Assembly (NCBI GenBank): GCA_018303445.1
Contig: JAGVYE010000005.1
Span: forward strand, 1-43,126
DNA from: Candidatus Woesearchaeota archaeon
GTDB taxonomy: Archaea; Nanobdellota; Nanobdellia; Woesearchaeales; GW2011-AR9
Reading direction: 5' to 3'
Length of the DNA stretch: 43,126 nt
Part shown: positions 1-43,126 of the stretch, piece after piece
Numbering within the stretch: position 1 is the first letter of the stretch
How the letters are laid out: each line of letters opens with the position of its first letter
Made by a program: the position numbers and the translations under genes
Notes under the pieces: model-generated
What the model was told of the DNA's origin: nothing
The model's input: the letters and a program-made list of their open reading frames with translations, nothing else
Databases searched by the model: none

Positions 1-710
1 TGAATACTTTTTTCAATTTTTTGCAACGCCGAAGCTAAAGATACTGAGTCTTTAATCGTTCTTGCCCCGGTGGCATCAGCTTGAAATTCCCGCGCTCGGG
101 AAATAGCTAACTGAATAATCATTGCCATAATCGGGGCAATAATCGCTAATACTAATAATTCAATAATATTTCCCCGGTCATTATCCCTTCCTCCACCAAA
201 GCCGCCAAAGAGTGCCGCCCAACGGGCCATCATCGCAATATATGAAATAACCCCGGCAATAGTCGCGGCAATGGATGAAATAAGAATATCTCTATTTTTA
301 ACATGTGCCATTTCATGAGCAAGAACTCCTCGTAATTCTCCGGCATCTAACAATTGCAAAATTCCTGTTGTAACGGCTACTACCGCCTTTTTTGGATTTC
401 TTCCCGTGGCGAAGGCATTTGCTTGTGGTGAATCAACAAGGTACACTCGCGGCATGGGCAACTGTGCTGCTTGGCGAATACTATCGATCGTTGAGTATAA
501 ATCAGCAAACTGAGTTTTGTCCGCTTCTCGTGCTCTATAAATCCAGAGAACGATTTTATGCGACCACCAATAGGAAATAAAATTTATCCCTCCGGCCAGA
601 ATTAAGGCTATCGTAAGCCCGCTTCTTCCACCGATAAGGTTTCCTAACAACAGAAGCAAACCCGTAAGTCCCCCTAATAAAACAACAGTCTTAAGCTGGT
701 TTTTGATCAT
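1..710 (-). CDS. htpX: HtpX-like M48 zinc metalloprotease (C-terminus truncated at window edge)
   Basis: Reverse-strand reading from ATG at 710: MIKNQLKTVVLLGG...RVYLVDSPQANAFATGRNPKKAVVAVTTGILQLLDAGELRGVLAHEMAHVKNRDI; HExxH motif and NAFATGR typical of HtpX. Confidence 0.88.
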   Translation of the reverse strand, partial: MIKNQLKTVVLLGGLTGLLLLLGNLIGGRSGLTIALILAGGINFISYWWSHKIVLWIYRAREADKTQFADLYSTIDSIRQAAQLPMPRVYLVDSPQANAFATGRNPKKAVVAVTTGILQLLDAGELRGVLAHEMAHVKNRDILISSIAATIAGVISYIAMMARWAALFGGFGGGRDNDRGNIIELLVLAIIAPIMAMIIQLAISRAREFQADATGARTIKDSVSLASALQKIEKSI

Positions 711-828
711 TCCATTTAGAGCTATTATCTTTCCATTTAAATAAATTATGTAATATTCAGTTAAAAAATGCAGAAAAATAAAGAGAGTTGAAAGAACTTT
801 AATAAACTTTTCAAAGGCTAAATTCGTT

Positions 829-1875
829 ATGGCTTTTCCCTTTGGTCCTACTTTTCATACTAACGATCTTGAAGATTTATTAGATTGGGATCCTCATCAT
901 ATAACACAGATCGGAAACAGCGCTCTCTTTCAGAAAGTAGAAGAACTTACACGCTTTGCCCATCCTGATCAAGACCATGAATTTGACGCTTCTTGGCATT
1001 CATTTTACTTTCCTGCTCTCCACGAAGGAAGGCGAGTCACTTTCCCCGTTCATCTAAACTTTTATAAAACAGGAAACGTGTATTCTTTAGTCATCGATAC
1101 TGGTAAATTACTCTTTTTTGAAGTTGCCAATGGCCAGGAGAAAACAGAAAAAGGGCTGTTCACTCTTATCGAAGAAATCTCTCGTTTTCTTCCTCATCTT
1201 CGCCAGCATGGAAGGAACGTTCTGAATGTTCCCTATGAAATCAGACGAGGGAAAACAACTAGTGCTCTCCTTTTTGAAAAACCTCTTTCTGACGAGGAAC
1301 GTGCTCAGATCGAGCGTAGGTATGAAGACTATAGTAAGAAAGATCAAATAGCTAACGGCATTTCCCTTGAAGAGTACTTAGAGACGGCAGCTCTGATCTA
1401 CAAAGTTCTCTTTGGAAAAGAAGCTGAATCTCTTTCTCCTAGAGAGATGTACAGACGATGGTCTTACGATCATGGCGGTCATATGCTTACCATAAAAAAT
1501 CCTCGGAGCAGAAAACAGTTTGCCAACTGGTATCAAAGCAAAGAATGGGCGGGTTCACATCCTTTTTCTTTATGGGGCAAAAGAATGGCCGTTTTGTATC
1601 CCCCCAGGGAAGGACAACCTTATTTCACTTTTTCTTTAAGAACCGTTCCTGATCCTCAGCATTATAAAAAAGTCCTCTTCTCATTCATGGAACATCAAGT
1701 TCCTTTTAGGGTACAGGATCTTTCTGAGAGGTTAGATTTTCTCACTGGACAAGCTACCGTTGATGTTAATAGAGGTGAAGCTCCTCTTTTTTTCTATCTC
1801 CCTGGGAGAGAAGATAAGCAGCAATACTTTTCTCGCATTCGTTGGGAACCATTGCCTATTCCAAATTGGAAATAG
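829..1875 (+). CDS. hypothetical protein (348 aa)
   Basis: Long ORF, no recognised motif. Confidence 0.7.
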   Translation: MAFPFGPTFHTNDLEDLLDWDPHHITQIGNSALFQKVEELTRFAHPDQDHEFDASWHSFYFPALHEGRRVTFPVHLNFYKTGNVYSLVIDTGKLLFFEVANGQEKTEKGLFTLIEEISRFLPHLRQHGRNVLNVPYEIRRGKTTSALLFEKPLSDEERAQIERRYEDYSKKDQIANGISLEEYLETAALIYKVLFGKEAESLSPREMYRRWSYDHGGHMLTIKNPRSRKQFANWYQSKEWAGSHPFSLWGKRMAVLYPPREGQPYFTFSLRTVPDPQHYKKVLFSFMEHQVPFRVQDLSERLDFLTGQATVDVNRGEAPLFFYLPGREDKQQYFSRIRWEPLPIPNWK

Positions 1876-1979
1876 AAGACAAATCGTGCGTATTAAGTCT
1901 GTAGGTGGGCTGTGCCTATTTACAGGCTGAATACAGATTACCAAAACCTTAATATAAGAGAAACCATTTCTAAGTTACT

Positions 1980-2234
1980 ATGATCAAAAATAAAAATAAA
2001 CCGCAAGATAAAAAAGAACAATCGCCTGAAGAAAAAATTGGCTTCCATAAAGGCTCCCTCGCAACTCTAACTAAAGAAAGGGAAGAATTACTTCGTATTC
2101 TCCAAATTGTGGAACAGCTTATGCAAATGCATATTAAAGAACTTAAAGATTTAGGGGTAGACTTAGTTGCCCAGGCTAAGGAAGTGGCAAAGAATCTTAA
2201 AGGCAAGAAACCAATTGAAGATGTCTTAAATTAA
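1980..2234 (+). CDS. small hypothetical charged/helical protein
   Basis: 84-aa ORF, Lys/Glu-rich helix; antisense ORF less plausible. Confidence 0.55.
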   Translation: MIKNKNKPQDKKEQSPEEKIGFHKGSLATLTKEREELLRILQIVEQLMQMHIKELKDLGVDLVAQAKEVAKNLKGKKPIEDVLN

Positions 2235-2246
2235 AACTCCTTATCT

Positions 2247-2918
2247 CTATTTTCTTTTTATCTCTCTCACTAAAGTTGCCAAAAGGAAAACAATCAACAC
2301 CAATGCAACCACTATCCCTCCAACAAGCCAAGCCAAAGGCATCCAAGAATACTTTTTTTCTCCTCGTTGGTTTGCTTCCCCTACCGCACTAGTTACATAA
2401 CCAGGAAAATTAAGATCTCGGATAATAACTGTTTTTTCCTCGACTATATTTTCTCTATTTCTCACCATAGGTTCAACTAGTGCTTCTTCCTCTTCTATCA
2501 TGTTTGGTTTACGGCCTAAACTAGTTACATCACTAATGTCTTCTTCCAATTCTTCCGCCCTCTCTTCTAACAGTTCTGCTCTTCGAAAGAGATCCCGCTT
2601 CTGTGTATCATCTTCTAAATCTTCAAGAAGTTCTTCAATATCATCCTGCAGATCTTGTAATCGTGTCTCTAGTCTCTCCAGCTTATCTTCATACTTTTCA
2701 CTATCCCTTGTATCTTTATCCAGGCGAGCTTTAAAATATTCCCTTTTGTATTTTCTAAAATCATCTTCATAGTCTGAAAATTCTTCTTTAAGTTGATTGT
2801 AGCGGGTTTCTTCTGGTGAAAGAGACGCGTTTTCATGCGACGTTGCCAATACGTTCATACTTAGAATACTAAATAAAAATAACACCAATATTCCTAAAAC
2901 CATCGTTCTTCGAGCCAT
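2247..2918 (-). CDS. secreted/membrane coiled-coil protein
   Basis: N-terminal signal-like hydrophobic segment, long D/E/K/R coiled coil, C-terminal TM helix. Confidence 0.7.
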   Translation of the reverse strand: MARRTMVLGILVLFLFSILSMNVLATSHENASLSPEETRYNQLKEEFSDYEDDFRKYKREYFKARLDKDTRDSEKYEDKLERLETRLQDLQDDIEELLEDLEDDTQKRDLFRRAELLEERAEELEEDISDVTSLGRKPNMIEEEEALVEPMVRNRENIVEEKTVIIRDLNFPGYVTSAVGEANQRGEKKYSWMPLAWLVGGIVVALVLIVFLLATLVREIKRK

Positions 2919-2985
2919 CTTCTTCTTTCTCGTCGCCTTCTTTATAAATTTTTCTCAGAAAACTACTTTAAAGTAAGAACTTTCA

Positions 2986-3459
2986 TCAGAGAATGACTTC
3001 GCCGCGGTGTATTTTAGGTAAAAAGTTAATAATTTTCCCCTCTTTGTACTTTGCACACCCTAAAACGTTCTTTTGATATTGTAAAAGCATAAACTTACTC
3101 TCAGTTCCCAAATCTTTCTCAAGATCATTTCCCTGGAAATAAGATTTAACTTCTTCTTTTGTAAGGTCAATAATATTCCTTATTTTCTTCTTTTTCTTCC
3201 TCGCTTCCGTTACTAATAGTAAAGACCCTTCCTTGCTGAGGCGAAGCTGCTCCTTTTTAACTTCCGCAACATATAACCCTATTCTATCAATATGTACTTT
3301 TTGCAGTTCAATTTTTGCCAAATCTTTATTGATGATAAATAATCGATCGTTTTCATTTAATAAATAAACATAATCCTCTTCCCAGAAATAGCCAAATTGG
3401 CAAATTAACGCTTCTTTGATCTTTTTTATCTCTTTTTTATTTAAGATTTTGTTCTGCAT
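2986..3459 (-). CDS. NIP7/PUA-domain-like RNA-binding protein
   Basis: 157 aa; C-terminal VLGCAKYKEGKIINFLPKIHRGEVI pattern resembles a PUA/NIP7-like domain. Confidence 0.5.
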   Translation of the reverse strand: MQNKILNKKEIKKIKEALICQFGYFWEEDYVYLLNENDRLFIINKDLAKIELQKVHIDRIGLYVAEVKKEQLRLSKEGSLLLVTEARKKKKKIRNIIDLTKEEVKSYFQGNDLEKDLGTESKFMLLQYQKNVLGCAKYKEGKIINFLPKIHRGEVIL

Positions 3460-3479
3460 TTTATATGGAAGGCGATTAA

Positions 3480-5267
3480 TTATCCCACACCCCAGATTGG
3501 ATTTTCCCTTCGTTTAATCTCTACAATTTCTTTTAAGACATCTACTTCCATTTTCGACAAATATTTTTTCAATTCTTTCAGTTTCTTAAAATCATCTTCT
3601 GGAATGTCGGTATATAAGAAATCTCCTTCATTAATCTGTCGCCCTACTGTTATTTTATCTAGAGCCATGGCTAATTGTTTTCCTTGCTCAGCCATCGTTA
3701 CTGATTCCTGTCCTTCTTTCATGCTCTTTACGATTGTAAGATGGCGTCCTTCACCATTCATCACCGGATCGCCGCTTTTAATCTTTCCAATTTCTATTTC
3801 CACACCAACAATCGCGGGATTGTTTTGCCTGAACACATAGCCTTTAAGAATCAAAAACTTACAGGGGCGCACTAATGTATTCAACTCTTTCAGTTCAATA
3901 CTTCTCTTGAAAGTCTCTACATACTTCTCATATTCAACAATAATCTGGTAGATAACATCATGAATGATAACTTTAAAATTCTTCGTTTTAATATAGTCTT
4001 CCAATTCTGGAGGAATTTTTACATTAAAGCCTAGAAGAACCCCATACCTTTCATCCTGCGATTGTATTGTTTCCAGTTGAGAAAGATCCTTTTTGCTAAT
4101 TTTTCCTAAAGATGCTGACGAGAAAGGTATTTTCTTTTCTGTAAGCAGAGTACGTAATGCTTCTAATCCACCTAAAGTGTCAGCTTTAATAATAACTCCT
4201 GTTTCTTTATTATCTTCCACAACAATGTTTTCTATTTCTTCATTAATTTCTTTCTTGATTTTCTTAATTTCTTCTTCCTTACCAGAACAACTACGCAGCG
4301 GCATCCCTGCTAAAACTTTTTCTAATCCAGGAGCAGCAATTTTTACTCCCGTTGCCGCGGTAACTTCTCTGACATTTTTAAAGGCACTCTTTTTCTCTCT
4401 CATTTCTTCTAATTCTGTTGGTTCAAGCAGCGCTCTTACTTTGGCAATGATCGGTTCACCAATATTACCAATAACTAAAGTATCATTTACTTTTAGTGTT
4501 CCATTATAGATAATGGCGTCAATGGTTGTTCCTAGACCTTTCTCTTCCTTCACTTCTAAAATTGTTCCCTTTGCTGGTCCTGCCTCTTCAATGGTAAGCT
4601 TTTGTTCAAGATACTTTTGTGCTAATCCTGTAAGGACCATTAACAGCTCCGGAATTCCTTGACCTGTCATGGCTGAGACGGGAACAATTGCCAGTTGTTT
4701 AGTATAATCCTGCACCCTGTCGAACCTTTCTGATTGTAAATCCTGTTCCTGAAATTGTCCTACTAATCCATACATCTTCTTCTCAAACTCGCCCTGGGTA
4801 TTGTAATCTAAAGAATTAATATTCTCCAGCAGAAGCTTGCTCTGATCATAATGCCACCCTGAGAGCAGATCAATCTTATTTGCGGCCACGACAAAAGGAA
4901 CTTTCCGCGCTTTCAGAATTTCTATTGATTCCATCGTTTGTGGTTTAAATCCTTCATTAATATCCACAACAAGGATGGCAATATCCGCTAAACTTCCTCC
5001 CCGTTTTCGCAAAGAAGTAAAAGCCGCGTGTCCTGGTGTGTCAATGGTTAACAATCCAGGGACTAGGAGCTTTCCCTTCATCGCCGTCATTAACTTACCA
5101 CATATTTTCTGAATCGTCTCAATGGGGATAATAGAAACCCCGATAGCTTGGGTAATCCCTCCCGCTTCTCCTTTAGCAACCACCGTTTGCCTAATTTTAT
5201 CTAATAAAGACGTTTTTCCATGATCAACGTGTCCTAGAGTTGCAACTAAAATCTTGCGAATCGTCAT
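3480..5267 (-). CDS. infB: translation initiation factor aIF5B (IF-2 homologue)
   Basis: GHVDHGKTSLLDKIR, DTPGHAAF, NKIDL; 595 aa, no intein insertion seen. Confidence 0.95.
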   Translation of the reverse strand: MTIRKILVATLGHVDHGKTSLLDKIRQTVVAKGEAGGITQAIGVSIIPIETIQKICGKLMTAMKGKLLVPGLLTIDTPGHAAFTSLRKRGGSLADIAILVVDINEGFKPQTMESIEILKARKVPFVVAANKIDLLSGWHYDQSKLLLENINSLDYNTQGEFEKKMYGLVGQFQEQDLQSERFDRVQDYTKQLAIVPVSAMTGQGIPELLMVLTGLAQKYLEQKLTIEEAGPAKGTILEVKEEKGLGTTIDAIIYNGTLKVNDTLVIGNIGEPIIAKVRALLEPTELEEMREKKSAFKNVREVTAATGVKIAAPGLEKVLAGMPLRSCSGKEEEIKKIKKEINEEIENIVVEDNKETGVIIKADTLGGLEALRTLLTEKKIPFSSASLGKISKKDLSQLETIQSQDERYGVLLGFNVKIPPELEDYIKTKNFKVIIHDVIYQIIVEYEKYVETFKRSIELKELNTLVRPCKFLILKGYVFRQNNPAIVGVEIEIGKIKSGDPVMNGEGRHLTIVKSMKEGQESVTMAEQGKQLAMALDKITVGRQINEGDFLYTDIPEDDFKKLKELKKYLSKMEVDVLKEIVEIKRRENPIWGVG

Positions 5268-5354
5268 TTGAGAACTGCAGGGAAGTTTGTTTTTTAAACT
5301 TATGCCAGAATCTCCATAAGTTTTTTAATCCATAACTTCTTTCATTTGTTTCTC

Positions 5355-6473
5355 ATGGAAATCATTACTGAACACTTTTCCAAAATTAATGTCACTCTTC
5401 CAGAAAAAGACGTTCATCGCAAGATGGAAGTATTCTATAATCCTCTCATGAAATCGCAACGAAATATCACCCTGCTTCTCCTAAATTCAATTGAAAAGAA
5501 ACACCTGAACATCGCCGATCCTCTCGCCGGTTCCGGCGTAAGATCGTTACGCTTCCTCAGAGAATTAAAAAAAGAAAAAGTTCAAAACCTCTTTGTCAAT
5601 GATATTAAAGACAATTTCTCTGCCGTTTTTGAAAATAACCTTAAGTCAAACTCTCTAAAAAAAACAGAAGCTCTTCATATTTCTCAGGAAGAGGCTAATC
5701 TTTTTCTCTTAAATCAAATTAACCCTAATAAAGACATTCCAAACTTCTGTGGCTATTTTGACTACATTGACATCGATCCTTTTGGCAGTCCTAATCCTTT
5801 TATCAATGCTGCCATCGCCAGAATCAATCGCGGTGGTATCATGGCCATAACAGCCACTGACACTGCTGCTTTGACAGGAACATATCCAAAAGTGACGCAA
5901 CGGAAATACTGGGCTACTCCTTTAAAAAATTATATGATGCACGAAATCGGCCTGCGCATCTTAATTCGCAAAATTCAACTTATGGGTGTCCAATTTGATA
6001 AAGCCCTCATTCCCATTCTTTCATATCATAAAGACCATTATTTCAGAATTTTTTTCCAATCTATAAAAGGAAAAAAGAAGAGCGATGAAATTATCTCACA
6101 ACATCAGTTCTTATTATGGAACCCGATAACCTTAGAATGTAAAACGTCATCACAGAATTCTGAATCCGGTTTCAAAGTGGCTGGCCCGTTATGGATAGGA
6201 AAGTTATTTGACCATAAATTACTTGCAATCATGGTAAAACAGAATCCCTTTCCAGAAGAAAAATTTTTTCTTACTCTTCTCCATGAAGAGGCAAAACACG
6301 ACACCGTAGGTTTCTATGATTTGCATGAAATCTCCAGACTTTGTAAGTGTGATTCCCCTAAAATAGACTTCGTAGCAAAGAAACTTCAAGGCTCTCGAAC
6401 GCATTTCTCTCTCACAGGGATTAAAACAACAAAAAAGATCATGGATATAAAAAAAATCTTTATTTGTTTCTGA
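5355..6473 (+). CDS. trm1: tRNA (guanine26-N2)-dimethyltransferase Trm1
   Basis: DPLAGSGVRSLRFLRE, DIDPFGSPNPFINAA, TATDTAALTG motifs; start may be 5346 or 5355. Confidence 0.9.
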   Translation: MEIITEHFSKINVTLPEKDVHRKMEVFYNPLMKSQRNITLLLLNSIEKKHLNIADPLAGSGVRSLRFLRELKKEKVQNLFVNDIKDNFSAVFENNLKSNSLKKTEALHISQEEANLFLLNQINPNKDIPNFCGYFDYIDIDPFGSPNPFINAAIARINRGGIMAITATDTAALTGTYPKVTQRKYWATPLKNYMMHEIGLRILIRKIQLMGVQFDKALIPILSYHKDHYFRIFFQSIKGKKKSDEIISQHQFLLWNPITLECKTSSQNSESGFKVAGPLWIGKLFDHKLLAIMVKQNPFPEEKFFLTLLHEEAKHDTVGFYDLHEISRLCKCDSPKIDFVAKKLQGSRTHFSLTGIKTTKKIMDIKKIFICF

Positions 6474-6503
6474 TACCTCGCTGCTTGGGGGCGGTTGGGA
6501 TTT

Positions 6504-6977
6504 TTATTTCTTAACTCTTTCATAATTTGCTACTAATTCCGCTCTGGCGAGAATATGTCTTTCCATCGCTCTTTCCACTTCCAACTTTGTCACTCCTTCT
6601 TTCAGATTCAGCATCAGGTCTAAAGCATAGAGTTTAAAGTAATAGCGGTGCTCAGCATCTGGCGGACAAGGCCCTTTATACTTCAAATTTCCACTTGTTC
6701 CTTTTCCCTGAACTCCTCGCGGTTCTTGTCCTTCTTTAATTTCTCTCGTTTCGGGGGGAATATTAAATACAATCCAATGATCCCATATTTTTCCCGCAGG
6801 TTTTATGGCGTCGGGGTCATCCATAATCAAAACTAAACTTTTCGCACTTTTGGGAACGTCTAAAATAACCAAAGGCGGATTTAAATTTACTCCATCGCAC
6901 GTATATTTAGGATCCATTTTTTCATTATTTTCAAAAGCCAAACTTGTTAGCTTCATAGAGATCGCCTCCGCGGTCAT
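6504..6977 (-). CDS. YbhB/YbcL (PEBP, Raf-kinase-inhibitor-like) family protein
   Basis: FENNEKMDPKYTCDGVNLNPPL, DDPDAIKPAGKIWDHWIVFNIPP; upstream lipoprotein-signal frame discussed in findings. Confidence 0.88.
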   Translation of the reverse strand: MTAEAISMKLTSLAFENNEKMDPKYTCDGVNLNPPLVILDVPKSAKSLVLIMDDPDAIKPAGKIWDHWIVFNIPPETREIKEGQEPRGVQGKGTSGNLKYKGPCPPDAEHRYYFKLYALDLMLNLKEGVTKLEVERAMERHILARAELVANYERVKK

Positions 6978-7084
6978 CTTTTCTTCTGTAACAGGTGTAG
7001 TACAACTTACTGCAAGAACAACAAGCCACAGAATCGCCTCTTCTTTTTTTCATCTGATCTCTTAAATTTTCTTTTCTTTAAAAA

Positions 7085-7178
7085 TATAGCGAGCGTACAT
7101 AATAATCGTAATAAAAAGACGCGAGTTATATATGAAAGAACGAGTATAAATTTACGATGATTTCGTTCTTTCAGTATA
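7085..7178. repeat. 94-bp dispersed element, copy 1
   Basis: 92/94 identical by eye to 14681-14774; internal inverted repeats GAAAGAACGA/TCGTTCTTTC and ATCGTAA/TTACGAT. Confidence 0.92.
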
Positions 7179-7222
7179 TTAAGCCAACACTTTTATAAAA
7201 GCTGCTTTTATTTTTGGTATGA

Positions 7223-8077
7223 ATGAAAGAACTCTTTCGCGGCTACCAACAAGTAGAGGAAGGGAGACTTTATGTCCGTCCCGCTGAATTAGAAGGAGTA
7301 AGCATAAGAGAAGTTCTTATTTCTCAGACTTTCATCAAGCCAACGGAAGACGCGGTCATAGCTTATTTATCTGACAAAGCGACAGAAATTCTCCCCCAGC
7401 GGTCATTAGCTCCATCCGCATCCTCAAAGGAGGTGCTTGTTCTTAATTTGGATGGTTTAATTCGACAATTGTCTCTTCCTACGCTTAAGGGTCTTCAAAA
7501 GAAAGAAAAAGAATATACTGATTTTGTAAGGGAGAACACTCCAGCAAGTTCCCTTCCGGAAGGGGAACAGCCTTCTCGCTATGTCCATGTTGGTTACGGT
7601 ATTATCACTGAGGAAGTAATCGCGTTGAATAAACCAAAACGAGCCATTGATTTAGATTTTTATGAGAAAGCTTTCGAGCAACTCTCAGGGAATCTGGGCT
7701 GGAGGGTACTAATGCAGTGGAAGATAGAGCCACAGATTGAGAGTACCTCTGTAACGTCACATTTATTTCGTATCTTGAAGCGTGCCCCAACTCCCCAGTT
7801 CAAATTACCTCCTCGCAAAAAAACTCATCTTCTCGTACATAATAAAACACCAGAGGAAATTTCCGCTCTCCTAAACGTAGTATACAATGGAATCTCTTTT
7901 GCTTTATCTCACAACATCCCCTTGCGTGACACGACTCATTATCGCCTCGAACAAGCGACGATCCAAGCCGTCAGGTCTTTACTTCAGAAGGACTCTCAAG
8001 AACAAGACCTTGCTCACTTCGCAGAAGCTTTTAATTCTGGCAGAACATCTGGTAATGGAGATAATACCCCCAATTAA
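7223..8077 (+). CDS. hypothetical protein (284 aa)
   Basis: Long ORF; no family recognised. Confidence 0.65.
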   Translation: MKELFRGYQQVEEGRLYVRPAELEGVSIREVLISQTFIKPTEDAVIAYLSDKATEILPQRSLAPSASSKEVLVLNLDGLIRQLSLPTLKGLQKKEKEYTDFVRENTPASSLPEGEQPSRYVHVGYGIITEEVIALNKPKRAIDLDFYEKAFEQLSGNLGWRVLMQWKIEPQIESTSVTSHLFRILKRAPTPQFKLPPRKKTHLLVHNKTPEEISALLNVVYNGISFALSHNIPLRDTTHYRLEQATIQAVRSLLQKDSQEQDLAHFAEAFNSGRTSGNGDNTPN

Positions 8078-8081
8078 CTTT

Positions 8082-8360
8082 TCATCCCAATGCTAAATCC
8101 ATTTTTGCAACTTCTGCCGACTGCACTTCCTTGATTTCCTGCATTCTCGCCGCAATCTTGTCAAAATCCTGATCCCCAACATTATACATCGCCAGAACAA
8201 GAACTGCTTTCAACCCAAAAGCAATCGGTTCTTCTTTCACTTGCGTTTCTCCTAACGCTCCTTCTTCTTTAACAATCTCCTGCGCTTTTCTCTTAATATA
8301 CTCCAAATTACTATGCGGAGATTCTGGCATAATTTTAAAAGTAATAACTGCTCTAGCCAT
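8082..8360 (-). CDS. ef1b: translation elongation factor aEF-1 beta
   Basis: 92 aa, FGLKAVLVLAMYNVGDQDFDKIAARMQEIKEVQSAEV, archaeal EF-1beta pattern. Confidence 0.9.
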   Translation of the reverse strand: MARAVITFKIMPESPHSNLEYIKRKAQEIVKEEGALGETQVKEEPIAFGLKAVLVLAMYNVGDQDFDKIAARMQEIKEVQSAEVAKMDLALG

Positions 8361-8371
8361 TGTTGTTGCCC

Positions 8372-8542
8372 TCAGTTTGGCCCTGTAAAATTACATTGTG
8401 GACAGGCATATTTGATGGCATTTACCCGAGCATAAGAACTGCGGACGATTTCATGCTTTCCGCATTGCGGGCAAGAAAAAACCGCTGCTCCTTTATCATT
8501 CTCAATCCTTTTCTTCGTCGAGATACACATTTTTGGTTCCAT
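8372..8542 (-). CDS. archaeal Zn-ribbon RNA-binding protein (COG2888-like)
   Basis: 56 aa read on the minus strand: MEPKMCISTKKRIENDKGAAVFSCPQCGKHEIVRSSYARVNAIKYACPQCNFTGPN; directly upstream of aEF-1beta. Confidence 0.85.
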   Translation of the reverse strand: MEPKMCISTKKRIENDKGAAVFSCPQCGKHEIVRSSYARVNAIKYACPQCNFTGPN

Positions 8543-8634
8543 GTATGAAGCAGAACGGCACTTTATTTATAAAAGTTCTGAGTTTTTCGAATCAAAACTT
8601 TTAAATCTAAAGATAAAAGAAAGCTCTTTTTATT

Positions 8635-9471
8635 ATGAAAACCATTTATTTTCAAAACAATCCAGAACTGCAGCAGAAAATTAAACGTATCCAGAAAGGT
8701 GGCGTACGTTCTCTTCACTTTGTTTCTGATTTCGATAAAACCCTAACCCCGGCCTTTGTTCAGGGAAAAAGCCTTCCGTCTTCCTATGCTTTAATTCGCG
8801 AAGGAAAATATTTAACACCAGAATACGTTTCTCGTGCTTATGCGGAATATGATAAATATCATCCTTACGAGGTTGATCATTATCTCTCCCTCAAAGAAAA
8901 AAGCGCGAAAATGGTTGAATGGTGGGAACATCATTGGCAACTGATGGTTGAATGTGGGATAAATAAAAAGGTCTTTGAAGATATCATCCAGAAAGGCAAA
9001 ATTCAATTGCGTGAAGGAAGTGTCGAACTCTTCTCTTTATTACATGAACATACTATCCCTTTCCTTATTTTTTCCTCTGGGTTAGGAAATCTCATTGAAC
9101 TTTTTCTCAAAAAAAACAAATTTCTCACTCCAAATGTTCATCTTCTCGCGAATTTCTTCACTTTTGACGAGAACGGAATTGCCACGGGATTTAAACGCCC
9201 CCTTATCCACGTTTTTAACAAGAATGAATATGAACTACGTGATACTCCTTATTATCGAGAAGTCAAACAACGTCGCAATGTTATTTTGTTAGGTGATAGC
9301 CTAGGAGATTTAGGGATGATAGAAGGATTACAACATGACACCATTATTCGTATAGGTTTCCTTAATGAAGATAAAGCGTTGCTGGATCATTATTTACAAG
9401 TATTTGATGTTGTCATCACCGAAGATGGTCCAGTAGAAGAAGTAAATAGAATTATAAAAGCGGTCCTTTAG
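8635..9471 (+). CDS. HAD-superfamily pyrimidine 5'-nucleotidase (UMPH-1/cytosolic 5'-nucleotidase III-like)
   Basis: VSDFDKTLTPAF, IFSSGLGNLIE, LLGDSLGDLGMIEG motifs. Confidence 0.75.
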   Translation: MKTIYFQNNPELQQKIKRIQKGGVRSLHFVSDFDKTLTPAFVQGKSLPSSYALIREGKYLTPEYVSRAYAEYDKYHPYEVDHYLSLKEKSAKMVEWWEHHWQLMVECGINKKVFEDIIQKGKIQLREGSVELFSLLHEHTIPFLIFSSGLGNLIELFLKKNKFLTPNVHLLANFFTFDENGIATGFKRPLIHVFNKNEYELRDTPYYREVKQRRNVILLGDSLGDLGMIEGLQHDTIIRIGFLNEDKALLDHYLQVFDVVITEDGPVEEVNRIIKAVL

Positions 9472-10579
9472 GCGGATTCTTTATTTTTTCTCTCACACTA
9501 ATATTACTTCCTTCTACCATAAACCCCACTGGTAAAAATTTCTCTACAACATAAATGTTTGTAAGCGTATGGTTGCTTACTTTGCTTCCCTTTATTGAAG
9601 ATCCTGGTAATAAACTCATATAGAGAACAAGTTGATCTAGGAGATGATAATCAACTGCCGCTCTCGATTTTATTTCTTGCTCCAATTCTTCTGCCGCTTC
9701 TTTGCCAATCTCTTCCGAACTTTTTCCTTTCTCAATCAGGGCGTCTCCCCCTAAGAGGATTGGGTTATCGTAATCAACTTTTCCTTCATTACTGCCTATT
9801 CCCCATAATAAAATTTCTCCGCCGACACTAAACGCTTTTGTGTATTCTACTCGTATATTCACCGGCACGTGATGATGTCGGAGCATATTTTCCGCCGCCA
9901 TTTTGATTCTTTCTCCTACTTCTCTCTCCTGCAATTCTATTGAAACATTGACAATTCCTTTGATTTGTTCTAAAGTTCCCTGCTTCACGAGCACGATTTT
10001 TGCCGTCTTAAAAAGTAATTCTTCTAAAAGTGCAGTATAAGAGCCATATTCATCTAACCTAAACCGGGGTGTAATTTCTACGACAACTTCCCCTCCTCCT
10101 TGGGGATAATAACCTCTTTTTATAATTCTCATTTCAATTTTCTCTACAAACCTTTGTAAATAAGGATAGAGAATGTTTTGCACATAATCAACAGAGGCTT
10201 GCCACTTTCCGCACGTTCCACCTTTAATTTTAAACGTTACTTTTCCAGGTGCAAAAAGTGCTGGCAGCGTAATCGCTTGCAGAAGTAAGGAAATACTTCC
10301 GGCGGTTCCAATATTAAACTCAAAAATTCCTCTCTTAATCTTTCCTGGATTAAAATATAACTCCTGTGTTCCAATCTCTACTTCATTCGTCTTTGCGCCA
10401 CAAAATTCTTTTAACGCTTTTATGGCCGTCAGATGCTGCGCTTTTAATCCCGGTTCAGATCTTCCCGCTCTGATATTTTTTACGACAAATCCCCGTCCTG
10501 TTAATGTTGACAAAGCTAACGCTGTTCTTACTAAGGCTCCTCCTCCTTCTCCATAATTCCCATCGAGAGAAATCATCAC
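9452..10579 (-). CDS. rtcA: RNA 3'-terminal phosphate cyclase
   Basis: DGNYGEGGGALVRTALALS, PGLKAQHLTAIKAL, GTAGSISLLLQ, YYPQGGGEV. Confidence 0.95.
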   Translation of the reverse strand: MMISLDGNYGEGGGALVRTALALSTLTGRGFVVKNIRAGRSEPGLKAQHLTAIKALKEFCGAKTNEVEIGTQELYFNPGKIKRGIFEFNIGTAGSISLLLQAITLPALFAPGKVTFKIKGGTCGKWQASVDYVQNILYPYLQRFVEKIEMRIIKRGYYPQGGGEVVVEITPRFRLDEYGSYTALLEELLFKTAKIVLVKQGTLEQIKGIVNVSIELQEREVGERIKMAAENMLRHHHVPVNIRVEYTKAFSVGGEILLWGIGSNEGKVDYDNPILLGGDALIEKGKSSEEIGKEAAEELEQEIKSRAAVDYHLLDQLVLYMSLLPGSSIKGSKVSNHTLTNIYVVEKFLPVGFMVEGSNISVREKIKNPPKGPLL

Positions 10580-10580
10580 T

Positions 10581-11183
10581 TTAAGATCCCCCTCTTACCT
10601 TCTTAATTATTTTTTGGGGAATAAGATGCCCCATTTTTTCTTTTTTTGTTTTAAGGTATTGGTAATTATGTTTACTAGGGGGTGTGATCTGTGGCACTCG
10701 CTCTACTTTGATACCAAAGCCTTCCAGCGCTTTTTGTTTTTGGATGTTGTTTGTGAGCAGTTTTACTTCTTTGATGTTCAGATCCCTTAAAATTTCTGCA
10801 GCGATTTGGAAATCCCGCTCATCATCTTTAAAGCCAAGTTTAAGATTTGCCTCTACTGTATCCATTCCTTTTTCTTGCAGAGCATATGCTTTTATTTTAT
10901 TAAATAACCCTATTCCCCTTCCTTCTTGTCGTAAGTACAAAATCACACCCCCTTCCTTGCCAACTCTTTGGAGCGCATCTGTCAATTGGGCTTGACAATC
11001 GCATTTCAGGGAATGAAAAACGTCGCCCGTCATACACTCCGAATGAATGCGAAGAAGATGCTTTTGGTGCGTTTTTTTTAAAAGTGCAAGATGCTCCTTT
11101 CCGTCCGGCATTTGGTAGACAATGATTGAAAATACGCCAAATTTTGTCGGTAATGTCGCCGTTGCTTTTTTATAAGATCTCAT
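10581..11183 (-). CDS. ribA: GTP cyclohydrolase II
   Basis: RIHSECMTGDVFHSLKCDCQAQL, LYLRQEGRGIGLFNKIKAYALQ. Confidence 0.93.
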   Translation of the reverse strand: MRSYKKATATLPTKFGVFSIIVYQMPDGKEHLALLKKTHQKHLLRIHSECMTGDVFHSLKCDCQAQLTDALQRVGKEGGVILYLRQEGRGIGLFNKIKAYALQEKGMDTVEANLKLGFKDDERDFQIAAEILRDLNIKEVKLLTNNIQKQKALEGFGIKVERVPQITPPSKHNYQYLKTKKEKMGHLIPQKIIKKVRGGS

Positions 11184-11274
11184 TCTAAAGTCCTATTATC
11201 GTTCGTTATAAAAGTTTTTTTCTTTTTTGTAACAAAAACCTTAATAAAACCACTCTCTTTTTTTCTAGATTTGT

Positions 11275-11393
11275 GGGGACGTAGTATAACCTGGTAGAAT
11301 TGGGGCCTCCAGTAATGGAAGATTGAGCATAAGCGATGACAATACTTTCCCTGAAGCCAGCCTTAGATCCGCGTTCAAATCGCGGCGTCCCCA
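11275..11393 (+). tRNA. tRNA-Trp (anticodon CCA, 11309-11311) with 46-nt intron (about 11313-11358)
   Basis: Acceptor GGGGACG/CGTCCCC perfect; T-arm CCGCG-TTCAAAT-CGCGG; anticodon stem GGGGC/GCCTT; 73-nt mature length after removing the intron at 37/38. Confidence 0.9.
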
Positions 11394-11394
11394 C

Positions 11395-11826
11395 TCATTT
11401 AAAAATCATACTTTCCCCTTCTTTTAACCCTATCCTTCTCACTTCTCCAGCTCCAAGTTCTAAGACATAGAGAGATTTTTTGAGTGGGGCCAGTAATGGG
11501 CATTTTTCTCTTGTGCATGGTTCAGCTCCTTCAGATATAAAAACAACTTTTTTCTCTTCATCAAGCCAAATAATATCTAATGGAATCAATGTATTTTTCA
11601 TCCAAAATGGATAGAAGTCTTCTTCGGAAAAGATAAAAAGCATTCCTTGATTGGCTTCTAACATTTCCCTAAACATCAATCCTTTGGCTCGTTCTTGCCC
11701 CGTTTCTACAATCTCTACATGATAACAAAAATTCTTGAAGCACACTTCACGGAAGTCATTTTTTTGAGTAATACATGAAAGTAAGAAGAGCGAGAGAACC
11801 ACAAAGAGTATTTTTTTTCTCAACAT
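11395..11826 (-). CDS. DUF192 family lipoprotein
   Basis: Lipobox signal MLRKKILFVVLSLFLLSC; ERAKGLMFREML...GMLFIFSEEDFYPFWMKNTLIPLDIIWLDE. Confidence 0.9.
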   Translation of the reverse strand: MLRKKILFVVLSLFLLSCITQKNDFREVCFKNFCYHVEIVETGQERAKGLMFREMLEANQGMLFIFSEEDFYPFWMKNTLIPLDIIWLDEEKKVVFISEGAEPCTREKCPLLAPLKKSLYVLELGAGEVRRIGLKEGESMIFK

Positions 11827-11904
11827 ACAACTTAAAATTATCGTCTTAATATAAAACCTTCTTCTCGCATAATTTATAAACTACTACGAACTGATAACTT
11901 CCTT

Positions 11905-13098
11905 ATGTTCAAAAAAAGAGGAACGCCCCGAGCAGCGGGCGGTTTTTTATCTCAACACCATTTTCTTACCGCCTCTTCGATGTTAACGGGCACGGTTATT
12001 GGTGCCGGTATTCTAGGCATACCATATGTTGTAGCTAAAGCTGGTTTTTGGTATGGGGCGATCTTAATTTTTCTTTTAGGATTGGCCTATTTATTCCTTC
12101 ATCTTTCCCTAGGGGAGATTGTCATACGGACTAAAAAACAATATCAGCTTACTGGTTATGCCGGGAAATATCTTGGGCCTCTTGGAAAAAAAATCATGAC
12201 TTTGTCTTTGTTTATTACTCTTCATGGGGCGTTGATCGCCTATCTTATCGGAGAAGGGGCAACTCTTCATTTTCTTTTCAAAATTGGTTCGCCGTTGATG
12301 TATTCGCTTCTTTTTTTCCTCATCGCTTCCTTCATCGTCAGTCGGGGAATTAAAACTACCGGAAGGACAGAGCTGCTTCTCACCATCGTTCTAGTTATTG
12401 TTGTTCTCTTCATCGGCTTGTTCTCTTTAGAAAACATAAACACCGCTGAATTAACTTTTTTCCATCCTCTTTTCTTCTTTCTTCCTTATGGGGTAATCCT
12501 TTTTGCTTTTCATGGAACTCCCGCCATTCCAGAAATGCAAGAAGAGTTGGGGAAGAACAAAAAACATCTACGTAAAGCCATTCTCCTTGGATCTTCTATC
12601 CCTATTGTAGTATATCTTCTCTTTAGTTTTGTTATTGTAGGAATAGTTGGCCTGGAAAATTTTGAGAAACTTGCGCCGAATGAGAGAATCGCCACCATCG
12701 CCCTTAGTATTTATTCCTCTACTCTCTTAGGATATCTCGCCAATATTCTCGCGATGTTATCGATGTTCACTTCTTACCTTACTATTTCCCTGGCCCTGCG
12801 GGAAATTTATGAATATGATTATAATCTCTCCCGTCGTACTGCTTTCATCTTAACCTCACTGATCCCTTTACTCATCGTTCTTTTTAATGTAACTTCTTTT
12901 ATCACGATTATTATGATTACCGGGGCCTTTATCGGCGGCTTGGAAGGAAGCTTAATTATTCTCATGTTCTGGAAAGCAAAAAAAAATGGCGATCGCATCC
13001 CTGAATACTCATTAAAATTCCCTTATTTTCTTGGGCTTATCCTTCTGTTGCTCTTTGTTTTAGGTATAATCTACCAGTTTTGGGACTTTTTTTTCTAA
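11905..13098 (+). CDS. aromatic/neutral amino-acid permease-like transporter
   Basis: GTVIGAGILGIPYVVAKAGF, multi-TM protein of about 397 aa. Confidence 0.85.
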   Translation: MFKKRGTPRAAGGFLSQHHFLTASSMLTGTVIGAGILGIPYVVAKAGFWYGAILIFLLGLAYLFLHLSLGEIVIRTKKQYQLTGYAGKYLGPLGKKIMTLSLFITLHGALIAYLIGEGATLHFLFKIGSPLMYSLLFFLIASFIVSRGIKTTGRTELLLTIVLVIVVLFIGLFSLENINTAELTFFHPLFFFLPYGVILFAFHGTPAIPEMQEELGKNKKHLRKAILLGSSIPIVVYLLFSFVIVGIVGLENFEKLAPNERIATIALSIYSSTLLGYLANILAMLSMFTSYLTISLALREIYEYDYNLSRRTAFILTSLIPLLIVLFNVTSFITIIMITGAFIGGLEGSLIILMFWKAKKNGDRIPEYSLKFPYFLGLILLLLFVLGIIYQFWDFFF

Positions 13099-13174
13099 TT
13101 TTCTCTTCTTTCGGATAAAAACAGTTCCCTAAAATTTATAACTTATAACTATTCTCACATAGTCCTCTAGTGTA

Positions 13175-13214
13175 GCTACTTTAAAATACTGAAAGTAGCG
13201 AAACCTTTATATAA
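13175..13214 (+). promoter_or_regulatory. Putative archaeal promoter (TATA TTTATATA 13206-13213) preceded by 8-bp inverted repeat
   Basis: GCTACTTT-N9-AAAGTAGC (13175-13199) then GAAACCTTTATATAA; SD GGAGG at about 13260 before ATG 13274. Confidence 0.6.
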
Positions 13215-13273
13215 CACCGAGGTTTGCAACTATAAAAGATACTCAATCTTAAAAGATTTGGAGGAAGATAAAA

Positions 13274-14629
13274 ATGAAAAAGTTGGTAAGTATTTTGGCG
13301 TTGTTTGTTTTCAGCCTGTTAAGCCTTTCTCTGGTAAATGCAGCTTTCATACCAGGCCAAAACTTAACGGTAGAAAACGTACAAGTTAATGACCTTAGTG
13401 TTCAATTACTTTCCCAGACTGAAGTGAGCACTTCTGGCGTAGATGCCCGGTCTGGTGTAGTTGTAGAAGAAGGTGAAGAAGTTGAAGTGGAAATGGTGTT
13501 GGTTTCAACTGCCAATATTGAAAATGTGCAAGTTGAAGCTGAAATTCGCGGCTATGAGTACGATGACTATGAAGATGTCTCTGATAGAGTTCATGTCTTT
13601 GACCTTCAAGGAACCGCTACTGCTCCTTCGCGAAAGAAAGTAAGCCTTCACTTAACATTGCCACGGCAATTAGATGAGGATCGTTATCTATTGCGCGTCA
13701 CTGTTGATGATAAAGACAGTCCATCACTTGTTGGCTATGTTGTATTACAAGTAGAGCCAACACGACATGGTATCGATGTAGCTGATGTAGTCTTTTCGCC
13801 TGGAACGACAGTTCGTGCTGGCCGTTCTTTACTTGCGACAGTACTCTTAGAAAATTATGGTGACAGAGCAGAACGGGACGTTAAAGTTGTCGTAGAAATC
13901 CCTGAACTTGGCGTCCGTGCTGCAGAATTCGTCGATAAAGTAGACGTTGACAGTACTGTCGATACTGCTGCTGGCAACCGTGTTGGGAGCAATATTGATT
14001 ACGAAGATGTGCCTGAGATGTTCCTTCCTATTCCTGTTACCGCAAAAGCCGGGGAATATGAAGTTGTCGTTCGTGTATTCTACGATAATCTTCGTGAAGA
14101 AATCATACAGAAACATACCATCAACGTTGTTGTAAACCCTATGTTTGCACCCACAGAAGAAGGGGAGCGACGCTTAGTGCTAGCTGTAGGTCCACAAGCC
14201 CAAACTGTTAAAGTTGGCGAAAAAGCCATGTACGCTATTGCTTTAACTAATGAAGGAAGAACCTCTGAAGCCTACACTATGGAAGTAGTAAGTGGTGATT
14301 GGGCCACAGCTACTTTAAGCAAAGCACTGGTTGTACTTGCTTCTGGGCGGAATGAAGTCGTCTACGTAGACGTTACCCCTAAAGCTGATGCGACTCTCGG
14401 CAGTCATGTTGTAACGGTTGCCGTGAAGAAAGGCGCGGAAGTTTTAGAAACTGTAACCTTAAATGCTAATGTTGCTCCTGCGTCTCAACCACAAGGAGAA
14501 ACTATTAGCTTGCGTAACGGCTTAGAAATCGCCTTAATCGTCCTTGTCGTACTGTTGGTAATCATTGGCTTGATTGTTGGTTTCAGCAGATTACGTAAAG
14601 ATGACGGTGAGGAACAAACCTACTACTAA
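13274..14629 (+). CDS. secreted, C-terminally membrane-anchored protein with Ig-like/NEW3-CARDB-like repeats
   Basis: Signal peptide, beta-rich repeats, C-terminal TM LEIALIVLVVLLVIIGLIVGF plus charged tail. Confidence 0.75.
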   Translation: MKKLVSILALFVFSLLSLSLVNAAFIPGQNLTVENVQVNDLSVQLLSQTEVSTSGVDARSGVVVEEGEEVEVEMVLVSTANIENVQVEAEIRGYEYDDYEDVSDRVHVFDLQGTATAPSRKKVSLHLTLPRQLDEDRYLLRVTVDDKDSPSLVGYVVLQVEPTRHGIDVADVVFSPGTTVRAGRSLLATVLLENYGDRAERDVKVVVEIPELGVRAAEFVDKVDVDSTVDTAAGNRVGSNIDYEDVPEMFLPIPVTAKAGEYEVVVRVFYDNLREEIIQKHTINVVVNPMFAPTEEGERRLVLAVGPQAQTVKVGEKAMYAIALTNEGRTSEAYTMEVVSGDWATATLSKALVVLASGRNEVVYVDVTPKADATLGSHVVTVAVKKGAEVLETVTLNANVAPASQPQGETISLRNGLEIALIVLVVLLVIIGLIVGFSRLRKDDGEEQTYY

Positions 14630-14680
14630 GGTAGGAAACTTCCTCCAAATCTTTTTATTTTTTTCTTCTCTTTTCCTTTT

Positions 14681-14774
14681 TATAGCGAGCGTACATAATA
14701 ATTGTAATAAAAAGACGCGAGTTATATATGAAAGAACGAGTATAAATTTACGATGATTTCGTTCTTCCAGTATA
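14681..14774. repeat. 94-bp dispersed element, copy 2
   Basis: Two substitutions relative to 7085-7178, same orientation. Confidence 0.92.
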
Positions 14775-14838
14775 AGTAAACGAAAATTTCTTAGTTCAAT
14801 AACCTTTTTATACTATATTTCTAAGTGTAGACTTGTAA

Positions 14839-15924
14839 ATGGATATCGCAATTATCGGTGCCGGTCCCATTGGTTGTTATGCGGGCTATTTATTAGCTAA
14901 AGCCGGACATTCTGTTTCCATTTATGAAAACCATGGACAAATAGGCACCCCTATTCAATGTACTGGCCTTCTCACCTCAGATTTCGATCAGTTTAGCCTT
15001 CCTATAGAATCATTCCTGGTCAATACTTTTGACCGTATTGGAGTTTATTCTCCTAACCATAAACTGGAAATACACCAGAAAGAATATCTTGTGTGTCGAA
15101 AGCGTTTTGATAATTTTTTTGCTGATCTCGCGAAAAATGCTGGAGCAAAGATATTTGTCAACCATTCCTTTAGTCGCAAAGAAGGAAAGACGATTATCAT
15201 CACAAATTCACAACGCCATCAAGAAATATATCTCACCCCAGATCTCGTCATCGCTGCTGACGGCCCTTTATCTAATACGGCAAAGGCCTATGGTTTCTAT
15301 CATCCCCAGAGAGAAAATTACTTTGGCATCCAGGCTACAGTAGAAGGAAACTTTGACCTCCATAGCTTTCAAACCTATTTTGGTGAAAAAGTTTGTCCAG
15401 AATTATTTGCCTGGATCGTGCCAGAATCAGCAACTATCGCGAGAGTGGGATTAGCGATGCGCAAGAATTCTCGTGCCTACTTTGATAGGTTTATGAAAGA
15501 GCATAACTTTAAAGCGCTGGAGATTCAAGCTGGTGCCATCCCTGTTTACCATCCTTGTCAAGAATTGCAAAAAGAAAATTGTTATCTTCTGGGTGATGCT
15601 GCCGGCTTTGTCAAAGCCACGACTCTTGGCGGTTTAGTCCCTGGATTGAAGCAAGCGGAGATTCTCGTTGATGGTCTTCTGAATAAAAAAAATTATGAGA
15701 AAGCGATAGCGCCTTTGGCAAAGAAATTAAGACTGCATCTTCTCTTAAGAAGAATCTTTGACAAATTTTCAGACCAAGATTGGGATCGTTTAGTTTCGTT
15801 TGTAGCCCAACCAAAAGTACAGAAAGTCTTTGAGAGATATACGCGTGATAATCCCGTTCCCCTGATCAGCATGGCTTTATTGAAAGAACCACGTTTTTTT
15901 TATTTCGCAAAACATTTGATTTAA
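14839..15924 (+). CDS. geranylgeranyl reductase family FAD-dependent oxidoreductase
   Basis: MDIAIIGAGPIGCYAGYLLAKAGHSVSIYE, IQCTGLL, YLLGDAAGFVKATTLGGLVPGL. Confidence 0.87.
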   Translation: MDIAIIGAGPIGCYAGYLLAKAGHSVSIYENHGQIGTPIQCTGLLTSDFDQFSLPIESFLVNTFDRIGVYSPNHKLEIHQKEYLVCRKRFDNFFADLAKNAGAKIFVNHSFSRKEGKTIIITNSQRHQEIYLTPDLVIAADGPLSNTAKAYGFYHPQRENYFGIQATVEGNFDLHSFQTYFGEKVCPELFAWIVPESATIARVGLAMRKNSRAYFDRFMKEHNFKALEIQAGAIPVYHPCQELQKENCYLLGDAAGFVKATTLGGLVPGLKQAEILVDGLLNKKNYEKAIAPLAKKLRLHLLLRRIFDKFSDQDWDRLVSFVAQPKVQKVFERYTRDNPVPLISMALLKEPRFFYFAKHLI

Positions 15925-15991
15925 ACTCTCTTTAATGATCTTAGAATGTTCTTGAACCTTCGCTGATAAGGTATTGTCTTACTACAGTTTA

Positions 15992-16771
15992 TTATTTATC
16001 ATCCACAAATTCTTTCAAAACTTTCACATACTCTTTATTCAATCCTCCTAACCTAAAAATTACTACTTCTTCAATACCTAATTTTTTCATTTGTAAGAGG
16101 TCTTTTCTTAAATCATCAGGATACAAAATTGGTTCCCATTTTAAAATTCCATGAGCAATTGTTCCTAATCCCACCATTAAATTCTTACCGTGCTGTTCAT
16201 GCAGTTTCTTAATATTTTTTAGAAGAAGGGAATTAATACCATAATGCATTGAAGAATAATACATAACTATCTTTTTATTTCCATACTTTTGCGGAGAAAA
16301 AGAAACACCAAGACAACGCAGAAAAAACCCCGTAACACGACTTTTTAAAGGGTATTCACTTGTCGCGATAAAAGGTCCATAATTCTTAAAGAAACGTTTA
16401 ATGTGCGGCCTATTAGTAAAAAAAAAATCAAGACGGAAGAATAACCAGGGATGACGTAAAGGAAGTTCAGCATCCCACATTATCAAAGGTATTTTATGTT
16501 GCTTACCTATTTCCAGAATAATTCTCTTTATCGCTTTTTTTTTACTAAATGGACTAAGCCAATATCCCTCTTCTTTCTTTAAAATTGGCCAATAGCCAAA
16601 CGTAATTCTCATTTGATGATATGGTTTAATAATCTTATAAAAATTTGGCAGGTTTTCTGCCGCGATGTACACAATCGCTGGCCATGTAACCATCCTTAGT
16701 TTTTCTAGATTTCTTTTGTGAGGAAATTCCTCAAAAAAATGAATACGCATACGGAAGTAATACCTCTTCAC
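15992..16771 (-). CDS. hypothetical protein (259 aa)
   Basis: Long ORF; family not recognised. Confidence 0.65.
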   Translation of the reverse strand: MKRYYFRMRIHFFEEFPHKRNLEKLRMVTWPAIVYIAAENLPNFYKIIKPYHQMRITFGYWPILKKEEGYWLSPFSKKKAIKRIILEIGKQHKIPLIMWDAELPLRHPWLFFRLDFFFTNRPHIKRFFKNYGPFIATSEYPLKSRVTGFFLRCLGVSFSPQKYGNKKIVMYYSSMHYGINSLLLKNIKKLHEQHGKNLMVGLGTIAHGILKWEPILYPDDLRKDLLQMKKLGIEEVVIFRLGGLNKEYVKVLKEFVDDK

Positions 16772-16811
16772 AATATAAATTTATTTAAAAGCGGCGTTTC
16801 TGTTCTTTCTG

Positions 16812-17288
16812 ATGTCTGGATTAATCTCTGCTGCCGTATGCGTTCTCCTAAAGGAAAATAAAATCCTCCTTTTAAAGAGAAATAAAGAGCCTTACAAAAA
16901 TCTCTGGTCTCTGCCTGGGGGAAAAATAGAACTAGAAGAGCACCTATCTTTCACTGCAGAACGAGAACTTCTTGAAGAAACAGGTATCAAAGCTAAATTC
17001 GTTGAACATCTCGGTATTGTTTCAGAACATCTCCTTCTCGAAGGAAAAAAGACTTTCCATTTTATTCTTCATCTTTGTCTCCTTAAAGCAGAAGATTATA
17101 TTCCTCTTACGCAAAGTGAAGGAGAACTCCTTTGGGCTGATGTCAAGACTCTTCATGAACTAGAAAGAACAATTGTTTCCAGCGATATTCCTATAATCAA
17201 AAAGATCATTATTAATCGAGAGAAGAATTATGTTAATTGTGTCATTGAAAAAGTAGGAGAAAATCACCTTTTACGTAAATTCACTTAA
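16812..17288 (+). CDS. NUDIX hydrolase (MutT-like)
   Basis: SLPGGKIELEEHLSFTAERELLEETGI Nudix box. Confidence 0.92.
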   Translation: MSGLISAAVCVLLKENKILLLKRNKEPYKNLWSLPGGKIELEEHLSFTAERELLEETGIKAKFVEHLGIVSEHLLLEGKKTFHFILHLCLLKAEDYIPLTQSEGELLWADVKTLHELERTIVSSDIPIIKKIIINREKNYVNCVIEKVGENHLLRKFT

Positions 17289-17290
17289 AA

Positions 17291-17644
17291 ATGCCCACTT
17301 TTATCGCCTGTTTATTATCTGGAAAAGGAACTTGGAGCGAAGTATTAAAGATCGTCAACGCGAAAGAATGGAATAAAGTATTTCTTATTACTAATGACTT
17401 TGGGAAGCAAAACTTTCAAAATAATAATCCTCTCGTAGAATTAATTGTTGTTGACAGCTATTATCCGGATCCGTCATCCCTAACAAAATCAATCATAAAG
17501 CAACTCCAAGGGAAAATTAATGACTTTGAAATTGCCCTTAACTTTGCCTCTGGCACAGGCAAGGAGCATATGGCGCTAATGGAAGCTATTCTTGAACTAG
17601 GCCTTAATTTTCGTTTAGTTACTCTCAAAAATGGAGAAGTATAA
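17291..17644 (+). CDS. small Rossmann/CARF-like protein
   Basis: 117 aa; ALNFASGTGKEHMALMEAILELGLNFRLVTL resembles a CARF-type N-x-(T/S)GGT-K-h pattern; 2-nt gap after NUDIX. Confidence 0.6.
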   Translation: MPTFIACLLSGKGTWSEVLKIVNAKEWNKVFLITNDFGKQNFQNNNPLVELIVVDSYYPDPSSLTKSIIKQLQGKINDFEIALNFASGTGKEHMALMEAILELGLNFRLVTLKNGEV

Positions 17645-17670
17645 GTAATGGGAATGGAAAGATAAAATTA

Positions 17671-18219
17671 TTAACTCGTCTTCAAGTACTCTTTCACTTT
17701 CATAATTAACACACAACTAGGTCCGTGAATTACTTTGCTTTCCATCACCATCCGAACTGCTTCTGCTAACGTCGTCTTATACATTTCAATTTTTTCAGTA
17801 GCTTCTTGCTTATGTGAAGTAAATTGCAGCTTCTTCGCCAAGAAAAGATATGCTGGTGCATAAACAACGTTCGTGAACGGATGCATAACGCCTAAATTAA
17901 TTATTTCCTTTGCCACAATTCCTAACTCTTCTCGCAATTCTCGCTTTGCCGCTTCCAGTGGTTCTTCTCTTTTATCGAGGCCACCGCTCACCGCCTCGAT
18001 AGCCTCTTTTCCTAAAGCGTACTTAAACTCTTTTATCAAATAGACTTTTCCCTCTTCGTCAATGGGAAGAATAGAAATTCCCGGAAGTAGTTTTACGACG
18101 CTAAAAGTGCCTTGTTTTCCATCGGGGCGAATTACCTGATCTTCAAAAACTTCCACCCATGGCGTTTTATACTTCAGAATCGTTTCTTCAATAACCCAAG
18201 GGCCATTTTGCCTTCTCAT
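17671..18219 (-). CDS. NUDIX hydrolase (ADP-ribose pyrophosphatase-like)
   Basis: EAVSGGLDKREEPLEAAKRELREELGI Nudix box. Confidence 0.92.
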   Translation of the reverse strand: MRRQNGPWVIEETILKYKTPWVEVFEDQVIRPDGKQGTFSVVKLLPGISILPIDEEGKVYLIKEFKYALGKEAIEAVSGGLDKREEPLEAAKRELREELGIVAKEIINLGVMHPFTNVVYAPAYLFLAKKLQFTSHKQEATEKIEMYKTTLAEAVRMVMESKVIHGPSCVLIMKVKEYLKTS

Positions 18220-18220
18220 C

Positions 18221-18976
18221 TTACTCTATCATTATCCTATACCAGAGATACAATAATCTATCTACTGCTTTTACTATGTCTGGTCCTTGACCGCTCAGCT
18301 TAATACATGTGCCAGAGAACTGAACACGAGGCTGATTGCCTTCAGATGCCAGTTGTACTGTTGGTCTCCCTTGCGAAGTATCACAATTTATAATTGTTCT
18401 ATTCTCACAAATAGTGTCTTCTGTTGTACAGGAGCCTATCGGAAATCGATTCATCCCTTTAACCATATTAAAACTTAATTCTGAAATAGCCAGGGAGTAA
18501 TACTTATCTGCGACGTTTGGATCAATAGCTACAAAAACATCCTCTCCTTGATTGAATTTTTGGCTCAGCAACCCTTCTATTTTGATCTCTTCTAATTCTT
18601 TTGGACCAAAGTGTAGAGGAATGCGTAGCAACGTATTTTCATTTTTCATGATTTCCGTCCACCATAAGCCGTCTGCTTTCACAAAACTAAACTCCCCATA
18701 GAGATACCCCTCTTTTTCATCTAATTCCCCTTCCAAATTTTTACTATGCAATCCTTCTAGATCTATAACTGTTCCTCCGGTCACTTTATTATATAATGAC
18801 GCGCCGCCGAAGGTAAGAAGAAAAATTCCCACAATCACCGCTAAAATAATCAGAATATTTCGTGTCTCTCTTGTCGTTACTTTTTTTTCTTCTAGATTAA
18901 CACCTTCAAACGTCCAATCCTCTATTTCCTCTTTTTCTGCGGCAGGTTTTTGTTGCACACTTTCCTCCATCAGCAT
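18221..18976 (-). CDS. hypothetical single-TM protein
   Basis: TM helix ILIILAVIVGIFLLTFGGASLY near N-terminus. Confidence 0.7.
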   Translation of the reverse strand: MLMEESVQQKPAAEKEEIEDWTFEGVNLEEKKVTTRETRNILIILAVIVGIFLLTFGGASLYNKVTGGTVIDLEGLHSKNLEGELDEKEGYLYGEFSFVKADGLWWTEIMKNENTLLRIPLHFGPKELEEIKIEGLLSQKFNQGEDVFVAIDPNVADKYYSLAISELSFNMVKGMNRFPIGSCTTEDTICENRTIINCDTSQGRPTVQLASEGNQPRVQFSGTCIKLSGQGPDIVKAVDRLLYLWYRIMIE

Positions 18977-19077
18977 CTCTGCCGGCTCCTAGTTTAAATA
19001 CTTTGTGAAGTTTTAATGAAAGACATAACTTTGTATGTTCTACTTACGTTTTCCATTATTTTCAATTGAAAAATCTC

Positions 19078-19863
19078 TCACTCTGGTTTTGCGAAGCTCC
19101 CTTTTTTCTTGGCGCTATCAATCGATTTAATTAAGAAAAGACTAACTACCATTAAAAAGATAATGACCAATATGAAAGCAAACAGTAATTGCGAATAAAC
19201 TACAGGCTCTCCTGTTAAACTTGCTCTCAGCCCTTCAAAAACGTATGTTGTCGGAAGTAGTGAGGCAATTTTCATGGCCCAAGGAGGAAGGGTCGAAAGT
19301 GGATAGAAAACACAACTAAATGGTTGTAAAATCCAAATCGTGCTCCAGGCCAGAACTTGAATACGCGAACCCCAGCGAAAAACTAAAGAACTTACCAATA
19401 AGCCTAATCCCCAGGCAAATAAAGTAAGGAGTGAGACAAATAACATAAAGTGGAAAGGATTCACTGAAAAAATATTAAATTGATAAAATAAATAGGCGAA
19501 GATGCTCAGTACAACAAAGGAAATCATAGATCGGAATATGCCCATAATGGCCAGAGCAGTAATCATTTCCATACTGCTCACCGGAGTAACAAATAAATGA
19601 TATAAACTCCTGGACCAATAATGTTCAAGTAAATAAGTTACAATATCCTGACTCGAACGCCATAAAAAAACCCACAGAATAAGACCTCCCAAGATCAAAT
19701 TAACAATATTAAAATCAGAAATGCCTTTGATATAAGTGGTCATAAACCCCCAAATGAGGATATCCACAATTGGCCAGTAAAATACATCGAATATCCGATC
19801 TAAACTATTCAGAGAAAAATAATAATAATTCCAGAGTAATCCTTTAATTCTATGAAATTTCAT
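19078..19863 (-). CDS. ABC-2 type transporter permease
   Basis: Multi-TM, LLPTTYVFEGLRASLTG motif; overlaps ATPase gene. Confidence 0.88.
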   Translation of the reverse strand: MKFHRIKGLLWNYYYFSLNSLDRIFDVFYWPIVDILIWGFMTTYIKGISDFNIVNLILGGLILWVFLWRSSQDIVTYLLEHYWSRSLYHLFVTPVSSMEMITALAIMGIFRSMISFVVLSIFAYLFYQFNIFSVNPFHFMLFVSLLTLFAWGLGLLVSSLVFRWGSRIQVLAWSTIWILQPFSCVFYPLSTLPPWAMKIASLLPTTYVFEGLRASLTGEPVVYSQLLFAFILVIIFLMVVSLFLIKSIDSAKKKGSFAKPE

Positions 19864-20789
19864 TTTTCACGTGATTTTTTAATAAAATATTCTTCCAGTG
19901 TTGGCTTCTTTAAGTGAAGATCATCAAAAGGTACATTTTTGTGTATAAATTTTTCTAGGATGGGGAAAATAATCTTTTCCTGGTTCAGAATTGAAAAATG
20001 TAAAATCTTATTTTGTTCCTTTGTGTATGATATTTTTAATTCCTTCAAAATCTCCTCTGCTTTCTTAATATTTGCTGAAAAATGCAATTCTACTTTTTGT
20101 TCTTCTAACTCTTTGATGATTTCCTTGGCATTCCCTATTTTTACAATTTTTCCTTCATCCATAAACGCAATGCGCTGGCAAATCCTTTCCACTTCTTCCA
20201 TATAATGAGATGTAAAGAGTATTGTACATTTTGTTCTTTTATTGTATTCCTGAAGAAATTCTCTTGTCAACTCTGCCATATCCGGATCTAATCCCACTGT
20301 ACACTCGTCTAAGAACAGAAGTTCTGGATCATTAAGTAACGCTTTTACTAATACTAATCTGCTTTTTTCTCCTGAACTTAGGGTAACGACTCTTAAATTG
20401 CGCAAATTAAAAATAAAAAATTTCTCAAGCAACTGATTGATCTTTTGCTCTGCATTGCGTACACCATATAATTTAGCAAATACTTTCAAATTCTGAAGTA
20501 CGGTTAAATTATGACTCAGAGCGTAATACGCAGTAGCCACATTAAATCTCCCTTTGATCTCTTCTTCATACTTTTCAAAATCTTTGCCAAAAATGAAAAT
20601 CTTTCCTGAATCCGGAGTCATTAGTCCGCTGAGAATATTGATCAGGGTCGATTTTCCCGCTCCATTAACTCCTAAAAGGCCGAAGATCTCACCTTTCCTA
20701 ATAGACAAGGAAACATCATCCACGGCTTTTATTTTCCCATTTCTTGTAGAAAATGTTTTTACAAGGTTTTTTACTATAACTGTATCCAT
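19860..20789 (-). CDS. ABC transporter ATP-binding protein
   Basis: LLGVNGAGKSTLINIL Walker A, LSSGEKSRLVLVKALLNDPELLFLDECTVGLD. Confidence 0.95.
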   Translation of the reverse strand: MDTVIVKNLVKTFSTRNGKIKAVDDVSLSIRKGEIFGLLGVNGAGKSTLINILSGLMTPDSGKIFIFGKDFEKYEEEIKGRFNVATAYYALSHNLTVLQNLKVFAKLYGVRNAEQKINQLLEKFFIFNLRNLRVVTLSSGEKSRLVLVKALLNDPELLFLDECTVGLDPDMAELTREFLQEYNKRTKCTILFTSHYMEEVERICQRIAFMDEGKIVKIGNAKEIIKELEEQKVELHFSANIKKAEEILKELKISYTKEQNKILHFSILNQEKIIFPILEKFIHKNVPFDDLHLKKPTLEEYFIKKSREK

Positions 20790-20866
20790 AATATCTTATA
20801 CAATCTTTTGTTATATAAGAATATCGAAAATATTTCGAAGAAATAAAAGTAATAATCTTCTTTTTA

Positions 20867-21229
20867 TCAATCTCTCTTGATCGTATCTTCTAAACTAATC
20901 ATTTCTCTCTCAAAGAGAAATTTACCACGATTCATTATTCTTTCACGTTCCAAAGGATCGGCATCTCTATAGGCATAGCTAATGTTCATATTAGCAAATC
21001 TTAACGCTTCTCTTCTTGATAAACCATAATCTTTTATGAGATGATCTATGAATTCAGTAGGTTGATTATATCCTGAAGATAAATTTTCTACCACCTCAGC
21101 TACAAGAATTTCATTTAGTTTTACATCCGGTGCTCCCAGTAATCTTCCAAGAAATCCAGGTCTTCTACCAATAATCTTTTTTGGGAAATATTTTTGTACT
21201 AATTCCGGGTATATTTTTCGTTCCAACAT
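20867..21229 (-). CDS. hypothetical protein (120 aa)
   Basis: ORF, no motif recognised. Confidence 0.6.
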   Translation of the reverse strand: MLERKIYPELVQKYFPKKIIGRRPGFLGRLLGAPDVKLNEILVAEVVENLSSGYNQPTEFIDHLIKDYGLSRREALRFANMNISYAYRDADPLERERIMNRGKFLFEREMISLEDTIKRD

Positions 21230-21238
21230 TATAAGATA

Positions 21239-21326
21239 AGCCCCTGCCGCGATTTGAACGCGGGACCTGCGCTTAACTCTTTAAACTAATACGAGAGCGC
21301 CGCTCTAGCCACTGAGCCACAGGGGC
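21239..21326 (-). tRNA. tRNA-Thr (anticodon CGT) with about 15-nt intron (21275-21289)
   Basis: Minus strand: acceptor GCCCCTG/CAGGGGC, T-arm CCGCG-TTCAAAT-CGCGG, anticodon stem GCGCT/AGCGC, CT-CGT-A then intron TTAGTTTAAAGAGTT. Confidence 0.92.
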
Positions 21327-21393
21327 GTACAGCTTGTAAAATTGATCTTTATTTTTAAATTATTGGCAGTTTCACATTCTTTCCCAAAAAGTC

Positions 21394-22179
21394 TTGGTAG
21401 TGTAATCATTTGACTGATAACCTTTCTAGATTATATTCTTGCAAAAATAATCCTGTTACTTTAATGTGATTAGCTATAGACTTGGAGAAAGAGCACGTCT
21501 TTCTGACATATCTTCCAAGTCTTTGACGAATCACATTATTCACAGATTCAACTTGTGAGGTTTCACCGGTTTCTTTGCCACATTTATGGTGCAATGTCTT
21601 TGGGAGATTATCATAAGCTTCCCAGAAGTCACTTCTGCTTTGACATTTTTTGTACTCTTCTGGAACTTTAGAATAAAGATCTTTAAATGCCATATAACTT
21701 CGATCTCCAATATGAAATGCTACTACTTGTCTGTTTCTTCTAAGAACCGCAAGCTATAATCATTGCTTGTTTCTTTTGTCGTGAACAAAAGACCACATTT
21801 TATCATACTCAATGATGTCATTGTATTGAGCTGGTGAGAGTGTAGAACTAAGAGGCATCAGCTCTTTTTTTTCCAACCAACGAAGAATGGTTGAAACAGC
21901 TACTCTATACACTCTGCGTGTGCCACGCAGAATTGAGCGTTCATGATAAGAAGGAAGAATTTCTTCTTTTCGTTCTGCAGTGTAGAACTGTGTTGTGTTG
22001 AGAGTTCGATAACAATCACAGTCTTTGTAGTGATACTTCTGCTTGCCACTAGAAGTAAAATCCAGTCATTACAATATTATTGCTATTGCACTTCATGCAA
22101 ACCTCTTTTTTTGCCATAAATGACAGAAAGAGGAGGGAGAATAAAAGGTGTTCTATCAGTCAGTTAAGAACACTACCAA
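21394..22179 (-). mobile_element. Decayed IS1-family insertion sequence, about 786 bp
   Basis: Imperfect terminal inverted repeats TTGGTAGTGTAATCATTTGACTGATA / TTGGTAGTGTTCTTAACTGACTGATA (21/26 match) bracketing an IS1-like transposase; no clear target-site duplication. Confidence 0.88.
21406..22117 (-). pseudogene. IS1-family transposase pseudogene (one +1 frameshift and two in-frame nonsense codons)
   Basis: Fragments: MAKKEVCMKCNSNNIVMTGFYF | SGKQKYHYKDCDCYRTLNTTQF...EYDKMWSFVHDKRNKQ-TGA-L-TAG-LAVLRRNRQVVAFHIGDRSYMAFKDLY...CGKETGETSQVESVNNVIRQRLGRYVRKTCSFSKS. Confidence 0.88.
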
Positions 22180-22184
22180 AAAAT

Positions 22185-22802
22185 CTACTGCACACAACTG
22201 TGCCCTTTATACCCTTTCTCCCAAGCATTTTCTTTAGTGTTAAACCAGAGTTGACGATTCTTAGCAATTTTTTTGGCCCAGTCACATTTTGGTTCATGAT
22301 AGACATTGCTTTGTTTGCTGGCGACATATTTCCCAGGAGAATGTTTAGAAAGAATCTTACTTTGCGGAGTAGTGGGAGAGGTCTTTGCGGCAACTGTTTT
22401 TGCTGCATCTACCGTGGTAGTTTGAGGTTTCGTGGTATCAAAGACGACGCTGTGAGATTCTTCTTTCTTCTTCTGAGGAGAAAGAAGAGCGGCGAGGAAG
22501 AAGCCAATGAGAGCGAGGAGAAGGAGGATTAGATATAAATCACCATAGAAGTACCATACTAATAGTAAGTTTCCGATGTAGAAGAGAAACACGAAGAGGA
22601 AAAGATAACCACTCCAGGCTTTTGTAAAGTTTACAAAAGCAATACCCGATAACAGGAGTAAAAAGAGAAGACCGAGCAATTCCAAGCGGAAAAAGAGGCC
22701 CGTCGTGGAAATGAAAAGTTCAATGGAAGCAAAGAAGAGAATTAGGAGAAGAGCTGCATAGACGAAGAGACTGGTGCGGCGTCTTTTTTGATGTTCATCC
22801 AT
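22185..22802 (-). CDS. multi-TM protein with C-terminal Ada-like metal-binding (HxxxC...) domain
   Basis: Four hydrophobic segments then YVASKQSNVYHEPKCDWAKKIAKNRQLWFNTKENAWEKGYKGHSC. Confidence 0.7.
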   Translation of the reverse strand: MDEHQKRRRTSLFVYAALLLILFFASIELFISTTGLFFRLELLGLLFLLLLSGIAFVNFTKAWSGYLFLFVFLFYIGNLLLVWYFYGDLYLILLLLALIGFFLAALLSPQKKKEESHSVVFDTTKPQTTTVDAAKTVAAKTSPTTPQSKILSKHSPGKYVASKQSNVYHEPKCDWAKKIAKNRQLWFNTKENAWEKGYKGHSCVQ

Positions 22803-22856
22803 AGGAGTTATGAAGAGAAAATGTATTTAAGTATTTCTATCTTGGAGTAGTTATTT

Positions 22857-23438
22857 TTAACGAGAAAGACTCTCCCATAGTGAGTCTACGTCTTCCTGTG
22901 ATTTACTATCGACAAGCTCTCCCCCTACTACTAATCTTTTACCGTCCCACCAATCATCATCAGTTTTGGGAGTATAAAAATCAGTGATGATTCTATTTAA
23001 TTTTGCGATGATTTCAGGACTTTTTTCTCCTGTAGCTTTAAGATCGGCAACAACGCCAGTTGTCGAATTCTCAGGTCCTCCAACAGAGGCATATGGATCC
23101 CGTATTCCTTCAACAGAAGACGGAACATAATTTTGCAAATTTGCTACTAAATCTGGGCCTCGTAAAATATAAGTGACAACTTCCGAAGAAGGGCTTTGAG
23201 GGAATGTTGTATCGAGAGGTACAGTAGCAGTTCTCTTTTTTCCATCAATGAAATAAGTGACGCTCTTTTCACAAGCTTCTCTATCGACAGCAATGCCTCC
23301 AGCAATCATTTTTTGAATGAGGTCATCAATATGTGGACTTTCAATCGAGGCATAAGGTGTAACCGGCGTTCCCGCTGGAAGCGTAACTTCTCGAGTTACA
23401 TAAACTTTGTCTTCTAATGCTTCTAATGTGATATCCAT
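22857..23438 (-). CDS. hypothetical protein (193 aa)
   Basis: ORF, no family recognised. Confidence 0.65.
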   Translation of the reverse strand: MDITLEALEDKVYVTREVTLPAGTPVTPYASIESPHIDDLIQKMIAGGIAVDREACEKSVTYFIDGKKRTATVPLDTTFPQSPSSEVVTYILRGPDLVANLQNYVPSSVEGIRDPYASVGGPENSTTGVVADLKATGEKSPEIIAKLNRIITDFYTPKTDDDWWDGKRLVVGGELVDSKSQEDVDSLWESLSR

Positions 23439-23485
23439 AAATGAACAATCAATGGATATCTATTTAAAGATTTGGATGATCTAAT

Positions 23486-23809
23486 CTAAAATTCATTCTC
23501 AATATTCTTCAAATATCCTTTCTTGCGCAGAAAGTCAACTTCAGCTTTTCCTTTATATTTATAAACGACGTCTCCTTTTTTATCACCGCCCAATTCCCAA
23601 GGTTCGACAATAACAACGTCACTTTCGCGCACCCAGAGAGCACGGCGTAATCGGCCCGGGATACGACAGACACGTTCTTTTCCGTCGAGGCAAAGGATTC
23701 TCATTCTGCTTCCGCCGAAACGCTGCTGGACAATGCCAAGCAATTCTTTTCCTTGAGGAATACGTACGCGAATGACTTGCGGCTGCTCATCAAATTCTTC
23801 TTTAGGCAT
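23486..23809 (-). CDS. eif1A: translation initiation factor aIF1A
   Basis: GIVQQRFGGSRMRILCLDGKERVCRIPGRLRRALWVRESDVVIVEPWE S1/OB fold. Confidence 0.95.
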   Translation of the reverse strand: MPKEEFDEQPQVIRVRIPQGKELLGIVQQRFGGSRMRILCLDGKERVCRIPGRLRRALWVRESDVVIVEPWELGGDKKGDVVYKYKGKAEVDFLRKKGYLKNIENEF

Positions 23810-23952
23810 AAAAAGAAAAAAGGGGAGGTTTCTTTATAAAGTTTTGTGATACAGTCGGAAAGACCTGACAGTGCAGAATAGATGAAAGAGTGCGGAAAAA
23901 CATATAAAGCCTTCCTTTTCTTGTTATTAAAAAAAAGAGTGAGAATTGTTCT

Positions 23953-24768
23953 ATGACCAAACGCATTGAGTCGCCATCCTCCATTAATACTTTCAAGCAA
24001 TGTAAACGGAAATATTATTACCAGTACATTGAAAAATTACCTACTATTTCCAATATTCACCAAGTAAGGGGAAATATTGCCCATGCCACTTTAGAAGATT
24101 TCTTTGATATTGATATTTCTTCTTTTTCCCAAGATAATTATGACTTCAAGCTGAAAGCGGCGGCACAAAAATTATTTTTCCAAAAATGGCAGGCCCAGGG
24201 CCCACAGTTAAAACTATTGCAACTGCACAAAGACCAGGAACGGTTTTATTTTGAAGAAACAATGCTGATGATTATGAACTGGACCAATCATCTTATTGAA
24301 GATCTCAATAAAATAATTTCTCAAAAAAAAGTGTCAATACAAGAAGCTTTTCAGGAATTAACGCCGATACGAGAACAGGAGTACAAATCTGAAACTTATT
24401 CTGTTCACGGTTTTATTGATGCCATCCAGCATCTTGAAGGAGGAGTGCATATTATTGATTATAAAACCAATGCGAACTTTGAAGTTAAAGATAGCATTAA
24501 ATTACAATTAGCAATTTACTCGCTGCTTTATTTTGAGAAGCATAAGGAAAGACCTTCTAAAGTAGGAATTTTTTTCTTACGCCATCAGCTGAAGCTGATA
24601 CCGGTAGATGAAGAATTAATGGAACTGGCCAGACGAGAAATTGAACTAACACATGGCCATACAGACAAAAGTGACCATCTTGATCATTACCCGAAAACGG
24701 TAAGCAAGTTATGTAGGTGGTCTTCCGGCCAATGTGATTTTTATGAAATGTGTAAGCCGCAGGAGTAG
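23953..24768 (+). CDS. PD-(D/E)XK nuclease, RecB/Cas4-like
   Basis: SPSSINTFKQCKRKYYYQYIEKLP, VHGFIDAIQ...IIDYKTN, C-terminal LCRWSSGQCDFYEMC cysteine cluster. Confidence 0.87.
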   Translation: MTKRIESPSSINTFKQCKRKYYYQYIEKLPTISNIHQVRGNIAHATLEDFFDIDISSFSQDNYDFKLKAAAQKLFFQKWQAQGPQLKLLQLHKDQERFYFEETMLMIMNWTNHLIEDLNKIISQKKVSIQEAFQELTPIREQEYKSETYSVHGFIDAIQHLEGGVHIIDYKTNANFEVKDSIKLQLAIYSLLYFEKHKERPSKVGIFFLRHQLKLIPVDEELMELARREIELTHGHTDKSDHLDHYPKTVSKLCRWSSGQCDFYEMCKPQE

Positions 24769-24831
24769 TGTCACTTAAAAGTTATGAAAAATGAGAAAAA
24801 TTTATAAAGAAACGAGAATAAAAGTATCTTT

Positions 24832-25299
24832 ATGAGCAAAGCAAAACTACGCTTCTTTAATTCTTTAAACACAGTGATAGAAGAAATGTTGATCACAGAA
24901 GAAATAGCAAAAAGAGCACGTTATAAACCTCTCACTTTTGGCCATATTGGAATAGAAATTGATGGACGAACATATGGTTTTACGCCAATAGTCCAAAGTT
25001 CTGATCAAATAGCCTTGCAAAGAGTTTATGATGGTTTGACAAATGATGATACTGATTTTTTTAACCTAGCAGGAGAGGTTTTAGAAGTAGGAGAGAAAGA
25101 AATCGAGTTAGCTGAACAGTCTAGAAAAATTGTTCTTGCAGATTGCCAAAACAGAACGATCCTTCCCTATGCAGTCCTCCCGCATTTACTTGGACAACAT
25201 TCTTACAATTGCCTTTCCTATCTTCGAGAAAGGGCAGGAATTAATGTGATTCCTCCTATTAACCACTTAGCTAAAGTCATTAAAGCTCTTTCCCACTAA
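24832..25299 (+). CDS. hypothetical protein, possible permuted papain-like fold
   Basis: FGHIGIEIDGRTYGFTP then HSYNCLSYLRERAGI (His before Asn-Cys). Confidence 0.6.
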   Translation: MSKAKLRFFNSLNTVIEEMLITEEIAKRARYKPLTFGHIGIEIDGRTYGFTPIVQSSDQIALQRVYDGLTNDDTDFFNLAGEVLEVGEKEIELAEQSRKIVLADCQNRTILPYAVLPHLLGQHSYNCLSYLRERAGINVIPPINHLAKVIKALSH

Positions 25300-26167
25300 A
25301 GGCCTGGAGACTTTGCTGGATAATATCTTGATATATAGAAACGTTTTCTAAGACATAAGCTTCGACCAGCGCGCCTAAAATGAGAAAAATCAAAGCGCCA
25401 AGCAAGAGATAGAGGTTAAAGCTAAAAACGCTGAAGAAACGAGTAGAAGCAAATTCTTCCAATAATACATCTTTAGAAATAACTGAACCAGAGATGGCGG
25501 CAAGAAAATACGAAATACCTTCTAAGATCATGTGGGGGAAGACGATGAGCATGATCAAAGTATAAAGGATAAAAGGATTATGGCCAGAAAATAAAGCGGC
25601 GCTTTTGGCTGTAATGCCAAAGATTGTTCCCCAAACGGAAGCGTTCCAAGTTATGAGAAAGATAGCCCCATCGCCAGTCAAAAGAGCCATAATGAAACAG
25701 GCCAGCAACACAAGAAAGTTGTTGCTTAACAAACCCAGAAAGAGACCGTCGCTGATAATTGCATTTCCGGCAAACCCTTGCCCAAAACGGATTTCCAATT
25801 GTTCACGAAATAAAGTGTTCGTTTGTAATCCAGGAAGCACTAGAGCACCCAGAGAATAAATAAGAAGAATACCCAGAAAAAGAAAGATATAAACACGAAC
25901 AATATCAATGTCATTTCTCCAGATAGACTTGATGCTCACCCCTTCTTCTACGCGCTCACGACGTTCTTCGATAGAGAAAATCTTGTAGAGTTCCGGGAGA
26001 AGAAGCATGGCCGTTAAAGCGACGGAAACTAAAGCCGGATCTCCAGGAAAAAGAATAGAAGCTACAAGAATTCCGACAATGGAGTACCCTAATCCGAGGA
26101 GAAAAGCATAACGTCCTTTTGTTTCCAACCAGTCTTCAGGAAAAATATGTTCTAAGACCATTAACAA
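25280..26167 (-). CDS. SpoIIM-family (stage II sporulation protein M-like) membrane protein
   Basis: Multi-TM; NNFLVLLACFIMALLTGDGAIFLITWNASVWGTIFG, FPHMILEGISYFLAAISG motif. Confidence 0.87.
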   Translation of the reverse strand: MLMVLEHIFPEDWLETKGRYAFLLGLGYSIVGILVASILFPGDPALVSVALTAMLLLPELYKIFSIEERRERVEEGVSIKSIWRNDIDIVRVYIFLFLGILLIYSLGALVLPGLQTNTLFREQLEIRFGQGFAGNAIISDGLFLGLLSNNFLVLLACFIMALLTGDGAIFLITWNASVWGTIFGITAKSAALFSGHNPFILYTLIMLIVFPHMILEGISYFLAAISGSVISKDVLLEEFASTRFFSVFSFNLYLLLGALIFLILGALVEAYVLENVSIYQDIIQQSLQAFSGKEL

Positions 26168-26216
26168 ACCCTCTTTTTTGTTTAAGGAGTCTAATTGACT
26201 TTATATAATTAACTAT

Positions 26217-26408
26217 TTGTCGTACGTATGTGTTATCCCGAAACTATTTCTTGAAGATAGGATTTATTTGGTTTCTATGAAACTGAACGAGTCAAAAATC
26301 ATAGAAATTAAGTTAGTGGTTATTTTTTGTTCTTATGCCAACGACACCGCTGAAATTTCCAATGATATAGATCTTTATATCGAAACTGAAAATAAAAAAC
26401 AGAACTAA
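26217..26408 (+). pseudogene. MNT-type nucleotidyltransferase-like fragment (degenerate)
   Basis: KLVVIFCSYANDTAEISNDIDLYIET resembles LFGSYARGTA..SDIDLhIE with G->C and S->N; only 63 aa. Confidence 0.5.
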
Positions 26409-26457
26409 CTCATCTGGATTCAGAACTTAATAATAAAAATTTGATGAATTATCCTTC

Positions 26458-26500
26458 GAAAAATAAAAATCCCAACCGCCCCAAGGGGCGGGGTATTTTT
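26458..26500. terminator. GC-rich hairpin flanked by A/T tracts, bidirectional-terminator-like
   Basis: AAATAAAAATCCCAACCGCCCCAAGGGGCGGGGTATTTTT; 7-bp arms 26476-26482 / 26485-26491. Confidence 0.55.
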
Positions 26501-26694
26501 AATGTGTCTGATACCCTGTTCGATAATGGCGGGTTGATGCAAAACCACCCAACCACCGCAAGCAGTGTGGTATCAGAAACAAATGAAAAAATACTTAATC
26601 ATTAAAATGCCCTCATATTCTCAAGAAAGGCCAGCACTAGCCACTGGTCAACTAGCGATCACTTTTATTAATAAGGCCCCATCCACTTTTTCTA

Positions 26695-27365
26695 TGAAGA
26701 TTACCGAAATGTCTTTAGAAAATAGGCCCCGGGAACGATTAGAAAGGGAAGGATCACGCTCCTTGTCAGATGCGGAACTCATCGCGATAATTCTCAAATC
26801 AGGAACAAAGAAAGAAAATGTCTTAGAGATTTCTCACAAATTGTTAGCCAAATATGGAACACAAGGCTTAATCCATTGTAGTGTTCAAGAGCTTGCAGAA
26901 GAGTATGGGGTTGGCAAAGCTAAAAGTTGCCAGCTTGTAGCATTGTGCGAGTTTGCCAAGCGCTTATCTTTTCATTCTCCTGAGAAACAAGTAATCAAAG
27001 AAGCACAGGATGTGGTAAATTTTTATCAATTAAAACTTCGAGATTTGCAGAAAGAACATTTCCTTGCTCTCTATCTTGATACAAAGCACAAACTTATCGC
27101 TGAAGAGATCATCACCGTCGGAATTTTGAACGCTTCTCTAATCCACCCCAGGGAAGTGTTTCATGCGGCAATTAAGCATTTAGCTAAAGCGGTCATTGTT
27201 TTACATAACCACCCCTCTGGTGATCCTGAGCCTTCCAAAGAAGATCTTCTTGTTACTAAGAAGTTGGAGAAAACAGGGGAAATTCTGGGCATTGATTTTT
27301 TAGACCATATTATTATCGGGAAAGAAACATGGTGGAGCTGGCGAGAATCAAGAGTTTTGTCTTAG
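26695..27365 (+). CDS. radC: RadC-like JAB/MPN domain protein
   Basis: MSLENRPRERLEREGSRSLSDAELIAIILKSGT, VLHNHPSGDPEPSKEDL; start moved from 26565 to 26695 because the ORF 5' end lies in a repeat. Confidence 0.92.
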
Positions 27366-27402
27366 AAAGGTTTAAAAAAGCTCTTGGTGGTTCCGGAGAT
27401 TA

Positions 27403-27999
27403 ATGACTAAAGCACAAAAACCTTCCCCGGAATCTGGACCGCTTCTGGAAGATGAAGAAAAAGTCAAGAAGAAGAAGCTTGTCGAAGGAATTCTTGCTGG
27501 AGAGCGTGTTATTACGGAGTCCTCTGATGAGGCGCGGGAATTTTATAACCAAAGCCGCTTTGGAACACTGTCAGAAACAGGGAAAGTCGAATTGTCGCTC
27601 TTAGAAGCTCTCTACTTGATGGAGAAAGGGAGATTAAGTGTGAAGAGTGAGAGCAGAAAGCAAGTTCCATTTGAATCCTATGTGAAAAAAGCTCGCAAAG
27701 TTGAGCCTAATTTCTGGATTCGCTATGGTGTGTTTAAAGATATGCGGAATCGAGGGTATATTATTAAGACGGCATTGAAATTTGGCGCTGATTTTAGAGT
27801 TTACGATAGAGGAGTCAAGCCAGGAGAAGACCATGCTCGCTGGATTGTCTTTCCAGTTCATGAAGCAAATGTATTTACATGGCATGAGTTCAGTGCTAAA
27901 AATAGAGTCGCTCACAGCACTAAAAAGCGCTTATTATTAGGTGTTGTTGATGACGAGAATGATGTAACGTATTATGAAGTGAAATGGATGCGGCCTTAA
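27403..27999 (+). CDS. endA: tRNA-splicing endonuclease
   Basis: LSLLEALYLMEKGRLSV, WIRYGVFKDMRNRGYIIKTALKFGADFRVYDRG...HARWIVFPVHE catalytic His/Tyr context. Confidence 0.93.
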   Translation: MTKAQKPSPESGPLLEDEEKVKKKKLVEGILAGERVITESSDEAREFYNQSRFGTLSETGKVELSLLEALYLMEKGRLSVKSESRKQVPFESYVKKARKVEPNFWIRYGVFKDMRNRGYIIKTALKFGADFRVYDRGVKPGEDHARWIVFPVHEANVFTWHEFSAKNRVAHSTKKRLLLGVVDDENDVTYYEVKWMRP

Positions 28000-28514
28000 G
28001 CAGCTTCTCGGACTTCTTCTTCCGGAACTTCGTTGTCATTTGCGGCTTGGAGCTGTTTTTCATCAACGGGAACAACGTAAAGGTTGTTGTCAAGTAGTGG
28101 GCGAAGATATGCTAATCTTGGCTGAGGTACTTCATCATCATTAGCGGCGGCATCATATCCAGTTAAAGAAGGATGCTGGGCATCATATTCTAGACTATCT
28201 TTTGCTTTGATTTCTAAAGGCGACAGTCTCTCTCTTTCTTTCTTTAGATCAACTACTGATAGCTGGTCGTTAGGATCTTCTAAATCTCCTTTGTCATATC
28301 CAGCTGTATCTTTCGTTGCATATATTGACACGCCATCTGCATCTTCTTGAGGATTAATTAGAAGATCAGTTAATGATCTTTGAGAAGTTGCTTGAGAAGG
28401 GCTTGAAAGATAAGCTTCAGATGGTAATATAGAATCAACTGCTGAAGTTAATGGTCTGCCCGGTGGTTCAATTTCCAGTTTGAGGTCGTGATACATTTTC
28501 ACTTTTCCTAACAA
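27996..28514 (-). CDS. hypothetical protein (172 aa)
   Basis: ORF, low complexity; no family recognised. Confidence 0.55.
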   Translation of the reverse strand: MLGKVKMYHDLKLEIEPPGRPLTSAVDSILPSEAYLSSPSQATSQRSLTDLLINPQEDADGVSIYATKDTAGYDKGDLEDPNDQLSVVDLKKERERLSPLEIKAKDSLEYDAQHPSLTGYDAAANDDEVPQPRLAYLRPLLDNNLYVVPVDEKQLQAANDNEVPEEEVREAA

Positions 28515-28620
28515 TTTTAGTATGATTTAGCATATGTTTTCTATTTAAAAACATTTCGTTTTTGAATAGCTTTTTCCCAGTTACAAAAATCTTATAAACT
28601 TTGTTTGATCTAGGAAACGG

Positions 28621-29706
28621 ATGCTGGTGCAAGATCAAATCCTTCAGTTTCTTAAAACGACAGGGCCTACTTTGCCAACAAAAGTAGCCAAGATTATCCA
28701 GTCTGAAGTTCTTATTGCTTCTGCCCATTTGGCAGATTTGGTTTCTCAAGGAAAGGCAAAATTGTCGCATCTGAAAATTGGCGGGTCGCCTTTATATTAT
28801 TTATCTGGACAGGAGGACCAGCTTTATTCTTTTGCCCCAGGAAATCTTAATCCTAAAGATTTAGCTGTTTTGGAAGAATTGAGAGTCAATAAGATTCTGC
28901 GAGAAACGGCTTTAGAATTACTTCCCAGAGTCGCACTGCGAGAATTAAAAGATTTTGCCATTCCTCTTACCGTACGCTTTCAAGATCAAAGCGAATTATT
29001 CTGGAAATGGTATCTTGCCTCTGACGAGGAGACGAATCAACTGATTTCTCAGATGCTTACCACCTTGCCAAAGTCTTCTCCGGTGGAAGAAGTTTCTTCC
29101 CGTCCTGAAATTGAAAAAGTTACGGGAAAAAATGTGCTTTCGACGATCCGCGCTTCCCATCTGCAAGAACGAGAAAAAACCATTGAAACTAGCGTAAAAG
29201 AACCAGCCACTCCTCGTAAAGAAGCATCTTCTTCTAAAAAGAAAAGAATAAAAAATCTGAAGCAGGAAGAAGTGCTGGTAGAACTTTCCCCCGAAAAAAA
29301 AGAAAAGCAGAAGAAGCTAGAAGAAGAAAAAGAAGGCGAGAACAACGTAACAATACCAGAAAAAGCTGAAAAACAGGAATTTCTTTCTTCTATTACTCTT
29401 TTTCTCAAGGAATTGGAAATTACCGTTGAAGAATCTGCTCCGGTACGGAAGAATGCAGAAATAAACTTACTTATTACTGTCCCTTCCGTCGTCGGGAAAG
29501 TGAAGTATTTCTGTAAAGCAAAGCGAAAAGGGCGTTGTGATGAAAAGGAACTTTCCGCCGCTTTTATGGAAGCACAGATGAAGAAATTACCTTTACTTTT
29601 CCTTTACACTGGCATGTTAACAAGGAAAGCTCAGGAAATGATTGACGCCGGTGCCTTTGAAAATGCCGTTGTGAGGCGACTTGACACAAATGGGATTACA
29701 ATTTAA
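28621..29706 (+). CDS. wHTH-like N-terminal, K/E-rich linker, C-terminal nuclease-like domain; unknown function
   Basis: LQFLKTTGPTLPTKVAKIIQSEVLIASAHLADLVSQGKAKLSHLKIGGSPLYYL winged-helix-like; overlaps fen1 start. Confidence 0.75.
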   Translation: MLVQDQILQFLKTTGPTLPTKVAKIIQSEVLIASAHLADLVSQGKAKLSHLKIGGSPLYYLSGQEDQLYSFAPGNLNPKDLAVLEELRVNKILRETALELLPRVALRELKDFAIPLTVRFQDQSELFWKWYLASDEETNQLISQMLTTLPKSSPVEEVSSRPEIEKVTGKNVLSTIRASHLQEREKTIETSVKEPATPRKEASSSKKKRIKNLKQEEVLVELSPEKKEKQKKLEEEKEGENNVTIPEKAEKQEFLSSITLFLKELEITVEESAPVRKNAEINLLITVPSVVGKVKYFCKAKRKGRCDEKELSAAFMEAQMKKLPLLFLYTGMLTRKAQEMIDAGAFENAVVRRLDTNGITI

Positions 29707-30736
29707 AGATTTAATCACTACTAAAAAAGAAATATCTATTGAGAATCTTAAAGGTAAGGTTCTCGCCGTTGACGCGATGAATATTTTATACCAATTTCTT
29801 ACCACCATCCGTGGTCCTGGCGGGGAAGTGTTAACGGATAAAAATGGCGTTGTCACTTCCCATCTCCTGGGCCTGTTTTTCCGCACTACTTCTCTTATGG
29901 AAGAAGGGCTAAAATTAGCGTTTGTTTTTGACGGAACGCCTCCTGAAATTAAGCGCCGCACTTGGGAAAAGAGAACCGAAATGAAGAAAATAGCCTCACT
30001 GAAATTAAAAGAAGCGGTAGAAGAAGGGAAGCTCGAAGAAATAAAAAAGTATGCCGCTCGCACTTCCGTTCTCACCAAAGCAATGATCGAGGATGCTAAA
30101 AACGTTATTGCTTCTTTAGGATTACCAATAGTACAAGCTCCTTCTGAAGGAGAGGCGCAAACGGCGTATATGGTAAAGAAAGGAGTTGCCTATGCCTCCG
30201 TAAGCCAGGATTATGACAATCTCATTTTTGGCTGCCCCCGCCTGATTAGGAATCTCTCCATTGAAGGGAGAAAAAAGAAAACTGGAACTCTCGGCTACCA
30301 AAAAGTAAACCCAGAACTGCTTCTTCTGGAGGAAATTTTAAACGAACTGCATCTCACTTTAGACCAATTGATACACCTTGCTGTTTTGATTGGCACAGAT
30401 TACAATCCAGGGGGCATTAAAGGAATCGGACCAAAGAAAGCCTTGAAACTTCTCAAGGAGTACGGAACAGATTATGAAAGACTTTTCAAAGAAGTGAAAT
30501 GGAGTGAGACTTTTCCTGACTTAGATTGGCGTCTCGTTTCGAAAACTATTACAGAAATTCCGGTCACTGATAACTATGAATTAACATGGAAAAAATGTGA
30601 TAAAAATGAAGTTTTTGAGCTTTTGGTGCAAAAACACAATTTTAGTGAAGAGCGCGTTAAGAATAGGCTAGAAAAAATACAAGAAATGCAAGAACAAAAT
30701 CAACAGAAAGGACTTCAGAACTTCTTTAGAAAGTAA
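29690..30736 (+). CDS. fen: flap endonuclease FEN-1
   Basis: VDAMNILYQFL, FVFDGTPPEIKRRTW, APSEGEAQTAYM, SQDYDNLIFG, IGTDYNPGGIKGIGPKKAL, C-terminal PIP-like QKGLQNFFRK. Confidence 0.96.
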   Translation: MGLQFKDLITTKKEISIENLKGKVLAVDAMNILYQFLTTIRGPGGEVLTDKNGVVTSHLLGLFFRTTSLMEEGLKLAFVFDGTPPEIKRRTWEKRTEMKKIASLKLKEAVEEGKLEEIKKYAARTSVLTKAMIEDAKNVIASLGLPIVQAPSEGEAQTAYMVKKGVAYASVSQDYDNLIFGCPRLIRNLSIEGRKKKTGTLGYQKVNPELLLLEEILNELHLTLDQLIHLAVLIGTDYNPGGIKGIGPKKALKLLKEYGTDYERLFKEVKWSETFPDLDWRLVSKTITEIPVTDNYELTWKKCDKNEVFELLVQKHNFSEERVKNRLEKIQEMQEQNQQKGLQNFFRK

Positions 30737-30810
30737 AAAAGGGGATCTTCTCACTCAGCGACAGCAAATTAAAAGATAAGTTTATATAGAAACTCTCCAA
30801 ATAAGATTCT

Positions 30811-31011
30811 ATGAAAAAAGGTCGCTTTGTGTTTGCTGCGGCATCATTTCTTATCGCTTTAAATGCCGCCTTCGCAGCCGCTTATTTAGATCCAAATTCC
30901 GGCAGTTTGCTGCTGCAGATTTTGTTAGGGATTGTTGCTACTGTCGCCATTATGACCAAAGGCATAAAGTACCGCATCAAGTCTTTTTTTCAGAGAATTT
31001 TTAATAAATAA
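30811..31011 (+). CDS. small membrane protein with AYLDPxSGSLLLQ motif
   Basis: 66 aa, signal-like N-terminus; 1 nt before the next gene. Confidence 0.75.
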   Translation: MKKGRFVFAAASFLIALNAAFAAAYLDPNSGSLLLQILLGIVATVAIMTKGIKYRIKSFFQRIFNK

Positions 31012-31012
31012 A

Positions 31013-32761
31013 ATGAATTATCTTAAAGAGTATCATCCGTACCTATTTACTATTTTCATGATCCTTTTTCTTTATTATACTAACATTAAAGAACTCTCTT
31101 TTCGCGAAATTATCGTTCCTTTATTCTTTTCTCTTATTGCCACATCCATTCTCTTCTTTATTGCAAAAAAAAAATTCAAGAAATCTCCCCAAATTGGCCT
31201 TTATCTCACTTCTTTTATTGTCCTCTTCTTCAGTTATGGCCGTGTAGCTGATATACTTGATAATCCTCCTCATGTAGCTCCAATTGTTTGGCAAACGATA
31301 GAATTACTTATCGCCGGTTTGTTATTCTTTGGGATATTTTTCTATTTGTCTAAGAGAAAAAATTCCATTAAGACAAAATTGATGGTGGTTTCTTTCTTAG
31401 CTCTAATCTTATCATTAGCATTCTACTTTATTTTAACTAATGCGAATTTTCGTTCCATTTTTCTTTATCTCCATCCTTTACACCTTGTTCAGTTTTTTAA
31501 CGCCAATCTTTACTTTTTTGCTTTACTTTACTTCTTTATCCCCTTACTGGCTCTTATTTTTATAATCAAAAGAATAAATAGTCCTCAGCGTGTTAATGAA
31601 TGGCTCAACACTCTCTCCATTATTTTAGTAATTTTTATCATAGCCCAAATACTCTTTTACAATTTCGCAAATACTTCTCGTCCATCCTTAGCCGATAATC
31701 CATTTTCTGTCCAATTTGAAAAAGATAAAGTTCCTCAAGCGACACTTCCAGATATTTATTACATTATCTTAGATGGCTACGCTGGCGAAGGGGCACTAAA
31801 AGAACACGCAGGATTTGATAATCTACCTTTTCTTAATGCCCTTAAAAAAAGAGGGTTTTATGTTGCAAATGAAAGCGCTGCGAACTATATGGTCACTTTT
31901 TTATCATTGTCTTCATCTTTAAATATGAACTATCTTGACATTTATACGGATTTAATCGGCGCTAATTCTCGTGACAGAACTCTTCCTTTTTCCGTTATGG
32001 ACCGCCCCCTTGTCGCTCAGCATTTAAAATCAGCAGGGTATCGCTTCATTCAGTTTTCTTCAAGTATTGGCGCTACTGATAAAAACGACTATGCAGATGA
32101 ATTTTACGATCCATTCAAGTTAAGCGAAGTTGGTTTTCTCTTCATTCGTTCCACTCCTTTGCGTTTACTGACACCAAATGAGATCCCGGTTGTCGTTTTA
32201 CACAATTTTGAAATGCTTCAAAAAATTGCCGCACGGGAAGACAAAACGCCTCGATTCGTTTTTTCTCACGTTTATAGTCCTCATCCACCTTATCTTTTTG
32301 ATAGAAATGGAAAGATTATTTCTGAAGAATATTACGATCCTTCTGCAGAACAATGGGCCGATCTGAAGGGCTACGTCGAACAACTTAAATTCATTAATAA
32401 GAAAACTTTGCAATCTGTAGATGCTATTCTTAAAAAGTCAAAGCGTCCTGTTCTGATCATTATCCAAGGGGATCATGGCTTTATCACCGATCCTCAATGG
32501 ACAAAACACCCCACTCAAAAGAATGTTGATGGGAGAGCTTCTATTTTAAATGCCTACTATTTCTATGATCAAAATTATTCACAGTTGTACCCTTCCATTT
32601 CACCGGTGAATTCTTTCCGTGTCATCTTTAATGAATACTTAAACCAAACTTTACCATTATTTCCTGATCAAGTATACTTCTCTGATGACCGTGACACTCC
32701 CTATCAATTTGTAAAAGCATTTGAAGATCAAACGTACGTCGGGCCGTTTCCGAGAGAATAA
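31013..32761 (+). CDS. membrane sulfatase/alkaline-phosphatase-superfamily protein
   Basis: N-terminal TMs; DIYYIILDGYAGEGAL, FVFSHVYSPHPPYLFD, IIIQGDHGF. Confidence 0.85.
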   Translation: MNYLKEYHPYLFTIFMILFLYYTNIKELSFREIIVPLFFSLIATSILFFIAKKKFKKSPQIGLYLTSFIVLFFSYGRVADILDNPPHVAPIVWQTIELLIAGLLFFGIFFYLSKRKNSIKTKLMVVSFLALILSLAFYFILTNANFRSIFLYLHPLHLVQFFNANLYFFALLYFFIPLLALIFIIKRINSPQRVNEWLNTLSIILVIFIIAQILFYNFANTSRPSLADNPFSVQFEKDKVPQATLPDIYYIILDGYAGEGALKEHAGFDNLPFLNALKKRGFYVANESAANYMVTFLSLSSSLNMNYLDIYTDLIGANSRDRTLPFSVMDRPLVAQHLKSAGYRFIQFSSSIGATDKNDYADEFYDPFKLSEVGFLFIRSTPLRLLTPNEIPVVVLHNFEMLQKIAAREDKTPRFVFSHVYSPHPPYLFDRNGKIISEEYYDPSAEQWADLKGYVEQLKFINKKTLQSVDAILKKSKRPVLIIIQGDHGFITDPQWTKHPTQKNVDGRASILNAYYFYDQNYSQLYPSISPVNSFRVIFNEYLNQTLPLFPDQVYFSDDRDTPYQFVKAFEDQTYVGPFPRE

Positions 32762-32768
32762 CTTTTTC

Positions 32769-34235
32769 TCATATTTCTCTTCTTTTTCTAAACACTAGAG
32801 TTATTCTTTCATACAAATTCTTCACTAATTCAATGTCGTCAGATGTAATTTCCCTTAAAAGGTAGAGTAATAAGACGTAGAGTAGCATTAATAGGGTATA
32901 AAAAAAGAGGAGATAAAACCCTGAAGGATGAATCCACAACGCCAAAACAAAAATTATTCCTGAGCTTACGAGAATATTAATGGCAGATTTAACCTTGACA
33001 AAGCAATGGAATTTGTGTATAATGTAACTAAAAGTTATCACAAAGGCAATAAGAGAAGCACAGAGAGAAGCCATCGCTGCCCCTTTCATTCCTAAAGAAG
33101 GAATAAATTGTATCCCCGTTATCATCAGAACAGCTGCTCCTATCAACGTGAACCAGAACGATAATCCAGGCTCGCCACTACCCGAAATAATAGATGTGCA
33201 GGTTAAAAAGATAACGAGAAACATTGTACTCAAGATGAGAAAAGAAAGAGCTTCTCCTCCCGCTGCATATTCAAAGGAATACAAGAAAATAATGGCTTCT
33301 TTTGCCGTTGCCGTAATGAGTGCCGTTATTGGCAGGAGTCCTAAAAGCAAATAACGCATTGATAGCGTGATATATCTCTTTGTCAACTCAAGATTCTTTT
33401 CGCTCGTTGATTTTGAAATCGAAGGAAGCAACGTTAAAGCTAATGTGGAAAAAATAATATAAGGTATATTTGAAATCGTCATCGCCGCCGTATAGTATCC
33501 CACAAGACTATTATCCCTCAGCAATGATTTAACAAGAAGAGTATCGAGATTACGCATGAAGATTAAACTTAAGGAAGAGGCAACAATCGGCAGCGCGAAC
33601 AATATTAACTTCTTTTTAGGGAAGTTCTCTTTTGCCATGAATGAAGGAACACCAAAAAGAAGTACAGAAATAAAGATGGAAACAGCCAGAGATGTGAAGT
33701 ACCCCCAAAGGACACCAAAGACTTCTAGCCCTATAAAAACGAAAAGAAATATGAATAATAAGCGAAATAGGGACGAAATCATTGTTGCTATGGCTTCCCT
33801 TCTGAACCATCGAAGTCCGTTGAGATATCCATCAACATAAAAATAAAATAAAGAAAGCGGTATAACGATAATCCCAATATAGAAAATATAAATGCGCAGT
33901 GAGTCATCATTAAGCAAGGCTGCGATTTGTTTTGAGAAAATCATATAAAAAAGAACCATGAACGCCGTCATAATCATGTGCAGTTTGAACGCTGCTTTGA
34001 TAATTGATCCTTCATCTCTATTTGGCTCTGGCAAATACTTCGACATGGCTTTAGGAATACCAGCATGAAGAACGGCCCTATTAATCTGATACAAAGAGGT
34101 AATAACTCCTACAACTCCAAACAATGCCGCTCCTAAATATCGCGCCAATCCAACGTTAATAATATAACTCGTTGCTACATTCACGATGCTCGAAATCATT
34201 ACAAAGGCTGTGCCAATACCCATTTCACGTTTCAT
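32769..34235 (-). CDS. polysaccharide flippase (Wzx/MATE-like)
   Basis: About 12-14 TM, ARYLGAALFGVVGVITSLYQINRAVLHAGIPKAMSKYLPE. Confidence 0.88.
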   Translation of the reverse strand: MKREMGIGTAFVMISSIVNVATSYIINVGLARYLGAALFGVVGVITSLYQINRAVLHAGIPKAMSKYLPEPNRDEGSIIKAAFKLHMIMTAFMVLFYMIFSKQIAALLNDDSLRIYIFYIGIIVIPLSLFYFYVDGYLNGLRWFRREAIATMISSLFRLLFIFLFVFIGLEVFGVLWGYFTSLAVSIFISVLLFGVPSFMAKENFPKKKLILFALPIVASSLSLIFMRNLDTLLVKSLLRDNSLVGYYTAAMTISNIPYIIFSTLALTLLPSISKSTSEKNLELTKRYITLSMRYLLLGLLPITALITATAKEAIIFLYSFEYAAGGEALSFLILSTMFLVIFLTCTSIISGSGEPGLSFWFTLIGAAVLMITGIQFIPSLGMKGAAMASLCASLIAFVITFSYIIHKFHCFVKVKSAINILVSSGIIFVLALWIHPSGFYLLFFYTLLMLLYVLLLYLLREITSDDIELVKNLYERITLVFRKRREI

Positions 34236-34332
34236 AACAAGTCTTGCCTTTAGATCAAGGCTTTTTTAAGGTTGTGAAAGGGGGATTTTCTTGAGAACAC
34301 TAATCCATTACCTTTAAAAATAAGTTCCCTTC

Positions 34333-34347
34333 ACTAGTCCCACTAGT
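34333..34347 (+). promoter_or_regulatory. ACTAGT-CCC-ACTAGT inverted repeat in leader of the fusion gene
   Basis: Seen directly, just upstream of SD-like GGTGG and ATG 34359; TATA-like CTTTAAAAA at about 34312. Confidence 0.45.
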
Positions 34348-34358
34348 AAGGTGGTTAT

Positions 34359-37337
34359 ATGAAAAGAGTAGTGTGGGCGAATAAATCGAACGGGCAGTTA
34401 TGTGTTACGATCCCTAAAGAAGTTGATGTTAAAGAAGGAGATTTTGTTGAAATTAAGAAAGCTCCATTACAGCGAATTTCCTATTTAGGTATTGTAGGCG
34501 ATCTCTTTCACTATGGCCACTTAAGTTCTATTAAGTTTGCCAATTCTCTTGCAGATTACATGGTGTGTGGTGTTCTTACAGATAAAGCAGTAGAATCATA
34601 CCGCGTCAGACCGATTGCCAATATAACGGAACGAAAAGCCGTCATTGAGAATCTTAATTGTGTAGATCGAGTAATGACTCAGGATTTAGTAGACCCTACA
34701 GAGAATCTTAAACGGCTGCATGAGGAATTTCCTCACGCTGAAATTATTCTGGTTCATGGAGATAACTGGCAGGACGTGCCGGGCATAGAGTATATAAAAA
34801 GCATTGGCGGAAAAATTGTCCAGCATCCTTATTATGGCCGATTATCAACATTTAAGATCGTAAATCAAATTCTTCAAGATAAAGATAAATATAAGGATAT
34901 TACTAAATTTACTTCCTTCATTCGCAATGGCAGTTCTTCCTCAGCTCAATGGGATAGTAATAAAGCCGTTATTAGTTCCAAAGCAGATACGTTAGCGGCC
35001 TTAAAACCGCTTCTCCAGAAATCAAAAATTGAAGATCTCTATACTTTTACCATTTCTGACTGGAAAAATGATAAGAAAAAAATTTTGAGAACTATTCAAG
35101 AGCTATTTACAGGAAAAATTGTTATTCGCAGTTCTGCCGTGAGTGAAGACACCTTGGAACAGTCACTGGCGGGAAATTTTCAAAGCGTTTTGCATATCGA
35201 TTCTCAAGAGATAAAAGCTGTAGAAGAGGCTATTGCCACAGTCTTGCGTTCCTATCGAGAAAAACAAGCAGAAAGTTCTTTCAATCAAATTCTCGTGCAA
35301 AAACAAACTGATAATATAACTATGAGTGGTGTTCTTTTCACCAGGACCTTAGAGAAAAATGCTCCTTACTATGTGGTCAATTATGATGATAAAACAGGAA
35401 GCTCTGATTCGGTAACGGCAGGAAGAGAGAACCAAGTGATGATTATTGCTCACGATGCCGAGAATATTCCTGAGAAAATGAAACCACTTCTCGAAGCTGT
35501 ACAGGAATTAGAACAGAAAATTCCCTCTCTTCCTTTAGATATCGAGTTTGCTATATCTTGTGAAGGTGTTGTTATTTTCCAAGTTCGTCCTTTGGCGGTA
35601 AATAGGCATAAAGAACGTCATGATGAGGAAGTAAAAGAGAGAGTAACTTCTCTCCAAGAAAAATTTTTGAAATTGACACAAAAACCGGCACATCTCTGTG
35701 GCGAAACAACTATCTTTGCGGATATGCCTGATTGGAATCCTGCGGAAATTATCGGCGATAGACCTAATCTTCTCGATTACTCTCTCTACGATTATGTTAT
35801 TACGAACAGTGCCTGGCACGAAGCCAGAGCCTCGCAAGGGTATCATGATGTAAAACCAGCAAAATTAGTGGAATTATTTGCCAATAAACCGTATGTTAAC
35901 GTGAGAAATTCTTTCAATTCTTTTATTCCGGCGGCGATTAAAAATCCATTGAGAGATAAACTCGTTGCTTTCTACCTTGACAAACTTCGTCATAATCAAC
36001 ATTTACAAGATAAAGTTGAATTTGAAATTGCTTACACTTGTTATGATTTAAGCTTTGATGAACGAAGCTTGGAATTAGAAAAAGCAGGATTTACAAAAGA
36101 AGAACTTCGATCCTTAAAACAATCTCTTCTTCAATTAACAAACACCCTTGTGAGCAACTACCAAAAAAATATTGATTTAGATATTAAGGATGTTCTTAGC
36201 CTAGGAGAGTTACGAACATTCCTAAACCAGAAAGTAAAGAACGAAAAATTTACACCTAAAGAGCTCATTAATAATGCCAAGTCTCTCCTTGATGAATGTC
36301 GTCGGAAAGGAACAGTGCAATTTTCCCGTTTAGCACGGCTAGGTTTTATAGGAAAAATTATCTTAAAAAGTATGGTAAAGAAAGGAATTATCTTTCAAGA
36401 TACTTATGATCGCTTTTATAAATCCCTCAACACCGTTGCTAGTGAAATCAGCAATGATTTCAAAAAACTTTTGCGGCATGAAATTTCTGAAGAAACGTTT
36501 ATCAAAAAATATTATCATCTCCGTCCAGGAACGTATGACATCACCAGCTTACGGTATGATAAAAATCCAACCCTTTTCCAAGTTTTTCCCCAAGCTTTTG
36601 ATGAAGAAACGGGGTACGGATCTTTCATTTTTGATACTGAGAAAGAAAAAATAAAAAATGCTTTTCAAGAACATGGCCTCCAATTTTCACCCGATGAATT
36701 TTTCGAATTTACACAAAAAGCGACGGAAGCGCGGGAACTTTCTAAATTTGAGTTCACCAAGAATCTTAGCGATGCTTTAGAGCTTCTTGCCGAAGCGGGA
36801 GAACTCATGGGCTTTACTCGTAAAGAAATGGCCCTGCTTGACATCAACGAAATTTTCCGCAGCAACGCTCTCAGCGATGTAGAAGAAATGACTCAGGAAT
36901 GGAAAAGCATCATCAAAATCCGTGAGGAAGAAAAAACAATTCATGATAAAATTGTTCTTCCTTCTCTCCTTTTCTCTGAAGATCACTTTGATCTTATTCA
37001 ACATTATGAAGCTAAGCCAAACTTTATTACCCAAAAAATTATTACTAGAAAAGTTGTCAACATAAATTCTTTTGATAAAGAAAAAATCCCTCCCATTGAA
37101 GGAAGTATCGTTATTCTCGAAAATGGCGATCCTGGTTATGACTGGATTTTTACGCGTAATCCCGCTGGACTGATCACAAAATATGGCGGCGTTGCTTCGC
37201 ATATGTCTATTCGCTGCGCCGAATTTGGCATTCCCGCGGCGATAGGTTGTGGAGAAATGATCTTTGAAAGAGTTAAAAATGCTACGGAAGTGCGATTAGA
37301 TTGTAAAGCAAACAAAATCGAACCGTTGCGGAGATAA
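34359..37337 (+). CDS. AbrB-like + cytidylyltransferase (HYGH) + PPDK/PEP-synthase-like kinase fusion; candidate L-glutamine kinase (Cj1418-like)
   Basis: GQLCVTIPKEVDVKEGDFVEIKK; GDLFHYGHLSSIKFA; IVIRSSAVSEDTLEQSLAGNFQSVLH; DPGYDWIFTRNPAGLITKYGGVASHMSIRCAEFGIPAAIGCGE. Confidence 0.85.
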   Translation: MKRVVWANKSNGQLCVTIPKEVDVKEGDFVEIKKAPLQRISYLGIVGDLFHYGHLSSIKFANSLADYMVCGVLTDKAVESYRVRPIANITERKAVIENLNCVDRVMTQDLVDPTENLKRLHEEFPHAEIILVHGDNWQDVPGIEYIKSIGGKIVQHPYYGRLSTFKIVNQILQDKDKYKDITKFTSFIRNGSSSSAQWDSNKAVISSKADTLAALKPLLQKSKIEDLYTFTISDWKNDKKKILRTIQELFTGKIVIRSSAVSEDTLEQSLAGNFQSVLHIDSQEIKAVEEAIATVLRSYREKQAESSFNQILVQKQTDNITMSGVLFTRTLEKNAPYYVVNYDDKTGSSDSVTAGRENQVMIIAHDAENIPEKMKPLLEAVQELEQKIPSLPLDIEFAISCEGVVIFQVRPLAVNRHKERHDEEVKERVTSLQEKFLKLTQKPAHLCGETTIFADMPDWNPAEIIGDRPNLLDYSLYDYVITNSAWHEARASQGYHDVKPAKLVELFANKPYVNVRNSFNSFIPAAIKNPLRDKLVAFYLDKLRHNQHLQDKVEFEIAYTCYDLSFDERSLELEKAGFTKEELRSLKQSLLQLTNTLVSNYQKNIDLDIKDVLSLGELRTFLNQKVKNEKFTPKELINNAKSLLDECRRKGTVQFSRLARLGFIGKIILKSMVKKGIIFQDTYDRFYKSLNTVASEISNDFKKLLRHEISEETFIKKYYHLRPGTYDITSLRYDKNPTLFQVFPQAFDEETGYGSFIFDTEKEKIKNAFQEHGLQFSPDEFFEFTQKATEARELSKFEFTKNLSDALELLAEAGELMGFTRKEMALLDINEIFRSNALSDVEEMTQEWKSIIKIREEEKTIHDKIVLPSLLFSEDHFDLIQHYEAKPNFITQKIITRKVVNINSFDKEKIPPIEGSIVILENGDPGYDWIFTRNPAGLITKYGGVASHMSIRCAEFGIPAAIGCGEMIFERVKNATEVRLDCKANKIEPLRR

Positions 37338-37340
37338 AAC

Positions 37341-38018
37341 ATGGTAATCTTATTATCACAAAAGATAAGTGTAACCAAACATGGCGATCAAACTGATGCT
37401 CTTGAACATAGCTTAAGTCATTATTTAGAAAGAATGAAAATTCATTTTATCCCTGTTTCCAATTCTCTGCATGACCTCCAGTATTATTTCTCTACCTTTC
37501 TTATCGAAGGAATTATTTTGTCTGGAGGAAATGACATTGATCCTTTATCGTACGGTAAAGAAAGAAAAAATGATCCGGACATTGTTCCGGAACGTGACCG
37601 AGTTGAGAAGATACTTTTAGAGGCAGCAGTAAAAAGAAAAATACCTCTTTTAGGAATCTGTCGGGGTATGCAATTTATTAATGTCTATTTTAATGGAAAA
37701 CTTACTCATTTGCTTTCTCAAAGGATAATACACCTGCCTCGCCAGGATCATCCTGTCATCATCCAAGAGTTTGTCGCGGAACTTGGGAAAGAACACGTTG
37801 TTAATTCTTATCATAATTATGGGATTTTGAAAAATGATCTTTCTCCAGAGCTAAAACCATTTGCCATTACTTCAGATGGGATAATAGAAGGAATTTTTCA
37901 TCCGATTTTGCCTATCATGGGAATACAATGGCATCCTGAGAGAGTAAATCAAGATCAAACCTTTAACGACTTCATCGTAAAAGCGTTTAAAGAGCGGAAG
38001 TTTTTTTGGAAGAAATAA
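37341..38018 (+). CDS. class-I glutamine amidotransferase-like hydrolase (peptidase C26; Cj1417-like gamma-glutamyl-CDP-amidate hydrolase candidate)
   Basis: LSGGNDIDPLSYG, LLGICRGMQFIN, MGIQWHPER. Confidence 0.85.
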   Translation: MVILLSQKISVTKHGDQTDALEHSLSHYLERMKIHFIPVSNSLHDLQYYFSTFLIEGIILSGGNDIDPLSYGKERKNDPDIVPERDRVEKILLEAAVKRKIPLLGICRGMQFINVYFNGKLTHLLSQRIIHLPRQDHPVIIQEFVAELGKEHVVNSYHNYGILKNDLSPELKPFAITSDGIIEGIFHPILPIMGIQWHPERVNQDQTFNDFIVKAFKERKFFWKK

Positions 38019-38019
38019 A

Positions 38020-38466
38020 TTACACGGAACGTAACTTTCTGGCCATATCTTCGAGCTTCTCTTGAGTATAAGGGGGATTTATTCTTTCTCTATCTTTCTG
38101 AACAACTAATCTTCCAGAAGAATCATGCACCGTTGTCCAGAGAACACGAAAGTGCGAATCTGAAGGAATCATATGGTAATGAATGTGTGGTTGTGAAGAA
38201 TGTCGTCCTGTTTGCATAGCATGAATTGGTGGATGCTCTGGATAGGCTCGAAGCAATCGTTGTTGACTATTATATAATATCTCATTAATTGCTCCTGACT
38301 CTTCGGCTGTTAATTCGTCTAATCTTAATACATGTCGTCGTGGTGTGATAAGCAAATGTCCATCACGCAATGGATACGTTGAAACTACAACAACAGCATA
38401 ATCATTCTTTGTTACAATTCTATACTCTTCCTCATACGCTAAACATAAACCACAAAGAGATTCCAT
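38020..38466 (-). CDS. HIT family hydrolase
   Basis: DGHLLITPRRHV, QPHIHYHMIPS (HxHxH motif). Confidence 0.88.
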   Translation of the reverse strand: MESLCGLCLAYEEEYRIVTKNDYAVVVVSTYPLRDGHLLITPRRHVLRLDELTAEESGAINEILYNSQQRLLRAYPEHPPIHAMQTGRHSSQPHIHYHMIPSDSHFRVLWTTVHDSSGRLVVQKDRERINPPYTQEKLEDMARKLRSV

Positions 38467-38472
38467 AAAGAT

Positions 38473-39366
38473 CTATTGCACCATATATCGACGCAGCGCA
38501 TCCATATCTACGTTCAATACCATTTCTAACTTTGTAAGGTCTTTTAATGTTCTTCTAAGCTGAGCATCACTTATCTTTCCAGAGGCATTAGTGAGAACAC
38601 GTAATTCAAATCCGCCGCCGAGTTCATAACCTCCTCCTGCTCTTTCCCACAACTCCCGCGCATTTGTACCTAAATCACCAGTGAGACCAGCGGTAATAAT
38701 TTCTAAATTAGGCTGATGAGTCGTGGAAAGAATGACACTGCGAGTTAAAACTTCCCGCATTACGCGAAAGCCCCTCTCCATCACCTTCAATGGCGGCTCA
38801 GAACGTTGATCAAGCTCAAATCCTTTCTGTACCATCCATTGGTAACCAGGAAAGCTAGGATTGATTATTTTATGGTATGCTTCAGCAACAAGTTCATTTC
38901 CTTCATCCGGTTTTCCTCGTGAGTTTTTGTACTTTGTTTCATTCAAGGCTTCAAAAAGAACCACTTCTGCTATCTTATGCAACCCCTGGAAGGCTAATAC
39001 TCTCTGCGTTTCAGGCGAAAGAACACTAATATCATGAACATTTTGTGCGTAGGCCTTCGCCATACCTACAAACAGGTACGTCGCTGTTTCCCTTGCCCTG
39101 GCGAGAGGAGAAGGGGCGATAAGAACAGGAACAATACCACCAGAAAGAACAGAAAAAAAATCTTGCGGAACAGATAATGTTTCTCCAATCTTGACGGCTT
39201 TTTCGTATTCCGTAGCAGCAAGATGCGCTTCCCCATCGGGATGTATCCCATTTCCTACAAAAGCGGTATCTACCGTTCCTGGAACCGCGACTTCTTCTCC
39301 GACAAAGAAAGGTTCTCTCGCTAATAAATGCCGCCGTAAATGCCAAACATGTTCAGTTGTTGCCAT
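38473..39366 (-). CDS. histidine-phosphatase-superfamily-like protein
   Basis: HLRRHLLAREP, APSPLARARETATYL, STTHQPNLE. Confidence 0.65.
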   Translation of the reverse strand: MATTEHVWHLRRHLLAREPFFVGEEVAVPGTVDTAFVGNGIHPDGEAHLAATEYEKAVKIGETLSVPQDFFSVLSGGIVPVLIAPSPLARARETATYLFVGMAKAYAQNVHDISVLSPETQRVLAFQGLHKIAEVVLFEALNETKYKNSRGKPDEGNELVAEAYHKIINPSFPGYQWMVQKGFELDQRSEPPLKVMERGFRVMREVLTRSVILSTTHQPNLEIITAGLTGDLGTNARELWERAGGGYELGGGFELRVLTNASGKISDAQLRRTLKDLTKLEMVLNVDMDALRRYMVQ

Positions 39367-39379
39367 GTTTTTTCTCTCT

Positions 39380-40285
39380 CTATTTTTTGCTTGCTTTGTA
39401 ATCTGCTTCTAATCTCGCAGTGAGAACTTTATTGCTTACTCCATTTTCTCTATAGAGACGAGCTTGTTCTTGGAGGATATCTTCAACGCGAGGATTACAA
39501 ATTATGTCCCTTCCAAAAGCAGCATCAATTAGCATTACTGATTGATCATGGCAATGAACACATACTCCGGTCAATGGCTCGAGAGCTCCTCCGAGTTCAT
39601 TAAATAGTGATGGTAAGTCTTCCCAGGTTGTTCCCGTACGCCCATCATCTTTGCCACGAATCATTTGCATTGTCAATGCTGCCCAAGGCTCGATATCTCC
39701 AGAATGACCAAAAGCCAGATATTGTGTATCTTTTTCTCCCTTTTCTAGTGTTTCATATAAAAACGCTCCCACTCTCCAGGCAATTTCTCGTAATGTAATT
39801 CCAGGATCACTATTATTCCAAGTCTCGGGCTTTCCTAGCAGCCATCCGTGAGGGTTATCAAATCCTTGTTCAAACCAAGCATAAAGAGGCTTATTTTCTC
39901 CGTGTAAATGATCATAACGTTCATCCTTTTTTGCATCTCCCCATATTTTGGACATGGCCCGCGTTCCTAAATTCACTGCTTTTCCCGTTTCTGGATGGAG
40001 AGCAGCAGAACCAATAAGTGCATTAACTTGTGGTTCGACAACTTCTATTTCACGAGAACTTCGCATAACCTCATATTGAACCTTACCCGTGGCTATAGCT
40101 CTATCAATCGGTGTTGTCCAGATTTCAATTCGCCTATAACCCCCATCTCTTGCTGTGATCAATCGACGCGCAGCATCCACTTTTATCTCTGGAATCTTAG
40201 CAGGATCTAGAAGTGCTTCCACTCCAGTTCCATGAGCTTTAGGATCATTATTTTTCCACGCATGCCGTAATAAGTATATCTGCAT
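39380..40285 (-). CDS. histidine-phosphatase-superfamily-like protein
   Basis: MQIYLLRHAWKNND, IWTTPIDRAIATGKV, FGHSGDIEPWA. Confidence 0.72.
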   Translation of the reverse strand: MQIYLLRHAWKNNDPKAHGTGVEALLDPAKIPEIKVDAARRLITARDGGYRRIEIWTTPIDRAIATGKVQYEVMRSSREIEVVEPQVNALIGSAALHPETGKAVNLGTRAMSKIWGDAKKDERYDHLHGENKPLYAWFEQGFDNPHGWLLGKPETWNNSDPGITLREIAWRVGAFLYETLEKGEKDTQYLAFGHSGDIEPWAALTMQMIRGKDDGRTGTTWEDLPSLFNELGGALEPLTGVCVHCHDQSVMLIDAAFGRDIICNPRVEDILQEQARLYRENGVSNKVLTARLEADYKASKK

Positions 40286-40397
40286 AAAAATCGCCCCTTA
40301 TTATACTGAAATTTTATCTAACAGTTCTGTCTTCTTTTAAAATATTTCGGCTTTTTTTTCATAACTCTTATAAAGTAACTAAAAGAAATCTTTCTCC

Positions 40398-41186
40398 ATG
40401 AAAGCTATCATCCTCGCCGCCGGTATGGGCACTCGTTTAGGAGATTACACTAAAAATCTTCCTAAAGGAATGCTTTCGTTTAACAATAAATCTTTAATCG
40501 CACAACAAGTCGAAAATCTACGCAAAGCGGGTATCACTGACATTTCCATCGTCCGTGGTTATATGGCTGACAAAATTAACATCCCTGGAGTTAAATATTA
40601 CCTCAATCCAATTTACGATCAGACTAATATGGTGGAAACACTGTTCTATGCTGAACAAGAATTGGACGGAAAAGATGATGTTCTGGTGTGTTATGCTGAT
40701 ATTGTTTATGAACCAAAAGTTCTCCAGAAAATTCTCAACAGCAAAGCTGAGGTAGGTGTTACTGTTGACGAAGATTACTGGGATTATTGGCAGGCACGAG
40801 CCGATAAACCAGAAGAAGACATGGAAAGTTTAGTCCTCGAAAATGGAAAAATCGTTGAATTAGGTAATACTAAATGTACACGAGAGGAAGCTAAAGTACG
40901 GTATGTTGGGTTAATTAAATTTTCAAAGAAAGGGCTGCAGAAATTAAAAGAAGTTTATCATGAAAACAAAATCAAATTTTATGACAGAAATGAACCTTGG
41001 CTGCGATCTAAATCATTCAAGAAAGTGTATATGACTTGCATGCTGCAAGCGCTTATTAACGCTGGACAAAAAGTAGAGCCGATTATTATCAATCGCGGCT
41101 GGCTTGAATTTGACACCGTAGAAGATTATGAGAAATATACACAATGGTTGAAGGAAGGGAGTATTAAGAGATTTATAACCTTGTGA
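40398..41186 (+). CDS. sugar-nucleotidyltransferase-like cytidylyltransferase (LicC/Cj1416-like)
   Basis: MKAIILAAGMGTRLGDYTKNLPKGML, NMVETLFYAEQEL, GWLEFDTVEDYEKY. Confidence 0.88.
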   Translation: MKAIILAAGMGTRLGDYTKNLPKGMLSFNNKSLIAQQVENLRKAGITDISIVRGYMADKINIPGVKYYLNPIYDQTNMVETLFYAEQELDGKDDVLVCYADIVYEPKVLQKILNSKAEVGVTVDEDYWDYWQARADKPEEDMESLVLENGKIVELGNTKCTREEAKVRYVGLIKFSKKGLQKLKEVYHENKIKFYDRNEPWLRSKSFKKVYMTCMLQALINAGQKVEPIIINRGWLEFDTVEDYEKYTQWLKEGSIKRFITL

Positions 41187-41207
41187 TTGTAAAGTTTTCT
41201 TTGACCT

Positions 41208-41963
41208 TCAAAACAACAGTGACAAACAGGTCAATCCTCCCTCCATTTTCTCGAATTCAGACATTTCTACTTCTTTGATATTTCCTCTAATTCTGCTAAT
41301 AGCTTGTTTTGCTCGAGGAAAACCTCCTGTCATGAGCAGGAAATCATTTACCAACAAACAGTTTGCAGCATATCTTTCCGATTCATCAACCTCAATGACC
41401 TCGAATTGTCGGAAATGGTCTGAAAGTTCTTGAACAGAAATAAGCCTTTCTCTATCTATCCTTGTAACCCCTGTTTTAAGATGGAGAACTGTTTTGACAG
41501 GGATAGTTGAAGAAGTGTAACCGTATTTCAAAAGTATTGCTGATAATTGTAAAGCCCCTTCTCCGTTTGTTCTATGAGAAATACCGATATAGAAATGATC
41601 TCCTACTCTGAGCACATCACCTCCATCAACTGTTGCGGGAGCGGTAACTTTGGTCATATTTCCTCGATACTGATGGAGAAGGCGAGCGATCGTTTCTTCC
41701 TCACCACGTCTTGTCTGGTTACCAGGACGTGTTATAATTACTACCCTTTCGGTAATAATTGCCGTATCTTCGACAAAACAACCATCAGGATGAAGAAGAT
41801 CAGGAGGAAGAACAAGAAGTTCTAGTCCACAAGACTTTAACGCTTCACAATACAACTTATGTTGTTGTAGGGCTTTCTCATAATCAGGCTTTCCTAAATC
41901 CAGAGTTGTAAGTCCTTCAGCAAAATTCTCGCCCGGTTGTCGAACGAGTGCATAGTGATACAT
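41208..41963 (-). CDS. dimethylarginine dimethylaminohydrolase/amidinotransferase-family protein
   Basis: LPPDLLHPDGCFVEDTAIIT, TVDGGDVLRVGDHFYIGISHRTN, GGLTCLSLLF catalytic Cys. Confidence 0.88.
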   Translation of the reverse strand: MYHYALVRQPGENFAEGLTTLDLGKPDYEKALQQHKLYCEALKSCGLELLVLPPDLLHPDGCFVEDTAIITERVVIITRPGNQTRRGEEETIARLLHQYRGNMTKVTAPATVDGGDVLRVGDHFYIGISHRTNGEGALQLSAILLKYGYTSSTIPVKTVLHLKTGVTRIDRERLISVQELSDHFRQFEVIEVDESERYAANCLLVNDFLLMTGGFPRAKQAISRIRGNIKEVEMSEFEKMEGGLTCLSLLF

Positions 41964-41969
41964 TAACTC

Positions 41970-42734
41970 TCACCGTTTCCTCATCACGAATAACATTCTT
42001 TCCGGCATCAAGCGATGTTCTTTCTCTAATTTTTTCTGCACTTCCAACTCAAAATCCTTTTGCAGCACAGAAAGCATCCGCGGCACATCTTCTGTTCTCA
42101 AATCATGGGTTTCAAAAACCAAGATCCCTCTGGGCAGGCATAATTTTGCTACTTTCTCAATATACTCATTAAACGTAAACGTGGATTTATTATCCCACGT
42201 TTCATGGCTGGCTAAAGAGAGAATAACAGAGTATTGTTTTTTAGAGGAAAAATTTTCAAATGAACTTGTTGAAAACTCTGCATTGGAGATTTTAAGATGT
42301 TCCTTGACTAAGTTTGCTACGTTTATTAAGCATGGATTTATTTCTAACCCCTGAACTTTGGTAATAGAACTACTAATCTCCAAGGCAATATACCCCGTAT
42401 TACAACCAATGTCTAAAACAGTATCAGTTGATTTCAGGTATTTTTGCAGATCATAATTCTTAATTCTTTTCTCTGTTAACCTCAATCCATGAATTCCTAT
42501 CTTTTGATACCCTTGATAAAAAGGATAAAATGCTCCATTCCACGCTTTCCGCTGCTTTTCCAATTCATCTTTAATATTACTATGAAGTGTTCGTTTATTT
42601 CCACTAAAACAAGCTGCGGCCGTATCTTTACAGGCAAAGAGTATTTTGTAATATTTCAACCATAACTGTTCTCCTATCTTCTTCCATTGATTAGAAAGAT
42701 CTTTTTTTTGCGTGGCCAGAGTTTCGTCAGTCAT
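41970..42734 (-). CDS. SAM-dependent methyltransferase
   Basis: TVLDIGCNTGYIALEISSSITKVQGLEINP. Confidence 0.88.
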   Translation of the reverse strand: MTDETLATQKKDLSNQWKKIGEQLWLKYYKILFACKDTAAACFSGNKRTLHSNIKDELEKQRKAWNGAFYPFYQGYQKIGIHGLRLTEKRIKNYDLQKYLKSTDTVLDIGCNTGYIALEISSSITKVQGLEINPCLINVANLVKEHLKISNAEFSTSSFENFSSKKQYSVILSLASHETWDNKSTFTFNEYIEKVAKLCLPRGILVFETHDLRTEDVPRMLSVLQKDFELEVQKKLEKEHRLMPERMLFVMRKR

Positions 42735-42795
42735 GATTTAATCTTAAAATTGTGTTTATTTTATAAATTAATCTCTCTTAATTAGAAGCAAATTA

Positions 42796-42954
42796 ACTTG
42801 ATAAGCTTAGTAGAAAAGTTTCGTTCGCACCCTCACTTTCTCGACGTCTCGTATATTACTCGATTGTTTTCCCGAGAGTGAGGGCAAGGCGGTCTTACGA
42901 ATAGACAAGTGCTCACTGGCCATATTGGCAACTTTTCTACTAAGCTACTTAATA
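42796..42954. mobile_element. MITE-like element (143 bp, 42804-42946) with flanking near-duplication
   Basis: Perfect 17-bp TIRs AGCTTAGTAGAAAAGTT (42804-42820) / AACTTTTCTACTAAGCT (42930-42946); flanks ACTTGATA / ACTTAATA. Confidence 0.65.
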
Positions 42955-43037
42955 GTATGTATTAAGTCTTCTTTCGGCTTTAGCATCAGTTCGCCTTTGG
43001 ATGTTGCAACTCAAAAGCAAAAATTCTTTTTGGAACA

Positions 43038-43093
43038 TGAAAATAAACAGAGATTTATTTTCAGTACTGAAATGTGATATTTTTCACATTTCA
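43038..43093. repeat. Two tandem hairpins with 10-bp stems and 6-nt loops
   Basis: TGAAAATAAA-CAGAGA-TTTATTTTCA-GTAC-TGAAATGTGA-TATTTT-TCACATTTCA. Confidence 0.8.
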
Positions 43094-43126
43094 TGAATCC
43101 CCTTTTTGCTGGATCTTAATTGGCGA

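Follow-up and report, generated by a model that had tools for sequence, protein, structure and literature searches.

The window analysed here is a 43,126-nucleotide stretch of DNA from a Woesearchaeota archaeon whose genome assembly (G000) comprises 1.22 Mb in 54 contigs and is 95% complete. Two 94-bp copies of a non-coding element lie in it on the same strand, at positions 7085-7178 and 14681-14774, 7.6 kb apart. The copies are identical at 92 of 94 positions (BLAST E value of copy 2 against copy 1, 4e-41), the two differences being located at 7107 (C/T) and 7171 (T/C), and both are sharply bounded, beginning and ending with TATA. Our re-comparison agrees with the preliminary description, which had reported two near-identical copies in the same orientation with sharp ends, 45-65 bp upstream of the + strand genes at 7223 and 14839; the re-measured gaps are 44 bp for copy 1 and 64 bp for copy 2. 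The stem TGAAAGAACGAG/TTCGTTCTTTCA and the complementarity between ATCGTAA and TTACGAT were also present as described there, but a second hairpin, in the left half, had been overlooked: positions 7085-7095 pair with 7120-7130 (TATAGC-GA-GCG / CGC-GA-GTTATA, with two G.A mismatches). The features are the following, the strand of each copy being the orientation of the covariance model introduced below:

7085-7178, + strand: copy 1 of the element, 94 bp
7085-7112, + strand: left terminal inverted repeat of copy 1, TATAGCGAGCGTACATAATAATCGTAAT, which matches the right end and IS630 ends position by position
7151-7178, - strand: right terminal inverted repeat of copy 1, reverse complement TATACTGAAAGAACGAAATCATCGTAAA, which matches the left end and IS630 ends position by position
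7085-7095, + strand: 5′ arm of hairpin 1, partner 7120-7130, with two G.A mismatches in this subfamily
7120-7130, + strand: 3′ arm of hairpin 1
7133-7144, + strand: 5′ arm of hairpin 2, partner 7162-7173
7162-7173, + strand: 3′ arm of hairpin 2, inside the right terminal repeat
7105-7111, + strand: ATCGTAA, putative inner recognition block in the left terminal repeat, with its complement at 7152-7158
7152-7158, + strand: TTACGAT, putative inner recognition block in the right terminal repeat
14681-14774, + strand: copy 2 of the element, 94 bp, with the anatomy of copy 1
14681-14708 and 14747-14774: terminal repeats of copy 2
14681-14691/14716-14726 and 14729-14740/14758-14769: hairpin arms of copy 2

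Elsewhere in the window, a fragment of an IS1-family transposase was observed at 21409-21693 (- strand), which shares 94% identity over 67 amino acids with a second fragment of the same family (L234:1050-1328, - strand). A tRNA gene lies at 21239-21326 (- strand; Rfam, 54.9 bits), for which ARAGORN gave no clear anticodon ('cgta'), perhaps owing to an intron or an unusual loop.

Further copies were found by blastn in the source genome and in relatives, a check that the preliminary description had called for. Two more full copies are present in G000 (C29:41434-41527, 98% identity, and C8:48519-48613, 93%), together with truncated ones. A covariance model, built from an alignment of twelve full-length copies, was then scanned over about 1.20 of the 1.22 Mb of G000, taken as partly overlapping stretches, and reported 12 places with E<0.01. 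In total the genome carries four full copies, 93-100% identical, and about eight diverged or truncated ones, beside unrelated genes. One diverged copy (G000:C2, around 1350-1550 of L030) carries an additional hairpin, CTTCCCCGTTAGGGAAG, in the left half and is adjoined by a palindromic unit, GGTACAATTC...GAATTGTGCC, which also occurs near copies in genome G017.

Relatives in other genera were recovered by BLAST and by pattern search, and the named records that matched convincingly were from Woesearchaeota, with one labelled Nanoarchaeota. With the covariance model the element was detected in 118 of the 359 Woesearchaeales genomes, often in many copies per genome, and the carriers belong to 83 of the 222 genera in the order. 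The copy numbers are lower bounds, because filtering was stricter in this order-wide search and no more than 11-15 candidates were scored in any one genome. The length is nearly always 92-97 nt. In a phylum-wide sample, 47 of the 51 positive genomes fell within Woesearchaeales and four outside, and no match to the element was found among the viral contigs, phages and plasmids searched. In genome G166 eight copies have equal scores, which suggests a recent burst. The sharp borders, the copies on other contigs and the spread over 83 genera refute a simple segmental duplication within the genome, an explanation that would cover a near-identical pair 7.6 kb apart but not similarity that ends at the element borders, and to which we assign a negligible probability.

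About 100 copies were fetched for comparison. Across genomes they lie in tandem, convergent and divergent gaps beside unrelated genes, with no conserved neighbour or orientation, and this distribution lends no support to the earlier option of a shared regulatory leader. Convergent gaps were modestly overrepresented (19/82, against 63/515 in G000; P=0.014), the baseline being taken from G000 only.

The layout of the element, read from the left, is TATA, a variable stretch, G11, the bases A17, T19 and T22, and a variable 6-base block at 22-27, after which come a stretch complementary to the outer bases, TATA at the centre and the mirror arrangement rightward. The terminal inverted repeats are about 28 bp long, each beginning with TATA, and TATA, G11, A17, T19 and T22 are conserved in both ends; nearly all copies start with TATA, and the right end is TATA in 91 of 101 copies. 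The left and right repeats of a copy co-vary in two blocks, 11-13 and 23-27, which lie one helical turn apart, and not at the positions in between. This two-block pattern is suggestive of two sites of contact with a DNA-binding protein and not of base pairing.

This bears directly on the H-type pseudoknot put forward in the preliminary description. When measured by fixed-position tests, the 6-base loop blocks were complementary at one fixed register, with 5.1/7 Watson-Crick pairs there and about 2 when the register was shifted, and the complement was perfect in 29 of 94 elements, whereas cross-pairing the blocks of different elements gave a mean of 6.5 and a maximum of 13. The complementarity is real, and it co-varies. 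In double-stranded DNA it amounts to an inverted repeat. However, both ends of IS630 transposons of about 1 kb match each other at positions 11-13 and 23-27 as well, so that the loop-loop complement is explained by terminal-repeat identity, and the pseudoknot RNA was rejected on this ground. A strongly co-varying 'kissing loop' can thus be merely two transposon ends.

The comparison with IS630 rests on several lines of evidence. Matches to Pfam DDE_3 (IS630 family) occur in 41 of the 359 Woesearchaeales genomes, and these transposases were assigned to IS630 by DDE_3 and by NCBIfam transpos_IS630, with scores below the strict NCBIfam cut-off owing to the division of each gene between two frames. 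Both ends were found for IS630 elements of 1,105 bp (G063) and 1,062 bp (G153), and the autonomous IS630 elements of related genomes, about 1.0-1.1 kb long, have the same terminal pattern as the small element. The IS630 ends were also located independently of the model of the small element, by the inverted repeats of the IS elements themselves; left-right identity was 94% in block 11-13, where different IS elements agree at 47%, and 88% in block 23-27, where they agree at 38%. With a profile of the small element, 22 of 24 IS630 ends ranked among the best 2% of TATA-like sites, and the two exceptions both belong to L286, where the chosen frame is probably two bases off. An IS630 end near a DDE_3 gene in G062, TATAGCTAGTGACATAAATATTTATACAAATC, matches an end of the small element at 29 of 32 positions. 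In G063, the one genome with an end-for-end match between the small element and its own IS630, the resident copy L138 was the best match for both IS630 ends, the left IS end pairing with the right end of L138 and the right IS end with its left end.

The two kinds of element also tend to occur together, since the small element is present in 21 of 41 IS630-positive genomes and in 97 of 318 others (P=0.013), a modest association without correction for relatedness or completeness. Most carriers have no IS630 transposase (it is present in 21 of 118), so in these the partner is absent, lost or unassembled. This includes G000, in whose 95% complete assembly no DDE_3 match or IS630 transposase was detectable. 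The exact subfamily of the window matched none of the IS630 elements found, and the right end in G000 (TATACTGAAAG...) is unlike the common IS630 start (TATAG).

Two other transposase families were considered as partners. In G000 a truncated copy (C3:581-648) lies 67 bp from a fragment of a DDE_Tnp_1 transposase (PF01609; C3:116-514), which we read as an IS inserted into a copy of the element; PF01609 was discarded as a partner, the copy being cut off beside this fragment and the other PF01609 loci having no convincing matching ends. The second candidate is a non-autonomous IS200/IS605 element (PATE) with subterminal hairpins, moved by single-strand transposition. Hairpins near both ends and insertion beside a short motif with no clear duplication would be expected of such an element, but a Y1 transposase is absent from G000 and from 5 of 8 other carriers tested, TnpB gave one sub-threshold match, and the ends are dyad-symmetric, unlike those of IS605, and match IS630 ends instead. 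The few Y1 loci were inspected and had no matching ends; the IS630 match rules out this origin for practical purposes, and we regard it as extremely improbable.

Evidence on the target came from a nested copy. The copy L018 (G017) interrupts another member of the family, of which an uninterrupted relative exists (L026). When the flanks of L018 are joined and a single TA is left between them, they align with L026 over 94 bases without gaps at 95.7% identity. The pair reads GATG-TA-AAAA in the empty and GATG-TA-[insert]-TA-AAAA in the filled form, although a TA-ended insert placed beside a TA gives the same sequence. This is the single empty site found. In addition, copies abut at a common TATA in G000 (C33) and elsewhere. 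The L018/L026 pair and the abutting copies fit a TA target. A few copies (L018, L103, L092, L084 and the second copy of L099) have a right end other than TATA, and these often match their left flank over 3-4 bases (TGTA/TGTA, TTTA/TTTA, CATA/CATA), which exceeds the expectation from TA only. A target duplication longer than TA was not adopted, since most copies are without such 3-4-base matches, and those seen in a few copies (for example TGTA/TGTA) may be due to chance.

Taken together, the element is short (<~300 bp), non-coding, multi-copy and dispersed, it has terminal inverted repeats in common with an IS630 element, and its TATA ends and the empty site point to a TA target, as in IS630/Tc1-mariner transposons. 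We conclude that the 94-bp element is very probably a MITE, i.e., an IS630-type (Tc1/mariner) transposon that is non-coding and non-autonomous. Of the three early options, that of a non-autonomous element is the right one. In the mechanism that we propose, the element would be served in trans by an IS630-family transposase, which would bind two blocks in each end (about 11-13 and 17-27), cut the element out and insert it again at a TA dinucleotide, which would be duplicated. Both the movement by an IS630 transposase and the reading of the two-base overlap as a duplication are inferred.

Terminal-repeat identity accounts for the match between the two ends, and a second kind of co-variation, which the assignment as a MITE leaves unexplained, lies within each half. 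Each terminal repeat makes up the outer portion of a separate hairpin, and the two hairpins stand side by side. Two-sided changes were observed in 22 of the 23 stem pairs. In the A2 set of copies, the share of paired cells was 91.7% (70.1% in shuffles), and changes on both sides were seen in 825 cells, against 284 +/- 24 in shuffles. Since the A2 alignment was fitted to the covariance model, the arms were also tested on the raw sequences: the left arm paired with its own partner at 7.7 of 9 positions and with the partners of other elements at 5.0 +/- 0.1, and the right arm at 9.7 of 10 and 6.6 +/- 0.1, respectively (60 distinct left and 55 distinct right arms). The minimum-energy fold was the two-hairpin fold in 88 of 94 cases. 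Further copies and co-variation, whose absence the preliminary description had named as a refutation, are both present.

The hairpins are largely specific to the MITE, because 16 of 18 IS630 ends have no internal complement of their outer 13 bases beyond that of shuffled sequence, while the left ends of the MITE average 11.2/13. Compensatory changes maintain the two-hairpin architecture in dozens of subfamilies, and it is seldom seen at IS630 ends. The two IS630 ends with an internal complement (10/13), the right end of L240 at 2450 (G346) and the left end of L287 at 2722 (G039), with TAGCAAAAGAC...GTCTTTTGCTTA, are possible intermediates between IS and MITE.

One explanation of these hairpins is neutral. 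The outer repeat would have folded back at the origin of the MITE, and template switching during replication would have kept the palindromes perfect. Such quasi-palindrome correction is established for imperfect palindromes. It yields two-sided changes without selection and requires no transcript, and we give this explanation a little less than an even chance. Loops of 15-25 nt, a length that stays within 92-97 nt although about 60 distinct arms occur, and the asymmetry of the stem near-misses, which is unexpected from a strand-symmetric process, speak against it, but none of the three is decisive. On the model strand G.T exceeded A.C by 29 to 9 when counted per cluster (P=0.0017), an excess that may be inflated, as a model favouring G-U was used to find and orient the copies. 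The excess is a hint of folding as single strand or RNA. Between selection on single-strand folding (in a transcript, or in ssDNA during replication or transposition) and neutral palindrome correction, we consider the former somewhat more likely. That the covarying hairpins are a working structure on transposon ends, in which an exposed or transcribed single strand folds and does something, is a tentative proposal that we hold to be less likely than not. If it were true, possible roles would be to keep the terminal repeats from pairing, to protect or process host transcripts, or to aid the use of the element by the transposase, and a sequence of about 95 nt would be under selection both as a DNA end and as a single strand throughout an archaeal order.

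A rival explanation would make the element primarily a functional RNA, a small RNA or leader with two hairpins and a loop-loop kissing interaction, spread by copying. The strong co-variation of the hairpins and of the loop-loop complement, the predominance of the two-hairpin fold and the G.T excess would all agree with it. However, the loop-loop block is accounted for by terminal-repeat identity and is found in the 1-kb IS630 elements, the G.T excess may owe part of its size to the model, no gene neighbour or orientation is conserved, and Rfam, searched at the gathering score and at E<=0.5, returned nothing relevant for the element. We regard this as very improbable, although the covarying hairpins leave room for RNA folding. 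The MITE is a clean case in which two sources of co-variation can be separated, one being the reading of the terminal repeats by a transposase and the other whatever maintains the hairpins.

Other dispersed repeats were observed in G000. A second non-coding family of about 200 bp has the ends GTATGTATTAAGTC...GACTTAATACATAC and copies 85-93% alike, and there are at least four further families of 165-205 bp, three of them with clear inverted ends (GTAAGTAATATGTC, GGCTTCATCCAATAAAT and GGCTCTGTAGAAAATC), the L213/L218 pair being less clear:

L195:12987-13204, L196:13746-13529, L207:14151-14354, L217:4672-4853, L227:2570-2748 and L212:12165-12339: copies of the second family, about 200 bp
L166:1216-1419 and L207:11084-11288: family of 165-205 bp
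L193:5478, L212:9954, L158:2621 and L225:7883: family of 165-205 bp
L213:18402 and L218:5833: family of 165-205 bp
L196:11013 and L214:18467: family of 165-205 bp

A literature search that covered few subscription journals returned no report of a MITE for Woesearchaeota or other DPANN archaea, and the family looks like an apparently undescribed, order-wide load of mobile elements in very small genomes. Among known systems, the PATEs derived from IS200/IS605 and the REP/RAYT elements are likewise small, hairpin-bearing and non-autonomous. They are moved by Y1 transposases, which are absent from G000 and from 5 of the 8 other carriers tested, and their ends are not inverted repeats. The ends of the Correia elements also begin with TATAG. 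These Correia/NEMIS elements of Neisseria resemble the MITE in their size (~107 or ~155 bp), TA termini, 24-bp terminal repeats and structure, but form an end-to-end stem instead of two hairpins (PMC2229807), and other bacterial repeats form such 5′-3′ end stems too (PMC2229807). The CIR elements of Caulobacter have two long inverted repeats, folded into two arms with a linker between them, but they are without the terminal repeats of a MITE and expose a GANTC motif, and no IS630 link is reported for them in that source (PMC2229807). The nearest published relative in kind is RUP of Streptococcus pneumoniae, a 107-bp element with ends like those of IS630-Spn1 and a TA target (PMC3049150, PMC2229807). 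RUP shares with the MITE a length of about 100 bp, an AT-rich, non-coding and mostly intergenic nature, terminal repeats that match an IS630 element, and an inferred mobilisation in trans. The terminal repeats of RUP pair together in the predicted fold (PMC3049150), whereas the ends of the Woesearchaeales MITE fold singly, and RUP is a single family from a single bacterial species, while the MITE spans an archaeal order in many subfamilies.

What the first reader, a model, noticed from the sequence alone, without database searches (positions are those of the whole stretch)
34359..37337. Four-part fusion: AbrB-like domain + HxGH cytidylyltransferase + glutamine-kinase-like ATP-grasp/PEP-mobile domains
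The N-terminal about 40 aa (GQLCVTIPKEVDVKEGDFVEIKK) look like a SpoVT/AbrB swapped hairpin. They are followed by a TagD/PCYT2-like cytidylyltransferase (GDLFHYGH...LSTFKI) and then a full PPDK-like kinase with SHMSIRC. A putative DNA-binding domain on a metabolic enzyme is unusual, and a second CTP transferase in the locus raises the question of which one activates the phospho-intermediate.
Basis: partly seen in the sequence, partly recalled or inferred. Interest (0 to 1): 0.72.

Follow-up and report, generated by a model that had tools for sequence, protein, structure and literature searches.

The report
Archaeal glutamine kinase with fused cytidylyltransferase
This archaeal gene joins an enzyme that makes a rare phosphorus-nitrogen bond on glutamine to a CTP-using enzyme module borrowed from phosphonate pathways, and it sits in an archaeal version of the pathway by which Campylobacter decorates its surface, which makes a puzzle in that pathway (why two CTP-using enzymes are present) testable.

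Summary
The ORF is real, intact and at the stated coordinates (34359-37337, + strand, 992 aa). It holds a 38-aa hairpin, a PF01467 HxGH cytidylyltransferase (CT) and a full-length glutamine kinase of the Campylobacter Cj1418 type (NF004508, 854 bits, cut-off 501). The fusion recurs in 14 DPANN genomes, so it is not an assembly artefact. The next gene is a C26 hydrolase; a MobA-like CTP transferase lies nearby. Together they form the archaeal counterpart of the CDP-phosphoramidate pathway.

The AbrB call is partly right. No Pfam family recognises the hairpin, but profile-profile comparison with AbrB scores 26.4, against at most 17.1 in 400 shuffles. It looks like a shortened swapped hairpin. 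It is found almost only in front of this CT, so a DNA-binding role is unlikely.

The main new result: the same hairpin-CT exists as a stand-alone gene in 14 loci of related archaea, in clusters for making or importing phosphonates (or beside a transporter). In every assessable locus a second cytidylyltransferase is beside it. In phosphoramidate loci that one (MobA-like, 40398-41186) is most likely the phosphoglutamine cytidylyltransferase. The fused CT then probably serves another, shared CTP-dependent step. Its substrate is unproven.

The parts
34359..34472 (+). N-terminal 38-aa hairpin, AbrB / cradle-loop-like, shortened (aa 1-38)
   Evidence: No Pfam hit at E<=10. hhalign against AbrB profile: prob 82.7, score 26.4; 400 column shuffles give at most 17.1. 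Found in 9 of 14 fused homologues.
34470..34913 (+). HxGH cytidylyltransferase domain, PF01467 (aa 38-185), HYGH motif intact
   Evidence: PF01467 3.6e-10. Profile hits Fom1 CT 5x3d 1.2e-17, ethanolamine-phosphate CT 3elb 1.1e-20, TagD 1coz 3.2e-12. HYGH in 14/14 fused homologues.
34953..37328 (+). L-glutamine kinase of Cj1418 type: ATP-grasp (PPDK_N), middle domain, PEP-mobile domain with His948 (aa 199-990)
   Evidence: NF004508 853.8 bits, cut-off 501. R257-S258-S259, E396, Q408, R410, H948 invariant in 18 archaeal and bacterial homologues.
37341..38018 (+). Peptidase C26 hydrolase, probable gamma-glutamyl-CDP-amidate hydrolase (Cj1417 type), 3 bp after the fusion gene
   Evidence: PF07722 1.5e-34. 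Best NCBIfam model is NF045546 at 101 bits, below its cut-off of 250. Cys and His-Glu motifs kept.
40398..41186 (+). MobA-like NTP transferase, probable CTP:phosphoglutamine cytidylyltransferase (Cj1416 type)
   Evidence: PF12804 4.8e-15. 63-71% identical to copies in 10 other archaeal loci of this kind (48-53% in two divergent ones). Shares the TNMV.SL motif and W..R insert with bacterial glutamine-kinase cassettes, unlike phosphonate-cluster MobAs.
38020..38466 (-). HIT-family protein, possible nucleoside-phosphoramidate or nucleotide hydrolase; part of locus uncertain
   Evidence: PF01230 1.2e-10. A relative lies beside the fusion gene in L007; another HIT gene lies beside a stand-alone hairpin-CT in L208.
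38473..39366 (-). Histidine-phosphatase-like protein 1; part of locus uncertain
   Evidence: Relatives near the fusion gene in L005, L007, L008. Weak His_Phos_1 match, 0.0087 for the L007 copy.
39380..40285 (-). Histidine-phosphatase-like protein 2 (assigned by eye from RHA and GHSG motifs); part of locus uncertain
   Evidence: Relative between C26 and MobA genes in L052 (40%). No significant Pfam family.
32769..34235 (-). Polysaccharide flippase (MatE/Polysacc_synt), surface-glycan context
   Evidence: PF01943 7.4e-24. A 39% relative is next to the locus in L059.

Best explanation
The protein is a bifunctional enzyme of an archaeal (DPANN) CDP-phosphoramidate pathway for decorating surface glycans or lipids. 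[quoted passage not shown] The separate MobA-like enzyme (40398-41186) transfers CMP from CTP to N-phospho-glutamine. The C26 hydrolase (37341-38018) then cuts off glutamate and leaves CDP-phosphoramidate. A transferase, in many relatives a CDP-alcohol phosphatidyltransferase next door, passes the phosphoramidate on. The fused N-terminal CT is a module taken from archaeal phosphonate-activation clusters. It keeps its HxGH site and is most likely an active second CTP transferase for a step that these phosphorus-carbon and phosphorus-nitrogen clusters have in common, rather than the phosphoglutamine step itself. The hairpin in front of it is a shortened AbrB-like fold that probably serves assembly, not DNA binding. 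Shown here: domain content, recurrence, gene neighbourhood, motif conservation. Inferred: every catalytic activity, and the substrate of the fused CT.
For: Full-length glutamine kinase match with catalytic residues invariant across 18 homologues. Kinase, C26 and MobA genes stay together in every archaeal fusion locus that can be assessed and in bacterial plasmid loci of Vibrio, Azospirillum, Pseudohalocynthiibacter, Agrobacterium and a deltaproteobacterium. None of the 14 bacterial plasmid kinase genes carries an HxGH CT, so MobA suffices there. The MobA family splits by pathway: archaeal P-N against P-C copies 28% identical, 56-61% within each class, with P-N-specific motifs shared with bacteria. 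The CT splits much less: fused against stand-alone phosphonate copies 46%, 57-65% within each class. Stand-alone hairpin-CT genes lie in phosphonate synthesis (L086, L087, L089, L090, L092, L094, L206-L209), phosphonate import (L091, L095, L208) or MFS-transporter (L088, L093) clusters, always with another cytidylyltransferase. CDP-alcohol phosphatidyltransferases lie near 9 of 14 fused loci; the window's own genome has only four, none in the window. Published: Ppm enzymes fused to PF01467 in 23.6% and PF12804 in 33%, both in 2.9% (PMC6697681).
Against: No activity is shown. Most fused CTs (12 of 14) have Arg where Fom1, ECT and CCT have the catalytic Lys, and all lack the RTxGIST arginine motif, so activity could be low or changed. 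Fusing the kinase to the CT would be most simply explained if the CT used the kinase's own product. The window itself has no CDP-alcohol phosphatidyltransferase. The C26 hydrolase scores below the NCBIfam equivalog cut-off. The between-class identity argument is indirect.
Confidence: 0.55

Rival explanations
1. The fused CT is the phosphoglutamine cytidylyltransferase. It captures labile N-phospho-glutamine directly from the kinase active site on the same chain and makes CDP-glutamine; the MobA protein then does something else, such as making a CDP-alcohol.
For: Consecutive steps are often fused. The closest full-length solved relative is the Fom1 CT domain, which acts on a phosphonate, a close mimic of a P-N substrate. 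HYGH is conserved in 14/14 fused copies.
Against: MobA is kept in all assessable fused loci and is the only such enzyme in bacterial cassettes. MobA, not the CT, tracks the P-N/P-C difference most strongly. Stand-alone hairpin-CT occurs in phosphonate clusters that have no glutamine kinase.
Confidence: 0.27
2. The fused CT is a CTP-binding scaffold or regulator with little catalysis. It holds the kinase and the partner cytidylyltransferase together or senses CTP.
For: Arg replaces the catalytic Lys in 12/14 fused copies and the RTxGIST motif is lost. Three stand-alone copies have a broken HxGH (NYGQ, NYGQ, NYGH). In Vibrio and Pseudohalocynthiibacter the kinase instead carries an N-terminal MobA-like domain without its nucleotide-binding signature, an independent case of a CT-like appendage that looks inactive.
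Against: All 14 kinase-fused copies keep HYGH, and most keep the S-T-x-K end motif.
Confidence: 0.2
3. The N-terminal segment is a true AbrB DNA-binding domain that makes the enzyme autoregulate its operon.
For: Profile-profile similarity to AbrB well above shuffles. Related free 40-43 aa proteins exist in nearby genomes, some in virus-like regions.
Against: No Pfam match. Helix and last strand missing. Absent from 5 of 14 fused relatives. Almost always tied to the CT, also in stand-alone genes.
Confidence: 0.05
4. The fusion is a misassembly or frameshift product.
For: The genome is a fragmented draft of 54 contigs.
Against: The same junction is seen in 14 genomes from several families.
Confidence: 0.01

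Closest known systems
Campylobacter jejuni O-methyl phosphoramidate pathway (Cj1418 L-glutamine kinase, Cj1416 phosphoglutamine cytidylyltransferase, Cj1417 hydrolase)
   Same: Kinase family (NF004508 over cut-off), C26 hydrolase and MobA-like CTP transferase in one locus; inferred chemistry the same.
   Different: Archaeal host; kinase carries an N-terminal HxGH CT and hairpin; no Cj1415-type kinase identified among the scanned window genes; transferase probably of another type.
Ppm-cytidylyltransferase fusions of phosphonate biosynthesis (Fom1, AepX with PF01467 and/or PF12804; PMC6697681)
   Same: The enzyme that makes the unusual phosphorus bond is fused to a PF01467 CT, often with a second CTP transferase beside it.
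   Different: The bond-forming partner is a glutamine kinase (P-N), not PEP mutase (P-C); the CT is the hairpin-CT type, about 30% identical to the AepX CT.
Vibrio alfacsensis and Pseudohalocynthiibacter glutamine kinases (L039, L040)
   Same: Glutamine kinase with an N-terminal CT-like appendage, C26 and MobA next door.
   Different: The appendage is a MobA-type domain that has lost its nucleotide-binding signature, not an HxGH CT.
Borg extrachromosomal elements of methane-oxidising archaea (PMC12660748)
   Same: Reported to carry a phosphoramidate-type cluster and a phosphoglutamine cytidylyltransferase in an archaeal setting.
   Different: The passages read describe no HxGH CT-glutamine kinase fusion; different archaea.

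Membership tests
L-glutamine kinase (Cj1418 type, NF004508) | Full-length match over the curated cut-off | tested here: met
   853.8 bits, cut-off 501, profile 5-788 of 789.
L-glutamine kinase (Cj1418 type, NF004508) | ATP-grasp residues and PEP-mobile-domain histidine | tested here: met
   R257-S-S, E396, Q408, R410, H948 invariant in 18 homologues.
L-glutamine kinase (Cj1418 type, NF004508) | N-phosphorylation of L-glutamine | not testable with these tools
   Needs an enzyme assay.
HxGH cytidylyltransferase (PF01467) | PF01467 over gathering score and HxGH motif | tested here: met
   40.6 bits, cut-off 21; HYGH in 14/14 fused copies.
Canonical TagD/CCT/ECT cytidylyltransferase | Catalytic Lys and RTxGIST motif | tested here: not met
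   Arg in place of Lys in 12/14; YYxRLST instead of RTEGIST. The Fom1 CT also lacks this Arg.
SpoVT/AbrB swapped hairpin (PF04014) | Pfam match | tested here: not met
   No match at E<=10 for any of 8 homologous N-termini.
SpoVT/AbrB swapped hairpin (PF04014) | Profile-profile similarity above controls | tested here: met
   Score 26.4, prob 82.7; 400 shuffles reach at most 17.1.
SpoVT/AbrB swapped hairpin (PF04014) | Complete beta-beta-alpha-beta unit | tested here: inconclusive
   Alignment drops 4 residues where the helix starts; structure models too poor.
Gamma-glutamyl-CDP-amidate hydrolase (NF045546) | Over curated cut-off | tested here: not met
   101.3 bits, cut-off 250, but best-scoring model for the protein.
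CTP:phosphoglutamine cytidylyltransferase (Cj1416 type) | PF12804 with nucleotide-binding signature and P-N-cassette motifs | tested here: met
   AAGMGTRL...LPK kept; TNMV.SL and W..R insert shared with bacterial kinase-cassette copies. Direct comparison with the Cj1416 sequence not done.

The most novel reading that the evidence does not exclude
Archaeal P-C and P-N surface-tailoring pathways share a so-far unknown second CTP-dependent step, carried out by a hairpin-CT module that can be free-standing or fused to glutamine kinase and always works beside a pathway-specific cytidylyltransferase.
Probability: 0.35. Interest if true: 0.72.

Novelty: new variant of a known kind. Interest (0 to 1): 0.55.

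Why it matters
Glutamine kinase is known mainly from Campylobacter capsule modification. This locus suggests that DPANN archaea make phosphoramidates as well, and that the logic of fusing the enzyme that makes an unusual phosphorus bond to a cytidylyltransferase, described for phosphonates, extends to phosphorus-nitrogen bonds. The consistent pairing of two cytidylyltransferases in both kinds of cluster is unexplained in the published phosphonate work found here, and this fused protein plus the MobA protein form a small set in which the question can be assayed directly.

Tried and rejected
AlphaFold models of residues 1-190 (mean pLDDT 57) and of the full protein (mean pLDDT 51), built on 6-row alignments, were too poor to use, so no fold search was run. 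The viral contig scan with the full protein found no relative. The scan with the alignment found only CT-like relatives and no glutamine kinase. Phage-collection hits are unannotated gut contigs, probably bacterial in part. An apparent similarity of the hairpin to the end of the MobA domain in Segatella AepX was considered and dropped as weak. G121 and G394, which lack the CT, were set aside as a partial kinase gene without partners and a contig-end fragment.

Full report
Observation. The frame 34359-37337 (+) is a single intact ORF of 992 aa. Pfam and NCBIfam place a PF01467 cytidylyltransferase at 48-139 and a full-length NF004508 kinase at 199-990, 853.8 bits against a cut-off of 501. The kinase family is that of the Campylobacter L-glutamine kinase; that link rests on the pathway literature (PMC6429109), on the annotation of neighbouring genes and on my own knowledge of Cj1418, whose sequence was not at hand.

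Pathway context. Three bases after the stop lies a C26 hydrolase whose best NCBIfam model is gamma-glutamyl-CDP-amidate hydrolase, though below cut-off. A MobA-like NTP transferase follows at 40398. The same trio, kinase-C26-MobA, is found in the bacterial plasmid loci of Vibrio, Pseudohalocynthiibacter, Azospirillum, Agrobacterium and a deltaproteobacterium, and in all archaeal fusion loci whose contigs reach far enough. Two neighbours in the set are even fused: C26 with MobA in L006, and kinase with C26 in L044. This agrees with the Campylobacter route: glutamine kinase, phosphoglutamine cytidylyltransferase, hydrolase, CDP-phosphoramidate.

Recurrence of the fusion. The kinase with an N-terminal HxGH CT is present in 14 archaeal genomes: the window's, L004-L008, and L052, L053, L055-L059, L096. 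L055 and L057 are interrupted reading frames and L096 has a divergent kinase part. Among 353 genomes of the order, 12 have a strong kinase match. The two without a CT are a partial gene without partners (G121) and a gene cut by a contig end (G394). None of the 14 bacterial plasmid kinase genes has an HxGH CT. Two, Vibrio and Pseudohalocynthiibacter, carry instead an N-terminal MobA-like domain that has lost the GxGxR signature.

The hairpin. The first 38 residues are strongly conserved (invariant V5 W6 N8 K9 N11 Q13 L14 C15 T17 I18 G27 E31) but not seen by Pfam. A profile search of the PDB gives double-psi-barrel proteins at the top (0.0008, residues 20-36) and one AbrB protein at 0.71. Profile-profile comparison with AbrB domains from the same family of archaea scores 26.4, against at most 17.1 in 400 column shuffles and 8.0 for the reversed profile. 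The alignment lacks the start of the helix, and no fourth strand fits before the CT. So it is a shortened member of the cradle-loop kind, AbrB being the nearest label. It is missing in 5 of 14 fused proteins (L005, L007, L008, L056, L057).

The module elsewhere. Searching for the hairpin in 193 genomes of the order and 371 of the phylum found it, besides the kinase fusions, in 14 stand-alone genes of about 180-190 aa that are hairpin plus the same CT, and in a few free 40-43 aa proteins, some in virus-like regions. The stand-alone genes lie in phosphonate clusters (CT-PEP mutase, phosphonopyruvate decarboxylase, reductase or aminotransferase), beside a PhnD-type phosphonate importer (PF12974 1.9e-79), or beside an MFS transporter that looks like an organophosphate carrier by eye. 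In all of them another cytidylyltransferase is next door: CT-PEP mutase, MobA or a small CT. In the kinase fusions the partner is MobA. So the hairpin-CT was never found as the only cytidylyltransferase, except where a contig end prevents a verdict (L057).

Which enzyme activates phospho-glutamine? MobA diverges strongly by pathway: archaeal P-N against archaeal P-C copies 28% identical, 61% and 56% within each class, and archaeal and bacterial P-N copies share the TNMV.SL motif and a W..R insert that P-C copies lack. The CT diverges less: fused against stand-alone phosphonate copies 46%, 57% and 65% within. With the bacterial cassettes that have only MobA, this favours MobA as the phosphoglutamine enzyme. 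The fused CT keeps HYGH in 14/14 but has Arg in place of the catalytic Lys in 12/14 and YYxRLST in place of RTEGIST. The Fom1 CT, which acts on a phosphonate, also lacks that Arg in the alignment. That the Lys is important in choline-phosphate CT is from my own knowledge. CDP-alcohol phosphatidyltransferases near 9 of 14 fused loci, against four in the whole genome of the window, suggest the final transferase or a user of a CDP-alcohol made by the CT. The window itself has none.

Known and new. Rice et al. (PMC6697681) described Ppm fused to PF01467 or PF12804 or both. The Borg paper (PMC12660748) reported a phosphoramidate-type cluster in archaeal elements. I found no paper in the held library that describes an HxGH CT-glutamine kinase fusion or the DPANN pathway; subscription papers are mostly missing from it. 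I rate this a new variant of a known kind.

Limits. No activity is tested, structure models failed, whole bacterial genomes could not be surveyed, and cluster roles of the HIT and histidine-phosphatase-like genes on the opposite strand are only suggested by their recurrence.

Noticed in passing
L096 6549-10238 (G476): A 1229-aa relative with the same hairpin-CT but a divergent kinase part: the first ATP-grasp motif is altered (VRASV for VRSSA) and a second PPDK-like module follows; C26 and MobA are still next door.
   Followed up: partly
L039 8443-9000 and L040 8278-9000: Glutamine kinases of Vibrio alfacsensis and Pseudohalocynthiibacter carry an N-terminal MobA-like domain without its nucleotide-binding signature, an independent CT-like appendage.
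   Followed up: yes
L006 10996-12498: C26 hydrolase and MobA-like transferase are one 500-aa protein, linking the two steps. The same locus also has CT-PEP mutase and phosphonopyruvate decarboxylase.
   Followed up: partly
L121, L124 (G184) and L122 (G326), near position 1500: Free 40-43 aa proteins resembling the hairpin (VWKNKGANQKLVTIPKNCDIEEGDYIRIEKVK); those of G184 lie among virus-like structural genes.
   Followed up: partly
L063 4838-6534 (window genome, contig C4): A 138-aa FAD-synthetase-like HxGH protein overlaps by 4 bp the end of a 427-aa protein with a PEP-mobile-domain-like end, a second kinase-like/CT pairing in the same genome.
   Followed up: no
L091 and L095 (around 6000-10000), L208 1869-7764: Hairpin-CT next to PhnD/C/E-type phosphonate importers and MobA-like transferases: possible activation of imported phosphonates.
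   Followed up: partly
L005 356-2620: By eye, a fusion of a pyruvate-kinase-like part with an ATP-sulfurylase-like part near the locus; related separate genes in L092 4024-6860.
   Followed up: no
window 21239-21326 (-): ARAGORN reports a tRNA with an unclear four-base anticodon (cgta).
   Followed up: no
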